Part shown: in pieces, positions 1 to 64,000 of the stretch | Layout of the letters: each line of letters starts with the position of its first letter | How positions within the stretch are numbered: the stretch's first letter is position 1 | Source: Laspinema palackyanum D2c | GTDB lineage: Bacteria; Cyanobacteriota; Cyanobacteriia; Cyanobacteriales; Laspinemataceae | Length of the DNA stretch: 64,000 nt | Direction of reading: 5' to 3' | NCBI RefSeq assembly: GCF_025370875.1 | Contig: NZ_JAMXFD010000003.1 | Coordinates: forward strand, 18,393-82,392 | Notes under the pieces: generated by a model | What the model saw: the letters and a program-made list of their open reading frames with translations, nothing else | Databases searched by the model: none | Told to the model about the DNA's origin: nothing | Translations under genes and position numbers: made by a program

Positions 1-152
1 AGTAACGACTTTAGTCGTTATTTCCCCTCAATTAGGAAGCCGGAAACGACTGAAGTCGTTACTACAAACTAAGAATTTTTATCTTTGTTCGTAGTAACGA
101 CTTTAGTCGTTATTTCCCCTCAATGAGGAAGCCGGAAACGACTGAAGTCATT
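1..152. repeat. Two copies of a paired palindromic repeat
   Basis: Two near-identical units (about 1-66 and 91-152) each hold an ACGACTTTAGTCGT palindrome, a spacer running CCCCTCAAT-AGGAAGCCGG, and an inverted copy of the palindrome (ACGACTGAAGTCGT). Each unit can fold into small hairpins or into one larger stem. The second unit ends in a mutated copy (GAAGTCATT). This is the same dispersed family seen near 10.4, 16.4, 28.1, 43.7 and 64.0 kb. No coding sequence is visible in the first 181 bases. Confidence 0.8.
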
Positions 153-181
153 ATTTCTCTTGAAGATAGAGATAATTTCCT

Positions 182-622
182 CTAAAATAAGAAGGTTAAA
201 AAGACTAATTTACGCCAAGTCCAGGTTCCGACAACTCCATCGACTACCATCTTATTTTTCTGCTGAACGGCTTTAACTGCCGATTCAGTTTTGGGTCCAA
301 AGATACCGTCAATGGCTCCAGGGTCGTAGCCGACTTTTTTTAAGGTTTCTTGGAGGGATTTTACTTCGTCGCCTTTGGAACCAAGTCGTAAGGTAGGTCC
401 CGGTTTAGGCGATCGCATGACGCCTTCAAAATTATCCGAGGTTTCTTTGCCTACAATGCCGTCGACGGATAATCCCATGTTTTTTTGAAAGGCTTTAACC
501 GCCGCCTCAGTTTTGGGTCCAAAAATTCCATCTACCTGACCCGAGAATAATTCCAGGGTTTGCAATTTCTGTTGTAAAAACTTCACGGAGTCTCCGCGAT
601 CGCCTGCTTTTAATACGGTCAT
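182..622 (-). CDS. Protein with two peptidoglycan-binding domains
   Basis: A 146-residue protein made almost entirely of two tandem PG_binding_1 modules (about residues 5-65 and 75-140). Each carries the family pattern of a leading G-x-x-G-x-x-V, a VDGIFGPKTE or IDGIFGPKTE segment and a closing VDG(I/V)VG. No signal peptide, membrane segment or catalytic domain is visible, so its export and partner are unknown. The last residues (KLVFLTFLF) run past the usual domain end, which may mean the original stop was lost. Binding to cell-wall peptides is inferred from the family. Confidence 0.85.
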   Translation of the reverse strand: MTVLKAGDRGDSVKFLQQKLQTLELFSGQVDGIFGPKTEAAVKAFQKNMGLSVDGIVGKETSDNFEGVMRSPKPGPTLRLGSKGDEVKSLQETLKKVGYDPGAIDGIFGPKTESAVKAVQQKNKMVVDGVVGTWTWRKLVFLTFLF

Positions 623-915
623 ATATTAACCTAAATCATGATTTATCTATCATTTTAATTTTTTTCTAATCCGGTGTCAATGTAATGGATAAATTGGGGT
701 AGATTTGATAAAATTTTCCTAAACAACTCTGAAGTTTTCTTAATCCTTGAGCCGAGGGAGTGGAGAGGGGATGTCGATCGCCCCGGGGACAAAGCTCTCG
801 ACGAGGGCCTAAACTCAAGGACCTACTGGGGCCTCTGCGGGCAAAACAATGCATGGAGTAGCGCCAACTCATGCCATAATAAGTCGGCTGTCGCCCAACA
901 AACTTGCTGCTGTCA

Positions 916-1959
916 ATGGCTGAACGACCCCAATCCCCGGAAGAACTTGCTGCGGTTTTAGAAAATATCACGGACCTGAATTTTAACCTTCCGGACCCGG
1001 AAGATGAGGACATTTCAGAGCCTGATTTTGAGCATCAGGTAGATAATGCCTGGAAAGTCTGCGACCATTTTGATTTGCAAACGGATATTTGGCGCGGACG
1101 GATCCTCAGTGCAGTGCGCGATCGCGAGAAAATTGGCGGGGAAGGACGCGGCAGGGGCTTCCTCAACTGGCTCAAGGACCGGGAAATCAGCAAAAGTCAG
1201 GCTTATTCCCTCATTGAACTGGCAAATAGTGCGGATACCCTCTTAAGTCAAGGGGATTTGGACCCGGATACCATTAATAAATTTAGCAAACGGGCTTTTG
1301 TGGAAACGGCTAAATCTGCTCCCGAGGTGCAGCAGATGGTCACTCAGGCAGCCCGAGATGGCGATCGCATCACCCGCAGGGAAGTGCGCCAACTCTCGGA
1401 CGAATGGACCGCCATGACGTCGGAATTGCTGCCGGAAGAGGTAAAAGAAAAAGCCACTGCCGGTTCCCTGCCTCCCCGTTATCTCGCGCCATTGGTCCGG
1501 GAAATGGAGAAACTGCCTCCCTCCCACCAGGTTTCGATTCGCGAGGAAGCGGCAATCAATCCGGATGTGGATACCGTCAAACAACTGACTTCCGATGCGC
1601 GGAGTTTGTCGAAATATTTAGATGCAGCGGCGCAGGTTCAGGCGATCGCCGCCAGTTCCATCGATGTAGAAATGGCTTTAGAAGAAGCACTGCGCATGGG
1701 TTGTCTGAATACCGCAGCAGATTTGGTCAAACAAGCGTCCCAAATTGAACAAACCGTGGCTAAACTTTATACGACCTGGCGGCGTTTGGGCAGTTTGACC
1801 GATCGCCTCTATGTCGATACAGGTGCAAGTACCCCCCATTTGCGAATGCTGTTGACTTGTTTGGACCGATTAGCCGGTCAAGTGATTGAAGTGCCCCTGG
1901 GAGATGAAGGCGATCGCACCATTCGCTTGCAAATTCTGAGTGATTCTCAGCCTGAGTAG
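916..1959 (+). CDS. Conserved hypothetical protein, possible helix-turn-helix
   Basis: A 347-residue soluble protein whose function I do not recognise. It has an acidic N-terminus, then a region around residues 75-115 (GFLNWLKDREISKSQAYSLI) that resembles a helix-turn-helix of the ParB/DUF3102 sort. A long helical middle part follows. No membrane segment or catalytic motif is visible. The ATG at 916 is preferred to the in-frame TTG at 904, but neither has a good ribosome-binding site. It stands alone on the + strand. A DNA-binding role is inference only. Confidence 0.7.
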   Translation: MAERPQSPEELAAVLENITDLNFNLPDPEDEDISEPDFEHQVDNAWKVCDHFDLQTDIWRGRILSAVRDREKIGGEGRGRGFLNWLKDREISKSQAYSLIELANSADTLLSQGDLDPDTINKFSKRAFVETAKSAPEVQQMVTQAARDGDRITRREVRQLSDEWTAMTSELLPEEVKEKATAGSLPPRYLAPLVREMEKLPPSHQVSIREEAAINPDVDTVKQLTSDARSLSKYLDAAAQVQAIAASSIDVEMALEEALRMGCLNTAADLVKQASQIEQTVAKLYTTWRRLGSLTDRLYVDTGASTPHLRMLLTCLDRLAGQVIEVPLGDEGDRTIRLQILSDSQPE

Positions 1960-2065
1960 GTCCAACCGGGGCGATCGCCCCTTTACCTCCATCCCCTCAG
2001 TTTTGTAGCCCTTGGGGCTAGATTCTCAGCAGAGTCTGTCCTCGTTGGCGATTCCCTGAAAAAAT

Positions 2066-2093
2066 GGTAAAGTTATATGACGAACGGTAAAGT
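2066..2093 (+). promoter_or_regulatory. Direct repeats upstream of ado
   Basis: Two copies of GGTAAAGT (2066-2073 and 2086-2093) begin 20 bp apart, about two helical turns, some 110-140 bp before the ado start. Such spacing is typical of a protein binding one face of DNA, but no regulator can be named. Confidence 0.25.
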
Positions 2094-2204
2094 AAAATAA
2101 AAGACCTTTAAATGGTGTTAACCCGTCTATTCTTTACCTTAACTCAAATAATAAGGTCAGTTCTAAGATTGTCAGCAACCATATCATCAGGAGAAAACAG
2201 AGCT

Positions 2205-2903
2205 ATGCCCCAGCTTGAGGCCACCAGCGCAACCCTTGACTTCCAAAGCCCCACTTACAAAGACGCTTACAGCCGAATTAATGCGATCGTCATAGAAGGC
2301 GAACAGGAAGCCAATGATAACTACATTAAACTGGCTGAAATGCTGCCGGATTGTAAAGACGAATTGCTCGGCTTGGCGAAAATGGAGCTTCGTCATAAGA
2401 AAGGGTTCCAAGCCTGTGGGCGGAATTTAGCGGTAGAGCCTGACATGGAGTTTGCCCGAGAATTTTTTTCCGGGTTGCACCAAAATTTTCAAAAGGCAGC
2501 AGCCGAAGGTAAAGTCGTCACCTGTTTGTTGATTCAAGCCTTGATTATCGAAAGCTTTGCCATCTCTGCCTACAACATCTATATCCCCGTAGCAGACCCC
2601 TTTGCACGGAAAATTACCGAAGGCGTCGTTAAAGACGAATACAGCCACCTCAACTTTGGGGAAAAATGGCTGCAAGCTCATTATGAGGACTCCAAAACTG
2701 AACTAGAGCAAGCCAACCGCGAAAACCTCCCCATCGTCTGGAAAATGCTCAATCAGGTAGCCGACGATGCGAAGGTCTTGGAAATGGAAAAAGAAGCCCT
2801 TGTGGAAGACTTTATGATTGCTTACGGTGAAGCCCTCAGCACGATTGGATTTACCACTCGCGACATTATGCGGATGTCCGCTTATGGACTAGCCGGAGCT
2901 TAA
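2205..2903 (+). CDS. ado: Aldehyde deformylating oxygenase
   Basis: A ferritin-like di-iron enzyme that converts fatty aldehydes to alkanes or alkenes plus formate in the cytosol. The 232 residues match the family length. The metal ligands are present in order: Glu33, ExxH at Glu61/His64 (MELRHKKG), Glu116 (IIESF), and Glu145/His148 (KDEYSHL). The ATG at 2205 follows a good ribosome-binding site (AGGAGA at 2189-2194). An upstream in-frame start at 2112 would add 31 unlikely residues. It lies just before aar, which makes its aldehyde substrate, as in other cyanobacteria. Confidence 0.97.
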
Positions 2904-2924
2904 ATTTAACCCTTCAACCTTTAG

Positions 2925-2982
2925 GCGATCGCCCTCCACTAACGTCAGTTTTGGCTTCAGTCGGGGGCGATCGCTATTTTTT
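2925..2982 (+). terminator. Possible terminator after ado
   Basis: The arms GCGATCGCCC (2925-2934) and GGGCGATCGC (2965-2974) can pair across a 30-base loop and are followed by a T-rich tail (TATTTTTT). The arms contain HIP1 octamers, so the match could be incidental. If real, ado and aar would be at least partly separate transcripts. Confidence 0.4.
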
Positions 2983-3150
2983 GGACTTGATCCGGTACAA
3001 CCGCCTCCTTTCGGGGACTCATGAACCCCAGGGAATCAACTTCGGTCGGGGACTCCCGTACCGTCTTGGTGTACCATTTAAAGATATTCTTAATGAATCT
3101 TTTCCTTTAACCCTACTGCGCCTGATTCAAAGGCTACCCTAAAACGCTTA

Positions 3151-4179
3151 ATGTTTGGTCTCATCGGTCACCTTACCAGTTTGGCTCACGCCCAGTCTGT
3201 TGCTAGAGATCTGGGTTACCCGGAATATGCCGATCAAGGGTTGGATTTTTGGTGTTCCGCCCCACCGCAGATAGTCGATAACATCACTGTTACCAGTGCC
3301 ACCGGCCAGACTATTGAAGGACGGTATGTGGAATCCTGCTTTCTGCCAGAGATGCTCGCCTCCCGGCGGATCAAGGCGGCAACGCGCAAAATCCTTAACG
3401 CGATGGCTCACGCCCAAAAACATGGCATTAACATCACGGCACTTGGGGGTTTTTCCTCAATTATCTTTGAAAACTTTAACTTGCAGCAATTTGAGCAAGT
3501 TCGCAATATCAAGCTAGAGTTTGAACGTTTTACCACCGGAAACACCCACACGGCCTATATTATCTGTCAACAGGTAGAACAGGCATCAAAACAGTTGGGT
3601 ATCAACTTGTCCAAAGCAACCGTGGCGGTTTGTGGGGCTACGGGGGATATCGGGAGTGCCGTCTGTCGCTGGTTGAACAGTCGAACGGATGTTGCAGAAC
3701 TCCTGCTCATCGCCCGCGATCGCGAACGCTTGCGGCTATTGCAAGAAGATTTAGGACGCGGCAAAATTATGGCTTTGGAAGAAGCTCTCCCCCAAGCCGA
3801 TATTGTCGTCTGGGTGGCCAGTATGCCCAAAGGGGTGCAAATTGATGCCAATTCCTTAAAGCATCCTTGTTTGCTCATTGATGGCGGGTATCCCAAAAAC
3901 CTGGAGACTCAGTTTCAACACCCGGAGGTTTCTGTCCTTAAAGGCGGCATTGTCGAACATACCCTAGATATCGATTGGCGAATTATGCAAATCGTCAGTA
4001 TGGATGTCCCCGCACGTCAGCTTTTTGCTTGCTTTGCCGAGTCGATGCTCCTGGAATTTGAAAAAATCTATACGAATTTCTCCTGGGGACGTAATCAAAT
4101 TTCGGTGCAGAAAATGGCAATGATCGGCGAATGGTCGATTAAGCATGGCTTTCAACCTCTGCTGCTTGAGCCTCGTTAG
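3151..4179 (+). CDS. aar: Long-chain acyl-ACP reductase
   Basis: Reduces fatty acyl-ACP (or acyl-CoA) to fatty aldehyde with NADPH, the first step of cyanobacterial alkane synthesis. The 342 residues match the family. The N-terminus [15 protein letters not shown] is typical. A dinucleotide-binding loop ([10 protein letters not shown]) lies near residue 160 and is followed by an LLIARD strand. The gene follows ado by 247 bp and precedes accA, the usual order in many cyanobacteria. Confidence 0.96.
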
Positions 4180-4186
4180 TCTCTAG

Positions 4187-4380
4187 TTGGGGGAAATGGG
4201 GGAGATAGGGAGGATGGGGAAGCTAGGGAGGATGGGAAAGATAGGGAGGATGTTCAATGTCCCGACTTCAGTCGTTCCCATCTCCCCCATCTCCCGTCTC
4301 TCCCATATCTTCCATATCTCCCTCATCTCCCCCATCTTCCATATCTCCCCCATCTCCCCCATCTCCCCCATCTCTCTAAC
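4187..4380. repeat. Polypurine/polypyrimidine composite palindrome
   Basis: The aar-accA spacer is a run of purine-rich GGGAGGAT/GGGGGAGAT units (about 4187-4252) facing a pyrimidine-rich complement of CTCCCCCAT units (about 4282-4376). At the turn sits one copy of the window's dispersed palindrome core (CGACTTCAGTCG). The arms could form a long imperfect hairpin in DNA or RNA. Reading frames through it code only repeats of MGEMGE type and are not genes. Confidence 0.75.
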
Positions 4381-4392
4381 TCTTCACCTGTT

Positions 4393-5373
4393 ATGGCAAC
4401 TCCCGAACGCAGAACTTTCCTTTTAGATTTTGAAAAGCCCCTAGCGGAACTGGAAGGGCGTATTCAGCAAATCCGAGAACTCGCCGAAGAAAATGGGGTG
4501 GATGTTTCGGAGGAAATTCGCCAGTTGGAAGCGCGCGCTAACCAACTGCGCCAGGAAATTTTTTCCACCTTAACGCCGTATCAGCGGTTGCAGTTAGCCC
4601 GTCATCCCCGGAGGCCCAGTACATTAGATTACATTCAAGCGATTACCGATGAATGGATGGAACTCCACGGCGATCGCGGGGGATATGATGACCCGGCTTT
4701 AGTCGGTGGCATGGCCCGGATTGGCGGCATTCCAGCGGTCATTCTCGGTCATCAAAAAGGTCGGGATACCAAAGATAACGTGACGCGCAATTTTGGGATG
4801 GCTTCCCCTGGGGGTTATCGCAAGGCGATGCGGTTAATGGATCATGCGAACCGCTTCGGGATGCCGATTTTTACATTTATTGATACCCCAGGTGCTTGGG
4901 CGGGGGTAGAGGCAGAACATCAAGGTCAGGGAGAGGCGATCGCCTACAATCTGCGGGAAATGTTCCGTCTGGATGTGCCGATTATTTCTACGGTGATTGG
5001 AGAGGGCGGTTCTGGTGGTGCATTGGGGATTGGGGTAGGCGATCGCCTCCTCATGTTTGAACACGCAGTGTACACCGTCGCCACTCCTGAAGCTTGTGCC
5101 GCGATTCTCTGGAAAGATGCATCCAAGGCTCCTCGGGCTGCTGAAGCCCTGAAAATTACCTCCTGGGATTTAAAAAACCTGGGGATTCTCGACGAAATCC
5201 TGCCCGAACCCTTGGGGGGCGCGCATTCCAATCCCCTTCAGGCCGCTTCCAGTCTCAAGGAAGCGTTATTAAAGAATTTAGACGAATTGTCGGCTTTAAC
5301 CAGTCAGCAACGCCGGGAACTGCGCTATCAGAAATTTCGCCGGATTGGGGTGTTTGCCGAAGTACCTGCCTAA
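4393..5373 (+). CDS. accA: Acetyl-CoA carboxylase carboxyltransferase subunit alpha
   Basis: With AccD it transfers carboxyl from carboxybiotin-BCCP to acetyl-CoA, giving malonyl-CoA for fatty acid synthesis. The 326 residues match the family. An N-terminal coiled segment ([17 protein letters not shown]) is followed by the crotonase-like core. Typical motifs are [14 protein letters not shown], a [11 protein letters not shown] loop, [12 protein letters not shown], and [14 protein letters not shown]. It lies downstream of ado-aar, which draws on the same acyl-ACP pool. Confidence 0.97.
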
Positions 5374-5490
5374 GTTGGCTCTATTCCGGGGTTAAGATGG
5401 CTCCAGTTTACCATTTGTTTTTCTAAGCGGGCTCAATCAGTTCACTCTATATGGATCAAAAAAATCCCCCCATAGAACTCAGGTAATGGA

Positions 5491-5529
5491 CCAGGGACTA
5501 GGGTCAATCCTTGTCCCTGGTTAATTTTT
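5491..5529 (+). terminator. Terminator after accA
   Basis: A perfect 8-bp stem (CCAGGGAC / GTCCCTGG, 5491-5498 and 5513-5520) is followed by TTAATTTTT. It lies about 120 bp past accA and fits an intrinsic terminator. Confidence 0.55.
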
Positions 5530-5721
5530 CAGCTACACTGACCCGAGCAATGAACCGGCGCGATCGCCCCAAAATTCCGGGTTGCTAATCCTGAACTGGA
5601 CAGTGAAAAAGAATTCGGGCGTGCTAAACAAACCATCCCATTGGATGATATACTTTAAATCAGTAACAAAAGTTTACGTTTAGTTAGTTTTCTGAGTCAA
5701 ATTATCTTGCACGATGATTCA

Positions 5722-6008
5722 TTACTCACTGGGTAGAATACCCGGGCGGATTTCTAAAACTTTAACCTCGGCGAACCCAGGGGTAATCATGGTGACTCTT
5801 AACCGCATCGGTGCATCCCCAGATGTAAGATGACGGACTCACCGCTTCTTGCGACTTCTACCTGGGCAAACAATGCCCTTAACTTTCCCTCTAAAATCAG
5901 GGAAAATTCCAGCTATAAATCCCGCCAAGCGATCGAGGAAAATACCACGTTCGGGCAATCCCGACGTTCCTGCAATCCCTTAGGCAAGTTTTCAGCAAGA
6001 AATGGAGA
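5722..6008 (-). pseudogene. Decayed protein-coding remnant
   Basis: On the - strand two frames join into protein-like sequence. From 6008 the frame reads PFLAENLPKGLQERRD and CPNVVFSSIAWRDL, then an in-frame TAG at 5913-5915. It continues LEFSLILEGKLRALFAQVEV to about 5832. A frameshift near 5835 leads into RLRVTMITPGFAEVKVLEI and RPGILPSE, ending with TAA at 5722-5724. One stop, one frameshift and no start suggest a dead gene. Family unknown. The rest of the 1.2 kb spacer to folE shows nothing supportable. Confidence 0.4.
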
Positions 6009-6574
6009 TCAACCCTGGGGTTGGTTCTCTATCCCTAATGAAATTAAGTCACCAAATTTCAGCCGGTTTCTTTGCTAACTTCACTCTTTTTGCTCCCCTT
6101 GAGCTATCTGATTTCTCATTATCCCAAGACGATTGGCTATTTCGGCAACCTAGTGAGTCACGAAACAAGGGACTCAACCGGCTGCTATCGTCTTGATATC
6201 CAGCCAGGGGGTGAAATTCCCAGATTAATCCGATACAGCGATCGCAGTTCGAGATCGAAATTCCATCGATCACATTCCGTCTCGGAAAGAAAAAATGCGG
6301 TTATCGGTTTTTTTCTAGCGGAAAGACGTAATCCAGCAAAGAGGATGGAGCCATTTCATCAGACATCTCAGACCCTAGGTCTTTCCTCATAAACGTTAAT
6401 TTCTTAGAGATAACACTGGCGCTTTGAGGATTGATTTTCACCCTTGATCAACGCCGCGAGATACAGCCTCCGCCAACAGTTCGGCTGTTTGTGGTGCTAT
6501 GTCCGACGACATCCATCCTGTAAATGTCTGGACTTGAAGTATCTGTAAACCTCTCTCACTCTCATACATCTTTT

Positions 6575-7300
6575 ATGACTATTGCTGCTTCCCACGGATC
6601 CCAATTACCCGAAACTGGAAATGGTACCAAATCTGCCGAAACCTCAGATAAAACTCTCCGCATCGAGACAAGGCCCGATCGCAATACCTTAAATGGTGCT
6701 CAAGCCAACATCCATCAACCCCCGGCAGAAAGCGTCGATCTGATGAAGGATGCGTTCCGCGAAGTGCTCCTCGGGGTTGGGGAAGATCCAGAACGGGAAG
6801 GGTTGCTCAAAACCCCCAAACGGGCAGCGGATGCCATGCGTTTTCTGACGAGTGGTTACAATCAATCCTTAGAAGAGTTGTTGAATGGAGCCATCTTTGA
6901 CGAAGGGCATAACGAGATGGTATTGGTGCGAGACATCAATTTCTTCAGCCTCTGCGAACACCATATGCTGCCGTTTATGGGCCGCGCCCATGTTGCCTAC
7001 ATCCCCAATCAAAAAGTTGTGGGATTGAGCAAACTTGCCCGCATTGTCGAGATGTACAGCCGCAGGCTCCAGGTGCAAGAGCGCCTCACCCGCCAGGTTG
7101 CCGAAGCCATTCAAAGCATTTTAGAACCGAAAGGGGTGGCAGTAGTCATGGAAGCCACTCATATGTGTATGGTCATGCGGGGGGTGCAAAAACCCGGTTC
7201 TTGGACGGTAACCAGTGCGATGGTCGGTCAATTCCAGGAAGAGCAAAAGACTCGGGAAGAGTTTCTCAACCTGATTCGCCATCAACCCTCTTTCTTTTAA
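6575..7300 (+). CDS. folE: GTP cyclohydrolase I
   Basis: Converts GTP to dihydroneopterin triphosphate, the first step of folate/pterin synthesis. The conserved core runs from about residue 60 to the end. It has the zinc-binding Cys and His residues in [15 protein letters not shown], the [19 protein letters not shown] segment of the family (here [19 protein letters not shown]) and the HMCMVMRGV Cys. The first 50 or so residues are low-complexity and not conserved. Start choice is uncertain: ATG at 6575 or an in-frame ATG at 6524, neither with a clear ribosome-binding site. Confidence 0.95.
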
Positions 7301-7332
7301 AGAAAGGATTATACAGGGTGACGGATGAGTTG

Positions 7333-7992
7333 TCAAGCGGATTGGGATAGGTAACTACCGGACAGTTTGAGATTGAAGAACAACTCCGCAACTCTGGCGA
7401 GGTCCTTGTCCCCCGGCGATCGCTCTACTCCACTGGAGAGGTCGATACCGGGGGGTTTGACTTGGGCGATCGCCTCTTGGATATTCTCCGGGGTCAGTCC
7501 CCCTGCTAACAGCCAAGGGCAACCGGGGTTAAACTGTTGCAACAGATTCCAGTCCAAAGTTTGCCCCGTTCCCCCCAACAATCCGGGATGGTAAGCATCC
7601 AGCAGCAATGTATCTACCACCGGGAGATAATCCTTGGCTTGATCCAAGTCCGTTGTAGTTTTGACCCGGATAGCTTTGAGGATTTCCACCGCTTCGGGTA
7701 ACCCTTGGCGGAGGCGATCGCAAAATTCCAGAGATTCCCCGCCATGCAGTTGCACCCCGGTTAATCCTCCTACTTTAACAGTTTGACTAATTATCTCAAT
7801 TGTAGTATTGGCAAACACGCCAATGCGATCCACGGGCATCCCTTCAATCGCCTGAACCACCTGCCGAATCTGTAAATCCGTCACATAGCGCGGGGAAGTC
7901 GGCACACAGATGAAACCCAGGGCTGTAGCCCCCAAATCAGCGATCGCCACCCCCTGCGCGGGTTTCGTGATTCCGCAAATTTTAACGCGCAT
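7333..7992 (-). CDS. trpF: Phosphoribosylanthranilate isomerase
   Basis: A TIM-barrel enzyme of tryptophan synthesis that isomerises phosphoribosylanthranilate to CdRP. Starting at the Met of [11 protein letters not shown] (7992) gives 219 residues, the usual length. The catalytic Cys is in KICGITK, the general-acid Asp is in LLDAYHPG, and phosphate-binding segments ([19 protein letters not shown]) are present. It converges with folE and is divergent from psaK. Confidence 0.96.
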
Positions 7993-8137
7993 CCTACGAT
8001 TCTGCTCCTGCAAATTATGACAATTTGTTTCAAAAGTGTAAGCTTTTGTAAAGGATTAATACAAAATTTTCTTTTTTGCCGATAAATTCTTATAATTCCA
8101 GTCATTGAACTGATTTATCCACAAAGGAGATACAAAC

Positions 8138-8413
8138 TTGCTTTACACAACCTTACTCGCAGTTGCCTCGAACTCAGCCCCGACCTCAAACTGGTCTCCA
8201 ACGGTTGGACTGGTGATGATCCTGGCTAATCTATTTGCCGTCATCATTGGCTACCGAGCCATCCAGAATCCAGGCAAAGGGCCAGGTTTGCCCGTGGGAA
8301 CGCCTCCCCTCTTAAAGAAATTTGGTTTTCCTGAACTGCTGGCAACCCTCAGTTTCGGTCACATTATAGGGACCGGGTTAATCTTAGGCTTAAGCAATGC
8401 GGGTGTTCTGTAG
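8138..8413 (+). CDS. psaK: Photosystem I subunit PsaK
   Basis: A small thylakoid-membrane subunit at the edge of photosystem I. The 91-residue product has two hydrophobic helices (about 22-42 and 67-88) joined by a positively charged loop, as in the family. The start is TTG at 8138, decided by a strong ribosome-binding site (AAGGAGA at 8124-8130) 7 bases before it. There is no in-frame ATG nearby. Sequence features such as SNWSPTVGLVMILANL and GFPELLATLSFGHIIG fit PsaK. Confidence 0.92.
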   Translation: MLYTTLLAVASNSAPTSNWSPTVGLVMILANLFAVIIGYRAIQNPGKGPGLPVGTPPLLKKFGFPELLATLSFGHIIGTGLILGLSNAGVL

Positions 8414-8672
8414 GGAAATGGAAGCGTAAAACTGGGATGACTCAGTGCAACCCAGAACCGCCTCCAATTCACCGATCGCCCCAGAGTGAACCCGGGGATT
8501 CCCTGAGTGAGTTCCTGTGGGGCGATCGTCATCCGTTGGATCTAAACCTGTAACCAGTCCTACGGCGTCCCTCTTGTTTATCCAATTTAGAGTGAGGCGA
8601 TCGCACCGGGAAAATTTTCGTCTTGATAGCGCCTCGGGTAAGAATTGGAGAATGCTAATTTGGTCAAGGAGT

Positions 8673-8717
8673 GGGAGCCTCTTACACCCTACTCCGATCA
8701 GGGAGCAAGAGGCTCCC
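8673..8717. repeat. Perfect inverted repeat in psaK-protease spacer
   Basis: The 11-bp arms GGGAGCCTCTT (8673-8683) and AAGAGGCTCCC (8707-8717) flank a 23-base loop that itself contains GGGAGC. A similar GGGAGCATC/GATGCTCCC element lies at 63405-63445. The spacer 8414-9134 otherwise holds only a HIP1-containing inverted repeat (about 8473-8526) and no convincing gene. Confidence 0.55.
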
Positions 8718-9134
8718 CCAGATAAATTTTATGCTCCTCATGATTTAGACTGGCCTCTAGCAAGCTTCATCAAATACAACTGAAAATTCGTTAGGGAAAC
8801 TCAGGGTTCCATTCCGCTGCAATCAACCCCCCCTAACATCTCTGGAACTCCAGGAAACAACTGCTATGGGATGGTTTCTGCTTTCCTTCAAAAAAAATTA
8901 TCGTTCATCTCCCTAAAAACTCACCTGTCTTTTCCAAAAAATTAGACAAGAGTCGCGCCATCCATTTTTTCAACCCTCTGCGCTGCAACCCCTTCACTGT
9001 ACCCACATCCTCCCAGTCAGTTGCGCCCTGAAAATTAGTAGAATAGAAGAAAGCCGGATTGAGTTCTCAGAGTGGCTGGATCGCGATGTGCCGGATCTAG
9101 GCAAACAACATCACTAAACATTAAGGAAAATTTT

Positions 9135-10373
9135 ATGCAATCGGGTTGGCGAATTGGGATGGTATTTGGCATCCCGCTTTATATAGATTATTCATGGTTG
9201 ATTATCCTCTCTTTAGTCACGGTATTAAATGCGGGGCAGTATTCAGAACAACAACAATGGGAACCCGCGATCGCCTGGGCCACTGGGTTAGGGTTAGCCC
9301 TCCTGTTGTTTGCTTCGGTATTACTCCATGAACTCGGGCACAGTTTAGTCGCTCAATCCCAAGGAATCAAGGTCAACTCGATTACCCTATTTATTTTTGG
9401 GGGTGTAGCCGCCATCGAACAGGAATCCAAGACCCCAGAAGAAGCCTTTCAAGTGGCGATCGCCGGACCGGCGGTGAGTTTTACCTTATTTGCCATCCTC
9501 GGAGTCATCGGTGGACTCGTCCCGGGGACCTCACCCGTTGCCGTCGTCGCCCGGGATTTATCCGCGATTAACCTCGTCTTGGCATTATTTAACCTGATTC
9601 CCGGACTCCCCCTTGATGGCGGGCAAATTTTAAAAGCGATCATCTGGAAAATCAGTGGAAACCGCTTTAAAGCCGTACATTGGGCAGCCCAAGCGGGAAA
9701 AACCCTCGGTTTTACTGCGATCGCCCTGGGACTGTCCCTCTTGTTACTCGCCAATAGTTTGGGGGGGATTTGGATTGCCTTAATTGGGTGGTTTGCCGTC
9801 CGCAACGCCAACGCCTACGATCGCCTCGCCACCTTACAACAGGCTCTACTCCAACTCCAAGCTCAGGACGCCATGACCCGTCACTTTCGGGTTGTTGATG
9901 CCAAAATGACCTTAAATGAATTTGCCGCAGACTACCTGCAAACCGAGCAGCGTTATCCCGCCTATTTTGCCGCATCCGATGGCCGCTATCGAGGCATGAT
10001 TTCCCTAGAAGATTTACGCTCAATCGAACGGAGTCAGTGGCAGACTCAAACCTTGTTAGAAATTGTACATCCCCTGTCTGAGATTATTACCGTCCAGGAA
10101 AATAGCACCTTAGTCGAGGTCATTAATCGGATGGAAATTGACAATTTACCTTATATTACTGTGCTTTCCCCAGCCGGTGCCGTCTCCGGAATTATTGATC
10201 GCGGGGATATCGTCGCCACCGTCGGGAAAAAATTGAACCTGCCAATCCAGCACGAACAAATTCAGCAGATTAAAGAAGAGGGAAGTTATCCCCCAGGATT
10301 TGGCATTGCTGCGATCGCCAAAGCAACCGCCAACTCCTTTACAGAAAAAGAGATACGCCATCTCAAAAAGTGA
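9135..10373 (+). CDS. Site-2 protease (M50) with CBS domains
   Basis: A membrane-embedded zinc metalloprotease of the SpoIVFB/S2P type. The first 200 residues of 412 form about six membrane segments. They carry the zinc motif HELGH (His65, Glu66, His69) and the third ligand in LPLDGGQ (Asp161). Two CBS-type repeats follow (about 255-370; AQDAMTRHFRVVDAKMTL and LSEIITVQENSTLVEVINRM), which commonly sense adenylates. ATG at 9135 has AAGGA 8 bases upstream; an upstream start at 9072 is less likely. Its substrate is unknown. Confidence 0.92.
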   Translation: MQSGWRIGMVFGIPLYIDYSWLIILSLVTVLNAGQYSEQQQWEPAIAWATGLGLALLLFASVLLHELGHSLVAQSQGIKVNSITLFIFGGVAAIEQESKTPEEAFQVAIAGPAVSFTLFAILGVIGGLVPGTSPVAVVARDLSAINLVLALFNLIPGLPLDGGQILKAIIWKISGNRFKAVHWAAQAGKTLGFTAIALGLSLLLLANSLGGIWIALIGWFAVRNANAYDRLATLQQALLQLQAQDAMTRHFRVVDAKMTLNEFAADYLQTEQRYPAYFAASDGRYRGMISLEDLRSIERSQWQTQTLLEIVHPLSEIITVQENSTLVEVINRMEIDNLPYITVLSPAGAVSGIIDRGDIVATVGKKLNLPIQHEQIQQIKEEGSYPPGFGIAAIAKATANSFTEKEIRHLKK

Positions 10374-10417
10374 GCCACTCCCATATCCAAACTCAAAACC
10401 TAACTCCCTCATCCCCT

Positions 10418-10601
10418 GTTCGTAGTAACGACTTCAGTCGTTATCTTCTCTTAGGTTCGTAGTAACGACTTCAGTCGTTATCTTCTCTTATGTTCGTAGT
10501 AACGACTTCAGTCGTTAACTCTCCCCGGTTCGTAGTAACGACTTCAGTCGTTATCTTCTCTTATGTTCGTAGTAACGACTTTAGTCGTTATCTTCTCCCC
10601 T
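10418..10601. repeat. Five-unit tandem array of the dispersed palindrome
   Basis: GTTCGTAGTAACGACTT(C/T)AGTCGTT begins at 10418, 10455, 10492, 10528 and 10565, a period of 36-37 bp. The units are separated by TATCTTCTCTTAT-like linkers. All units face the same way. The array ends a few bases before the stop codon of the convergent ligase gene, so it may act as a 3' structure for both neighbours. Confidence 0.9.
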
Positions 10602-10603
10602 GT

Positions 10604-11413
10604 TCAAAGTTCAGAACCCTCCTGCGAGTCTTCCCCACAGACCCAATTCGGGTTACCCAAGCAGTTGATTTTCTCCCATTCACGCTCCGAAAGAGGTTGA
10701 GGAATCAACTGCACCCCGAAACAACGGGAAGCAGACTCCACCAAAGAGGCGATCGCCCGTTCCCGGATCACCTCCAACGGCAAAGACAGCACCGGCAACC
10801 CCGAATGCACCCGCCCTTCCGTCCCAAAAACCTCAGAAAACAACTCCGGCGACGGGTTTAACTGCATCGAACCCTGTTGCAAAACCGCCCCATTGCGTCG
10901 GAGTTGAGCACTGCCAATAAACTTTTCCCCCGACGGCAACACCAAATCCGCACCCGTTGCCGTCGCGAAACAATTCGCCGTTTGATGGTATCCCCGTCGG
11001 GCCTGACCATACTGTAATTCAACCCCCAAACTGCGCCAACCTGCGATTAAAAACTCACAAATCGCCTCATATCCCGGCATCGCAGAGCGTTTCGCCCCTG
11101 TCCCTCCCCCCGCATCCGGATCCGACATCACCACCATATAAGTCAAATCCCCTTGATGCAAAACCGCCCGACCCCCAGTCGGACGCCGCACCAACTCAAT
11201 TGGCATCCCGTCCCAACTTAGATTTTCCCATCGTTGGGGCGATCGCCGTTGATGGTAACCCAGAGAAATCGCCACGGGTTCCCAGGTATAAAATCGCAAC
11301 ACCGGGGGATGATTCCCCGAAACATACTGGTCTAGTAACCATAAATCCACTGCCATCTGCAAGGAACCGTTCACCTGAATCGGTGGAATTAACCGCCATA
11401 GGGGATTATGCAT
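10604..11413 (-). CDS. Lipoate/biotin-protein ligase family protein
   Basis: A 269-residue member of the LplA/BPL_LplA_LipB fold. Family marks are RFYTWEPVAISLGYHQ near the N-terminus, the RRPTGGRAVLHQGDLTY substrate-binding segment, and a KFIGSAQLRR stretch with the conserved lysine. The usual role is attaching lipoate or an octanoyl group to dehydrogenase or glycine-cleavage H proteins. Its precise substrate cannot be told from sequence. The stop lies 3 bases from the tandem palindrome array. Confidence 0.85.
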   Translation of the reverse strand: MHNPLWRLIPPIQVNGSLQMAVDLWLLDQYVSGNHPPVLRFYTWEPVAISLGYHQRRSPQRWENLSWDGMPIELVRRPTGGRAVLHQGDLTYMVVMSDPDAGGGTGAKRSAMPGYEAICEFLIAGWRSLGVELQYGQARRGYHQTANCFATATGADLVLPSGEKFIGSAQLRRNGAVLQQGSMQLNPSPELFSEVFGTEGRVHSGLPVLSLPLEVIRERAIASLVESASRCFGVQLIPQPLSEREWEKINCLGNPNWVCGEDSQEGSEL

Positions 11414-11680
11414 AATTAAAGATTGAAGGGTGCTTTGGATGGGGTAAGAGCCTAAACAGAAATAGGAGAGTTGAGCCTCATATTCATTGGGACAACCTCA
11501 ACATCTTACCTCCCTTTATTTCACTCATTCCAAGAGCAAGGTTAACGGCTTTTATTATGGCAACGAACCACTCCTAGAAACCCACTGAATCGGGAATTGG
11601 ATCAGGGGGCAAACATTTGTTAGACTAATTGAAGCTAAGAATCAACATTATGCGATAACTATGGCGGAGGAACTGACCCC

Positions 11681-11905
11681 ATGAATATAGAACAGGCCGT
11701 TTTAGAAAAGTTGCGGACCTTAACCCCCGACAAGCAGCAAGAAGTCTTAGATTTTGCGGAATTTCTTCATCAAAAAAACCCGCATAAACGACCGTTGAAG
11801 AGCGTCAAAGGATTGTGGGCTGATTTAAAAGTTGATATTACAGAAGAAGATATTGCCCAAGCCCGAAAAGAAATGTGGGGAAATTTTCCTCGGGAGGATA
11901 TTTAA
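11681..11905 (+). CDS. Antitoxin, DUF2281/VapB-like
   Basis: A 74-residue protein with the DUF2281 pattern: LEKLRTLTPDKQQEVLDFAEFL helical start, then a basic linker and a C-terminal tail (KGLWADLKVDITEEDIAQAR) likely to wrap the toxin. A GGAGGA ribosome-binding site lies upstream at about 11664. The stop overlaps the next start (TAATG at 11903-11907), so the pair is co-translated. By family it would bind and neutralise the PIN toxin and repress the operon. Confidence 0.85.
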   Translation: MNIEQAVLEKLRTLTPDKQQEVLDFAEFLHQKNPHKRPLKSVKGLWADLKVDITEEDIAQARKEMWGNFPREDI

Positions 11906-12309
11906 TGACAGCCGTTGTAGCCGACACTCATACAATTATCTGGTATTTGCGTGAAAATGCTCTATTATCCCCATCTGCCCTAAATGCTTTAGATAATGCA
12001 TTAGGTGAAAATTATCCAATTTATGTGTCTGCAATTTCCATAGTAGAAGTAAGCTATCTAGTAGAAAGGTATCGCTTACCTGAAGAGGCATTTGGGCAAT
12101 TGATTAATGCTCTATCGGATTCGGAAACGGGTTTAGCAGTAGCGTCACTGGATTTAATAACAGCACAAACTCTACGACAGATTCCCCGAGATGTAGTGCC
12201 AGATATGCCAGACCGGATTATTGCCGCCACTGCTTTATCTTTAAATCTTCCCTTAGTCACCCGTGACCGGAAAATTCAGGCATTAACGACGATTCAGACC
12301 ATTTGGTAA
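11905..12309 (+). CDS. PIN-domain ribonuclease toxin, VapC family
   Basis: A 134-residue PIN domain. Acidic residues for Mg-dependent RNA cleavage are visible: Asp7 (VVADTHT), a Glu in SIVEVSYL, and Asp residues in VPDMPDRIIAATA and LVTRDRKI. ATG at 11905 overlaps the antitoxin stop by one base, which favours it over the longer frame from 11875. The typical target is tRNA or rRNA, but the actual target is unknown here. Confidence 0.9.
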   Translation: MTAVVADTHTIIWYLRENALLSPSALNALDNALGENYPIYVSAISIVEVSYLVERYRLPEEAFGQLINALSDSETGLAVASLDLITAQTLRQIPRDVVPDMPDRIIAATALSLNLPLVTRDRKIQALTTIQTIW

Positions 12310-12324
12310 TTCATACAATCGATG

Positions 12325-12440
12325 GTCAGTTGTCATTGGTCATTGGGGGGTGGTCATTTGTCCTTTGGATTGTTGAAGACTCGGGACAAACAAACCCCCA
12401 ACGACCAACGACCAATGACAAATGACAAATGACAACTGAC
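12325..12440. repeat. Large inverted repeat of CAATGAC-type units
   Basis: The left arm GGTCAGTTGTCATTGGTCAT is mirrored by a right arm built of ACCAATGACAAATGACAA and ACTGACC, with a roughly 60-base middle. The same heptamer-like units form the outer arms of the nested palindrome at 16341-16552. It lies between the toxin gene and the convergent YbjN gene and codes for nothing. Confidence 0.7.
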
Positions 12441-12449
12441 CCTCTACAC

Positions 12450-12926
12450 CTATTGTCCGTATTCCGCCAGCAGTTTTTCATCATTTTCATCAGCGATCGC
12501 AGCTACGATGGTGACGCAGCGCGAAATTTCACTGGGATTGAGGTCCATGACGGTGCGGCTACAGAGGACCGTGATTCGTTCGTCCACAATGCCAAAGTGG
12601 GCTTCATAAGTGCTCAACCAGTTCATTTCCAATAACTTCCTCATTAACTCCGGTTCATTTTTGGCGGGAAGTTGGAGGACAAAAGACCAAACCGTTAAGG
12701 TATCCTCATCACTGGTTCCCGTCAGTTGTACGAACACCTCAACGCTGCCGTATTTGAATTTCCAAAGATGACCCGATTCGTTGAGTGCGAACATCACCTT
12801 TTGGTCCTGAGCCAAACTGCCAATGACGGTTTCAAGTTCCTCTACAAGGCTAGTCTCGGAAGACTGCTCTAATAACTCTTCCGTGGAAGGGATGGGAGTG
12901 CATTGGGTTTCTAAGTCGGTTGTCAT
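12450..12926 (-). CDS. YbjN domain-containing protein
   Basis: A 158-residue soluble protein of the YbjN/CesT-like chaperone fold, common in cyanobacteria. It has an N-terminal helix (about 30-40) and antiparallel strands with the pattern VEVFVQLTG...LTVWSFVLQLP. These are followed by ELMRKLLEMNWLSTYEAHFG and ITVLCSRTVMDLNPSEISRC. By family it is probably a protein-binding or chaperone-like factor. No specific partner can be assigned. Confidence 0.85.
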   Translation of the reverse strand: MTTDLETQCTPIPSTEELLEQSSETSLVEELETVIGSLAQDQKVMFALNESGHLWKFKYGSVEVFVQLTGTSDEDTLTVWSFVLQLPAKNEPELMRKLLEMNWLSTYEAHFGIVDERITVLCSRTVMDLNPSEISRCVTIVAAIADENDEKLLAEYGQ

Positions 12927-13138
12927 TATCAGGTTCCTACTGGTGCATCGTTGGGTTTTTCCTAGACCTTGTATAGCGTATCCATGCCATTTCTGTCTAC
13001 TCTCCAGGGACTGAGATATTGCGCTGGCATTGATAATTTTAGGAGGGACAGTTGAGTCGCTGACCCTTTAAAATCGAAGAGTTACAAACCCTATCGTCTC
13101 GAATTTCAAGGCTTAAATAGGGTGGAGGCTGATTTAAA

Positions 13139-13178
13139 CGGGGCGATCGCCTCCATTACAAAAGCCGATCGCCCCGTT
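13139..13178 (-). terminator. Possible terminator for the methyltransferase gene
   Basis: CGGGGCGATCG and CGATCGCCCCG arms face each other just beyond the - strand gene's stop. HIP1 octamers contribute to the pairing, and there is no clear T-run, so this is weak. Confidence 0.3.
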
Positions 13179-13191
13179 CAAGTCGCCCCAC

Positions 13192-14259
13192 CTATTCACT
13201 CAAGTGAGGTTTGCGGGCGCTCCAATATTTACTCATGAAATGGGTTTCCGTTTGAATATCCGTAAACCCTGCTGTTTCTAACCGCTGCACTAAATCATCC
13301 TGGATATAATGCCGGTAGTAAGGTTCATGAAACATCTGAGGAAAGTTCTCCATAACCCCCTTCAATTCAGGAGCATCACTCACTTGAATCGAATCACAAA
13401 GGGTCAAACTTCCCCCGGGTTGCAGCACTCGAAAACATTCATTAATAACCGTTTGGCGAGTGTTCGCCGGAAGTTCATGGAATAGAAAAACGCTACTTAC
13501 CGCCTGAAAATAATTATCCCGATAGGGTAGTTCCTCTGCATTCGCCTGAGAGAGTTGGGGTAATTCTCCCGGAATTTGAGACAGGATTTCATTCGCTTTT
13601 CGCAAATAAGCCGGGGATAAATCGATACCAAAAAGAGCCGCTTTCGGGAGCATTCCTCGGAGGAATTTCAGAGTGCGCCCAGTGCCACAGGCGACATCTA
13701 AAATCCGGAGTTGATTTTCAGGAAGGCCATTCCAAACGTTCAGCGATCGCTTTAAGGGCGCTAAAATTCTCCGACGCATGGCATCGGCAGACCCATTAAA
13801 TAATAGTTCTACCTGTAAATCATATAAGTTCGCCGAATTTTCACTTAAATACCCATCGGTTTGGTGATGGAAGTTTTGCAGGTAATAGGCAGGATAGCCG
13901 GTGGTATCGATGTCCGAGGCAAATTCCTGATTCCTTTTTTGTTGGACTCTGCTCCAGACTGTGGGCATATCTAAACAGAGCAACGGATACTGCCGCAAAA
14001 AATCTTCCCAGGGATGATCAAAAAGCAGATCCGTGGGATAGATACCCCGTTCTGCATCATTCCAGTCCGTTTCAATCAGGCGATCGAGTCGTTCCCGAAT
14101 CAGCATTAACAGTTTGGGGGAGATGGGATTCGTTTTAGATTCGCGCGGGGGTGCGAAGGTCTTGAGTAACTGGGTGCTGATGGATTTATGAGCCAGACTA
14201 AAATAGGTTTTGCTGTTTTGAACCGTTTGATAGGCTACTTTAGTGAGAAGATCCGTCAT
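13192..14259 (-). CDS. Class I SAM-dependent methyltransferase
   Basis: A 355-residue protein. A cyanobacteria-type N-terminal region (about 1-175) precedes a Rossmann methyltransferase domain. Motif I is LRILDVACGTGRTLKFL (about 190), the acidic motif II is ALFGIDLSPAYLRKA, and there is a post-motif AEELPYRDNYFQAVSSVFLF of the UbiE/Methyltransf_11 kind. The acceptor molecule is unknown. It is downstream of, and on the same strand as, glnA but separated from it by a terminator. Confidence 0.88.
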   Translation of the reverse strand: MTDLLTKVAYQTVQNSKTYFSLAHKSISTQLLKTFAPPRESKTNPISPKLLMLIRERLDRLIETDWNDAERGIYPTDLLFDHPWEDFLRQYPLLCLDMPTVWSRVQQKRNQEFASDIDTTGYPAYYLQNFHHQTDGYLSENSANLYDLQVELLFNGSADAMRRRILAPLKRSLNVWNGLPENQLRILDVACGTGRTLKFLRGMLPKAALFGIDLSPAYLRKANEILSQIPGELPQLSQANAEELPYRDNYFQAVSSVFLFHELPANTRQTVINECFRVLQPGGSLTLCDSIQVSDAPELKGVMENFPQMFHEPYYRHYIQDDLVQRLETAGFTDIQTETHFMSKYWSARKPHLSE

Positions 14260-14351
14260 GGTAGGGCTAAATCAATGCGATCGATGATGTTGTTATATAA
14301 ATAATTGTAACGAAAACCTTAATCAACCCGCTGGTTTTCCGTGAATTCCCC

Positions 14352-14382
14352 AAAAAGGGCCACCCTAACCGGGTGGCCCTTA
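14352..14382 (-). terminator. glnA intrinsic terminator
   Basis: On the - strand a strong GGGCCACCC/GGGTGGCCC hairpin is followed by TTTTT (complement of 14352-14356), about 40 bases after the glnA stop. Confidence 0.85.
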
Positions 14383-14418
14383 TTTAATTAATTCGCAAAG
14401 GGTATGAGACCCCAGGGA

Positions 14419-15840
14419 TTAACAATCGTAGTAGAGTGCAAACTCATAGGGGTGAGGACGCAGACGCATCGGGTTCACTTCATTGTCAAGTTTGTACTCA
14501 ATCCAGCTGGTGATGAAATCTTCCGTAAACACACCCCCAGCGGTCAGGAACTCGTGATCCGCTTCCAACGCCTTGAGAGCATCCAACAGAGACCCTGGAG
14601 TAGAGGGGACCTTCGCCAACTCTTCAGGACTGAGGTCATAGATATCCACATCTAAAGGATCACCGGGATCAATTTGATTCTTAATCCCATCAATGCCAGC
14701 GCAGAGCATCGCCGCAAATGCCAAATAAGGATTACAGGTGGCATCGGGACAACGGAACTCCATGCGTTTCGCCTTCGGATTCGGTCCAGAAAGGGGAATC
14801 CGGATCGAGGCCGAACGGTTACCTTGGGAATAAGCCAAGTTCACCGGGGCTTCAAAACCAGGAACCAACCGCTTATAAGAGTTGGTGGTGGGGTTGGTAA
14901 TGGCTAACAAAGCGGGTGCGTGCTTGAGCAAACCGCCAATGTAATGCAGTGCACTCTTGCTCAAATTCGCATACTCATTCCCAGCGAAAGTGGGTTGACC
15001 ATCTTTCCAGATGGACTGGTGGGTGTGCATCCCGGAGCCGTTATCGTTAAATAAAGGCTTCGGCATGAACGTTACCGACTTGCCATACTTCTTGGCTACG
15101 TTTTTGATGACATACTTGTAGGTCATCAAATAATCAGCCGCTTGCACCAAGGGCGCAAAGCGAATCCCCAATTCATTTTGTCCACCCGTGGCGACTTCAT
15201 GGTGATGCTTTTCAATGGGAACACCGCAATCGGCCATGATCAGCAGCATTTCGGTCCGCATATCTTGGAGGGTATCCGTTGGCGCAACGGGGAAATACCC
15301 TTGTTTGTAGCCCGGTTTATAGCCGAGGTTGCCACCGGGTTCTTGCTTACCGGAGTTCCAGCGTCCTTCGACGGAATCAACGTAGTAATAGCCAGTGTTT
15401 TCAGTTTGATCGAAGCGAACATCATCAAACACGAAGAATTCAGCTTCTGGGCCGATAAAGGCCATATCGCCCAACCCGCTTGCAATCAGATAGTCCAAGG
15501 ATTTTTGAGCGATGGTGCGGGGGTCGCGGCTGTACCATTCGCCGGTGCGGGGTTCCTTGATGCTGCAAATCATGCTGAGAGTTTTCTCGGCCATGAAGGG
15601 GTCGATCCAGGCCGTGGTTGGGTCGGGGACCATTGACATATCCGATTCATTGATGGCTTTCCAACCCCGGATGCTGGAACCATCGAAGGCGACGCCTTCA
15701 TCGAAGGCACTTTCGTCAATCAGGTCACGATAGAACGAGCAGTGCTGCCAGATTCCTGGCGTATCGATGAACTTGAGATCGATGATCTTGATGTCTTGCT
15801 CGCGGATATAATTTAAAACTTCTTGTGGAGTCTGAAACAT
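14419..15840 (-). CDS. glnA: Glutamine synthetase type I
   Basis: Makes glutamine from glutamate, ammonium and ATP, the main entry of nitrogen in cyanobacteria. The 473 residues match the GSI family. Visible signatures are the N-terminal FDGSSIRGW, metal-site segments [10 protein letters not shown] and [15 protein letters not shown], the [19 protein letters not shown] motif, and [10 protein letters not shown] Tyr in [10 protein letters not shown] matches the adenylylation-site position, although cyanobacteria usually control the enzyme with GifA/GifB. Transcription is likely NtcA-driven from the site at 16234. Confidence 0.98.
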
Positions 15841-16205
15841 TAATATCTCCTCTGTTCTAGGTTAGTGTCAATCGACTTCAGGGAACGAGCGTGCTTACAA
15901 GGGGCAGGATATCAAAGAGGTTTGGGTACGAACCTAGATCTAGCCGGATCTCTTTCCGGGTTAGCTTTGGGAAGAGAGGCATTCGTCTGCGCCCGCGAAC
16001 TTCAAGGATTCAGATCAATCGGTCTATTTCGATGGCGAAGTCGGTGCCGATCGCCATGAACAATACAGGGTCAATCATTGCAAAATTCCCCTCTGTCGCT
16101 TGAGTTGATCGCGCATCTGCTCCCTTGCTTTATGCCCTGGGCGAAGCCGGTGCACAGCACCATCGCTCGTCAGGCTCCAAGATTCAGTTGCGTTATCCCT
16201 GAATC

Positions 16206-16253
16206 ATCCTAGGGATTGACTTGGTGATTTTTTGTATCAATTGATACAAAAAA
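16206..16253 (-). promoter_or_regulatory. NtcA-activated promoter of glnA
   Basis: GTATCAATTGATAC (16234-16247) is a perfect GTA-N8-TAC NtcA site, and six T/A bases on each side extend it to a 26-bp palindrome. On the - strand TAGGAT (16206-16211) lies exactly 22 bases downstream, matching the TAN3T -10 box of class II NtcA promoters. The transcript would start near 16200, leaving a leader of roughly 360 bases before the glnA ATG. Confidence 0.88.
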
Positions 16254-16340
16254 TGGTTTCCTGAGTATTCTGTACAACTCTGGTTGGATTTAACCACAAT
16301 TCTGAGTCTGTGCGAATAGAGAAAATATTAAGGATTTCTG

Positions 16341-16552
16341 GGGTCATTGGTCATTGGTCATTGGTTGATGGGGGAGATTGTTCGTAGTAACGACTTCAGT
16401 CGTTTTTGGGGACTGGAGCGATCGCCTCCAAAGGGGCGCGTTACTTGGAGTAAAGCCAAGTAACGCGGTAACGACTGAAGTCATTACTACAAACATCCTC
16501 CCCATCTCCCCCATCAAACAAGGACAAATGACCAATGACCAATGACCAAGGA
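16341..16552. repeat. Nested multi-layer palindrome
   Basis: Four layers mirror each other. The outermost are TCATTGG repeats (16342-16364) against CCAATGA repeats (16527-16548). Inside these are GATGGGGGAGAT against ATCTCCCCCATC. Next come two opposed copies of the dispersed palindrome (16380-16405 and 16468-16493). At the centre is CGCGTTACTTGG/CCAAGTAACGCG (16437-16448, 16456-16467). No coding potential is visible. It lies between the glnA promoter and apcF. Confidence 0.85.
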
Positions 16553-16626
16553 CATAAGACCCTGATCCCGATCGCCTTTCTTTCGATCACTCAAGGGTCT
16601 GTTCCTAGGTATCGCTTTGTAGTAGA

Positions 16627-16773
16627 CTACAAACGTTCGAGCATCTGACGTCCGAGGGGGAGCAAAGGCCAGTTCGCCTCACTCCCTTCTAAGTATTCTT
16701 GCTCATTGAAGTAGTAACAATACGCGGCGATCGGTCCTGTTTGTTGATCGAATCTTGATAACGCACAACACTC
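16627..16773 (-). pseudogene. Startless small coding remnant
   Basis: An open frame of 48 codons reads SRFDQQTGPIAAYCYYFNEQ followed by EYLEGSEANWPLLPLGRQML and ERL, then TAG at 16627-16629. The composition looks like real protein, but a TGA (16774-16776) closes it upstream. No ATG, GTG or TTG precedes the protein-like part. It could be a truncated or frameshifted small gene, or use a non-standard start. It lies opposite the apcF promoter region. Confidence 0.4.
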
Positions 16774-16828
16774 TCATTGACACAAGAGTAGTAAACCATC
16801 TGTTGACACTGTTGGGAGAAGAAATTTA

Positions 16829-17338
16829 ATGCGGGACGCAATCACAAGTCTGATAAAAAACTATGACGTCACAGGTCGCTATCTCGATCGCGACGCCATT
16901 GATAACCTGAAGTCCTATTTTCAAACCGGGACTGTCCGGGTACAAGCGGCTGGAATTATTAATGCCAATGCAGCCGAACTGGTGAAACAAGCCGGACTCC
17001 GTTTATTTGCGGATTTACCTGAGTTGATTCGTCCGGGTGGAAATGCCTATACGACTCGTCGCTATGCGGCCTGCCTGCGGGATATGGACTATTATCTGCG
17101 GTATGCCAGTTATGCCTTAGTTGCAGGAAATACCGACGTTCTCGATGAACGAGTTCTGCAAGGATTGCGGGAAACTTACAATTCTTTAGGAGTCCCGATT
17201 GGACCGACTGTGGTTGGGATTCAAATCCTCAAAGAAATGGTCAGAGAAAAGGTCGCTGAAGCTGGGATTCAACCGGGTGATTGGGTAGATCAACCCTTTG
17301 ATCATATTAGTCGCGAGTTAAGCGAACGCGACATCTAG
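16829..17338 (+). CDS. apcF: Allophycocyanin beta-18 core subunit
   Basis: A phycobilisome core polypeptide that replaces one ApcB near the terminal emitter. The 169 residues form a globin-like phycobiliprotein. The chromophore cysteine lies in RRYAACLRDMDYYLRY, and NAAELVKQAG and PIGPTVVGIQI are family segments. The start MRDAITSLIKNYDVTGRYLD and the overall sequence fit ApcF better than ApcB. It is monocistronic, with a hairpin terminator after it. Confidence 0.93.
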   Translation: MRDAITSLIKNYDVTGRYLDRDAIDNLKSYFQTGTVRVQAAGIINANAAELVKQAGLRLFADLPELIRPGGNAYTTRRYAACLRDMDYYLRYASYALVAGNTDVLDERVLQGLRETYNSLGVPIGPTVVGIQILKEMVREKVAEAGIQPGDWVDQPFDHISRELSERDI

Positions 17339-17373
17339 TCGTAAGACTTTAAAACCGAATTTTGAATCTCGGG

Positions 17374-17402
17374 AAGTCCGCATTGGCGGACTTTATATTT
17401 TT
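17374..17402 (+). terminator. apcF intrinsic terminator
   Basis: AAGTCCGC-ATTG-GCGGACTT (17374-17393) is an 8-bp perfect stem with a 4-base loop, followed by a T-rich tail (TATATTTTT), 36 bases after the apcF stop. Confidence 0.9.
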
Positions 17403-17611
17403 GGGTTTAGGGGTCTTAATCAACTCCTTAATTTTTCCCTGATTAACTTGATAAAAAGGTCAATCAGGGAAACCCCCAATCCGGATGAGTAACCCTCTGG
17501 CTGAATTTTATATCCTCACACTCTGGTAAAGATGAGAAAGGGAGCATTTCTACATCTTTTTCTGATTTGAGGTGATGTTCACCGGATTTTGGATGACTTG
17601 CTATCCCTTTT

Positions 17612-17809
17612 TTAAAAAGCAGCCAGGTCGCCCCAGACCTGACAACGGTGAAGCAGGTTTTTAATCCGCGATCGCTCTAAAAATTGGCTGGCGATCGCTT
17701 CTACCTTGCCATTGGGATAAACAATATAAATGCTATCTCCACTCAGAACCGCTAATGGATTTTCTGAGGGGTTGAAGGAATCGCGGTCGGTCGCTTGAGA
17801 GAAGGCCAT
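17612..17809 (-). CDS. Small hypothetical protein
   Basis: A 65-residue frame with plausible protein composition (ENPLAVLSGDSIYIVYPNGK then VEAIASQFLERSRI), a strand-rich middle and a helical end. I do not recognise a family. It stands alone; 17403-17611 and 17810-18160 hold only a short hairpin (TCCCTGATT/AATCAGGGA, about 17435-17470) and nothing else supportable. Confidence 0.5.
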   Translation of the reverse strand: MAFSQATDRDSFNPSENPLAVLSGDSIYIVYPNGKVEAIASQFLERSRIKNLLHRCQVWGDLAAF

Positions 17810-18160
17810 ACCTGAATTTGCCTAGAACGTCAATATTGGTTCTGAAATTGTTACCTATCTCAATCATCAAGCCATTTCTATCTTTGCCAAGTGATCTTAC
17901 TTAGCAAATGAGGCGATCGCAAACAGCTACAAAGGCGATCTCGATCGTTTTTAAAATGGACAATATATGATATAGACGCAAAAAGTTCCCTGACTTTTAA
18001 ATTTCCAGAGAATTTCCCAACTCCTGAAAAGGTCACACCCTTTTCAGAGCATGACTTTCGGACATAAGGGCCAGATGACCCCGGATGATTTTAAAAGGGA
18101 TTTTGTGATGTTATGAAAGCTTAGATAGAGTATTTTCAGCCGAGGGGTAGATTTAAAGCG

Positions 18161-18664
18161 TTAATAACTATGCTGATCCCCAAGTACACTCCAGGGGGTA
18201 AGCGTTTCCACCTGCGCCAAGTGGGTTTCCGAGACGGTTTGAACTGCGACGAGAGGAATGAGTCCACAGAGAAAAGAGGTCAAGGCAACCAGGGAAACGG
18301 TTAGGAATCGATTCGGGCGATCGCCAGGAAACTCCTTCCAATGGCGTTGATTTCCAGCATTTTCTCCCGGGAAATTGCACTCATTTAGTAATAATTCCAG
18401 AGAGGGATGCTCGGTGGAACCCGGGATTTCTCTGGGTAAAACAGAGACGGTGACTTCTGTTTTCGCGATCGCCACTGCTGCGAGTTCTTTTAATTGTTGC
18501 AAGGCATCAAAAATTTCGCGATCGCTATAAGGACGGTCCCGATATTCCGAGGTCCAGGCTTTAAAATCTTGCAAATCCACCTGAACAGGTGATTCTCCGT
18601 TTCCTCTGCGCTGAATCCAGCCATACAACAAATTGGCGCAGGGGTTGAGTTTTGCTTCTAACAT
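18161..18664 (-). CDS. Hypothetical protein with one membrane segment
   Basis: A 167-residue protein. The N-terminal 70 residues (LLYGWIQRRGNGESPVQVDL, then DLQDFKAWTSEYRDRPYSDR) look like a small winged-helix or DNA-binding-like fold. A single hydrophobic segment (FLTVSLVALTSFLCGLIPLV) follows at about 120-141. Function unknown. A membrane-anchored sensor or regulator is possible but is inference only. The 18665-19215 spacer is AT-rich and shows no gene. Confidence 0.65.
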   Translation of the reverse strand: MLEAKLNPCANLLYGWIQRRGNGESPVQVDLQDFKAWTSEYRDRPYSDREIFDALQQLKELAAVAIAKTEVTVSVLPREIPGSTEHPSLELLLNECNFPGENAGNQRHWKEFPGDRPNRFLTVSLVALTSFLCGLIPLVAVQTVSETHLAQVETLTPWSVLGDQHSY

Positions 18665-19215
18665 GAGTGCCTCTCCACTGTAAATTCAACTGCGGATCCA
18701 AGCTAATTCCTCGGGGATGAAGAACAGGGGTCATTTTTCTTGGATTTCTTCTTAATGGTAACATTGGTTACAGTTCAGTCAAGAATTATGTGCGTGATTT
18801 TTCGTAAAAAAATATGAAGCATTCAGATTTGGCCGCTTTTATAGTGCTTTTGCAGAATCAGGCTCCTCTTTGGTCCCTTTTTTTTAAATGCAAAGTTCAG
18901 TCAGGATGCAAAACTAGGAATTGTCATGAATCCTTGACAATTCAGAATTGTTAATCATGCAGGATAAATAAAAATTTACCCCTCTTGAGCTAGGGGATAA
19001 AACATACTTTGTTACTTTTAAAAAAAATTAAAGATGAAGAATTTAGACTGCTTCATATTATCTTTAAAAAGAGGGAAACTTGAGCAAATTATGAACCCTT
19101 CTAGGTTGAGTGGGTTGGCCTGATACTTGCCCTTGTTCACCAGCGATCGCCTCAATTTTGGCCCAAAAAACGGTAAAATCAGGTATTGCAAATCCGTCTG
19201 CACCCCTGAAATCCC

Positions 19216-20043
19216 GTGGCTAAACAACGACTCGACACCCTGTTAGTAGAAAAAAACCTCTGTTCCTCTAGGCAGCAGGCACAGCGGTTTATTCGCGCTG
19301 GGGAAGTCAGGGTGAATGGGCAACTGCTGGATAAACCGGGGACCGAAGTCGATATCAATGCCGAACTTCATATCAAAGAGCGATCGCGCTTTGTCTCCCG
19401 AGGCGGTGAAAAACTCGCCAAAGCCCTAGAAACCTTTCCCATTCCTGTGAGCGATCGCCTCTGTCTCGATGGCGGCATTTCCACCGGAGGCTTTACCGAC
19501 TGCTTGCTGCAAGCGGGGGCTAAACTCGTCTATGGCATTGATGTCGGCTATGGTCAAGTAGATTGGGGACTGCGTAACGACCCTCGGGTCATTTTGCGAG
19601 AACGTACTAATTTGCGTTATTTGACCAAAGCAGATTTGTATCCATCGGAAGAGAATCTCCCAGATTTGGGGGTGGTGGATGTCTCGTTTATTTCTCTGAG
19701 CAAGGTATTACCGGCTTTATGGGAATTGCTGGTGTCTCCCCGAGAATTAGTATTGCTGGTCAAGCCCCAGTTTGAAGTGGGCCGATCGCGAGTGGGGAAA
19801 AAAGGCGTGGTGCGAGATCCAGCAGATCATACCGATGCAATTTTCCAAGTCTTGCAAGCTGCACTGGAACTGGGTTGGGGTTATGGGGGGTTAACTTGGT
19901 CCCCCATCAGTGGTCCCGCAGGAAATATCGAGTATTTACTCTGGTTAAAAATGGCAAGCGAGACCCCCGTACCAGATAAAGCGGCGATCGCACTGATGGC
20001 AAAACAGGCGCAACAAGAGATTAAGAACGAGACTCCCAGTTAG
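19216..20043 (+). CDS. tlyA: TlyA-family rRNA 2'-O-methyltransferase
   Basis: A 275-residue protein with an N-terminal S4 RNA-binding domain (about 3-60; RLDTLLVEKNLCSSRQQAQR) and an FtsJ-type SAM-binding domain (LCLDGGISTGGFTDCLLQAG). The family methylates 16S/23S rRNA and is often mis-called hemolysin. The start is GTG at 19216; no better ATG lies upstream. It converges on the VanY-type gene with a 5-base gap. Confidence 0.92.
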   Translation: MAKQRLDTLLVEKNLCSSRQQAQRFIRAGEVRVNGQLLDKPGTEVDINAELHIKERSRFVSRGGEKLAKALETFPIPVSDRLCLDGGISTGGFTDCLLQAGAKLVYGIDVGYGQVDWGLRNDPRVILRERTNLRYLTKADLYPSEENLPDLGVVDVSFISLSKVLPALWELLVSPRELVLLVKPQFEVGRSRVGKKGVVRDPADHTDAIFQVLQAALELGWGYGGLTWSPISGPAGNIEYLLWLKMASETPVPDKAAIALMAKQAQQEIKNETPS

Positions 20044-20048
20044 ATCGA

Positions 20049-20822
20049 CTAGCCTGGGTCCGCAGGCTTCGTCCGTAGAGACCCACCCTGGAGGGTGAGG
20101 GTTTTTATAGACCTATCAGTAACGGATTTGGTAGGAAATAGCTGACGACTTTCTGCATCGCCAACCCAGCGCCAGTGCCAGGGTTCATAGTTGACCGAGG
20201 GATGATTTTCAGGGAAAGAGAGTTCAAAACCGAAGGTAGCGGCGTTTGCGCTTAACCAGCGAAAAGCGGGGGTATTTTCAAAGCTGACCCGCAGATCATG
20301 GCTGGGTGCAGAACCATCGCCGATATCCAAAGCATAGCCGGTATGATGTTCGCTATGGCCGGGGGGTGCGGCATAACGAGCCCGTTGTTGTAGGGTTTGG
20401 CCCCGTTGGTCGGCGATCGCATAAAAAACGTGATGTTGAGCCTCGCGAGTGCGAAATCCGGAGAGGGGAACCAACTGGACGCCATCGGCTGCGGCTGCAC
20501 TTACCATTGCCTGAAACTGGAATGCTGCACTTTGACGCAGTGTTTGCCCATTTCCCACCGCGACTAAATCTCCATCCGGTGCCTCGGCGTAGGCTAAATG
20601 ACCATAGAGGGTTGCGCTGGGAGTGTCACTCGGCAAAGGAATGTAGAGACTGGAATCAGCTAGAGGTGGCAAGGGGGGTGGAGTCAAATCCAGCAGGGAT
20701 TTCCACGATTCCTCAAGGGTGACCTGTGGGGGAATCGCCGGGGGTGGGGTCAGGGCGAGGATTGGGCTAGGGGTGGCAGATAGGAGGGCGATCGCGCCGA
20801 GGGGAATCAAACGTCCAATCAT
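20049..20822 (-). CDS. VanY-type D-Ala-D-Ala carboxypeptidase (M15)
   Basis: A 257-residue exported peptidase acting on cell-wall peptides. A signal peptide lies at about 1-24 and is followed by a proline-rich linker. The M15 domain has the zinc motif SEHHTGYALDIGD and the closing His in EPWHWRWVG. A GFRTREAQHHVFY segment also fits VanY/DdcY enzymes. The C-terminal 40 residues are not conserved. Substrate and regulation are not evident. Confidence 0.9.
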   Translation of the reverse strand: MIGRLIPLGAIALLSATPSPILALTPPPAIPPQVTLEESWKSLLDLTPPPLPPLADSSLYIPLPSDTPSATLYGHLAYAEAPDGDLVAVGNGQTLRQSAAFQFQAMVSAAAADGVQLVPLSGFRTREAQHHVFYAIADQRGQTLQQRARYAAPPGHSEHHTGYALDIGDGSAPSHDLRVSFENTPAFRWLSANAATFGFELSFPENHPSVNYEPWHWRWVGDAESRQLFPTKSVTDRSIKTLTLQGGSLRTKPADPG

Positions 20823-21181
20823 TCATTTTTAGGGCAAATCATCCGATAGTTTCAGAATATCTGAACCCCCCCTCCCCCGGCATCGCCCCCCTGACAGAAA
20901 TTCCCGGGGATCAATTGAAGAAAATTACCCCGGGGGGATCTATCCGGGGAAAGAGCGCTGAGTGTCAACTGCATCCGGGCATCTGGTGATTAAGCGTTGC
21001 CGAAGTGTCTCCACAAATAGAACCGCTCAAAGTATTAAACTCCTCGGAGTGCCTGTTCATTCTGATATAGCATGAGTTTAGAGACGCTGGCTACGCCAAA
21101 GATTTGAAAGCCCCAAGCTTGATGGTATTCTGGCGAGTTGAGGTCACCTTAATATTAAGATTGAAATCCTAAGGTACGAGC

Positions 21182-22639
21182 ATGGCATCCATCCGCGAGT
21201 TACACAAACAACTAATCCGAAAAGAACGCTCGGCGGTAGAAATTACCAAAGAAGCCCTAGAGCGGATCGACAAGTTAGAACCCAAACTACATAGCTTCTT
21301 ACTCGTGACACCCGATCGCGCCTTGGAACAAGCGAAACGGGTGGATGCCAAAATCGCTGCCGGTGAAGAAATCGGTATGCTCGCAGGCATTCCTATCGCG
21401 ATTAAAGACAATATGTGCACCGAGGGAGTCCGCACTACTTGCGGATCCCGAATGCTGGAAAACTATGTGCCGCCCTATGAATCAACCGTGACTGAGCGCC
21501 TAATTGAAGCAGGCGCGGTGATGGTGGGTAAAACCAACATGGACGAGTTTGCGATGGGGAGTTCCACGGAAAACTCAGCCTTTCAGCTCACCTCGAACCC
21601 TTGGGACCTGAGCCGGATTCCCGGGGGGTCTTCCGGAGGGTCAGCGGCAGCAGTTTCCTCGGGAGAATGCATTGTTGCCCTCGGTTCGGATACCGGGGGC
21701 TCAATTCGTCAACCCGCTTCGTTTTGTGGGGTAGTGGGGATGAAACCCACCTACGGATTAGTCTCCCGGTATGGGTTGGTCGCCTATGCCTCTTCCCTGG
21801 ACCAAATTGGACCGTTTGGGCGCACGGTAGAAGATGCGGCAATTTTGCTCAAGCATATTGCGGGCTATGATCCCAAGGATTCGACCAGTTTGAAGGTGAC
21901 GATCCCCGACTATATGAAATTCGTGAAACCCAATTTAAAGCCGAAGGGTCAGCGACGGATTGGGATCATCAAGGAAACCTTTGGGGATGGGTTAGATGCG
22001 GGAGTGGAAAGAGCCGTTACCAAGGCGATCGAGGTGTTGCAAGAGTTAGGGGCGGAGATTCAGGTGGTATCCTGTCCCCGATTCCGCTATGGGTTGCCGA
22101 CTTACTACATTATTGCGCCTTCGGAAGCTTCGGCTAACCTGGCTCGTTACGATGGGGTAAAATATGGGTTCCGCGCCGAGGATAGCGAAAGTTTGATTGA
22201 GATGTATGGCAAGACTCGGGCCCAGGGATTTGGGGCGGAGGTAAAACGCCGGATTGCGATCGGGACTTATGCCCTATCCGCTGGCTATTATGATGCGTAT
22301 TATCTCAAGGCGCAAAAAGTTCGGACTCTGATTAAGGAAGATTTTGAGCGAGCGTTCGCTCAGGTGGATATTTTGGTTTGTCCCACAGCACCTTCTACGG
22401 CATTTAAGGCGGGGGAAAAGACCGCTGACCCCTTGAGTATGTATTTATCGGATTTGATGACCATTCCGGTCAATTTAGGGGGGTTACCTGCCTTGAGTAT
22501 TCCTTGTGGGTTTGATGACCAAGGGTTACCAATTGGAATGCAGATGATTGGGAATGTGTTGCGGGAAGATTTACTGTTTGAAGTGGCCTATGCTTATGAA
22601 CAGGCGACGGATTGGCATAACCGCAAACCCCAAATTTAG
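21182..22639 (+). CDS. gatA: Asp/Glu-tRNA amidotransferase subunit A
   Basis: The amidase subunit of GatCAB, which converts Glu-tRNA(Gln) (and Asp-tRNA(Asn)) to the correct amide. The 485 residues match. The Ser-cisSer-Lys triad is visible: Lys in PIAIKDNM, Ser in [12 protein letters not shown] and the Ser-rich [11 protein letters not shown]. The ATG at 21182 follows AAGGTACGAGC. The 20823-21181 spacer contains only a CCCCGG-rich inverted repeat (about 20905-20938). Confidence 0.97.
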
Positions 22640-22722
22640 AAAAGGGATGCCGGGATTATCCAGGAAACCTGTGATGATCCTCATGTTCATTTCAAATCAA
22701 ATCTCTAAACATTGCAATTGGC

Positions 22723-23640
22723 ATGAGTGGAATGGGACTGCCGACTTCTGTAAAAGGACCTCTTTTGATTGCAGGGATTTTGGCGATCGCCTACTTCGGG
22801 GCTTGTTTATTTCTCTATCTGCGGCAAAATCGGTTTATCTTTTTTCCCGCACCTGTGATAGAAACAACTCCGGCTGAACTCGAACTCAAGTATGAAGAAG
22901 TTTGGATTCCCGTAAGTCAGAAAAGTGGCAAGGTAGAACGCATTCATGGATGGTGGATTCCATCCGAAACTTCAAGCAGTCGGGTCCTGTTGTACCTGCA
23001 TGGGAATGGGGTGAATATTGGGGCAAATGTCAATCATGCCGCCCGGTTTCATCAGTTGGGGTTCTCCGTGTTATTAATTGATTACCGGGGGTATGGACTC
23101 TCGGAAGGGTCATTTCCCACGGAGAATACCGTATTTGTGGATGCAGAAACGGCTTGGAACTATTTAGTTCAGGACCGGGGGATAGCGCCGGAACAGATTT
23201 TCTTGTATGGACATTCTCTCGGAGGGGCGATCGCAATCGACCTCGCAAGTCGTCAACCTGATGCCGCTGGGGCGATCGTTCAAAGTTCCTTTACCACCAT
23301 GCGAGAAATGGTGGATTATCGCTTCCATTTTTGGATGTTTCCCATTGATTTAATATTGACTCATCGCTTTGACTCTCGGGCTAAAATCAGCCAATTACAG
23401 ATTCCCGTTTTGTTCATTCATGGGACGGCTGATCCACAAATTCCCAGTGAAATGACTGAAGAATTGTATCGATTGGCATCGGAACCCAAACAACTTTTTT
23501 TGGTTGCGGATGCCGGACATAATAATGTGGCATCCATTGCGGGAGAAGCCTATTTTCAAGCGGTGCGAGACTTTATTTCAATCACAGAAGAGCAACCCAT
23601 TGTAGAGATGTCCAGAGATAAAATCCAATCTTTGCGATAA
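22723..23640 (+). CDS. Alpha/beta hydrolase, membrane-anchored
   Basis: A 305-residue serine hydrolase of the BEM46/FrsA-like group. An N-terminal membrane helix lies at about 10-32. The oxyanion segment is LYLHGNGVNIG, the nucleophile elbow is YGHSLGGA, the acidic residue is in FIHGTADPQIP, and the His is in ADAGHNN. The active site likely faces outside the membrane, and the substrate is unknown. It is 83 bp after gatA, possibly co-transcribed. Confidence 0.88.
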   Translation: MSGMGLPTSVKGPLLIAGILAIAYFGACLFLYLRQNRFIFFPAPVIETTPAELELKYEEVWIPVSQKSGKVERIHGWWIPSETSSSRVLLYLHGNGVNIGANVNHAARFHQLGFSVLLIDYRGYGLSEGSFPTENTVFVDAETAWNYLVQDRGIAPEQIFLYGHSLGGAIAIDLASRQPDAAGAIVQSSFTTMREMVDYRFHFWMFPIDLILTHRFDSRAKISQLQIPVLFIHGTADPQIPSEMTEELYRLASEPKQLFLVADAGHNNVASIAGEAYFQAVRDFISITEEQPIVEMSRDKIQSLR

Positions 23641-23879
23641 CGGGGTTCAATTTTTTAAAACTATCCATTGCGTCAAATGGGAAGGCTCAAGGGTGCAGGT
23701 ACCTGAATTCAGACCCCTGGGCGGGTTAGGCTTAAAATCAGGGTTGGACCCGCCCATTGGAAATGACGTTCAATCACTCCTAAAAGCGTTAAGATAAAGT
23801 CAAGAGGGGATAAATTTCCCAGTTCTGAATATCAAAACTCTATTTATTTCTTCATCAAACTGCAATCAAACGTAGCCTT

Positions 23880-26800
23880 ATGTCATTTGTTGGTTTACAT
23901 ATTCACACCGATTACAGTCTGCTTGATGGTGCCAGTCAGATTCCGAAACTGATTGACAAGGCGATCGAGTTGGGAATGCCAGCGATCGCCCTGACGGATC
24001 ACGGGGTCATGTATGGGGCGATCGAACTGATTAAAGTCTGCCGAGGAAAGGGAATTAAACCGATTATCGGCAATGAAATGTATGTGATTAATGAACCCTT
24101 AGATACCAAAGCCCGTTGCCGTCGCTATCATCAAGTTGTTTTAGCAAAAAATACTCAAGGCTATAAAAACTTAGTCAAACTCACCACAATTTCCAGTCTC
24201 GAAGGAATTCACGGCAAAGGAATTTTTGCCCGTCCTTGTATTAATAAAGAACTGTTAGAAAAATATCACGAAGGGTTAATCGTTACCAGTGCTTGTTTAG
24301 GAGGGGAAATTCCTCAAGCGATTTTACAAAATAAACTGGATGTCGCCCGAAAAGTCGCGAAATGGTATAAAAAACTCTTTGGGGATGATTATTATTTAGA
24401 ACTCCAGGATCATGGGTCTCAGGAAGACCGAATGGTGAATGTGGAATTGGTGAAAATTGCCCGCGAACTGAATATTAAACTAATTGCCACCAACGATTCC
24501 CATTTTATCTCCTGTTATGACGTAGAAGCTCATGATGCGCTATTGTGCATTCAAACTGGCAAGCTGATTAGTGAAGATAAGCGGATGCGCTATAGCGGAA
24601 CGGAGTATATGAAATCCGCTGAAGAGATGGCGTTGTTGTTTAGAGATCACTTGTCTGATGACATAATTCAAGAGGCGATCGCCAATACCCTAGAAGTCGC
24701 CAGTAAAATCGAACCCTACCATATTCTCGGCGAACCTCGGATTCCCGATTTCCAATGTCCTCCGGGAGAAACTCCCAACACCTATGTGGAATGGATTGCC
24801 AAAGAAGGACTGAAAGAACGCTTTAAAGTTAAAAGCTACGAAGAAATTCCCCAAGTCTATCGGGACCGGCTGGTTTATGAAGTGAAAATGCTGCAACAAA
24901 TGGGGTTTGCGGCGTACTTTTTGGTCGTTTGGGATTACATCAAATATGCACGCGATCGCGGCATTCCTGTCGGTCCCGGAAGAGGGTCTGCCGCCGGGTC
25001 TCTCGTCGCCTATGCCATGCAAATTACCAATATCGATCCAGTACATCATGGACTTCTATTTGAGCGCTTTTTGAACCCCGAACGGAAATCCATGCCTGAT
25101 ATTGACACAGATTTCTGCATCTCTCGCCGGGATGAAGTGATCCAATATGTGACTGAAAAATACGGCAAAGAACGGGTCGCCCAAATCATCACTTTTAACC
25201 GCATGACTTCCAAAGCCGTGTTAAAAGATGTCGCCCGGGTGTTAGGAGTTCCCTACAAAAAATCCGATGAAATGGCGAAATTAATTCCCGTTGCGCGGGG
25301 GAAACCGGAAAAATTAGCGGTCATGATTTCTGATAAATCCCCCGCTCCGGAATTTCGCGAAGCTTATGTTAAAAACGAACAAATTCCCCGAGATGATGGA
25401 ACGGTAGTCGAATTCCGCCAATGGTTGGATATGGCTATTAGAATTGAAGGAACGAACAAAAGTTCTGGGGTTCATGCTGCCGGAGTCGTGATTTCGGCCG
25501 ACCCCTTAGATGAAATTGTTCCCCTGCAAAAGAATAACGACGGCGCAACCATTACCCAGTATCCGATGGAGGATTTAGAATCCCTGGGGTTGTTAAAAAT
25601 GGACTTTTTAGGGTTGAAGAATTTAACCATGATTCAGAAAACCCTAGACTATATCAAGACAACCAAAAATCTTGATTTTGACCCCTATCAGTTTCCCGCT
25701 GAAGAACGTAAAGCACAGGAAGTTCGAGGCAGAGGCACTAAAAAATTCCCCAAAGATATTGAAAATACCTACAAGATTTTAGAACGGGGGGACCTCGAAG
25801 GAGTTTTTCAATTAGAATCTTCGGGAATGAAACAAATTGTGCAAGATTTAAAACCCTCTTGTATTGAAGATATTTCTTCTATTTTGGCACTCTATCGTCC
25901 CGGGCCCTTGGATGCAGGGCTAATTCCTAAATTTATCGATCGCAAACATGGACGGGAAGAAATTGCCTATGAACATCCTCTTTTAGAAGGCATTCTGCAA
26001 GAAACTTATGCAGTCATGGTCTATCAAGAACAGATCATGAAAATAGCCCAAGATTTAGGGGGATATTCCTTGGGTCAAGCGGATTTATTACGCCGTGCAA
26101 TGGGGAAAAAGAAACCCGAAGAAATGAATAAACATCGGGAACTGTTTCTGGATGGAGCCACAAAAAATGGGGTTTCTAAATCCATTGCAGAAAACTTGTT
26201 TAATCAGATGCTTTTGTTCGCGGAGTATTGCTTAAGCTACGATACCGAGATATTGACCGTAGAATATGGCCCGATGGCGATCGGTCAAATCGTAGAAAAG
26301 CAAATCCCCTGTACCGTTTATAGTGTCGATGGGGAGGGTTATCTGTACCGCCAACCTATCGCCCAATGGCATCATCGGGGTCAGCAAGAGGTTTTTGAAT
26401 ACGCCCTGGCAGAGGGTCGGGTTGTTCGCGCCACAAAAGACCATAAGTTTATGATAAAAGCGGGTCAAATGGTGGCGATTGACGAGATATTTGAGCAGGG
26501 TTTACAACTCATAGGAGTCTCGTCAAAACTGGTCTCGCGTCAAGCTTTGGGAATTCAAACGGTTTATGATATTGGCGTTGAACGGGACCACAATTTTATT
26601 CTCGCCAATGGGTTGGTTGCGTCTAACTGCTTTAACAAATCCCATTCTACTGCTTACGGTTACGTTACCTATCAAACCGCTTATTTGAAGGCGAATTTTC
26701 CCGTCGAATATATGGCGGCTTTGCTGACTTCAAATAGTGGGGACCAGGATAAAGTTCAGAAATATATCGCTAACTGCCAAGAGTTAAATATCACCGTTCA

Positions 26801-28034
26801 AGGACCGGATATTAATCGGTCTGGGGTGGATTTTACCCCGGTGGAGGCGACTGAGGAAAAGAAAACGATTCTGTTTGGATTGTCGGCGGTGAAAAATATT
26901 GGCGACAATGCGATTCATGCTATTTTGACCGAACGAGAGGCGAATGGGCCATTTCACTCTTTGGCGGATTTGTGCGATCGCATTAATCTACATACGGTCA
27001 ACAGTCGCGCCTTAGAAGCCTTGATTAAATGTGGGGCTTTGGATGGTCTCAATCCTAACCGCAAACAAGCGATCGAATATATGCCTCTGGCGATTAAATG
27101 GGCCCAGGACCGGGCTAAGGAACAAGAAACGGGCCAGCTTAATTTATTTGACCAACTGGCAGTAATGACCGAAACTTCTACCTTTGAATCCGCCCCTGTT
27201 CCGCCCAATATTGCCGATTTTCCGGTGGAAGAAAAGCTGCAATTTGAGAAAGAATTGCTGGGATTTTATGTTTCTGAACATCCCTTAAAAAATGCCGGAA
27301 GAATTGCGGAACAGTTGGGGATTGAGGTAGTCAGTCTGGGGAAACTAGATGAACAGAAATCCCGAAGCAAAATCAGTGTGCTGGTGGTGTTGACGGAAGT
27401 TAAACAGATTCTGACGAAAAAAGATGAACGCCGCATGGCTTTTCTGCAAATGGAAGATATTGAAGGGAAGGCAGAAGCGGTGGTATTTCCCGATACTTAT
27501 GAACAAATCCACGAGTTGCTGATTCCGGATACGCCGATTCTGATTGATGGGAAGGTCGATCGCCGCGACGATCGCACTCAGATAATTGTGGAGGAAGCGA
27601 AAGTCTTGAAATTGGACGAGTTGACCCCACTGCGGGAGGCAGTTGTATCGACGAGGATCACGGAGATGATTTTATTGGAACTGACGACCGATCGCATTAA
27701 TAAGCCGGAAATGCTCGATCGCCTGAAAGTGCTTTTGGAAGAACATTCCGCAGACAAAACCAAGGCAACGGTCCCGGCAGTTGCCATCATTGTGAAAGCG
27801 GGCGATCGCCATCGCGCTGCTGCCATTTGCGGACCCAATTTCTGGGTCCAGGATTGTCATAATGTGGTTACCGCCCTCAATTCTGCTGGATTCCCGGCAG
27901 TGGTGTATTCTCTCCCTCCTGGGAATGGGATGGGGAATCTACCCCCATTCCCGGACCAGTTGCCGTTCCAGCAGCTTACGGTTGCCTATCTCAACTCGAT
28001 TCGGTCCATTTTGCAGGACTTGGATGAGGGATGA
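23880..28034 (+). CDS. dnaE: DNA polymerase III alpha subunit with in-frame intein
   Basis: The replicative polymerase catalytic subunit. Of 1384 codons, 133 are an intein, leaving an extein of about 1251. In order: PHP domain ([15 protein letters not shown], 1-230), polymerase palm with [11 protein letters not shown] and catalytic Asp407, Asp409 (PDIDTDF) and Asp575 (KMDFLGLKN), fingers, then the OB/tail region. The intein interrupts FAEY|CFNKSHS, the same site as the split DnaE inteins of other cyanobacteria, but here both halves are in one reading frame. The gene has no clear terminator; palindromic repeats follow it. Confidence 0.97.
26229..26627 (+). other. Contiguous DnaE mini-intein coding segment
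   Basis: Codons 784-916 of dnaE, 133 residues. Block A starts with Cys1 ([14 protein letters not shown]). Block B has the TxxH motif in ATKDHKF. Block F is [14 protein letters not shown], and block G ends in the terminal Asn of GLVASN before Cys+1. No homing-endonuclease domain is present. The usual split point falls in a continuous linker around [18 protein letters not shown], with no stop and no start codon. Ser rather than His precedes the terminal Asn, as in split DnaE inteins. It should splice in cis. Confidence 0.95.
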
Positions 28035-28040
28035 GGGGGA

Positions 28041-28131
28041 GAACGACAGCAAGTCGTTACTAAGAACATGAAGGAACGCCTGAAGGCGTTACTACGAACA
28101 TAAGAGAACCCCTGAAGGCGTTACTACGAAC
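28041..28131. repeat. Variant palindromic repeats after dnaE
   Basis: Three units (about 28041-28066, 28074-28099, 28106-28131) end in the family's TTACTACGAAC-like flank, and the first is degenerate. The second has core ACGCCTGAAGGCGT, in which both arms differ from the usual ACGACTGAAGTCGT while pairing is kept. They lie between the dnaE stop and the convergent kinase stop. Confidence 0.85.
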
Positions 28132-28174
28132 GCCGGAAATGACTAACGACATAAGACCCATGACAAATGACCTA

Positions 28175-30067
28175 TCACGGTGCCTGCCACAGTTTGACCG
28201 TCTCATCCCCTGCGGCAGTGGCGAGGATTTTGCTATCGGGACTGAAGGCGACAGCAAAGACGCGATCGCGATGGTCAGTCAACGTACAAATCGGCTTACG
28301 CTGACGGATATCCCAGAGGATGACGGTTTGATCGCGGCTGCCACTGGCGAGAAATTTGCCATTGGGACTAAAGGCTAGAGCATTGACCCGTTCTGTATGT
28401 CCTGGTAAACGACCGATTTGTTCACCTCGACCCGCATCCCACAAGACGAGGGTCCCGTCAAAATTGCCACTCACGATGGTTTTGCCATTGGGACTGAATG
28501 CCACGGCATTGACGAGGCCAGAATCGCCGTACAGGGTAAAAAAGTGCTGGCCGGTGTGGACATTCCACAGCATCAGGGTTGTGTCCCGACTGCCGGAGGC
28601 GAGGGTAATGCCATCGGGACTAAAGGCGAGGGAATAGACCCAGCTTGAGTGGCCCCTGAGCTTGCGGATAGCTTTGCCGGTGTAGGGATTCCAGAGAATG
28701 ATTTTGCGGTCCCAACTGCCGGAGGCCAGCATGGTCCCATTGGGACTGAAGGCGAGGGAATCTACTAATTCAGAATGGCCGGAAAACCATCCCCCAAGGT
28801 TCCGAATCCGTTCCCCGGTTTCGGCGTTCCAGAGAATGATACTTTTATCCCGGCTGCTACTGGCTAACAGGGGAGATACGGGACTAAAGGCGACGGAAAG
28901 GACTAAATCGGAATGACCCTCTAGGGTGCGGAGGCGATCGCCGGTGGTGATATTCCACAGGATTACGCTTTGATCGGCGCTACCACTGGCTAAGGTATTG
29001 CCATCGGGACTAAAGGAGATCGCCCAGACCCAACCTTGATGACCTTTGAGGGTCCGGATGCATCTCCAGGCATGGGGATCTGCCAGGGGTGGGGTTGCCG
29101 GTGGGGTTGCGGTGGGGAGGGTTGGCGGTAAACTGGACTCTTCTGACCTGTTCAAAAAGGTCGGTCGCCGGGAATGCAAGTCTTCCAGAACTTCAGTTAC
29201 AGACTGATACCGTTCATTCACCCGGTCCTGCAAGAGTTTGTCTAGGATTTGGGCTAAAGCGTCACTCACATCGGTCCCCATTTTCCAGAGTCGTTCTCGC
29301 CAGATCCATCTTCCCTCTAGGGGGTCGTACAAATCGTCAACCCACTCTGCGGTTAACAGTTGAATGCAAGTGACCCCTAGACTATAGAGATCGCTGGCGG
29401 GATAGGCCAGTCCTCCCCGGATCTGCTCTGGGGGCCCATATCCTTCGCTGCCAATGGTACTCCCAGTTCGGGCCAGTCCAAGACTGGCTAAAGGTTTAGA
29501 AACGCCAAAATTCGTGAGGATTAATTCCCCGGTATGGCGGCGGCGAATATTATCCGGTTTGATATCTCGGTGAATAATATTGCGATCGTGAATGGTTTTA
29601 AACACGGGTAAGAGGAGGTCCAGGAGTTCCCAAATTTGGGCTTCTCGGAACGCGCCATGTTGTTCCATCTCTTCGAGCAAACTTTGCCCGTCGATAAACT
29701 CGATCGCCATGTACAGGCGTTTGTCTTGCTCAAAATAATCTAGCAACTTGGCAATCTGCTGATGATCTCCCATTGCCTGCCGACGTTGAGCATCGTGATC
29801 AAAGACTTCAATCACCTTTTCCAGGGTACTACTGTTTGCCGAGGCTTCTAAGCCGGTTTCCACCGGCAGCAGTTGCTTGATAATGCAATAACTGTCTTGC
29901 TGCTGTTGATCCACAGCCAAAAAAGTTCGTTCCATACCCCCTTCTCCCAGAAGTTGGATAGTACGGTAGCGCTCTTTCAGCAGCAAATTCGCTCCACAAC
30001 TTAGACAAGTCTGGATATTCGGTGGGTTTTGGGGATTTGGGCAAGCGGGATTCACGCAATAAGTCAT
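28175..30067 (-). CDS. Zinc-ribbon kinase-like protein with 7 WD40 repeats (possible pseudokinase)
   Basis: A 630-residue protein. An N-terminal four-Cys ribbon (YCVNPACPNP...CLSCG) is followed by a PknB-like kinase domain (about 35-290) and a seven-repeat WD40 propeller (about 340-630). HRDIKPDN and the ATP-binding Lys (CIIKQ) are kept. The metal-binding DFG is NFG (AAT at 29510-29512), and the glycine loop reads GEGGMER where its paralogues have GFGR or GMGR. Catalysis is therefore doubtful. Met at 30067 matches the paralogues' starts. It is the last of four tandem genes. Confidence 0.92.
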   Translation of the reverse strand: MTYCVNPACPNPQNPPNIQTCLSCGANLLLKERYRTIQLLGEGGMERTFLAVDQQQQDSYCIIKQLLPVETGLEASANSSTLEKVIEVFDHDAQRRQAMGDHQQIAKLLDYFEQDKRLYMAIEFIDGQSLLEEMEQHGAFREAQIWELLDLLLPVFKTIHDRNIIHRDIKPDNIRRRHTGELILTNFGVSKPLASLGLARTGSTIGSEGYGPPEQIRGGLAYPASDLYSLGVTCIQLLTAEWVDDLYDPLEGRWIWRERLWKMGTDVSDALAQILDKLLQDRVNERYQSVTEVLEDLHSRRPTFLNRSEESSLPPTLPTATPPATPPLADPHAWRCIRTLKGHQGWVWAISFSPDGNTLASGSADQSVILWNITTGDRLRTLEGHSDLVLSVAFSPVSPLLASSSRDKSIILWNAETGERIRNLGGWFSGHSELVDSLAFSPNGTMLASGSWDRKIILWNPYTGKAIRKLRGHSSWVYSLAFSPDGITLASGSRDTTLMLWNVHTGQHFFTLYGDSGLVNAVAFSPNGKTIVSGNFDGTLVLWDAGRGEQIGRLPGHTERVNALAFSPNGKFLASGSRDQTVILWDIRQRKPICTLTDHRDRVFAVAFSPDSKILATAAGDETVKLWQAP

Positions 30068-30247
30068 ACCAGCAAACACTCAGAAGTGGTTATATAGTAA
30101 TCAGTCTTTACCAAAATTTTGGTCTCGGCACTTTTACGGAACAGTTCCATCGGGGCTAATTTTCAACACCTATTGGTATTGCAGACTACCAATATTCCGG
30201 AATGAATCAGCTTTTCGGGTTCCTACTCGTTTTGTTGATTGCCTATT

Positions 30248-32119
30248 TTATGTTCTATTTTCAGTTGACAAGACAGATTCCCAAATTTTGATTGTATTAT
30301 CCCAACTGCTACTCACTAATTTGTGGCCGTCTGGACTAAAAGCGAGAGAGGTAATAGGTCCCGAATGCCATTTTAAGGTACAGAGTTCTTGTCCGGTTCT
30401 CATAAGGAACAATTTAATCAACCGATCGCGACTGCCACTGGCCAGGATTTCGCCATCGGGACTCACAGCAACCGCTTGTACCCAATCCTTGAGAGTCTGC
30501 AAGCTGTAAGTCTCGGTGTGGGTCTGTAAATCCCACAGTTTCACGATTTTGTCTTCACTGCCACTAACTAACTGCTGACCATTGGGAGTAAAGGCGACGG
30601 CACGGACTGAGGCCAAATGTCCCCGGAGGGTAGTTTGCTCTAATCCGCTGTTTAAGTCCCATAATTTGATGGTATGGTCATCGTATCCACCCCCACTGGC
30701 CAAGGTTTTCCCATCCGGGGCGATCGCCACCGATTCCACATACCCCGTATGTCCAGTCAGGGTCCCCACTGCCATCCCCGTGGTCAGGTCCCACAGTTTC
30801 ACGGTACTGTCAAAACAACCGGCTGCTAGGATTCCGCCATCGGGACTAATTGCGATCGACAACGGATAGGCATTTAATCCATCCCAAGTCTGCAATAAGT
30901 TCCCACTGCCCAAATCCCACAGCTTTAGGGTATTGTCCAAACTGCCACTGACCAGAATTTGTCCGTCGGGACTAATCGCCAGACAACTCACCCACCCGGT
31001 ATGGGCGGTTAAAGTCCCGATCGCCGTCCCGGTGGCCAAATGCCACACCTTGATTGTTTTATCATAACTACAACTGGCTAAGGTTTCTCCATCAGGACTA
31101 ATTGCTACAGCGATCGCATAGTTTTGATGACCTGTCAGAGTATGAATACATTTCCAGGTGTTCGGAATCGAGGGGTTAATCGTCGGGGTCGCCCTTGGGG
31201 AGTTGGACATAAACCGCTGAGGAAGCGACCAATAGAGGTCTGCCAGCGCCCCTCCGGCACTTTCATAGCGATCGTTCACCCACTCCTGCACCATCTTATC
31301 AATCACTTTTTCTAAGCGGCGATCAATCGTTATCCCTTTTTTGATTAATTCTTCTCGCCACAACCAGCGCCCATTCATCGGGTCGTACAATTCATCGGGA
31401 TTGGTATCGGTCATCAAATGAATACAAGTCACCCCTAAACTGTACAAATCACTCGCCGGATACGCTTTCCCTCCCCGCAATTGTTCAATCGGTGCATAGC
31501 CTTCCGTCCCGATTTTAGTTCCCGTCTTAACTAAAACGTTACTACTGAGTTGTTTCGCAACGCCAAAATCAATTAATACATATTTCCCATCGGATTTTTG
31601 TCTTAAAATATTTTCTGGCTTAATATCTCGATGAACCACATTGCGCTCATGAATATGCTGCAAAACCGGCAGTAAATCTAATAATAAAGTTTTGATTTTT
31701 TCAGCGGAAAACGGCCCGGTTTCATCTAACTCCTGCAACAAAGTTTTGCCATTGATGAACTGTTGCACCAAATAGAGACGTCCGTCAATGGCAAAATCTG
31801 CAAATAAGGTCGGAATTTGGGGATGATCCCCGAGTTGTAACAGTCGTTGAGCTTCCTGGGCGAACATTTTAGTCGCCGTTTCTAATAAGTCGGAATTTTG
31901 CTGAACTTGGGGTAACGGCAAAAATTGTTTGATCACACAGGTGGCATTTAAGCGATCGGCATCTTCCGCGATGAAGGTGCGGCCAAATCCCCCTTCCCCC
32001 AACAGGGAAAGTGCTCGATAGCGATCGTTCAGTTGTAACTTGTTGCCACAACTTTGACAAAACTTGATACCGGCTGGATTCTCTGGATTTTGACAGTGGG
32101 GATTGAGACAATAGCTCAT
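30248..32119 (-). CDS. Serine/threonine kinase with 7 WD40 repeats
   Basis: A 623-residue protein from the Met of MSYCLNPHCQNP (32119); a longer frame from 32260 adds 47 residues unlike its paralogues. It has a four-Cys ribbon (1-30), then a kinase domain with an intact loop GEGGFGRT, VIKQ lysine, HRDIKPEN and DFGVAK. Seven WD40 repeats form the C-terminal propeller. No membrane helix is visible, so it is likely cytosolic. Its substrates are unknown. The propeller probably binds partners. Confidence 0.94.
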   Translation of the reverse strand: MSYCLNPHCQNPENPAGIKFCQSCGNKLQLNDRYRALSLLGEGGFGRTFIAEDADRLNATCVIKQFLPLPQVQQNSDLLETATKMFAQEAQRLLQLGDHPQIPTLFADFAIDGRLYLVQQFINGKTLLQELDETGPFSAEKIKTLLLDLLPVLQHIHERNVVHRDIKPENILRQKSDGKYVLIDFGVAKQLSSNVLVKTGTKIGTEGYAPIEQLRGGKAYPASDLYSLGVTCIHLMTDTNPDELYDPMNGRWLWREELIKKGITIDRRLEKVIDKMVQEWVNDRYESAGGALADLYWSLPQRFMSNSPRATPTINPSIPNTWKCIHTLTGHQNYAIAVAISPDGETLASCSYDKTIKVWHLATGTAIGTLTAHTGWVSCLAISPDGQILVSGSLDNTLKLWDLGSGNLLQTWDGLNAYPLSIAISPDGGILAAGCFDSTVKLWDLTTGMAVGTLTGHTGYVESVAIAPDGKTLASGGGYDDHTIKLWDLNSGLEQTTLRGHLASVRAVAFTPNGQQLVSGSEDKIVKLWDLQTHTETYSLQTLKDWVQAVAVSPDGEILASGSRDRLIKLFLMRTGQELCTLKWHSGPITSLAFSPDGHKLVSSSWDNTIKIWESVLSTENRT

Positions 32120-32301
32120 GCCATTTTTCAGGTAAAACGCTTCAGGATACGGGCAACTCTTGTGACTAGACTTCTTGTAGAATTGTCTCAAACCCCCGGA
32201 TGCTCGGGGGTGAGCAATCATCCTCGGAAGGCATTCGGGTCCACTCTCTAGTTTAATCACAATTTCTCCAAATCCACCGCTTTCTGAGAAAATAGATGGG
32301 A

Positions 32302-33450
32302 TTACGGTTCTTGTCCAAATTCAGAGCGTAAGGCTTCTAATTCAGCGGCGATCGGGTCAAATCCAGCGGGTTTATTGGGGGGAGTTGGGCTGGATTTGGG
32401 TGGGGGAGAAGCAGGGGGTGGAGCATTCCCCGGTTGTCCTTGACTAAAATGAGTTTTAATCGCTTGTAAATCCAAGGAAACCGGGTCAAATTTTCCCGGT
32501 TGAACGCCGGGAGAGGGGGGAGTTTGGGCCGCAGCAGGGGGTTTGGGGGGAGGTCCGGCGATCGCCCCAGGTTGCAATACCTGTAAAACCTCGGTCGCTG
32601 ATTGATAGCGATCGCGCACTAATTCTTGCAGCAGTTTATCTAAAACTTGGGCTAAAATAGGAGAGGTCCTTTTCCCTTGCTTTGCCAGTTGTTCTTTCCA
32701 CACCCAACGGGCATTCATCCCATCATATAAATCATCGGGCATTTTTGCCGTTAATAACTGAATACAAGTCACCCCCAAACTATATAAATCACTGGCGGGA
32801 TAAGCTTGACCTCCGCGAATTTGTTCTAGGGGCGCATATCCGTGAGTTCCGGCGCGAGTTCCCATTTGGGCCAGGGCAGTCCCCGTCCCTTCTTTTGCCA
32901 CCCCAAAATCAACTAAAACCAGTTTATTATCCTTGCGCCGACGTAAAATATTATCCGGTTTGATATCTCGATGAATCACATGATTGTTGTGAATAAATTG
33001 CAGAATGGGCAATAAATCCAGTAACAGGGATTGTATTTGAGTTTCGCTAAACGGTCCCTGGGTTTTGAGTTCATCTAAAAGGTCGGGACCATCAATTAAT
33101 TCTTGAACTAAATACCAGCGTTTATCTTGTTCAAAATAAGCATAAAGGGAGGGAATTTGAGGATGTTCCCCCAGATGAAGCAGTTGCACCGCTTCCCGTT
33201 GAAACAGTTCCGTTGCTTTTGCTAAGGCAGCAGTCCCTTGAATTTGGGGGAAAAACTGTTTAATCACACAGGGTGCATTGAGGCGGTCTTCATCAACGGC
33301 AAAAAAGGTGCGACCCATCCCCCCTTGGCCCAGGGGTTGGACCGCCCGATAGCGATCGCGCAACAGTAATTTAGCCCCACAAGTTAGACAAAATTTGGTA
33401 CTGGGGGGATTGGCGGGGTTAGGGCAGTTTGAATTGAGACAATAGGTCAT
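32302..33450 (-). CDS. Serine/threonine kinase with proline-rich repeated tail
   Basis: A 382-residue protein from MTYCLNSNCPNP (33450). It has a zinc ribbon, then a kinase domain with GQGGMGRT, VIKQ, HRDIKPDN and DFGVAK all intact. In place of the WD40 propeller there is a proline-rich tail of about 90 residues. The tail carries a duplicated motif (FDPVSLDLQAIKTHFSQ and FDPIAAELEALRSEFGQ). The tail motif is not one I can name. It lies between two WD40-type paralogues with gaps of 180 and 82 bp. Confidence 0.93.
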   Translation of the reverse strand: MTYCLNSNCPNPANPPSTKFCLTCGAKLLLRDRYRAVQPLGQGGMGRTFFAVDEDRLNAPCVIKQFFPQIQGTAALAKATELFQREAVQLLHLGEHPQIPSLYAYFEQDKRWYLVQELIDGPDLLDELKTQGPFSETQIQSLLLDLLPILQFIHNNHVIHRDIKPDNILRRRKDNKLVLVDFGVAKEGTGTALAQMGTRAGTHGYAPLEQIRGGQAYPASDLYSLGVTCIQLLTAKMPDDLYDGMNARWVWKEQLAKQGKRTSPILAQVLDKLLQELVRDRYQSATEVLQVLQPGAIAGPPPKPPAAAQTPPSPGVQPGKFDPVSLDLQAIKTHFSQGQPGNAPPPASPPPKSSPTPPNKPAGFDPIAAELEALRSEFGQEP

Positions 33451-33532
33451 AATCTTACCGGAATTGACAGAATGGGTATCGTTCCTCGGTGATGAGTGGC
33501 GATCGCACCGAAACAAGTCTGATCCGCCTGGT

Positions 33533-35524
33533 TTAAGACAAGACTTGCCAAAATTTTATCGTTTCGTCCCAACTGCCACTAATCACCAGTTTACCATCGG
33601 GAGCAAAAATCACCGCATTCACCGCCCCGGTATGTCCATTCAGGGTGGTGACATGGTTGGTAGAGAACTGGCCTTTTTCCTGGCCAATTTGCCAGAGATT
33701 TAAGGTTTGGTCTGTACTACCACTGACGAGATGTTTGCCATCAGGAGAAAAGGCCACGGAATTGACCAGATCCCGATGGCCAGATAAGGTGGTAATCAAC
33801 TTTCCTGTGGAAAAATGCCAAAGTTTAATGGTTTTATCTTTACTGCCACTGGCCAGAAGTGCGCCATCGGGACTGATTGCCAAACAATTTACCGATTGAA
33901 GATGTCCCCCCAGGGTATAGAGCACTTTATGGTGTTTTAAATCCCAAATTTGGATCGCGTTATCCAAACCGCCACTGGCTAATTGTTGACCATTGGGTGC
34001 GATCGCAATGGCTTTAATCATTCCCGAACGACCGGCCAAGGTACACAACGGGGAGACAGAAATGTTTCCGTTCGGTCCTGTTCCTATCTGCCAAAGTCGC
34101 ACGGTTCTATCTTCTGAACCGGAGGCTAAAATCGTGCCCGTTGAGTTAAAAGCTAGGGAATTAACATCGCGTAAATGTTCCGTGAGGGTGGCAATTTCTC
34201 GCCCGGTATTGAGATGCCAAAGCTTGATGGTATCATCATCACTGCAACTGGCTAAAAGAGTGCCATCCGGCGAGATGGCCAGTCCATTAATGGATTTGGT
34301 ATGACCGGAGAATCCGCGTAGAGTTTCCCCAGTCAAAACATTCCAAATCAGGATGCGATCGTCGAGACTGCCACTGGCGAGAATATGACTGTTCGGGGCG
34401 ATCGCCAGACAAGTCACCCAAGAGGTATGGCCCGTGAGGGTCCGCACACAGCGAGGCCCTCTGTGGGTTGAGGCGCGATTACTAATCGGGGGTTTCGAGA
34501 AAACCGCCACGGGACTCACCCTGTCCCCAGGGGGAAGTAAATTCTGGGTTGAGGGAGGTTTCATGAACTGGGACGTTTGAATCCGGGTGGCGGTGTTGCG
34601 GAGTTCCTGGCGATCGCCCTGGGGTAAAAGTGCTGCCAAATCGGTCAATACCGCCTGGGCGGATTGATAGCGATCGCTCAAGTTATCTTTAATCATTTTA
34701 TCTAGGATATCCCCGAGGCGCGGGGCGATCGTCCGACCTCGGTTCGCTAAATACTCCCGCCAAATACAGCCTTTAATCGGATCAAATAGTCCATCAGGTT
34801 TTGCACCCGTCACCAGGTGAATACAAGTCACCCCTAATCCATACAAATCACTAGCAGGATAAGCTTTCCCACTGCGAAGTTGTTCGATGGGTGCATAACA
34901 AGTGGTCCCGACTTTGGTCCCGGGTTTAGCAAATGAAGCGTCCGTCAGTTGTTTGGCAACTCCAAAATCAATCAAAATCACTTGACCATCGCGCTTGCGT
35001 CGCAACAGATTCCCCGGGGTTATATCGCGGTGAATCACATTTTTGGAGTGGACAAATTTGAGAATGGGCAAGACTTTAGCGAGGAGTTGGCAAATTTTCT
35101 CCTCCCGAAACGGACCCCCCTCTTTCAGTTCGTGCCACAGGGTTTTCCCATCAATATATTCTTGCACCAAATACAGGCGTTTGTCCTGTTCAAAAGAGGC
35201 GAGAAGGGTGGGAATTTGGGGATGTTCTCCCAGTTCATAAAGGCGGACTGCTTCTTGGTTAAATAAGGCAACGGCTTTCTCGAACAATCCTTGTCTGGAT
35301 TCACTACTGCCTTGGAGGGTCGGCAGGAGTTGTTTAATGGCACAGGGAGTATTTAGTCTATCTTCATCGATCGCAAAAAAGGTTTTGCCAAATCCCCCTC
35401 GGGCGATCGGTTTGATAGCTCGATAGCGTTCTTTAAGCAGTAACTTTGAGCCGCAACTTTCACAAATTGAAGTCTTCGGCAGATTTTGGGGATTTTGACA
35501 CCGGGGATTTAGGCAGTAACTCAT
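33533..35524 (-). CDS. Serine/threonine kinase-like protein with 7 WD40 repeats, atypical loop
   Basis: A 663-residue protein from MSYCLNPRCQNP (35524). It has a zinc ribbon, kinase domain and seven WD40 repeats; repeats 3 and 6 carry short insertions. DFGVAK and the AIKQ lysine are intact. The catalytic loop reads HRDITPGN instead of HRDIKPDN, losing the usual lysine, and the first glycine of the nucleotide loop is Ala (ARGGFGKT). Activity is possible but may be reduced. It is the first gene of the four-gene row. Confidence 0.92.
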   Translation of the reverse strand: MSYCLNPRCQNPQNLPKTSICESCGSKLLLKERYRAIKPIARGGFGKTFFAIDEDRLNTPCAIKQLLPTLQGSSESRQGLFEKAVALFNQEAVRLYELGEHPQIPTLLASFEQDKRLYLVQEYIDGKTLWHELKEGGPFREEKICQLLAKVLPILKFVHSKNVIHRDITPGNLLRRKRDGQVILIDFGVAKQLTDASFAKPGTKVGTTCYAPIEQLRSGKAYPASDLYGLGVTCIHLVTGAKPDGLFDPIKGCIWREYLANRGRTIAPRLGDILDKMIKDNLSDRYQSAQAVLTDLAALLPQGDRQELRNTATRIQTSQFMKPPSTQNLLPPGDRVSPVAVFSKPPISNRASTHRGPRCVRTLTGHTSWVTCLAIAPNSHILASGSLDDRILIWNVLTGETLRGFSGHTKSINGLAISPDGTLLASCSDDDTIKLWHLNTGREIATLTEHLRDVNSLAFNSTGTILASGSEDRTVRLWQIGTGPNGNISVSPLCTLAGRSGMIKAIAIAPNGQQLASGGLDNAIQIWDLKHHKVLYTLGGHLQSVNCLAISPDGALLASGSKDKTIKLWHFSTGKLITTLSGHRDLVNSVAFSPDGKHLVSGSTDQTLNLWQIGQEKGQFSTNHVTTLNGHTGAVNAVIFAPDGKLVISGSWDETIKFWQVLS

Positions 35525-36010
35525 ATAAGGAATGATAGGCAATGAACCGATTTAGTTTTATTTTGCCTCCTCAGCGTCCAACTATTTCGACCCTCGTGAG
35601 CAAACCCCCCTCTGTGAGTGGTGGTTTGCTCGGTTGTGCAGCGATCGCCTGGAGTTTTATGGTCCTCCCCTGAGTCCCCTAACGGCTAACCCCTAGGGGC
35701 TTTCTTGGGGTAACCCCCGAGAGTCTCAACAGATTTTTAACCCAAATTTTACACTTCTTGAATATTTATTAATTTTTATGGATTAACCGCCTAAGTCCCA
35801 ATTGTTGGATCTTATTATCGAGTTTGAATGCAGTCTTAATTTTTGAGTTAAGGCTGGCACTCTTTTCCTCCCAAGATTCCCGCTCTCCCCATCCGCTTTC
35901 CCCAGTCCGAGGACTTGGTTTCCCTTCAGAGTGCCCTACTTCAATGCCCACTGGTTCTTCCGGGAATAAAGGGGGCATTATTGCTGAACAACCCTCCCTG
36001 AACTTTGAGA

Positions 36011-36418
36011 TTAGTCGGCGACTTCGGAGGGATGATTACTATTAATAAAATTTCCCACAACTTGACGCAGTTGGGCGGCATCAAATGGCTTAGTTAAATA
36101 TTCCGTTGCTCCAGCTAACCGACCTTGGACCTTATCAAACAGACCATCGCGAGCCGTTAGCATGACGATGGGCAGTTCTTGAAATTGAGGGATGTTCCTC
36201 ACGGTTCGACAAAGCTCTAAGCCATCGATTCCGGGCATAGAAACATCGAGCAACAAAATCGCAACCTGCTCGTGGTAAATCATCGACAAAGCATCCACGG
36301 CATTATCTGCCACTAGGACGCGATAATCCTGAGCCAATGCTCGCTTGACTAAATCTTGCATGACGACACTATCATCGACAGCTAGAATGGTGGCTACGGG
36401 ACTATTATTTTCAGACAT
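36011..36418 (-). CDS. CheY-like response regulator
   Basis: A 135-residue stand-alone receiver domain. The acidic pair is Asp15/Asp16 (AVDDS), the phosphorylated Asp is Asp58 (LLLDVSMPGIDG), the switch Thr is in MLTAR, and the conserved Lys is Lys110 (YLTKPF). There is no output domain, so it acts by binding a partner. No histidine kinase is in the window. The 35525-36010 spacer holds a GAGCAAACC/GGTTTGCTC inverted repeat (about 35598-35630) and no gene. Confidence 0.93.
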   Translation of the reverse strand: MSENNSPVATILAVDDSVVMQDLVKRALAQDYRVLVADNAVDALSMIYHEQVAILLLDVSMPGIDGLELCRTVRNIPQFQELPIVMLTARDGLFDKVQGRLAGATEYLTKPFDAAQLRQVVGNFINSNHPSEVAD

Positions 36419-36978
36419 TTTTTCTCTCCAGTCCTTAAAAACACTTCAGATGGACAGGTTAGAATCGCAACAGTTTGACCGGCTTTTCGGCCAAATCTTC
36501 ATTGACTCAATCAGACGATACTCTATCCCCTGAGCGATGGGTATATCTCTATTTAAACTTTACCCTATTTTTACCCTGAAATAACGGATAGGCCCCAGAA
36601 ACAAAATTCGGGGTTTTGGTGGATGAGGCTACAGTGGTTTTACCTAGATTAAACACTGACAACAACCGCCCTTCGCCCCGGGAAGGCGATCGCCCTCTAC
36701 TCCGGGAATCAAACCCCGGAATTTTCCGGTTAGCTTCCTTGTTCTTAAAGCTTTGATAAAGTTGGCTCAAGTTGACCGCCGGATTAATCCCAGAGGGTAC
36801 GTTCTTAACCGAGGACCGAGGCAGATTTTTGACCCTTTTCTAAACCGAGTTATGCCCTCACTCCCTTTTCTTTTGGTCGAATTGACTCGGGGGATGAAAA
36901 CATTCCCGTTGATGTCAGCGGTTCCATCTCTCAGCAGGGCTGTTCCAGAATTTTTAGCGCCTAAACTTTACAGCAATT

Positions 36979-37043
36979 GTAGGGTGGGAAAAAGCCCACC
37001 TTACTGGAGAAGACCTGGAGGTGGGCTTTTTTCCCACCCTAGT
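36979..37043. terminator. Long hairpin near the DUF3153 gene end
   Basis: AGGGTGGGAAAAAGCCCACC and its near-perfect complement GGTGGGCTTTTTTCCCACCC are separated by a short spacer. The stem is about 19 bp and carries A- and T-runs in both arms, so it could stop transcription from either side, mainly from the - strand gene ending at 37070. The rest of 36419-36978 shows no convincing gene. Confidence 0.6.
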
Positions 37044-37069
37044 CCTCCGGGCTCCTCAGAGGCCCAGAT

Positions 37070-37876
37070 TTACCCCCCGAGATTAACGGTTTCCGGTTGG
37101 GGTTTTTTGGCCTTTAGCGGTTTGCGCTGACCAATTCCCAAGGCGGGTAACAGTTTGTCTTTCAAAAAGATACTGACAGTCACAAACACCACAATAATAA
37201 ATGCCCCAATCCCTATGGGACTCGGGACCCAGAATCGGGTCTCCAGATGATTCAGTTGTCCCGGTTGCAGGGTCCAGACCAGTTGCCGTCCATCCTTGCG
37301 ACTCTCTGGCATTAGTCCATCCTCGGAGACAACGGCGGTTGCACCCCAGGGCGTATTTAAGGTAAATTCCAGATCCAACAGGACCCCCGGACTGACAATC
37401 ACGGTGCCATTAGAGGAAATTACCCCGAGCGATCGCAAATCTAACTCATAATTTAGGTGATTATAAATCGCCAGTAAAAAGTTCCGTTGTCTGACCGCCA
37501 TCTGAGAAGAAATATCCGGAATTTGCGCCTCGGGGGAATTCGCTAATTCCGCTTGATTCCTCTCCTCGGAATTAAAAAATTGGTTAAACTTCTCTACTAA
37601 TTCCGCCCCATTATTAAACGGGATTTTCACCGTAATTTCTCGGTCAGAACTGCGTTTAACCTGCCCATGCAATTGGCGAGTGCGGCGTTCGATACTGTCT
37701 AACCAGGCTTCAGCGGTCGCACTACTAAAGGCTTTGAGTCGTTCTCCGAGTTGGATATGTTGGACAATTTCTCCGTGAGTTTGACTCTCAAAGTTAATCC
37801 CCACATCATATTCCACACAGCCGGTGAGCAAGAGCGGGACCAGTAATAGGACAATCCAGACTCGCGATCGCCTCAT
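37070..37876 (-). CDS. DUF3153 lipoprotein
   Basis: A 268-residue protein from the Met of MRRSRVWIVLLLV (37876). It has a lipoprotein signal with lipobox LLTGC and a roughly 200-residue extracytoplasmic domain of the cyanobacterial DUF3153 family (YDVGINFESQTHGEIVQHIQ). A C-terminal membrane helix (GIGAFIIVVFVTVSIFL) precedes a basic tail. The function is not known. A longer start at 37927 would bury the signal. Confidence 0.85.
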   Translation of the reverse strand: MRRSRVWIVLLLVPLLLTGCVEYDVGINFESQTHGEIVQHIQLGERLKAFSSATAEAWLDSIERRTRQLHGQVKRSSDREITVKIPFNNGAELVEKFNQFFNSEERNQAELANSPEAQIPDISSQMAVRQRNFLLAIYNHLNYELDLRSLGVISSNGTVIVSPGVLLDLEFTLNTPWGATAVVSEDGLMPESRKDGRQLVWTLQPGQLNHLETRFWVPSPIGIGAFIIVVFVTVSIFLKDKLLPALGIGQRKPLKAKKPQPETVNLGG

Positions 37877-37980
37877 GCTCCCTTGAATGCACTCCCCGAA
37901 TTTTCTCCCAAAAACTGCTAATTTCACAAATTTATCTTCCTCCGGTCAATTCATTAAATCATCTTTTACCAACCCGAAAC

Positions 37981-39393
37981 TTAACCTTGTCTGGCAGAAA
38001 CTCCCAGTTTCCCAAACAGCATACTCGGCATCAATGCACCGCCGCCGACCCATTCGCGTTCGCTACTAAAATCGACTAAACTATCAAAGGCTTCAAAAAT
38101 ACTCCCGGCAACCATTGTATTTTTCACTCGCCCCACAATCTCGCCATTTTCGATTTTATACCCTAAATCTAAGTTAACCGAAAATTCCCCCGCTAGTTGA
38201 TTTGATTGACCAGCCCCGAGGACTTGCTCAACGATCAATCCTTCCTTGACTCCGGCAATTAAATCAGCAGTGGAGGTACTCCCCGGATTCAGGCACAAAT
38301 TGACCAAATCGGGGCCTGGGCGCGAAAGTCCACCGCGAAACCCGTTTCCGGTGGATTCTAACCCGGCGCGGGCGGCCCAGCGTCGGTCCCAGTAAAACCC
38401 ATTCACCACGCCCTTTTCAATCAGGGTATTGGGACTGGTGGGAGTGCCTTCATCGTCAAATTCACAAGCGGATGGGCCCAGGGTGGGGTCTTCAAATAAC
38501 GTTAGGCGCTCATCAAAGACTTTTTCTCCCACTTTATCCATGAGGGGGGATGCCTTTTGCACCACCGCTTGACCGGATAAGATGGTATCGAATAGACTGC
38601 CCAAGGTACTCGCTGCGGCTCTTGGGGTAAAGAAGACCGGGAAAGAACCACTGGTGATGATGGCGGGACGTTCGGCGAGTTGGTATTTTTTGAGGAGGTC
38701 TTTGAGGAGGCGATCAAAGTCGGGCAGGCGATCGCGGGCGACATCATAGCTATAAGCTTGCAGGAAATCTTCCCCTTTGACTAAGTTACCACTCAGACTG
38801 GAGCTCACAATCTGGCTCGATCGCGTGGCATACAAATCTTCGCTGGTCATAATTTTGACCGTCCCACTGCGAATATGAAAGCTGACATCCACCAGAATAT
38901 CGGGGTTGTAACCGTGAACCTGCTCAATTTGATTCCGACCGACTTCCAGCAATTCCTGGGTGGTTGGGGGTTGAAATTCTGAGGTTGGGGAGGACAAATG
39001 GAGGTTACTGGCGAATTCAAATTCCGCACTGTCGCCAATTTCCGAGGTTTGCACCGCAGCATCAACTAAATCATCCAGGCGGGTCAAATCCGTGGAACTG
39101 GCAAAGCCAATTTTGCCCTTGGAAATCACCCGGAGGGCCACCCCTTGGAGGGCTTTGGTTTGCAGGGATTTCAGGCGGTTGTTTTCAAATTCAATCGGGG
39201 TATCTTGACTGGAGACATAGTAAACTTCGGCAGAGTCTACCCGAGATTTTGCCAAATCGAGAATTTTCTCAAGAGTCGAATCACTCACAATTTCTGTCGC
39301 TGTTACTGGTTTTCTTCTCGATCTTAGGTCGGATCGGCCTGCGATCGCTACCCTTGTGGATCGGAATCTGGGAATAACATCGCTCATGAGCAA
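37981..39393 (-). CDS. pmbA: TldE/PmbA-family metalloprotease-complex subunit
   Basis: The non-catalytic partner of TldD in the TldD/TldE protease, which degrades or matures small peptides. The body contains VDSAEVYYVSSQDTPIEFEN, the ATRSSQIV segment and the C-terminal GVVNGFYWDRRWAA and SGNLVKGEDF stretches. It lacks the HExxxH motif, as expected for TldE. The first 35 residues are Arg-rich and unusual. A GTG at 39286-39288 would give a more typical start (SDSTLEKILDLAKSR). Its partner tldD lies at 57.0 kb. Confidence 0.9.
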   Translation of the reverse strand: MLMSDVIPRFRSTRVAIAGRSDLRSRRKPVTATEIVSDSTLEKILDLAKSRVDSAEVYYVSSQDTPIEFENNRLKSLQTKALQGVALRVISKGKIGFASSTDLTRLDDLVDAAVQTSEIGDSAEFEFASNLHLSSPTSEFQPPTTQELLEVGRNQIEQVHGYNPDILVDVSFHIRSGTVKIMTSEDLYATRSSQIVSSSLSGNLVKGEDFLQAYSYDVARDRLPDFDRLLKDLLKKYQLAERPAIITSGSFPVFFTPRAAASTLGSLFDTILSGQAVVQKASPLMDKVGEKVFDERLTLFEDPTLGPSACEFDDEGTPTSPNTLIEKGVVNGFYWDRRWAARAGLESTGNGFRGGLSRPGPDLVNLCLNPGSTSTADLIAGVKEGLIVEQVLGAGQSNQLAGEFSVNLDLGYKIENGEIVGRVKNTMVAGSIFEAFDSLVDFSSEREWVGGGALMPSMLFGKLGVSARQG

Positions 39394-39428
39394 TCATACC
39401 CGGATTTTTTTCCGGAAATTCTGGAAAA

Positions 39429-39617
39429 TTACTCCGGTTTGGTTGGTTTGCTGGGACTGCGACGGGATTTTTCCTGCTGTTTCTGTCGTTTGAGGCGCTG
39501 AATCTCCACTAGCACCTGTTGCCACTGTGCGTTTAATTCCTTGGAGGCATCATCGCTATGAAAATCTAAATAAGTGACCGTTTTGCGAATTAAATACTCA
39601 AATTCTGGTAAGTTCAT
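39429..39617 (-). CDS. Small conserved hypothetical protein
   Basis: A 62-residue protein: MNLPEFEYLIRKTVTYLDFH, then a helical stretch ending in a basic, Lys/Pro-rich tail (RSPSKPTKPE). It looks like a real small cyanobacterial protein, but the function is unknown. It lies 36 bp upstream of the pmbA frame on the same strand and may be co-transcribed. Confidence 0.65.
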   Translation of the reverse strand: MNLPEFEYLIRKTVTYLDFHSDDASKELNAQWQQVLVEIQRLKRQKQQEKSRRSPSKPTKPE

Positions 39618-39755
39618 AAGGGTTATTTTTGGAGAAACCAGTGTGAGATAATATCTAAAACTGAAACAAGTATATTAACATAGGGTTTAGAAATTTTTAT
39701 AAAAACTGCTGGACTTGAAGCTAAGGGCAATGGGCTTACTTCAATCCTTGAGAGA

Positions 39756-39790
39756 AAAACCCCCTCACCTTAAACGGGTGAGGGGGTTTT
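39756..39790 (-). terminator. Terminator after the ABC transporter operon
   Basis: The 14-bp perfect arms AAAACCCCCTCACC and GGTGAGGGGGTTTT have a 7-base loop. A- and T-runs lie on both sides, so it works for either strand. On the - strand it follows the ATPase gene by about 40 bp. Confidence 0.85.
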
Positions 39791-39831
39791 GGAGTTAGAT
39801 TTACCGGCCTTTGGGGGAATCACCTCCATCA

Positions 39832-40674
39832 TCAATCATCCTGAGTGAAATAGCGATCGAGAAAATCAAGGGCATGATTTCGTAACTCGTAATACCGCTT
39901 ATCATCTCGTAAGGCGGCGCGATCGCGCGGATGAGCAAAAGGCACGTTGAGAATTTCCCCGATTTGGGCTTGGGGACCATTGGTCATCATCACAATTCGG
40001 TCTGACATAAACAGCGCCTCATCCACATCGTGAGTAATCATCATCACCGCCTGGGGATGATGTTCCCAAATATCCAACACCTGCCGCTGTAACTTGCCTC
40101 GGGTGAGGGCATCCAACGCCCCAAACGGTTCATCCATTAACAGCATTTTCGGTCGAATCGCCAACGCCCGAGCAATTCCCACCCGCTGCTTCATCCCCCC
40201 AGAAATTTCGTCGGGGTATTTCTCCGCTGCGGCATTGAGATTCACCATTGCTAAATGTTCATTGACGATTTCTCGCTTTTCTACTTCTGACAAACGGCCC
40301 AGCACTTCATCGACTGCAAGGCGCACATTTTGCCGGACTGTTAGCCAGGGTAACAGAGAATATTGCTGGAAAACCATCATTCTTTCTGCTCCGGGCTTAG
40401 AAATGGGTTTTCCTTCCAAAGTTACCAGGCCGGAACTGGCTTGCTCTAGCCCTGCTACAATTTTGAGTAAGGTAGATTTGCCACAACCCGAGTGACCAAT
40501 TATAGAAATATATTCATCTGGCTGCACAGTGAGATCGATGCCGTCCAAAATAACATTCTGACCGCCACCGGCCTGGGGATAAGCTTTGACTAAATCACGA
40601 ATGACTAAAAAATCCTCGGTTGCAAGAGTTGGGGAATTAGGGGAATTAAAGGAATAATTACTAGGTTTAACCAC
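39832..40674 (-). CDS. ABC transporter ATPase, nitrate/taurine family
   Basis: A 280-residue ATP-binding subunit. Walker A is GHSGCGKST, the Q-loop is MVFQQYSLLPWLTV, the signature is ISGGMKQRV, and Walker B is MLLMDEPFGALD with a switch His in MITHDVDEA. These are NrtD/SsuB/TauB-like features. With the permease and binding protein upstream it would drive anion import. There is no NrtC-type fused ATPase in the operon. Confidence 0.93.
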   Translation of the reverse strand: MVKPSNYSFNSPNSPTLATEDFLVIRDLVKAYPQAGGGQNVILDGIDLTVQPDEYISIIGHSGCGKSTLLKIVAGLEQASSGLVTLEGKPISKPGAERMMVFQQYSLLPWLTVRQNVRLAVDEVLGRLSEVEKREIVNEHLAMVNLNAAAEKYPDEISGGMKQRVGIARALAIRPKMLLMDEPFGALDALTRGKLQRQVLDIWEHHPQAVMMITHDVDEALFMSDRIVMMTNGPQAQIGEILNVPFAHPRDRAALRDDKRYYELRNHALDFLDRYFTQDD

Positions 40675-40817
40675 GATTCACCTCGCTAAATAAAGTTGAT
40701 AAAACAGACCGTTAGGACAAATAGAAACAGAGCGGGAGCCGCTTGTTAACGGCATCCAATCCATTCAAATATCCGCCCCGAGTGCGAGCGTCTCCCTCGC
40801 TATTTAATGTCCAAACG

Positions 40818-42230
40818 CTAGGACAGATAAAAGTTAACGGGAGCCTTCGCCCGAATTTCAAAACTGTTGAGATAGCCGACGGGGTTGCTGGGGTCGAAAG
40901 ACTTGCGATCGATAAACAACTCCCCCGGTTCTACTTTGTAATCCTCTGCTGGACAGGGAATGCCCATTTCCGTGGCAATCTCACGGTAGAGGTCTGTGCG
41001 CCAGCTCCGACGTGCTAAGGCATCCGCATTGGCTGGAAACTCGCTCACTTGTCCCCATCTTGCCGCCTGGGTCATCAGCCAGAGGGCCTGAGATTGCCAT
41101 AAAAAGGTCGAGTGATCCCCTGGCGGGTGAGGCAAATTATCAGGCAATTTATCAAAAATTGTGGTGTCAATATTAGAAACTATCCGATCTTGACCATCAA
41201 AACCTCCATAGTTGTAATTGCCCACCAGAGCGGGACTTGTGAACTTAGCGGGTGCGCCGGTAAAGGCTCGGGCTGAAATAATCTGAGCCACTTCTTCCCG
41301 ATTGGCGGGGTCACCACAATACTGGCAGGCTTCAATCATGGCCTTGACCAAAGAGCGATAAGTGCGGGGATTTTCCTCAATAAACGACTCCATCACCGCC
41401 AAAATTCGGTCCGGATGACCCCGCCACACTTCCTTACCTTGGGCAAAGGTAAAGCCGACTCCTTCATTCCCGGTAATGGCCCGGGTATTCCAAGGTTCAG
41501 CCACCATATAGGCTTGCATCGCCCCAATTCGCACATTGGTGACCATTTGAGGGGGTGGAATGATCATGATCCGAAAGGTGGAGATGGGATCGACACCCGC
41601 CGCTGCTGCCAGATAGCGGACGAAGTATTCATAAATGGCCGAACTCAGGACCACAGCCCAGATTCGCTGGTCGGAGGGCAACCCGTCAAAGTAATTGCGA
41701 AAGTCCCGAGCAAATGCATCTAAATCTCCGTTATATTCGTGCAGGGGTCGCAGTCCGCTATCCCACATCCGGCGATTCATGGTCATGGCATTACCATGAC
41801 GGTGAATGGTCATCGCCCCACACATGGGCGCATGGCGTGCCCCCTCTGCTCCTAAGCGAGCATTAGTAATTGAGCCCGATACAACGGGGGATGCCTCTAA
41901 CCGGCCAAAGATGAGACCATCTCGGGAGGTACCCCAACTCGCCTCTCGGTTAAGGGTGACATTGAGTCCATATTTATAAAAAAAGCCTTTTTCGGCAGCT
42001 ACGGCAAAAGGGGCACAATCATTGACTGGCACATAACCCACTCGGATATTCGGCTGTTCCAAGGTGCTTGGGTCAATTACCTGGTCAATCTCAAAGGGTT
42101 GAGATGAAGAAGGGCTCCGGGAGTTGCCTTTCGCTCCGCCAGAGAAGGCTTGAGCGCAGGCGGACAAGGCGAATCCCGCAGAAAATCCAGCCACTCCTTT
42201 GAGGAGCGATCGCCGACTCATATAATTCAT
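40818..42230 (-). CDS. CmpA/NrtA-family substrate-binding protein
   Basis: A 470-residue periplasmic lipoprotein-like binding protein. It has a twin-arginine plus lipobox leader (MSRRSLLKG...FALSACAQ), then the NrtA/CmpA fold (NIRVGYVPVNDCAPFAVAAE, ASWGTSRDGL, WNTRAITGNEGVG). It differs from NrtA and CmpA in several binding-region segments, so nitrate, bicarbonate, cyanate or another anion cannot be decided. Start ATG 42230 or 42221. It sits between the permease and ATPase genes. Confidence 0.9.
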   Translation of the reverse strand: MNYMSRRSLLKGVAGFSAGFALSACAQAFSGGAKGNSRSPSSSQPFEIDQVIDPSTLEQPNIRVGYVPVNDCAPFAVAAEKGFFYKYGLNVTLNREASWGTSRDGLIFGRLEASPVVSGSITNARLGAEGARHAPMCGAMTIHRHGNAMTMNRRMWDSGLRPLHEYNGDLDAFARDFRNYFDGLPSDQRIWAVVLSSAIYEYFVRYLAAAAGVDPISTFRIMIIPPPQMVTNVRIGAMQAYMVAEPWNTRAITGNEGVGFTFAQGKEVWRGHPDRILAVMESFIEENPRTYRSLVKAMIEACQYCGDPANREEVAQIISARAFTGAPAKFTSPALVGNYNYGGFDGQDRIVSNIDTTIFDKLPDNLPHPPGDHSTFLWQSQALWLMTQAARWGQVSEFPANADALARRSWRTDLYREIATEMGIPCPAEDYKVEPGELFIDRKSFDPSNPVGYLNSFEIRAKAPVNFYLS

Positions 42231-42416
42231 GATGTTCAGGAGTATCTAAAAGTTTAGTAAGCTGTCTTACTCCATCTGGGTATAAACAACCCCTCCATTG
42301 CTAGAGGAGAACCCCAAGAATGAATGTATGACAGATTAATTGTGGTTGTTAAAGATGGCGCTAAACGGTCTCTCCCCTAGCCCAGCTTTACCCAAATCAA
42401 AGGCAATCGGGCCCGA

Positions 42417-43253
42417 TTAAATCGAGGTAGCTGGCCGATGGGTGGCCCATTGCTGAAGCCTAAGCAGCAGGTAGTCCAGAATCAGACCCGTCAAACCAAT
42501 GACGAGGACGGCTAGAAATACAGAACTCAAGTTCAGACGGTTCCATTCATCCCAGACGAAAAAGCCGATGCCAATGCCGCCGGTTAACATTTCAACGGCG
42601 ACAATGACCAGCCAAGCAATCCCTAAACTAATTCTTAATCCGGTGAAAATATAAGGGAGACTCGCAGGCCACAAAATCTGGGTCATCTTCCGCCACTGGG
42701 ACATTTCCAGAACTTCGGCCACTTGTAGATAGTCCTTGGGTACGCTGGAGACCCCCAGGGCGGTGTTAATTAGGGTCGGCCAGAGGGAGGTAATGAAAAT
42801 AACAAAGATCGCTGATGGATCGGCGAGGTTGAAGATTGCCAAGGCGATCGGTAACCAGGCCACGGGAGAAACGGGTTTGAAAATCTGAACGACGGGGTTA
42901 ATTGCCTTCATTGCCTTTGGGGAGAGGCCAATCCAGAACCCAACGGGAATGGCAACCAACGTACCCAGGGCGAAACCCAAGAGGACTCGGCGCAAACTGG
43001 CTAAGAGTAGCCAACCAATGCCTAAGTCTCCCGGTCCCCGACGATAAAAGGGATTGAGAATATAATCCATATTCGCCACCAGTGCCTCCCACGGAGTCGG
43101 CATCAGGGTGGTAAAAAAGGTGGCGATCGCCCACCACAGGGCAAGAATCACGGCAAAACCGATCGCTGGTAACAATACCGAGTCCAATTGGACCCGGCGA
43201 CGCTGTGCGTATGAAAAACTGCTGCCCTTGCGGGTAGCGACACTTCTACTCAT
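42417..43253 (-). CDS. ABC transporter permease, NrtB/CmpB-like
   Basis: A 278-residue inner-membrane permease with about six helices and the EAA-loop pattern (VAEVLEMSQWRKMTQILWPA). Family: BPD_transp_1, nitrate/sulfonate/taurine group (LVIVAVEMLTGGIGIGFFVWDEWN is typical). It is the first gene of the operon, followed by the binding protein (186 bp) and the ATPase (143 bp). Confidence 0.93.
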   Translation of the reverse strand: MSRSVATRKGSSFSYAQRRRVQLDSVLLPAIGFAVILALWWAIATFFTTLMPTPWEALVANMDYILNPFYRRGPGDLGIGWLLLASLRRVLLGFALGTLVAIPVGFWIGLSPKAMKAINPVVQIFKPVSPVAWLPIALAIFNLADPSAIFVIFITSLWPTLINTALGVSSVPKDYLQVAEVLEMSQWRKMTQILWPASLPYIFTGLRISLGIAWLVIVAVEMLTGGIGIGFFVWDEWNRLNLSSVFLAVLVIGLTGLILDYLLLRLQQWATHRPATSI

Positions 43254-43627
43254 TTAATTTTCCCCTCAGAGTCTAGGACCAAAGGGAGTAAGTCGTAGCG
43301 ATGCTTGGCCTAGGACACTGAAGCCGTCAGGTTATTATAAATATCCTGCACTTCAGTCTCCTCTCAATGCCTACGAGGTTAGCTGACGGGCTAGAGCTGA
43401 GAGATGCTCTTCTTTCTCTTTTTCCATGAAAGATTCGCCCCGATATATGGTTCCCCCGCTTCAGGTGCGATCGCAAACAAGCTGCGGCTCCTAAATTAGG
43501 CTGACTTACTCTTGAAATTCATTCTTACGAAAAATTTGCAGAAATGTCAAGGGGGTACGAAATTTAATTTTTTGGGGATTAGGGGCGGTCCCTAATAAAG
43601 TCCGTAAGTCGCTCTCCCTCTTAGTTG

Positions 43628-43770
43628 GTAGTAACGCCTTCAGTCGTTCTCCCCCCTTTGGAGTAATATCGAACACTCTCCTGATTTTTTATCTGTCCTG
43701 CGAACGGGGATAAGATAACGACTGAAGTCGTTACTACGAACTTAAGAAACGACTGAAGTCGGGACGTTGA
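43628..43770. repeat. Dispersed palindromes, including a half-changed copy
   Basis: Copies at about 43628-43648 (core ACGCCTTCAGTCGT, one arm changed), 43714-43742 (ACGACTGAAGTCGT with TTACTACGAAC flank) and 43747-43765 (truncated, running into GGGACGTTGAAC). The rest of 43254-43798 contains no gene and no clear NtcA site. Confidence 0.8.
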
Positions 43771-43798
43771 ACGCGGATACTGGCAAAAATTATATCCG

Positions 43799-44272
43799 CT
43801 AGGAAGTACGGGGCTTTGAGGGTTTGGCTTGTAAAATTGTTACCTTTAGGGGGAAGACTTTTGAGCCGAGTTGTCCTAAGAAAAACTTGATTTTTAGAGG
43901 CTTGGGTAATTCTGACCAGGAAATTTTCACAAATCCTAACTGTTCATAAAACTCCACCAACCAGCCCATACATTCCACATAAACCGGCCCGATCGCCTCT
44001 TTGACTAAATGCTGAACCAGATAGGACCCTAATCCGCGATCGCGCCAAGATTTGTCAACGACTAAACTCCCCAATTCCTGACAACCGGAAAATTGCCGTA
44101 ATTGTCCACAAGCGATGACTTTATCCGGGAATTCAATCACCGAAAAATTTTCCCATCGCAACTGGGTGGGGTCTAATTTTGCTTGAAATACTAATTTACG
44201 AATCGCTCGCAAATCTTCGGGAGTTGCAGGGCGCAGAATACAGCCCAAAGGCAGAGATTTTGATGCAGCCAT
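43799..44272 (-). CDS. GNAT-family N-acetyltransferase
   Basis: A 157-residue acetyltransferase-fold protein. The acetyl-CoA loop is SWRDRGLGSYLVQHL, preceded by the core strand LGSLVVDKSW and followed by the FYEQLGFVK strand-helix. The C-terminal 30 residues are basic and hydrophobic. Substrate unknown. It is on the same strand as chlD (99 bp upstream). Confidence 0.85.
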   Translation of the reverse strand: MAASKSLPLGCILRPATPEDLRAIRKLVFQAKLDPTQLRWENFSVIEFPDKVIACGQLRQFSGCQELGSLVVDKSWRDRGLGSYLVQHLVKEAIGPVYVECMGWLVEFYEQLGFVKISWSELPKPLKIKFFLGQLGSKVFPLKVTILQAKPSKPRTS

Positions 44273-44370
44273 GACGTAAATTCAGTCGCAATAATGAACC
44301 GAAACCGGGACCTTGAGAATGGGAGAATAAAGAATTAATCTTCTAATTCTCCCATTCTCAATGCCCAATC

Positions 44371-46428
44371 CTAGCGAGATTTCATTTCAGCTAATGCACC
44401 TCTAGCCATATCTGCGATCGCCCGGTCTGTGGCCTTGGGTAAACTATAATATCGACCCCCTGCCGCTTTTGCTAACTCTTTCGCAAACCCGGTGGAAACA
44501 AACTTATTCTCTGTATCAATCATCAACAACTGCATTCCCACGCCGCGAATTTTACCGGCAATGTTGAGCAATTCTCCCTTAATATCCGGTTTCTCCCCTT
44601 CAATTTGCGGTTCACCCAAGGACCGAGATAAGGGAACATTTCCCCGTCCATCGGTAATGGCAACGATCGCCACTTGACCGATATCTCCCGATTGTTGAGC
44701 ATTTAACCCCACCCGCACTGCGGTACTTAATCCATGTGCTAAGGGCGATCCACCGCCACAGGGCAACCGTTCTAACCGTCTGCGGGCCGAAGTAATCGAT
44801 CGCGTGGGGGGTAACAACACATCCGCTTGTTCTCCTCGGAACGGAATCAAAGCGATTTGGTCGCGGTTTTGATAGGCTTCCGTCAGCAGTTGTAAGACAG
44901 CCCCTTTCGCCGATTGCATCCGGTTGAGTGCCATCGAACCCGAGGCATCCACCACAAAGATAATTAAAGACCCGGCTTTTCTTGCCAAGCGTTTCGATCG
45001 CAAATCCCCTTGTTCCACAATCACCTTGCGGTCCGGTTGCTTTTCCCGACGGGCTTTTTGGTAGGGTGCAGCAGCGCGTAACGTCGCATCCACCGCCACC
45101 CGTTGCACCTTACCCTTGGGTAACATCGGCTTAATATACCGTCCGCGATCGTCAGAAAAAATAATGCTGCGACTGCCCGACTTCCCTTGCCGTTTTGCCA
45201 TTTGTGCGAAATACAGCACACTCGGGTCCATAATCACCCCTTCAGGATCGAACAAAAACTCTTCAGGAATACTTTGTTCCTGTTCTGGTTGTTCCTGTTC
45301 TTCCTGTTCGTCTTGTTCTTCCGGTTCTTCCTCCTCCGGTTCATCTTGTTGCTGATCCGAGTTATCTTGCGGCGGTGGCGGTGGGGGTGGCGGTGGGGGT
45401 TGTTCCTCCTCCGGTGGGGTTTGGACAATCGTCGAACGGGGAACAATCACCAATTCCACCGCCCGACGCAGGTCCTCTGCATTGACCGTGGTGCGACCAT
45501 CCAGGGCCGCCGATGCCTTGGCAACGCGCAGGGCAAATAATTCGGCGCGATGACCCTGGACGCCGCCTCGGAGGGCTTCATTAACCAGATAGGCGATTTG
45601 GTCCGAGTTAATTTCCACATCCTTTAACCATTCTCGGGCAAGGAGAATTTGGGTTTTCAGGTTGTCAATATCTTCGGTGTATTGGTGTAAGAACGCTTGG
45701 GGAGAAGCGGAGTAGGATAAAGCTTGTTCCACCGCTTCCACCCGCTGATCTAAGCCGAGGACCCCATCAGCAGAGAGGGTAATAGCAATGCGATCGAGCA
45801 GATGTTCGCGCAGGGACCCTTCCTCGGGGTTATAGGTGGCGATAAACAGGGGTTTGCAAGGATGTTGGAAGCTAATCCCTTCCCGTTCGATTTGGTTGCG
45901 TCCATCGGTGAGGACGCTTAACAGCAGGTTGGCAATTTGGTCATCGAGGAGGTTAATTTCATCAATATAGAGTACCCCCCGATGCGCTTGGGCGAGTAAA
46001 CCCGGTTGAAATACCGTGTCCCCTTGCTTGACCGACTGTTCCACATCCACGGACCCTAATAAACGGTCTTCGGTGACCCCCAGGGGGATTTGCACAAAGG
46101 GGGCGGGAATGATTTGGGTGGGAACCTCATCCGGGGTAGTGCCATTGGTTCCAGAGTGGGGGTAGGCCTCTCGGGTGAGGTCGTCCCATTCATCAGGATT
46201 GGTGGGATTGCAGTTGGCGATGGAGTCTTTGACCACTTCAATCGGGGGCAACAGGGCGTGAATGGCACGCGCCATCACGGATTTGGCGGTTCCCCGACGA
46301 CCGGCGATCGCCAGTCCTCCCAATCCGGGGTCTACTGCGGTTAACAGTAGGGCGAGTTTAATCGCCTCCTGACCGACAACTGCTGTCAGGGGAAATGCTG
46401 TGAGGGTAGAGGTGCTGGGCGCGGGCAT
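44371..46428 (-). CDS. chlD: Magnesium chelatase subunit D
   Basis: With ChlI and ChlH it inserts Mg into protoporphyrin IX for chlorophyll. The 685 residues match. An AAA+ domain lies at 10-330 ([26 protein letters not shown]-like [11 protein letters not shown]). A linker of ten prolines and a run of Glu/Gln (about 345-400) follows. The C-terminal integrin-I domain carries the MIDAS motif DASGSM and [15 protein letters not shown]. The acidic linker is typical of ChlD. Confidence 0.97.
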
Positions 46429-46604
46429 GGTTTGAATAATTGCTAGTCCAATGGTTCAGAATATCAAAAAAGCGGGCGGGTCCGGGGATTTTTTACTGGG
46501 CAGGGGGAGTCGCCTGTCCTGAAATCAAGGCCCCTCTAGCCAATCTGGAGAGGTCATGAGCTATATTCCTAGAGGAAAGTCTATTATCTCAACGAGCAAC
46601 GGCT

Positions 46605-47690
46605 GTGAAATTTGGTCAATGGCTTGGTTTTGTTGCCATTCTGATTTCCCTTTATATTTTATGGGAAATTCGGCAATTGTTGTTACTGTTATTTGTCGCG
46701 GTTGTTTTTGCGACTGCCCTCAATAGTATTGCCAAGCAGTTCCAGAAGCGATTACGTCTCAACCGCACGGTTGCTATTTTTATCACCCTCTCTCTGACCG
46801 TGCTGTTTAATGTGCTGTTTATTTGGCTGGTGGTTCCCCAGTTTCTCGAACAATCTCAACGGATGATTGAGCTATTACCCCAAGTGTTTCTGGCGTTGCG
46901 GGTTTGGTTGCGATCAATAGAAACTCAGTTACCGCTTTGGTTACCGCAACCGCCGAGTCTGGCTGAGTTGATTGTGCAGTTGCAGCCCTTCGTTTTGCGA
47001 TCGGTCACGAATTTTGTGGATTTCTTCTCCAATTCGTTTCGGATTGCCCTTCAGCTTTTATTTGTGATGGTGCTGACCTTAATGCTCTTAGCGAATCCAT
47101 TGGAATATCGGCAGGCATTTGTTAGACTATTCCCCTCTTTTTATCGCCGTCGTGCCAATGAAATTTTAGATGAATGTGAAATCGGTTTAGGAAACTGGTT
47201 GGCGGGAATTACGATTAATTGTATTTTTATCGGCGGTTTAAGTGGAATCGGCCTTTGGATCTTACAAGTGGATCTGGTTTTAGTTCATGCCTTGATGGCA
47301 GGACTCTTTAATTTTATTCCCAATATTGGCCCCACCATGAGCGCGGTATTTCCGTTGATGATTGCGTTATTAGATGCCCCTTGGAAAGCCTTAGCGGTGT
47401 TAATTTGGTATATTATCATTCAACAGATTGAAAGTTATTGGTTAACGCCTACGGTGATGGCGAAACAAGTGTCTCTATTACCGGCAGTAACTCTGGTGGC
47501 GCAAATTTTCTTTGCCAGTATTTTTGGGGTGTTGGGATTATTGTTAGCTCTCCCGCTGACTGTGGTGGCTCAGATTTGGATTCAAGAGTTATATTTTAAA
47601 GATATTATGGACAAATGGAAAAATAAAGGCGCTCAATATGAAATTGAGGTTGACGATCGCCCGGGGGAAAGGGTCACCGAATCCATATAG
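46605..47690 (+). CDS. AI-2E-family transporter (permease)
   Basis: A 361-residue membrane protein of the AI-2E/PerM family with about seven hydrophobic segments. Two open the protein, a central soluble region lies at about 80-150, and the NFIPNIGPTMSAVFPLMIAL motif is near 245-265. The start is GTG at 46605. The family name comes from E. coli TqsA, but most members have unknown cargo (some are Na/H antiporters). It is divergent from chlD. Confidence 0.9.
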   Translation: MKFGQWLGFVAILISLYILWEIRQLLLLLFVAVVFATALNSIAKQFQKRLRLNRTVAIFITLSLTVLFNVLFIWLVVPQFLEQSQRMIELLPQVFLALRVWLRSIETQLPLWLPQPPSLAELIVQLQPFVLRSVTNFVDFFSNSFRIALQLLFVMVLTLMLLANPLEYRQAFVRLFPSFYRRRANEILDECEIGLGNWLAGITINCIFIGGLSGIGLWILQVDLVLVHALMAGLFNFIPNIGPTMSAVFPLMIALLDAPWKALAVLIWYIIIQQIESYWLTPTVMAKQVSLLPAVTLVAQIFFASIFGVLGLLLALPLTVVAQIWIQELYFKDIMDKWKNKGAQYEIEVDDRPGERVTESI

Positions 47691-47790
47691 AATCAGTTGG
47701 CTTTGATTCGGTGATTGATCCCCCTTTTCCCCCCTTACCAACGGCAATCGGCTTTTTAAAAGTCTGCAAGAAGTATCAAGCTGATTGGGG

Positions 47791-49866
47791 TTAAATCCGG
47801 GGCGGAAAATGAGCGACAATGGTTGCCACATCCGGATGTGTACGCACGATCGCTTCCGGTTCTACTAATCGTCCAGATGACCCAAAGGCTTGATGTTGAT
47901 GGGAACCGGAGGTTAAAATTACTAAATCATCGGTTTTGAGCATTCTGGATACTTTTTTAACAAAGTTTCCCCGGAGGCGTTGCACCGGAGTCGTTGCACT
48001 CAATCCAAAGGATTCAAGGTCAAATTCAGTGTCTTTAGATCCGCCGGTGACAATCAATAACAACTGTAAGTTAGCCTTGAGTTCAGTGGCGATGGCATTG
48101 GCAATGTCTAAGGTTTGTTGAAATTCCCAAGAGGCGGTTTCCGCTTCGGTGGCGGCGAGAAAGATTCGGGCGGTATTCTCAATGGGTTGCGGAAATCGGG
48201 TAATTAGAACCGGGACGGGCGATCCCCGCACAATCCGATCAATCACGTCGCCAAAGAAATTTTCCCGATAGGTGGAATATCCTTTCCACCCACAGATAAT
48301 TAAGCTGGCATTTCGTTCCGAGGCACTGCGAACAATTCCCCCGGCGATCGCTCCATCAATTCGACCAATGGGTTCCACTGCCACAGTTGCGGCATGAGCA
48401 ATGGTTTCTGCTGCTGCTAATAACTGGCTTTGTTGAATTCTTTGCTCTGGGGAAATCTTACCATTTTTATCCGAAAGAACGTGCAAAGGGAGCAGGGTTC
48501 CTTTGGAGTTTTTTGCCAATAAAATTGCTAAAGTTAAGAGATTATCTTCCGTACTGGGGTTCGCCACAGGAACTAAAACGCGATCGGTCAACCCCCCGCT
48601 TTCCCGGGTTGTGGTTTTTTCCTCGGGTTTCACTCCTTTTCCCCACTTGGCGGTAATCCAGGGAGAGGCAATGCAACTGACGAGAATCATCGCAATAATA
48701 CCATTCACGGTGACTTCATCCACCAGTTCTATCTCATAAGCAACGGTAATCGCTGCTAGGGTAGAAGCCGCTTGGGCGACGGACAACCCAAAGGCAACCA
48801 TCGTATTAGGAAAGGTCCAGCCAAATAACTTCCCCGAACCCCAAGCGGCTAGATATTTCGACAGAAATTCAGCCCCAATCATCACCCCTGCCACCACGAG
48901 CGATCGCGGTTCACTAATCAGAATCATCGGGTCAATTAACATCCCCACCGAGAGCAGAAAGAAGGGGACAAATAGCGTATTCCCAATAAACTGAATCCGA
49001 TTCATTAAAGGACTCAAAGCGGGAATCAATTGAGTAATGGCAATTCCGGCTAAAAATGCCCCAATAATTGCTTCAATTTCAATCAGTTGAGCTACATACG
49101 AAACCACCAGCAACGTCGCCACTACAAAGGTAAATTCTGCTCCCTCATCATGACCAAATTTTCTAAAAAACCATCGCCCCAGCTTGGGAACTCCCCACAA
49201 GGTAGCGAGAGTATAAATCGCCAAGGCAGGAATTAGAAACAGCCAAAATTGTAGGGTTAAGTTACCCCCATGCGCTTTGACCACCACGGCTAACACTAAC
49301 AACGCCAGGACATTCGTGATTAAGGTTCCTCCCAATGTGGCAGTTACCGATTGTGCGCGCATGATCCCCAAGCGGGTCAAAACTGGCAATGCCAGCAGGG
49401 TATGAGAGGCAAAACAAGAGGCAACCAGAATTGATGCTAACAAACTATCTCCTAGCAACAACATCGCCCCAGTTCCCAATACCATCGGAATGGCAAAGGT
49501 TGCCAACCCAAAAACAATGGCTTTATCCGCATTGAGTTTGAGGTCATCTAAACTGGTTTCTAACCCCGCCATAAACATTAAAAATAGTAATCCCACTGTG
49601 CCTAATAGCACAATGGTCTCATCGCGGGCTAATAATCCCAAACCGTGGGGTCCGATGACGACTCCAGCTAGAATTAATCCCACAATTCCCGGCAGTTTTA
49701 ACCGCTCAAAAACCAAGGGTGCAACGAGCATCATTGCCATGATAATCAAAAAAATGGCAACGGGGTCTTTAATGGGACCGCTTAAAACTTGAGCCAAGGG
49801 AGTCTCCATCAACACCCTAGTGATTTCTCCACCATTCGTTTCAATGAACGGCCAAAGGTTTGCCAT
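47791..49866 (-). CDS. CPA2 cation/proton antiporter with Usp domains
   Basis: A 691-residue protein. The first 410 residues form 12 or so membrane helices of the KefB/NapA-type antiporter (KLPGIVGLILAGVVIGPHGL, FMAGLETSLDDLK, EAIIGAFLAGIAI). A cytosolic part of about 270 residues follows, with universal-stress-protein-like folds (DRVLVPVANPSTEDNLLTLA, VLITRF). It probably exchanges Na or K for protons. The Usp part may sense nucleotides. It converges with the AI-2E gene. Confidence 0.92.
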   Translation of the reverse strand: MANLWPFIETNGGEITRVLMETPLAQVLSGPIKDPVAIFLIIMAMMLVAPLVFERLKLPGIVGLILAGVVIGPHGLGLLARDETIVLLGTVGLLFLMFMAGLETSLDDLKLNADKAIVFGLATFAIPMVLGTGAMLLLGDSLLASILVASCFASHTLLALPVLTRLGIMRAQSVTATLGGTLITNVLALLVLAVVVKAHGGNLTLQFWLFLIPALAIYTLATLWGVPKLGRWFFRKFGHDEGAEFTFVVATLLVVSYVAQLIEIEAIIGAFLAGIAITQLIPALSPLMNRIQFIGNTLFVPFFLLSVGMLIDPMILISEPRSLVVAGVMIGAEFLSKYLAAWGSGKLFGWTFPNTMVAFGLSVAQAASTLAAITVAYEIELVDEVTVNGIIAMILVSCIASPWITAKWGKGVKPEEKTTTRESGGLTDRVLVPVANPSTEDNLLTLAILLAKNSKGTLLPLHVLSDKNGKISPEQRIQQSQLLAAAETIAHAATVAVEPIGRIDGAIAGGIVRSASERNASLIICGWKGYSTYRENFFGDVIDRIVRGSPVPVLITRFPQPIENTARIFLAATEAETASWEFQQTLDIANAIATELKANLQLLLIVTGGSKDTEFDLESFGLSATTPVQRLRGNFVKKVSRMLKTDDLVILTSGSHQHQAFGSSGRLVEPEAIVRTHPDVATIVAHFPPRI

Positions 49867-50610
49867 AAAAGGACTCCTTCCTGGTAATGGTATTTGTAAA
49901 AAGTTGATTTTCGGTCTTTCAGTTTATAACATATTTTTTATTTTTTTGCTCGAACGGAAAGTTGAGGTGCATTTCAGGAAGAAAAAATATTTATTTTCTT
50001 GGAAATTTTTGGCCTAACTTTTTCGAGGGTAGCATAGGAAACATTGGAAAAATTTTTATGTTATACTGAAAGATACTTTTAAATATTTATAAGATTAAAA
50101 TCTCTAAATTAACTCTCCCTAGAGGAAGATTTACACGGGTTAGGTTTTAAGCGCAATTTTTAAATAGTCCAGGTAAGGCAGGGGAAGTCGAACTCATCCA
50201 ATCAACCCCAGTCAAAAGGGTTTTTAAATGCTCAGTATACTACCTAAATCGGCGGGAAAGGGGGTAATTTGGGCTGGGGTCACCTAGATTCAGGTGCGAT
50301 CGCCTCTGACTTCATCCCGGGTTGAGTAGAACACCCGTGGCTGAAATTGGCGACTTAGACGCGCGATCGCACCTAAGTCGGAGCAGCTTTGTTAAACTTA
50401 AACTTAGGACTTCGATAGAGGATTAGAGTCAGGGGACAAGACCGTGGGGTTATGGCGCAGATTGGCTGCTAATTTCTACAGATTTTGTAAACCAACCCGG
50501 TTAGTGTTGCCGATACGATACCGATGCTATAGATACCCGGATGTCCTCAAAGAAGCGATCGCCTCCGGACCTCTACTCATGGCAGTACCAAGGGATGACT
50601 AAGTAAGACG
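49867..50610. other. Gene-free spacer, 744 bp
   Basis: The first 200 bases are strongly AT-rich and could hold the antiporter promoter on the - strand. Around 50290-50375 there are HIP1-rich segments with GTGCGATCGC/GCGATCGCAC arms. I see no RNA gene or coding frame. Confidence 0.5.
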
Positions 50611-51414
50611 ATGAAGATTTCCGAGCTAATCAAATGGTTTGAAGGCTGGGCGAACCCAGCATGGCAAGAAAAGTGGGATAATTGTGGTTGGCAAATCGAA
50701 CCGGGAATCTTAACGGAACCGGCGGGGGTGTTAGTCTGTTTAACGCCGACCTTAGCCGTGATGCAAGAAGCAATCACCCTCCAACAAACAGGTGAACCTG
50801 TTAATTTAATTTTCGCTCACCATCCCCTCATTTTTGGCGGAGTCAATCGCCTCTGTAGCGGTGAGGCGATCGGCGAGATGGCAAAACTAGCCTTTTCCCA
50901 TCGTATCGGCATTTACAGCGCTCACACCAACTTTGATCAAGTGAATCATGGAACCGCTGATGTCTTGGCGCAATGGTTAAATTTGAAACAAGTTAAGCCC
51001 ATTGTCCCCACCCAACCGGGACTCGGTTATGGCAGAATTGGACAACTGGAACCGGCACTTTCCCTCCGGGATTTGTTAACCCTAATTCAAGAAAAATTCC
51101 ATCCGCCCGAACTAATTGTTTCTCCTGCCGAACCCCAAAAGCGCATCCGCAGGTTAGCGGTTTTAGGCGGTTCGGGAGCAAGTTATATCGATGCCGTAGT
51201 TCAAGCCGGTGCTGAGGCTTATCTCACCTCAGATTGCAAATTTCATCAATTCCAGGAAGCGCGCGATCGCGGCTTAGTTCTGATTGACGCCGGTCATTAT
51301 GCCACAGAACGCCCCGCCTGCGATCGGCTGGTGCAAAAATTAAGTAAAGCCGGGGTTTCTTGGGTAAAATTAAGTACCCAAGATGAAGATTTCCGCCAGT
51401 TTTTTCGAGGATAG
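50611..51414 (+). CDS. Nif3-like dinuclear metal-centre protein
   Basis: A 267-residue NIF3/GTP cyclohydrolase 1 type 2 homolog. Metal-ligand segments are present: NLIFAHHPLIFGG, YSAHTNFDQVNHG, and DAGHYATERPACD. It lacks the long insert of larger homologs. The family forms hexamers; its biochemical role is unsettled. Confidence 0.93.
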   Translation: MKISELIKWFEGWANPAWQEKWDNCGWQIEPGILTEPAGVLVCLTPTLAVMQEAITLQQTGEPVNLIFAHHPLIFGGVNRLCSGEAIGEMAKLAFSHRIGIYSAHTNFDQVNHGTADVLAQWLNLKQVKPIVPTQPGLGYGRIGQLEPALSLRDLLTLIQEKFHPPELIVSPAEPQKRIRRLAVLGGSGASYIDAVVQAGAEAYLTSDCKFHQFQEARDRGLVLIDAGHYATERPACDRLVQKLSKAGVSWVKLSTQDEDFRQFFRG

Positions 51415-51451
51415 AGCAGAGGTAACCAGCCCCTAACGAGTAGGAAACTTT

Positions 51452-51697
51452 TTACCCCTGAGATTGATTCGAGGAGTCCAAGATTTCTTGAACCACTGAC
51501 AGGGGTAAATCAGACAATTGGGCAATCTCTTCTAAACTTTCTCCTCGGTTAGCAAGACGTTGAACAAAGTCTCGCTTTGCTTGCTGGAGACCTTCTTGGA
51601 GACCTTCTTGGAGACCTTCTTCGCGACCTTCTTCGCGGCCTTCGACAAATGCTTCTTGATAAAAGCGGGTTTGTTTTAAATCGGTAAGTCCTAACAT
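51452..51697 (-). pseudogene. Duplicated C-terminal fragment of the DUF2887 gene
   Basis: An 81-residue frame almost identical to the last part of the neighbouring DUF2887 protein (MLGLTDLKQTRFYQEAFVEG ... QRLANRGESLEEIAQLSDLP). The duplicated DNA is 51458-51759, copied from 51776-52065. It carries 12 extra bases in the (E/Q)EG repeat. In the same frame it follows the intact gene's stop codon, so it is a leftover of tandem duplication and probably not expressed alone. Confidence 0.85.
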
Positions 51698-51769
51698 TTT
51701 GGCAATCTCCTCTCGACTTGCTTGGGGTAGTTTATAAACGATAATGGTCTCGATTAAATTAGGGAGCCG

Positions 51770-52600
51770 TTACAACTGAGATTGATTCGAGGAGTCCAAG
51801 ATTTCTTGAACCACTGACAGGGGTAAGTCAGACAATTGGGCAATCTCTTCTAAACTTTCTCCTCGGTTAGCAAGACGTTGAACAAAGTCTCGCTTTGCTT
51901 GTTGGACACCTTCTTCGCGACCTTCTTCAAGGCCTTCTTCGCGACCTTCGACAAATGCTTCTTGATAAAAGCGGGTTTGTTTTAAATCGGTAAGTCCTAA
52001 CATTTTGGCAATCTCCTCTCGACTAGCTTGGGGTAGTTTATAAACGATAATGGTCTCGATTAAATCAATGATATCCCGTTGAACAGGGGCGATGGTTAGT
52101 TCTTGTTGGGCTTTGGTAATCAGGCGTTTGGCGGTGGCGATCGCCTCTTGTTCGGGTTCTACCACCAGTTTAACAATGGCGAATCCTAATGAGTCGTCCG
52201 GGTTGTCTAACTCATTGAGATAAATGCGAGTGACTCGCCCGGAGTCCAGGAGTTCGTGGAATTGGTGCCGTTGTTCTCGTTCCTGGGTTCGACTGGGATA
52301 AATGATGACCACGCGCCAAGGAGAGCTCGGTTGGTATTGACGCAGGTAGAGGAAAAGTTCGGCAAAAATCCGCGAATAAAACGTTTCATCCGCTTGAAAT
52401 TGGACTTCGGCGAGGTAGAAAGGTTGGTCAGGTTTATCGGTTTTTGGAAGAAATAACCCATCTAACCGAAAGGCTAATTGTTTAACTTCCACGGAGGTAA
52501 ATTGATACTCCTCAGCGTTCCCGGGGGAACTGTGGATGAGTTCAAAAAAGCTGCGGGGATATTGTTGAAAGATGCGGTAAAAAATGGTATCGGTTTTCAT
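51770..52600 (-). CDS. DUF2887 / Rpn-like putative nuclease
   Basis: A 276-residue protein of the DUF2887 family, a PD-(D/E)XK-like group related to Rpn recombination-promoting nucleases. It starts MKTDTIFYRIFQQYPRSFFE and has the core LDGLFLPKTD...FYLAEVQFQAD (Asp...Glu-x-Gln). A Glu/Gly repeat (EGREEGLEEGREEG) and a C-terminal helical LANRGESLEEIAQLSDLP motif follow. Nuclease activity is inferred. The 3' end is duplicated just downstream. Confidence 0.87.
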   Translation of the reverse strand: MKTDTIFYRIFQQYPRSFFELIHSSPGNAEEYQFTSVEVKQLAFRLDGLFLPKTDKPDQPFYLAEVQFQADETFYSRIFAELFLYLRQYQPSSPWRVVIIYPSRTQEREQRHQFHELLDSGRVTRIYLNELDNPDDSLGFAIVKLVVEPEQEAIATAKRLITKAQQELTIAPVQRDIIDLIETIIVYKLPQASREEIAKMLGLTDLKQTRFYQEAFVEGREEGLEEGREEGVQQAKRDFVQRLANRGESLEEIAQLSDLPLSVVQEILDSSNQSQL

Positions 52601-52678
52601 GAGCTATGTTTTGAGATTCTTCAAGCTCACCAAGCGGCGGGTCGAGTTGGAAAGACGACCCGCACAGGATATGGATAG

Positions 52679-53119
52679 TTATTTCAGGCGGGGAGACTGG
52701 ACAATCCAGGAATAGAGGGGATGAGAGGGACCCTGTTGACGAATCCGGAGGAGTTGTTGTTCTAAGCGCGATCGCTCTGATTGTGGCATTCCAAATAAAA
52801 TGTTGCGACTTTGCCAAACCAGGACTGCAACGGTCATGCTCACGGTGAAGGTGAGTCCGATCGCCGGGATGGGATTGTACCGCAGACTAAGGGCGTAGCG
52901 CAGACTCGCCCAGGTAAAATGTTCAGACAGCAGTCTGATATCGTCTCGCAACGCCCACAGGCTAAAACTCCCCACCGTTAGCCACAGCAGCAACACCAAC
53001 ACCCAACGAGCGGCAACGGTGTACTCATGTAACCGTTGCACTTCTTGCTCGAACCTGGGGTCCTGTTGCAGAGAAACGGAGTCGAGGGGGCGATCGCTAA
53101 ATTCGTGATTGTTCTCCAT
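52679..53119 (-). CDS. Hypothetical membrane protein
   Basis: A 146-residue protein with two hydrophobic segments (about 37-55, VLVLLLWLTVGSFSLWAL, and about 87-105, IGLTFTVSMTVAVLVW). A soluble Arg/Gln-rich tail follows. I do not recognise a family. It lies 74 bp after secF on the same strand and may belong to the pdhB-secD-secF transcript. Confidence 0.75.
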   Translation of the reverse strand: MENNHEFSDRPLDSVSLQQDPRFEQEVQRLHEYTVAARWVLVLLLWLTVGSFSLWALRDDIRLLSEHFTWASLRYALSLRYNPIPAIGLTFTVSMTVAVLVWQSRNILFGMPQSERSRLEQQLLRIRQQGPSHPLYSWIVQSPRLK

Positions 53120-53193
53120 CAGAGCAATCTCAATTGATAGAAGATCACGTCAACCTCGCTAAATCCAGAAGAACGACGCAGCATTAACCCGGA

Positions 53194-54180
53194 CTAACCT
53201 TCGTTCGAGTCTGGGGATGCTTCCCCAGGGGTTGGACCCTCTGGTACTGGGGACATCCCTTGTCCATTGCGTTCTCGCCACCAGGTTAACAAGGTACTCG
53301 CTAAAAACAGACTGGAATACACACCCGCCAAAAACCCCACAATTAAGGCTAGGGCAAAGTATTTGAGGGTTTCCCCCCCAAACAGGAAAATCCCGACCAA
53401 AGGTAACATCGTGGTTGCCGTGGTATTAATCGATCGCCCCAGGGTTTGATTCACCGCCTCATCCACGATTTGATCAATGGGGCGATTCAATTTATCCTGA
53501 GCCAGGGTTTCCCGGATGCGATCGTAAATCACCACGGTATCATTCACCGAAAACCCGATAATCGTGAGCAACGCCACAATAAACAAGCTATCCACTTCCG
53601 ACCCCAAAACCAGTCCCAGAATTGAGAAAATCCCCACCGTAATCAATACATCGTGGAATAAAGCCACGATCGCAAACAGGGCATAATCGAATTGGAACCG
53701 GAAACTGAGATAGACAATAATCCCAGCAAACGAGACAATCAATGCCAAGAGTCCTTGGGTAAACAATTGACGGCCAAGGGTTGGACCCACGGTATCAATT
53801 TGACTCTTTTGTGCATCAAAACTGCCCAATTCTTCCGTTAAAGAATTCACCAGTTGAGTGCGTTGTTCCACATCCAGGGTAGAGGTGCGAATGGATAACG
53901 CCTGCCGTTCCTCACCGACGACTTGAATGCTACTACTGCCCAATCCTTGGCTGGTGAGAATCGATCGCACCGTTCCCGATTCAATCGGGCGATCGCAATT
54001 ACCCGGAACCGAACAATCCAATTCCAACTGCAACCGAGTCCCCCCAACAAAATCCAGACTCGGACGCAGGGGGGCTCCCAACTGTTGCCAGGAAATCACC
54101 ATCGAAATCAACCCAGCTACCACAACGGCTGCGGATAATGTCCACCACAATTGGCGCTGTTTGTTAATGTTTAATCTCAT
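53194..54180 (-). CDS. secF: Protein translocase subunit SecF
   Basis: With SecD it uses the proton gradient to assist Sec-dependent export. From the Met of [13 protein letters not shown] (54180) it has 328 residues with six helices. The first helix is followed by [13 protein letters not shown] (the P1 region), then the RND-type segment [14 protein letters not shown] longer start at 54201 is possible. It follows secD by 27 bp. Confidence 0.95.
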
Positions 54181-54207
54181 CGAATCTGCCTCTGGTAACA
54201 CATCCCC

Positions 54208-55626
54208 CTAAACTTTCCTAACATTTTGAAGGTTCGGACAAAACAGTTCGGGCTTGCGAAGGTCATCAACACTAATCGCCAAAAACATTAACGTGCGACT
54301 GCAAGTAATCGCCGTAAACATACTAACCGCCACCCCAATTCCCAGGGTCAATGCGAACCCTTTCACCAAACCAGCACCCAGCCAAAATAAGGCGACACAG
54401 GCAATCAGCGTGGTGACATTGCTATCCAAAATGCTCGAAAAAGCGCGGTAAAAACCCGACTCTACCGACCGATACAAACTCTTTCCGGCCCGTAATTCTT
54501 CCCGGGTCCGTTCAAAAATCAGGACGTTGGCATCCACCGCCATCCCAATACTGAGGATAAATCCGGCAATTCCCGGTAGGGTCAAAGTCACCCCCAACAG
54601 TGAGAAACTGGCTAAGGTCAGAATGGCATAGATCACCAGGGACAGATCGGCAATCACACCGGGTAAACGGTAATAGACCACCATAAAAATCAAGACCAGT
54701 ACCAGGCCCCCGATTCCGGCATAGATACTTCTAACAATGCTATCGCGCCCCAGGGTTGCTCCAACGGTGCGATTTTCCACAATTTCTACCGGCACCGGCA
54801 AGGCTCCACCCCGCAGTTGGACCGCGAGTTCATTGGCATCTTGTACGGTAAAGTTGCCTTGAATCACAGCACGTCCTCCGGTAATCCCCGTGGTAGCAAA
54901 TTCGGCAGGGACTGTGGGAGAACTAATTAGTTTTTCATCCAGAAAAATCCCTAGGGTCCGTCCGGTTCCCGCCAGATTTCGGGTGAGTTGGGCGAAGAGT
55001 TCTCCGCCTTCGTTATCAAAAACTAGACCCACATTCCAAGCCCCGGCCCCTACTTGCGCCGGTTCAGGATAGGCATCCTCCAGATTAGAACCCGTGAGGG
55101 GGGTTTTTTCATAGAGTTGGAGATTGAGTGCCTGAATTTCTTCGCGCTTGCGATCGAACTCGGCTTGCTTTTCAGCAATTTGTCCTTGTTCTCCCGATGC
55201 TTTTAACGCCTCCAACTCTAGGGCGATTTGGGTGGCTTCTTGGATCCGCACGTCCAGTTGCACCCGGATTTCCTGACTCGCGGTTTCTTCGCGAAATTCC
55301 AGGACAGCGGTCCCCCCCAGCACCCGCTCGGCTTGGGCGGGATCGCTGACCCCTGGGAGTTGGACGAGAATCTGATCCGTCCCGACGGACTGAACAATGG
55401 GTTCAGATACCCCAAGAGCATCAACCCGGTTTCTGACTACGCTCTGTACAGCTTCCATCACGGAGGAGGTAATTTGCGGGACCTCGGGTGAGGGTCGCAC
55501 CAGAAGGGTGAGTTGGGAACCCCCCTGAAGATCCAATCCCAACCGGAATGGGACATTCACCAACGCAACGATCGCGGCAATAACCAGAACCAGAATTAAA
55601 GCCAATAATGAACGGTTTTTTTGCAT
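54208..55626 (-). CDS. secD: Protein translocase subunit SecD
   Basis: The partner of SecF in the membrane. The 472 residues have an N-terminal helix and [16 protein letters not shown] large periplasmic P1 domain (about 35-290) includes [17 protein letters not shown], and a six-helix core includes [20 protein letters not shown]. Order and spacing (pdhB, 95 bp, secD, 27 bp, secF) suggest one operon. Confidence 0.96.
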
Positions 55627-55721
55627 GACTTTACCTGTTTCTAGAGGGTTGAGAATTGAGTTTTAAGTTGTAAATTTAGACAATTTCACTCAAAACTCAA
55701 AACTCACTTTTCAACACTGTC

Positions 55722-56702
55722 TTATATTTTTAAGCCAACCATTTTTTGCACCGCTTCAACAATTTGGGGCGGTTGCACGATGGTTAGTCGCTCTAAGGTT
55801 CCATTGTAGGGCGTGGGAATATCCTGTGACGAAAGTCTCAGCACAGGTGCATCCAGCTCATCAAAGAACCGATCATTAATTGAAGCAATAATTTCAGCCC
55901 CAATCCCTCCGGTTTTCATGGCTTCCTCAACCACAATCACCCGATGGGTTTTGCGAATGGATTCGCCAATGGTGTCGAGATCTAGGGGTTTGAGGGAAAT
56001 TAAGTCAATGACTTCCGGATCAAACCCGTCTTTGACGATCTGCGGCACCGCTTGCAGAACGTGATGGCGCATCCGCGAATAGGTCAAAATCGTGACATCT
56101 TTGCCCCGTCGGACCACTTCTGCTTTATCTAGGGGCACTAGATATTCTTCCGAGGGCAGGTCTTCTTTCAAATTATAAAGAAGGACGTGCTCGAAAAATA
56201 GCACGGGGTTATTGTCACGGATGGCACTCTTGAGCAATCCTTTGGCGTTGTAGGGGGTGGAACAAGCGACCATTTTTAAGCCCGGAACGGCCTGAAAATA
56301 GGTTTCTAAGCGCTGGGAATGTTCGGCACCGAGTTGTCGTCCAACCCCACCGGGACCGCGAATCACCATCGGCATTGTAAAGTTGCCACCGGAGGTATAG
56401 CGCAGCATGGCATTGTTGGCGATTTGGTTGAAGGCGAGGAGCAAAAAGCCCATGTTCATGCCTTCAATAATCGGACGCAATCCAGTCATAGCGGCCCCAA
56501 CCGCCATTCCGGTAAAGCTATTTTCCGCGATCGGGGTGTCGAGTACCCGCAGTTCGCCATATTTTTCGTACAGGTCCTTGGTGACTTTGTAGGATCCTCC
56601 ATACTGACCGACATCTTCACCGAGGACGAATACTGTAGGGTCGCGGGCCATTTCTTCGTCAATGGCGGCTTTGAGCGCGTTGAAGAAAAGGGTTTCTGCC
56701 AT
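55722..56702 (-). CDS. pdhB: Pyruvate dehydrogenase E1 beta subunit
   Basis: The transketolase-like subunit of pyruvate dehydrogenase E1, which with PdhA makes acetyl-CoA. From [15 protein letters not shown] (56702) it has 326 residues. Typical parts are [18 protein letters not shown], the [17 protein letters not shown] region, and the C-terminal domain with [13 protein letters not shown] and PYNGTLE. Start 56708 is also in frame. It leads the secD-secF operon. Confidence 0.96.
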
Positions 56703-56876
56703 CTTCAAGGTGGGTAATGGGACAAGCTTTTATCTTATACCATTGCATTTTCCCGACGCTAGAGATTTTAGAGCATCGGTACAGTTTTAGATTCTAGGCG
56801 GTGGGTCCCCTCTTAAAGGGGTCGGACAAGTCCCCCAGGGTTGTCTTCTGGCTCCTGTACGGATGCTTTAGGGACC

Positions 56877-56945
56877 AAAAACCGGGGTGATGGCCCTCAG
56901 AATGCGGTCAAGGGTTCCAAATTTTCGGGCATAACCCCGGTTTTT
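56877..56945. repeat. Inverted repeat between pdhB and tldD
   Basis: AAAAACCGGGGT (56877-56888) and AACCCCGGTTTTT (56933-56945) form a 12-bp stem with T/A-runs. It lies in the divergent spacer between pdhB and tldD, where terminators are not expected, so a regulatory role or RNA structure is possible. Confidence 0.5.
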
Positions 56946-57031
56946 AATCCCGACTGTACCGGGGTCCGAGTTTGGCACATTAGACTGGAAGTAAGAAAGA
57001 TTACAAGTTGTCCAATCGGGAACGTTAGCGC

Positions 57032-58411
57032 GTGAATCATTCAATGCAGGATCGGTTACTCTCAGCGATCGCCCCTTACCGCGATCGCGTCGATTATTTA
57101 GAAATTCGCATGGAACAAAGCGAATCCACGGCGATCGCGTTTCGCGGCGATCGCCTTGATGCGGTGAATCGCAATTTTTCCCTTGCTGGTGGGGTCCGCG
57201 CCTGTCATAAGGGGGGGTGGAGTTTCGTCACGTTTAATGGGTTGGACGAGTTGGGCGATCGCCTGGAAGAAGCGATTTCCCAAGCTAAATTAATCGGTTC
57301 AGATACCACTCAGTTGGCTGATATTAAACCCATTCAGGATTATGTCGCGGAGTCCTTACTCCGGGACCCTCGTGGGGTCTCCCTGGCAGAAAAGCGGCAA
57401 ATGGTGGAACAGTATAATCAGCTTTTGCTGGATTTTGACCCAAGGATTCAAACCACCAGTTCCAGTTATCGCGATCGCTTTGGGATTACCTATTTTGTCA
57501 ATTCCACCGGGACCTGTATTGCTCAAGAACGTCTGGATGTTTCCGGCGGTTTTGGGGCGATCGCCAGGGGGGAAGGCGGTTTAGTGCGCCAAGGGTATGA
57601 ATCGGTGCATTCGCGATCGGATTATGATGCCTTCACCGGCATTGAAAATCGGGTTCGCAGTGCCGCAGAACGGGCAATTCGCCAGTTAGAAGCCAAATCT
57701 GTTAAAGGTGGGCAATATACTGTTGTTCTTGATCCCTATCTCGCCGGAGTTTTCATTCATGAAGCATTCGGTCATTTGTCTGAGGCGGATTTTGTCTATG
57801 AAAATCCGCAAATGCAGGAAGTGCTGCAACTCGGTAAACCCTTGGGAATTTCTCAATTAAATGTGGTGGATGATGCCACAATTCCGAACTTACCGGGTTC
57901 AATGAAATACGATGATGAAGGCGTTGAGGGTCAACGGAAATATTTAATCAAGGATGGCGTTTTGACTCAGCGTTTGCACAACCGAGAAACTGCGGGCAAA
58001 ATGCATGAAAAACCCACGGGAAATGCTCGCGCCCTCAGTGCCACCTACGCCCCCATTGTGCGGATGACCAATACCGCCATTGAAGCGGGAGATTGCTCCT
58101 TTGAGGACATGATTGCCAATATCGATGAAGGGGTTTATGCAGTCCGGATGCTTGGGGGTCAAACGAATGGCGAAATGTTTACTTTTGCAGCAGCAGAAGG
58201 GTACATGATTCGCGATGGAAAAATTGCGGAACCCGTGAGTGATGTGACGCTTTCGGGGAATGTGTTTCAAACTTTGAAGGATATTCAGGCGATCGGTTCT
58301 GATTCGGTTTATCTAAATGGGGGATGTGGTAAAGGTGGACAATCTCCGTTACCCGTCAGTGTTGGGGGACCGCACATTTCTATTCAAAATGTCGTAGTTG
58401 GCGGACGATAA
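57032..58411 (+). CDS. tldD: TldD metalloprotease subunit
   Basis: The catalytic half of the TldD/TldE protease. The 459 residues match. The zinc motif HEAFGHLSEAD (HExxxH) is in the middle, followed by the family segments DDEGVEGQRKYLIKDGVL and FTFAAAEGYMI. The start is GTG at 57032, or ATG at 57044 in the same frame. Its TldE-type partner is at 38-39.4 kb. Confidence 0.95.
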   Translation: MNHSMQDRLLSAIAPYRDRVDYLEIRMEQSESTAIAFRGDRLDAVNRNFSLAGGVRACHKGGWSFVTFNGLDELGDRLEEAISQAKLIGSDTTQLADIKPIQDYVAESLLRDPRGVSLAEKRQMVEQYNQLLLDFDPRIQTTSSSYRDRFGITYFVNSTGTCIAQERLDVSGGFGAIARGEGGLVRQGYESVHSRSDYDAFTGIENRVRSAAERAIRQLEAKSVKGGQYTVVLDPYLAGVFIHEAFGHLSEADFVYENPQMQEVLQLGKPLGISQLNVVDDATIPNLPGSMKYDDEGVEGQRKYLIKDGVLTQRLHNRETAGKMHEKPTGNARALSATYAPIVRMTNTAIEAGDCSFEDMIANIDEGVYAVRMLGGQTNGEMFTFAAAEGYMIRDGKIAEPVSDVTLSGNVFQTLKDIQAIGSDSVYLNGGCGKGGQSPLPVSVGGPHISIQNVVVGGR

Positions 58412-58697
58412 TCCTCCGCACTTGATACTAGGAGCAGAAACCGGGTTTCTAACCTCTCCAGGAAATTATTCAACGTAAATTCACCTACTAATCGAGGGCG
58501 ATCGCAGGAAATAGCGATCCCCTCAATTTTTTGTAAATTTTTATAAATTTGGGTCAACTAGAACCCCCATTTTCTAAAAAATATGCTTTCATCTCTTAAA
58601 TGATTAGGCTTGATTTAAAATTTTTGGTTTATCACAAAAGTGAAGCCGTAAAAATTACTTATCCTCGAACCCATAATAAATAATTGGGAGAACTATC

Positions 58698-61600
58698 ATG
58701 ATGGAAACTTTGGCGAAACCTACTCTTAAACAGCCCTCGATTCATACCCTCGTCTTGATTGATTCGGGAGTACCAGAATGGCAAGAATTAGCTGTTGCCA
58801 CGGTTGCGGGAACAGAGGCGATCGCCCTCGAAACAGAACAAGACGGAATTGAGCAGATTTCCGCTATTTTAGCCGCGAGAAAGGGATTGCATACCCTGCA
58901 TATTGTCTCTCATGGTAGTGCTGCCAGTCTGCAACTCGGCAACGGGTATCTCACTTTAAAAAATTTAAGTTTTTATGGGGATTTGTTGCAGCAGTGGAGT
59001 GATGCTTTTTCCCCGGATGTCTCTCCCTCCTTGCTCCTTTATGGGTGCGAAGTGGCAGCAGGCGATCGGGGAGAACAATTCATCCAAAAACTCAGCCAAT
59101 TAACCGGAATAACCGTTGCCGCTTCTAACAGCAAAACCGGCAGTAGTACCCGAGGCGGAAATTGGAACTTTGAAGTCAAAACGGGCAAAATAGACAGTGT
59201 TTTAGCCTTCCCTGCCGAAACCCTAGAAAATTATCCCTCTATTTTGGCAACCTTTACTGTTACCAACACCAATGACATCGGTGTAGGCTCTTTTCGACAA
59301 GCGATTTTAGATGCCAATGCCAATTCAGATACTGATACCATAACCTTTAATATTAGCGGAAATGGTGTGCAGACAATACAGCCTTTATCACCTTTTCCAA
59401 TCATCACGAATTCTGTCATTATCGATGCCACCACTCAATCCGGATATACGGGGACTCCCCTGATTGAAATTGATGGAACAAATGTAGGCGGATTAGATGG
59501 CGGGGTTTTACAGATTACCGCTGGAAACAGTACCGTTCGCGGATTTGTGATTAATCGGGCGGGATTTAGTAATGCCGCTATTCTAATCCGGGAAAATGGG
59601 AATAATTTGATTGAGAACAATTACCTGGGAACCGATGCCACAGGAACGGGTTTATTGGAACGTAGCGGTTCCGGTATTTTTATTCGAGAATCGGCTAATA
59701 ATAGGATTCAAAATAACCTGATCTCGGGGAATAATAATACTTCTTCTGTGGGAATTGATATTGAAGGCAACCGGGCGAGTGGAAACCAGATTTTAGGGAA
59801 TTTTATCGGAACCAATGTCACCGGGACTCAAGATTTAGGTAACAGAGGCAGTGGTATCGTCATTCGGAATGCGCCCAATAATCGGATTGGGGGCACAACT
59901 GTCAATGCCCGCAACATTATTTCGGGTAATGGCTTTTATGGAATTGAAATTAGTGGCAATGAGGCGAATGATAATCAAATCTTAGGCAATTTTATTGGCA
60001 CCGATGTTACGGGGGAAATTTCCTTCAGAAATGCGTTTTATGGGATTGGGATATCCGGGGGCTCCAGGACTCTAATCGGCGGGGATTCTGCTGACGCTCG
60101 AAATGTTATTTCGGGGAATGGTTCTTCGGGAATTTATGTTCGTGAAACGAGCGGACTTCATTCAATACTGGGCAATTATATTGGCACTAATTCTCAAGGA
60201 GACAAAGCTGTAGAAAATGGTGGATTAGCCGGAGTGCGGATTGAGGGTGCGAATAATATTATTCAAAATAACTTAATCTCTGGAAATAGAGCCGATGGGA
60301 TTCAAATCAGTGGCAGCAGTGCCAATGATAATCGAGTGACGGGAAATTTAATCGGCACCGATTTCACAGGGAATGTAGCACTGGCGAATGGCGAAGCGGG
60401 CGTTGTGATCGCTCAACGTGCAACAGGGAATCAGATTGGCGGTACAACTGAAGGCGATCGCAATATTATTTCTGGCAATCAATCAACCGGTGTTAGCGTT
60501 CAAATAAATGCCACCAATAATCAAGTTATAGGCAATTTCATTGGCACTAATATTACGGGACAATCTGCCCTTAGCAATGGGATTGGTCTCTATATTATAG
60601 CGGCAGCAAACACTACAATTGGCGGGTTAGAACCCGGTTCTGGTAATCTAATTTCCGGAAATCGCTCCGATGGAATTGATTTAGGTTTGGCCTCTTCGGA
60701 TACCCTGATTGCCGGAAATTATATCGGCACTGATGTTACAGGCACTTTGGCGATCGGCAATGGTCGGCATGGAATTTTTAGTGATGCTTTCCCTCGCAAC
60801 ACGATCATCGGTGGGACGACGCCAAATGCCCGTAATCTGATTTCAGGAAATAGCCGTGATGGACTTTACCTCGATGCCAGTAATAACCGAGTCTTAGGTA
60901 ACTTTATAGGCACTCAAATTGATGGAATTAGCCCCCTAGGAAATGCTGATGATGGCATTAAGCTGGTTTCCCTGACGGGTAATAGCCTCATTGGGGGAAC
61001 AGCTACGGGAGAGGCCAATCGAATTGGCTTTAATGGAAGGGCGGGAATTCAGGTTAGTGTGGGTACAAATAACGGAATTTTATCCAATGCTATCTTTTCC
61101 AACGGTCGCTTAGGCATCGATTTAGTCGGTCCTGCTAGTAACCTTGCCGGGACAACAGCCAATGATGAAGGCGATGCAGATACAGGGACTAATAATCTTC
61201 AAAATTTTCCCGTCATCACTTCAGCGATTTCTGATGGAACAACTACCACAATTTTGGGGACGCTCAACAGCACCGCTAACACTGAATTTCGCCTGGAATT
61301 TTTCGCCAATCGAGCTTTAGACCCCTCGGAATTTGGCGAAGGGGAAAGATTTATTGGGTTTGCCACGGTTACCACCGATGCTACGGGTAATGTTAGCTTT
61401 ACGGAAACCTTTCCCAATGCAGTTCCTGCTAATGAATTTATCACCGCTACCGCAACAGACCCCAATAACAACACTTCGGAATTTTCTGGGGGTCAAGTGG
61501 TGATTGCACCTAGTTTCACCCTGGAAGATATTACAGTTATTGAAGGAAATTCTGATACAACTACTGCAATTTTTACGGTTACTCTGAATGCGGCACTCAA

Positions 61601-63356
61601 CCAAGTCGCTACCGTAAATTATGCCACGGTTGATAATAGTGCGACTTCGCCGGAAGATTATACGGCAACGAGTGGCACATTACAGTTTAATCCTGGGGAA
61701 ACTACCAAAACGATTACGGTAGCGATCGCCCCCGATACGATTGATGAACCCGATGAACAGTTTTTTGTTAATCTTTCTAATCCCGTCAATGCCGCGATCG
61801 CAACGGACCAAGCGATCGCCACCATTACTGACGATGACGAACCCCCAACCCCAACCCCGCAACCGCAACCGCAACCGCAACCCACTCCCTCACCTCTTTT
61901 GGAAGTGGTACGAGAACCCATCCTGCCATCAACCCTCAATCCAGATTCCAGCTTAACGGAAACACCGATACCCCCCTTAACTCCCATAGAGGTACCGGAT
62001 TGCAATTGCCCGACGTTGACAGTACCAGAATTCGTGCCGTTAGCAGCAGCGATCGCCCAACCGAATGCGGTGGAAAATATCCTCATCGGGACCGAAGAAG
62101 ATGACACCTTACAAGGCAGCAGTCGCGCTGACGAAATGAACGGAGGCAGTGGCAATGATTTACTCTTTGGCAACCCGGGTGATGACAATCTTTTAGGAAG
62201 TGCCGGAGACGATACTATCCTGGGTGGAATGGGTAGCAATTTTCCCATCGGTTCCCAAGGCGATCGCGACTGGATAGAAGGGAATGCCGGGGAAGATGAT
62301 CTATTTGGCAACGAAGGCAACGATACCATTTCCGGCGGATTCGGAGGCGATCGGATATGGGGTGGAAAAGACGATGATCAGATATTGGGCGATGAGGATA
62401 GCGATACCCTCTATGGCGATTTAGGCAACGATACTCTCTACGGTGGCAAAGGCAGTGATATCCCTGTCGGTCCCTTCCTTGACGCTGATTTACTCTTTGG
62501 GAATCGCGGGAATGACTACCTCTTCGGCAACGAAGGAAGCGATACCATTCATGCCGGAAAAGAGGATGATGTCGTGCACGGTGGCAAAGATAATGACCTC
62601 ATCTTTGGCGACATTGGCAATGATACCCTGTTGGGCGAACTCGGCGATGATACGCTGCTGGGAAATCCCAATGATGCCGCAGTGCTCGATCCCAATGGGC
62701 GAGATTTGCTCTTCGGTGGCGCTGGAAATGATTTCCTTAACGGCAACCAGGGGGATGATTCGGTATCTGGGGGTGAGGGAAACGATACCCTACGCGGTGG
62801 CAAGGAGGATGATATTGTTGCCGCAGATCAGGGGGATGATTTAATTTTTGGCGATCGCGGCAATGATATCCTTTGCGGTGGCGATGGGGATGACACGCTT
62901 CTCGGGGGTACCGGCATTGAGGAACCGATGGATCCTAATACGGAAAAAGATTGTCTCTCTGGGGGTGCTGGAAATGACTTCCTTTATGGCGATCGCGGCG
63001 ATGACACCCTCAATGGCGATCAGGGAGACGATACCTTATTTGGCGGTAAACAGAACGATATCCTCGCGGGAGGAGATGGGAACGATCGCCTGAGTGGGGA
63101 TTTCGGCGATGATACCCTGATTGGCGGCAACGGGCGCGATCGGTTTGTACTCCAGGCGGGTTATAACCAGGACCTGATTTGGGATTTTGAAGTGGAACAG
63201 GATTTTCTGGAATTAACCGGGGATTTAACCGTGGATCAACTCTTGATTACTCAAAACGGGAACTCCACTGAGATTGCGATCGCCAGTACCGGCGAAGTTT
63301 TGGCATCCCTGATGGGAATCCCTGCCGCAGGGGTCAGCAGTATCCAGTTTCTGTAG
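58698..63356 (+). CDS. Giant DUF4347 / beta-helix / Calx-beta / RTX surface protein
   Basis: A 1552-residue modular protein. DUF4347 (about 15-180) has HIVSHGSAASLQLG and LLLYGCEVAAGD. A long right-handed parallel beta-helix follows (about 190-830), built of IISGN/ILGNFIGTDVTG units. A Calx-beta domain (about 935-1045) and a Pro/Gln linker come next. About 15-20 RTX-type GGxGxDxL repeats (about 1125-1480) and a terminal DRFVLQAG...LIWDFEVEQDFLEL segment end it. There is no N-terminal signal peptide, so type I secretion via the RTX end is likely. It is probably a calcium-stabilised cell-surface or secreted adhesin. Confidence 0.9.
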   Translation: MMETLAKPTLKQPSIHTLVLIDSGVPEWQELAVATVAGTEAIALETEQDGIEQISAILAARKGLHTLHIVSHGSAASLQLGNGYLTLKNLSFYGDLLQQWSDAFSPDVSPSLLLYGCEVAAGDRGEQFIQKLSQLTGITVAASNSKTGSSTRGGNWNFEVKTGKIDSVLAFPAETLENYPSILATFTVTNTNDIGVGSFRQAILDANANSDTDTITFNISGNGVQTIQPLSPFPIITNSVIIDATTQSGYTGTPLIEIDGTNVGGLDGGVLQITAGNSTVRGFVINRAGFSNAAILIRENGNNLIENNYLGTDATGTGLLERSGSGIFIRESANNRIQNNLISGNNNTSSVGIDIEGNRASGNQILGNFIGTNVTGTQDLGNRGSGIVIRNAPNNRIGGTTVNARNIISGNGFYGIEISGNEANDNQILGNFIGTDVTGEISFRNAFYGIGISGGSRTLIGGDSADARNVISGNGSSGIYVRETSGLHSILGNYIGTNSQGDKAVENGGLAGVRIEGANNIIQNNLISGNRADGIQISGSSANDNRVTGNLIGTDFTGNVALANGEAGVVIAQRATGNQIGGTTEGDRNIISGNQSTGVSVQINATNNQVIGNFIGTNITGQSALSNGIGLYIIAAANTTIGGLEPGSGNLISGNRSDGIDLGLASSDTLIAGNYIGTDVTGTLAIGNGRHGIFSDAFPRNTIIGGTTPNARNLISGNSRDGLYLDASNNRVLGNFIGTQIDGISPLGNADDGIKLVSLTGNSLIGGTATGEANRIGFNGRAGIQVSVGTNNGILSNAIFSNGRLGIDLVGPASNLAGTTANDEGDADTGTNNLQNFPVITSAISDGTTTTILGTLNSTANTEFRLEFFANRALDPSEFGEGERFIGFATVTTDATGNVSFTETFPNAVPANEFITATATDPNNNTSEFSGGQVVIAPSFTLEDITVIEGNSDTTTAIFTVTLNAALNQVATVNYATVDNSATSPEDYTATSGTLQFNPGETTKTITVAIAPDTIDEPDEQFFVNLSNPVNAAIATDQAIATITDDDEPPTPTPQPQPQPQPTPSPLLEVVREPILPSTLNPDSSLTETPIPPLTPIEVPDCNCPTLTVPEFVPLAAAIAQPNAVENILIGTEEDDTLQGSSRADEMNGGSGNDLLFGNPGDDNLLGSAGDDTILGGMGSNFPIGSQGDRDWIEGNAGEDDLFGNEGNDTISGGFGGDRIWGGKDDDQILGDEDSDTLYGDLGNDTLYGGKGSDIPVGPFLDADLLFGNRGNDYLFGNEGSDTIHAGKEDDVVHGGKDNDLIFGDIGNDTLLGELGDDTLLGNPNDAAVLDPNGRDLLFGGAGNDFLNGNQGDDSVSGGEGNDTLRGGKEDDIVAADQGDDLIFGDRGNDILCGGDGDDTLLGGTGIEEPMDPNTEKDCLSGGAGNDFLYGDRGDDTLNGDQGDDTLFGGKQNDILAGGDGNDRLSGDFGDDTLIGGNGRDRFVLQAGYNQDLIWDFEVEQDFLELTGDLTVDQLLITQNGNSTEIAIASTGEVLASLMGIPAAGVSSIQFL

Positions 63357-63404
63357 AGTGGCTGTCAGGACCCTTGAGGGAAATAGAATATCTCCAACAG
63401 AAAT

Positions 63405-63445
63405 GGGAGCATCCTCCTAGCTGTTCAAGTCCCTGAGATGCTCCC
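63405..63445 (+). terminator. Hairpin after the giant protein gene
   Basis: The 9-bp arms GGGAGCATC (63405-63413) and GATGCTCCC (63437-63445), extended by one T/A pair, form a stem about 50 bp past the stop. No long T-run follows, so it may be a repeat element related to that at 8673. Confidence 0.45.
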
Positions 63446-63600
63446 ACTTCTTAAAATATTGCAAAGCTGATATCTAATCTTGAGCAGAACCCCCAACTCT
63501 GAGATTAGACCCTTAAACTACGATAGAGACGCGAAATGAGGCGTCTCTATATCTAGTCTGTATTCGGGGTTTTATCAACGGGATTCCTTATAATCAGGCA

Positions 63601-63756
63601 TTAGCTGAAATAGTTGGCTTCGGCTTCAAGCATCCGAATCAAGCTTTCATCCCCTTTCTGTCTAGCCATTTCCAGGCGATACTGTAGCTTCTGGCGGATA
63701 GTTGCCCGATGCATGGCTGCGGCTTGTTTCAAGGTTTCATGACTAATTTTGTTCAT
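63601..63756 (-). CDS. Small hypothetical protein, 51 residues
   Basis: ATG (63754-63756) to TAA (63601-63603). It is an entirely helical, charged protein: MNKISHETLKQAAAMHRATI, RQKLQYRLEMARQKGDESLI and RMLEAEANYFS. The amphipathic pattern and regular codon use look real. Function unknown. A partner of the neighbouring surface protein is only a guess. The ribosome-binding site is weak. Confidence 0.6.
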   Translation of the reverse strand: MNKISHETLKQAAAMHRATIRQKLQYRLEMARQKGDESLIRMLEAEANYFS

Positions 63757-63978
63757 GGTGGACTTTTTCCGTTTTTAATTCGTGTATTTTCCCTTACTTC
63801 CAAAATAACACTTAAAATCAGGAATAGTATCAAAATTTACCAAAATTTTAATAATCATCTCCGATTCATGCTCCCGATCCTGACAAGGGACAAGGGACAA
63901 GGGAGGGGTAGGTTTTTATAACTAGCCTTCTCTGGTCCCCTTTCCGGTATCTTGAGGAGGGTTCGGATAAACTTCTTA

Positions 63979-64000
63979 GTTTGTAGTAACGACTTCAGTC
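63979..64000. repeat. Dispersed palindrome at window end
   Basis: TTTGTAGTAACGACTTCAGTC is the first half of the same palindromic family, cut by the window edge. A short AAGGGAC-type tandem repeat lies at about 63878-63902. Confidence 0.75.

What the first reader, a model, noticed from the sequence alone, without database searches (positions are those of the whole stretch)
26229..26627. Unsplit DnaE intein in one reading frame
In the well-known cyanobacterial cases (Synechocystis, Nostoc), the intein at this DnaE position is split across two distant genes and splices in trans. Here the N-part ([14 protein letters not shown]...) and C-part ([12 protein letters not shown]...ASN) are one 133-residue intein in one continuous dnaE. 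There is no stop, no start and no endonuclease domain. It may be a pre-split ancestral form or a re-fusion. It would be a natural cis comparison for trans-splicing inteins.
Basis: partly seen in the sequence, partly recalled or inferred. Interest (0 to 1): 0.85.

Follow-up and report, generated by a model that had tools for sequence, protein, structure and literature searches.

The report
Re-fused cyanobacterial DnaE intein
A self-splicing protein insert that is famous for being cut into two genes in cyanobacteria is here one piece, and close relatives carry it cut in place by a DNA-cutting enzyme gene, so the famous split looks old, mobile and reversible.

Summary
Confirmed: window 26229-26627 encodes an uninterrupted 133-aa intein at the classical cyanobacterial DnaE site, inside one 1384-aa dnaE ORF, the only dnaE place found in the genome. 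It is an Npu/Ssp DnaE-type HINT mini-intein under purifying selection.
The surroundings are more surprising. Within the same GTDB genus the site is contiguous (3 of 8 genomes), empty (2), unseen (1) or split in place (2): dnaE-N intein, a LAGLIDADG endonuclease ORF in another frame, dnaE-C. The same endonuclease adjoins the dnaE intein halves in genomes of 10 GTDB families, both halves seen in 8. It is conserved and diverges in step with the intein. This is the "fractured gene" layout, here for the textbook DnaE split intein.
Contiguous copies occur in three lineages, each near endonuclease-split relatives; some linkers keep traces of the split state.
Best reading: re-fusion after loss of the endonuclease, not a pre-split ancestor (0.75). 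Splicing is inferred. Ten searches of an open-access library listed no paper on either form; two key papers were not held.

The parts
23880..28034 (+). dnaE, DNA polymerase III alpha subunit, one ORF of 1384 aa with the intein inside
23880..26228 (+). N-extein of DnaE (783 aa), ends ..QMLLFAEY
   Evidence: empty site in G388 and G393 reads FAEY^CFNKSHS
26229..26627 (+). contiguous DnaE mini-intein, 133 aa, Cys1 to Asn133, next residue Cys+1
26229..26510 (+). part homologous to the split N-intein (residues 1-94)
26511..26525 (+). 15-nt linker (IGVSS) at the presumed fusion point; holds AGGAG at 26513-26517, which matches the endonuclease 3' end / dnaE-C ribosome-binding site of split relatives (shuffle p 0.005; p 0.11 for the G392 copy)
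26526..26627 (+). part homologous to the split C-intein (residues 100-133) without its start codon
26628..28031 (+). C-extein of DnaE, begins CFNKSHS
21182..23640 (+). two upstream genes (gatA-like 21182-22639 and an alpha/beta-hydrolase-like gene 22723-23640; names recalled) found upstream of dnaE in all 8 genomes of the genus, so dnaE has kept its place there

Best explanation
The window dnaE carries a cis-acting mini-intein of the cyanobacterial DnaE family. DnaE would be made as one precursor and the 133-aa intein would cut itself out by the usual Cys1 / Asn133 / Cys+1 chemistry (inferred from sequence and fold). It most likely arose from an in-place split form: dnaE-N with N-intein, then a free-standing LAGLIDADG homing-endonuclease-like gene in another frame, then dnaE-C with C-intein. 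A deletion removed the endonuclease gene, the N-intein stop and the C-intein start, and fused the halves in frame. The split form, its wide occurrence and the same-genus polymorphism are shown; the direction split to fused is inferred; splicing and homing activity are inferred. Re-fusion seems to have happened at least twice more (G369/G596 and G695).
For: Same genus, same locus: contiguous G000, G392, G394; split with endonuclease G389, G390; empty G388, G393. Intein tree: the 3 contiguous and 2 endonuclease-split Laspinema inteins form one clade, 97/88 protein, 100/99 DNA. In the 18 of 291 order genomes that have the endonuclease, it lies between the two intein halves in one stretch in 17, and next to a half on each of two contigs in G552 (for G599 by the named copy L044). 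Endonuclease distances follow intein distances (r 0.91 in 17 taxa, 0.83 in 10 taxa, one per genus, p 0.0001) and the Laspinema copy lies near that line (mean residual 0.23 sd), so the endonuclease looks like an old resident, not a late arrival in Laspinema. Its dN/dS is low, median 0.148 over 101 of 210 pairs (single-ORF copies only, some duplicate assemblies). Remnants show repeated loss: both ends in Limnofasciculus L049 (p 0.0003 each), 3' end in L060 (p 0.0003), 51 aa in G045. The linker of contiguous G369/G596 matches the N-tail of split G702 of the same genus (p 0.0002 and 0.0008). The window linker matches the endonuclease 3' end of G389 (p 0.005).
Against: The protein AU test does not reject a single contiguous clade (p 0.128; without G695 p 0.117). 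The window-linker match is short; for the G392 copy p is 0.11. The L034 (=G695) linker is only weakly like a split spacer (p 0.037) and not like endonuclease ends (p 0.30, 0.39). No p value is corrected; one search made 11 tests and four, on pieces chosen by eye. The trees are unrooted. Single Laspinema pairs leave the endonuclease-intein line: -2.9 and -3.4 sd to G473 and G497, +2.1 sd to G555. Endonuclease and intein do not follow the host dnaE between genera (r 0.17 and 0.18, p 0.25 and 0.24), so horizontal movement may confuse the direction of change. dnaE in this genus is recombining. In the DNA tree G596 is nearer to split G702 than to contiguous G369 (98/76), though G369+G596 is not rejected (p 0.34): two fusions or a gain of the endonuclease are possible there.
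Confidence: 0.75

Rival explanations
1. Pre-split ancestor: Laspinema kept the original contiguous mini-intein, and the endonuclease gene invaded it (splitting it) separately in G389/G390 and in other lineages.
For: The junction has no in-frame Met and no long tail; endonuclease genes can in principle invade inteins; the protein AU test does not exclude one contiguous clade; the window linker is unlike the split N-tail of G389 (p 0.71).
Against: Endonuclease and intein diverged together; three contiguous lineages, each near split ones; the G369/G596 linker matches a split N-tail, though an insertion at that point would leave the same match; it needs repeated insertion at the same point with the same overlaps.
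Confidence: 0.15
2. Horizontal gain: an intein-free Laspinema dnaE received an already fused mini-intein from another cyanobacterium by recombination.
For: Empty sites occur in the genus and the dnaE region recombines; intein and host dnaE distances do not agree between genera.
Against: The nearest inteins are the split ones of the same genus; no closer contiguous copy among the 388 order and 388 class genomes sampled, two overlapping draws from larger groups, nor among the 46 loci.
Confidence: 0.07
3. Assembly or annotation artefact.
For: None found.
Against: Three assemblies of the genus agree and their inteins show dN/dS 0.11-0.22.
Confidence: 0.01

Closest known systems
Npu / Ssp DnaE split intein (PDB 2keq, 4kl5, 1zd7)
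   Same: Same host protein and insertion site (site recalled); predicted HINT fold, TM 0.90 and 63% identity to 4kl5; C1, T69, H72, terminal Asn and Cys+1 kept (residue roles recalled).
   Different: The known natural ones are two genes and splice in trans; this one is one gene and should splice in cis, with a linker 4 residues shorter than in the fused Npu protein 2keq.
'Fractured genes': split inteins with a free-standing endonuclease gene between the halves (Dassa et al. 2009; title seen in a reference list; content recalled)
   Same: L036, L055, L052 and others have this order in dnaE.
   Different: Recalled as mainly phage genes, about half with Vsr-like endonucleases; here chromosomal cyanobacterial dnaE and a LAGLIDADG enzyme with an HTH-like N-terminal part. 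The window itself lacks the endonuclease.
LAGLIDADG endonucleases outside cyanobacteria
   Same: Best in the collections searched: an unnamed ORF on a Brevibacillus plasmid, 35% over 67% of the query, E 1e-24; endonucleases of Staphylococcus phages, several labelled intron-encoded, one I-MsaII, 25-30% identity, E down to 7e-17; PHROG 4645 E 7.2e-36; Pfam LAGLIDADG_3; in the PDB only 2dch, a putative homing endonuclease, E 0.005.
   Different: None of these hits was described as lying in a DnaE intein; I did not inspect their surroundings.
dnaE genes with several inteins (Trichodesmium; title seen in a reference list) and ordinary full-length inteins
   Same: At least five of eight genomes of the genus have a second insert of about 1200 bp at DnaE residue ~714; in L033 it is an in-frame intein of about 400 aa with LAGLIDADG.
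   Different: That site is empty in the window; it is another intein at another site.

Membership tests
Cyanobacterial DnaE intein (site FAEY^CFNKS) | same insertion site in DnaE | tested here: met
   split relatives and the empty sites in L148, L149 show the same junction
Cyanobacterial DnaE intein (site FAEY^CFNKS) | sequence and HINT fold of the family | tested here: met
   mean pLDDT 80; the 8 best hits are DnaE inteins
Cyanobacterial DnaE intein (site FAEY^CFNKS) | splicing residues Cys1, Thr69, His72, C-terminal Asn, Cys+1 | tested here: met
   which residues matter is recalled
Cyanobacterial DnaE intein (site FAEY^CFNKS) | protein splicing activity | not testable with these tools
   dN/dS 0.114-0.216 within Laspinema fits function
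Natural split intein | two separately translated halves | tested here: not met
   one open frame
Mini-intein | no endonuclease domain, about 130-150 aa, contiguous | tested here: met
   133 aa; no LAGLIDADG family in the Pfam scan of the window DnaE; no match of the relatives' endonuclease in the own genome at E 1e-8
Fractured-gene arrangement | free-standing endonuclease gene between intein halves | tested here: not met
   not met in the window; met in relatives, 18 of 291 order genomes with the endonuclease, 17 of them seen in one stretch
LAGLIDADG homing endonuclease (the ORF of the relatives) | two LAGLIDADG motifs | tested here: met
   Pfam LAGLIDADG_3, two stretches, E 5.7e-11; LLGLMAADG and LLGYFDGDG
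LAGLIDADG homing endonuclease (the ORF of the relatives) | cuts the intein-free dnaE site | not testable with these tools
   needs a cleavage assay
LAGLIDADG homing endonuclease (the ORF of the relatives) | LAGLIDADG fold | tested here: inconclusive
   model of low confidence, mean pLDDT 56, no fold search made with it

The most novel reading that the evidence does not exclude
The textbook cyanobacterial DnaE split intein is not a one-off frozen rearrangement but an old, still mobile fractured-gene element: a LAGLIDADG endonuclease gene splits the intein in place, the halves stay translationally coupled through it, the gap later collects cargo until the halves drift apart, and in some lineages the endonuclease is deleted and the intein re-fuses, as in the window. 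Split, fused, empty and drifted-apart states thus interconvert even within one genus or family.
Probability: 0.5. Interest if true: 0.87.

Novelty: new variant of a known kind. Interest (0 to 1): 0.75.

Why it matters
Cyanobacterial DnaE split inteins are workhorses of protein trans-splicing. Two reviews explain split inteins by a break in a contiguous (mini-)intein gene, one of them by genomic rearrangement (PMC7765530, PMC5874633; passages seen). One evolutionary study treats the DnaE intein as most likely gained once in cyanobacteria, with later losses (PMC5029880; passages seen). Here fused, split-with-endonuclease and empty states exist side by side in one genus. That makes the origin of splitting testable, gives natural cis/trans pairs 82-84% identical over residues 1-94, and warns against using the intein as a gained-once marker without checks.

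Tried and rejected
Extein distances were contaminated by the second insert at residue ~714 and were discarded; one search repeats them with clean pieces. The endonuclease model was too poor to search with. Viral contigs: 8 pattern matches, none a relative; that search finds close relatives only. Plasmids: 7 records, all partial (57-72% of the query), best 35% identity. Window linker versus split N-tail of G389: no similarity (p 0.71). L034 linker versus Microcoleus-group endonuclease ends: not significant (p 0.30, 0.39). L060 endonuclease start: not significant (p 0.59). Horizontal movement of the intein between genera is hinted at by lack of correlation with host dnaE, but that test has 10 taxa and little power. 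I could not read Caspi et al. 2003 or Dassa et al. 2009 (not held); what I say of their content is recalled.

Full report
1. The observation. The window holds dnaE as one ORF, 23880-28034 (+), 1384 aa. Residues 784-916 (26229-26627) are a 133-aa intein that begins with Cys and ends with Asn before Cys-Phe-Asn-Lys-Ser. NCBIfam finds both intein ends, and two dnaE models of 876 and 449 positions match residues 1-880 and 883-1345, that is, they meet inside the intein. The best solved structures by sequence are the Npu and Ssp DnaE inteins. A structure model (mean pLDDT 80) matches 4kl5 (Npu DnaE intein) with TM 0.90, and the eight best hits are all DnaE inteins. The own genome (81 contigs, 100% complete by the tool's estimate) has one dnaE place and no match at E 1e-8 to the endonuclease described below.

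2. Same site, other states, same genus. All 8 genomes of the window's GTDB genus that are held were searched. Contiguous 133-aa inteins: the window, G392, G394. Empty site: G388, G393. G391 ends at a contig break before the site. In G389 and G390 the intein is split in place: the N-part runs to its own stop, a LAGLIDADG ORF in another frame starts inside the N-part's tail, and the C-part starts inside the end of that ORF. In G390 the endonuclease frame is broken near its end. The two upstream genes are found in all eight, so dnaE has kept its place. In the family (14 genomes) there are 3 contiguous, 2 endonuclease-split, 4 split with about 6-9 kb between the halves on one strand, 4 empty, and 1 (G391) without a match.

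3. How common is this. Contiguous copies (one match over the whole 173-residue query, no stop): 2 of 388 class genomes and 6 of 388 order genomes, of which 277 have a match at E 1e-30: G000, G392, G394; G369 and G596 (137 aa); G695 (145 aa), by its coordinates the MAG Microcoleus sp. CSU_2_2, L034. The two samples overlap and are draws from larger groups. Tandem halves: 28 of the 125 class genomes for which both halves were among the 150 printed rows. Endonuclease: 18 of 291 order genomes, and 6 of 388 class genomes, one of them (G025) only 24% identical. In the 18 order genomes it lies between dnaE-N and dnaE-C intein parts: 17 in one stretch (G599 by the named copy L044), G552 on two contigs, one piece beside each half; the one weak hit elsewhere (L176, 30%) is also in G552. 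In five of the 18 the copy is broken, interrupted or spread out (G390, G588, G460, G599, G552). G702 is a further case. The families are f1, f3, f7, f52, f60, f61 in the order, and f21, f28, f41, f43 outside it. Both halves were seen in eight of these ten; in f43 (G061, contig end) and f28 (G162, by coordinates) only the N half.

4. The endonuclease. About 260 aa, two LAGLIDADG motifs (Pfam LAGLIDADG_3, E 5.7e-11), an N-terminal helix-turn-helix-like part (weak Pfam hits only). Outside cyanobacteria the best matches seen are an unnamed ORF on a Brevibacillus plasmid (35% over 67% of the query, E 1e-24) and endonucleases of Staphylococcus phages (25-30%, E down to 7e-17); PHROG 4645, E 7.2e-36. 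dN/dS has a median of 0.148 in the 101 of 210 pairs with dS between 0 and 2, range 0.086-0.353; only copies in a single ORF were used, and the set holds one 51-aa remnant and three near-duplicate assemblies. A GGAG- or AGGA-like ribosome-binding site lies upstream of dnaE-C in 21 of 21 endonuclease rows, in intact copies within the endonuclease's last codons, against 18 of 28 other linked and 7 of 14 far rows and 4 of 6 contiguous rows (any of five short strings in a 26-nt stretch, and the anchor was a few bases off in some rows such as G702). This suggests that dnaE-C is translated through the endonuclease gene; that is inferred.

5. Direction of change. Intein tree, protein, 69 rows and 128 columns: contiguous inteins fall in three places, each near endonuclease-split rows: Laspinema 3 + G389, G390 (97/88); G369, G596 + G702 (99/97); G695 beside nine such rows (86/83). 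DNA tree: the first two groups 100/99 each; G695 there pairs with Prado104, a tandem-split copy without endonuclease (74/81). One single contiguous clade: p 0.128 on protein, p 8.9e-9 on DNA (base composition differs among some rows and the groups were named after seeing a tree, so the DNA value is to be read with care). Laspinema plus G369/G596: p 0.117 on protein, 0.0003 on DNA. Endonuclease and intein distances go together (r 0.91 over 17 taxa; 0.83 over 10 taxa, one per genus; 4 of 21 endonuclease rows, a remnant and three duplicates, were dropped), and the Laspinema copy G389 lies near the line of the others, mean residual 0.23 sd, though single pairs reach -3.4 and +2.1 sd. So the endonuclease has probably belonged to this intein since before Laspinema; the contiguous Laspinema form has then lost it. 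Flanking genes put the contiguous genomes in one clade with G388 and G391 (93/96), with G389, G390 and G393 outside, which fits one fusion and a later loss of the intein in G388; other parts of dnaE give other trees, so recombination is at work.

6. Scars. Endonuclease remnants between split halves: Limnofasciculus L049 keeps both ends (p 0.0003 each), L060 keeps the 3' end (p 0.0003) but its start is not significant (p 0.59) (0.0003 is the smallest value 3000 shuffles can give); G045 keeps 51 aa. Fused copies: the G369 and G596 linkers match the N-tail of split G702 and then run straight into the C-part (p 0.0002, 0.0008); the window linker matches the endonuclease 3' end of G389 (p 0.005), including AGGAG at 26513-26517, but the homologous linker of G392, identical in G394, gives p 0.11, and the three copies are not independent; the L034 linker is weakly like the Prado104 spacer (p 0.037). 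None of these p values is corrected for the number of tests (11, 4).

7. Function. The contiguous inteins have dN/dS 0.114-0.216 within Laspinema (three pairs) and 0.164 between G369 and G596; the first 250 codons of the C-extein have 0.023-0.041. Splicing residues are kept (roles recalled). An intein that did not splice would leave the only dnaE found interrupted, so splicing is very likely, but it is inferred.

8. Literature. Ten library searches. Among the titles and abstract openings listed (20 of 28 papers, all hits in the others) none was about a contiguous DnaE intein at this site or an endonuclease between DnaE halves. I saw passages of five papers and a reference-list passage of a sixth; I read none in full. 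PMC6390638 describes a 415-aa DnaE intein in Desulfonema and a dnaE in two adjacent reading frames, but says it is not the cyanobacterial split case. Two key papers are not held. So novelty is likely but not proved.

9. Verdict. The window intein itself is a new variant of a known kind. Its main value is that it exposes, in one genus, empty, split-with-endonuclease and (most likely) re-fused states of the best-known split intein.

Noticed in passing
L033:4567-5808; same place in G388, G389, G390, G392: A second insert of about 1200 bp at DnaE residue ~714 in at least five genomes of the genus, in L033 an ordinary in-frame intein with LAGLIDADG; absent in the window and G393. G391's contig ends there, so it may have it too.
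   Followed up: partly
window 23880-26008: The first 2129 nt of dnaE group with G393 (100/100) while the genes just upstream group with G394 (96/97): a likely recombination boundary near dnaE; both G393 and the window lack the residue-714 insert.
   Followed up: partly
L126, L127, L132, L138, L139, L144, L145: Instead of the LAGLIDADG gene, the gap between dnaE-N and dnaE-C holds other ORFs (Uma2-like, DNA-methylase-like, a large kinase-like one; names recalled from the look of the sequences), as if the gap were a tolerated landing site.
   Followed up: partly
L044:6284-9622: In Microcoleus vaginatus HSN003 the endonuclease gene between the halves is itself interrupted by about 2.5 kb.
   Followed up: no
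G277 (genus g9): A one-contig genome of a genus with several endonuclease-split copies appears to lack the intein: no match at E 1e-30, only a weak one at 3.5e-4.
   Followed up: no
L063: A contig filed as Chloroflexaceae MAG carries a cyanobacterial split N-intein in dnaE; probably wrong binning.
   Followed up: no
window 28175-33516: Three tandem minus-strand genes that look like serine/threonine kinases, two of them with WD40-like repeats, downstream of dnaE (names recalled).
   Followed up: no
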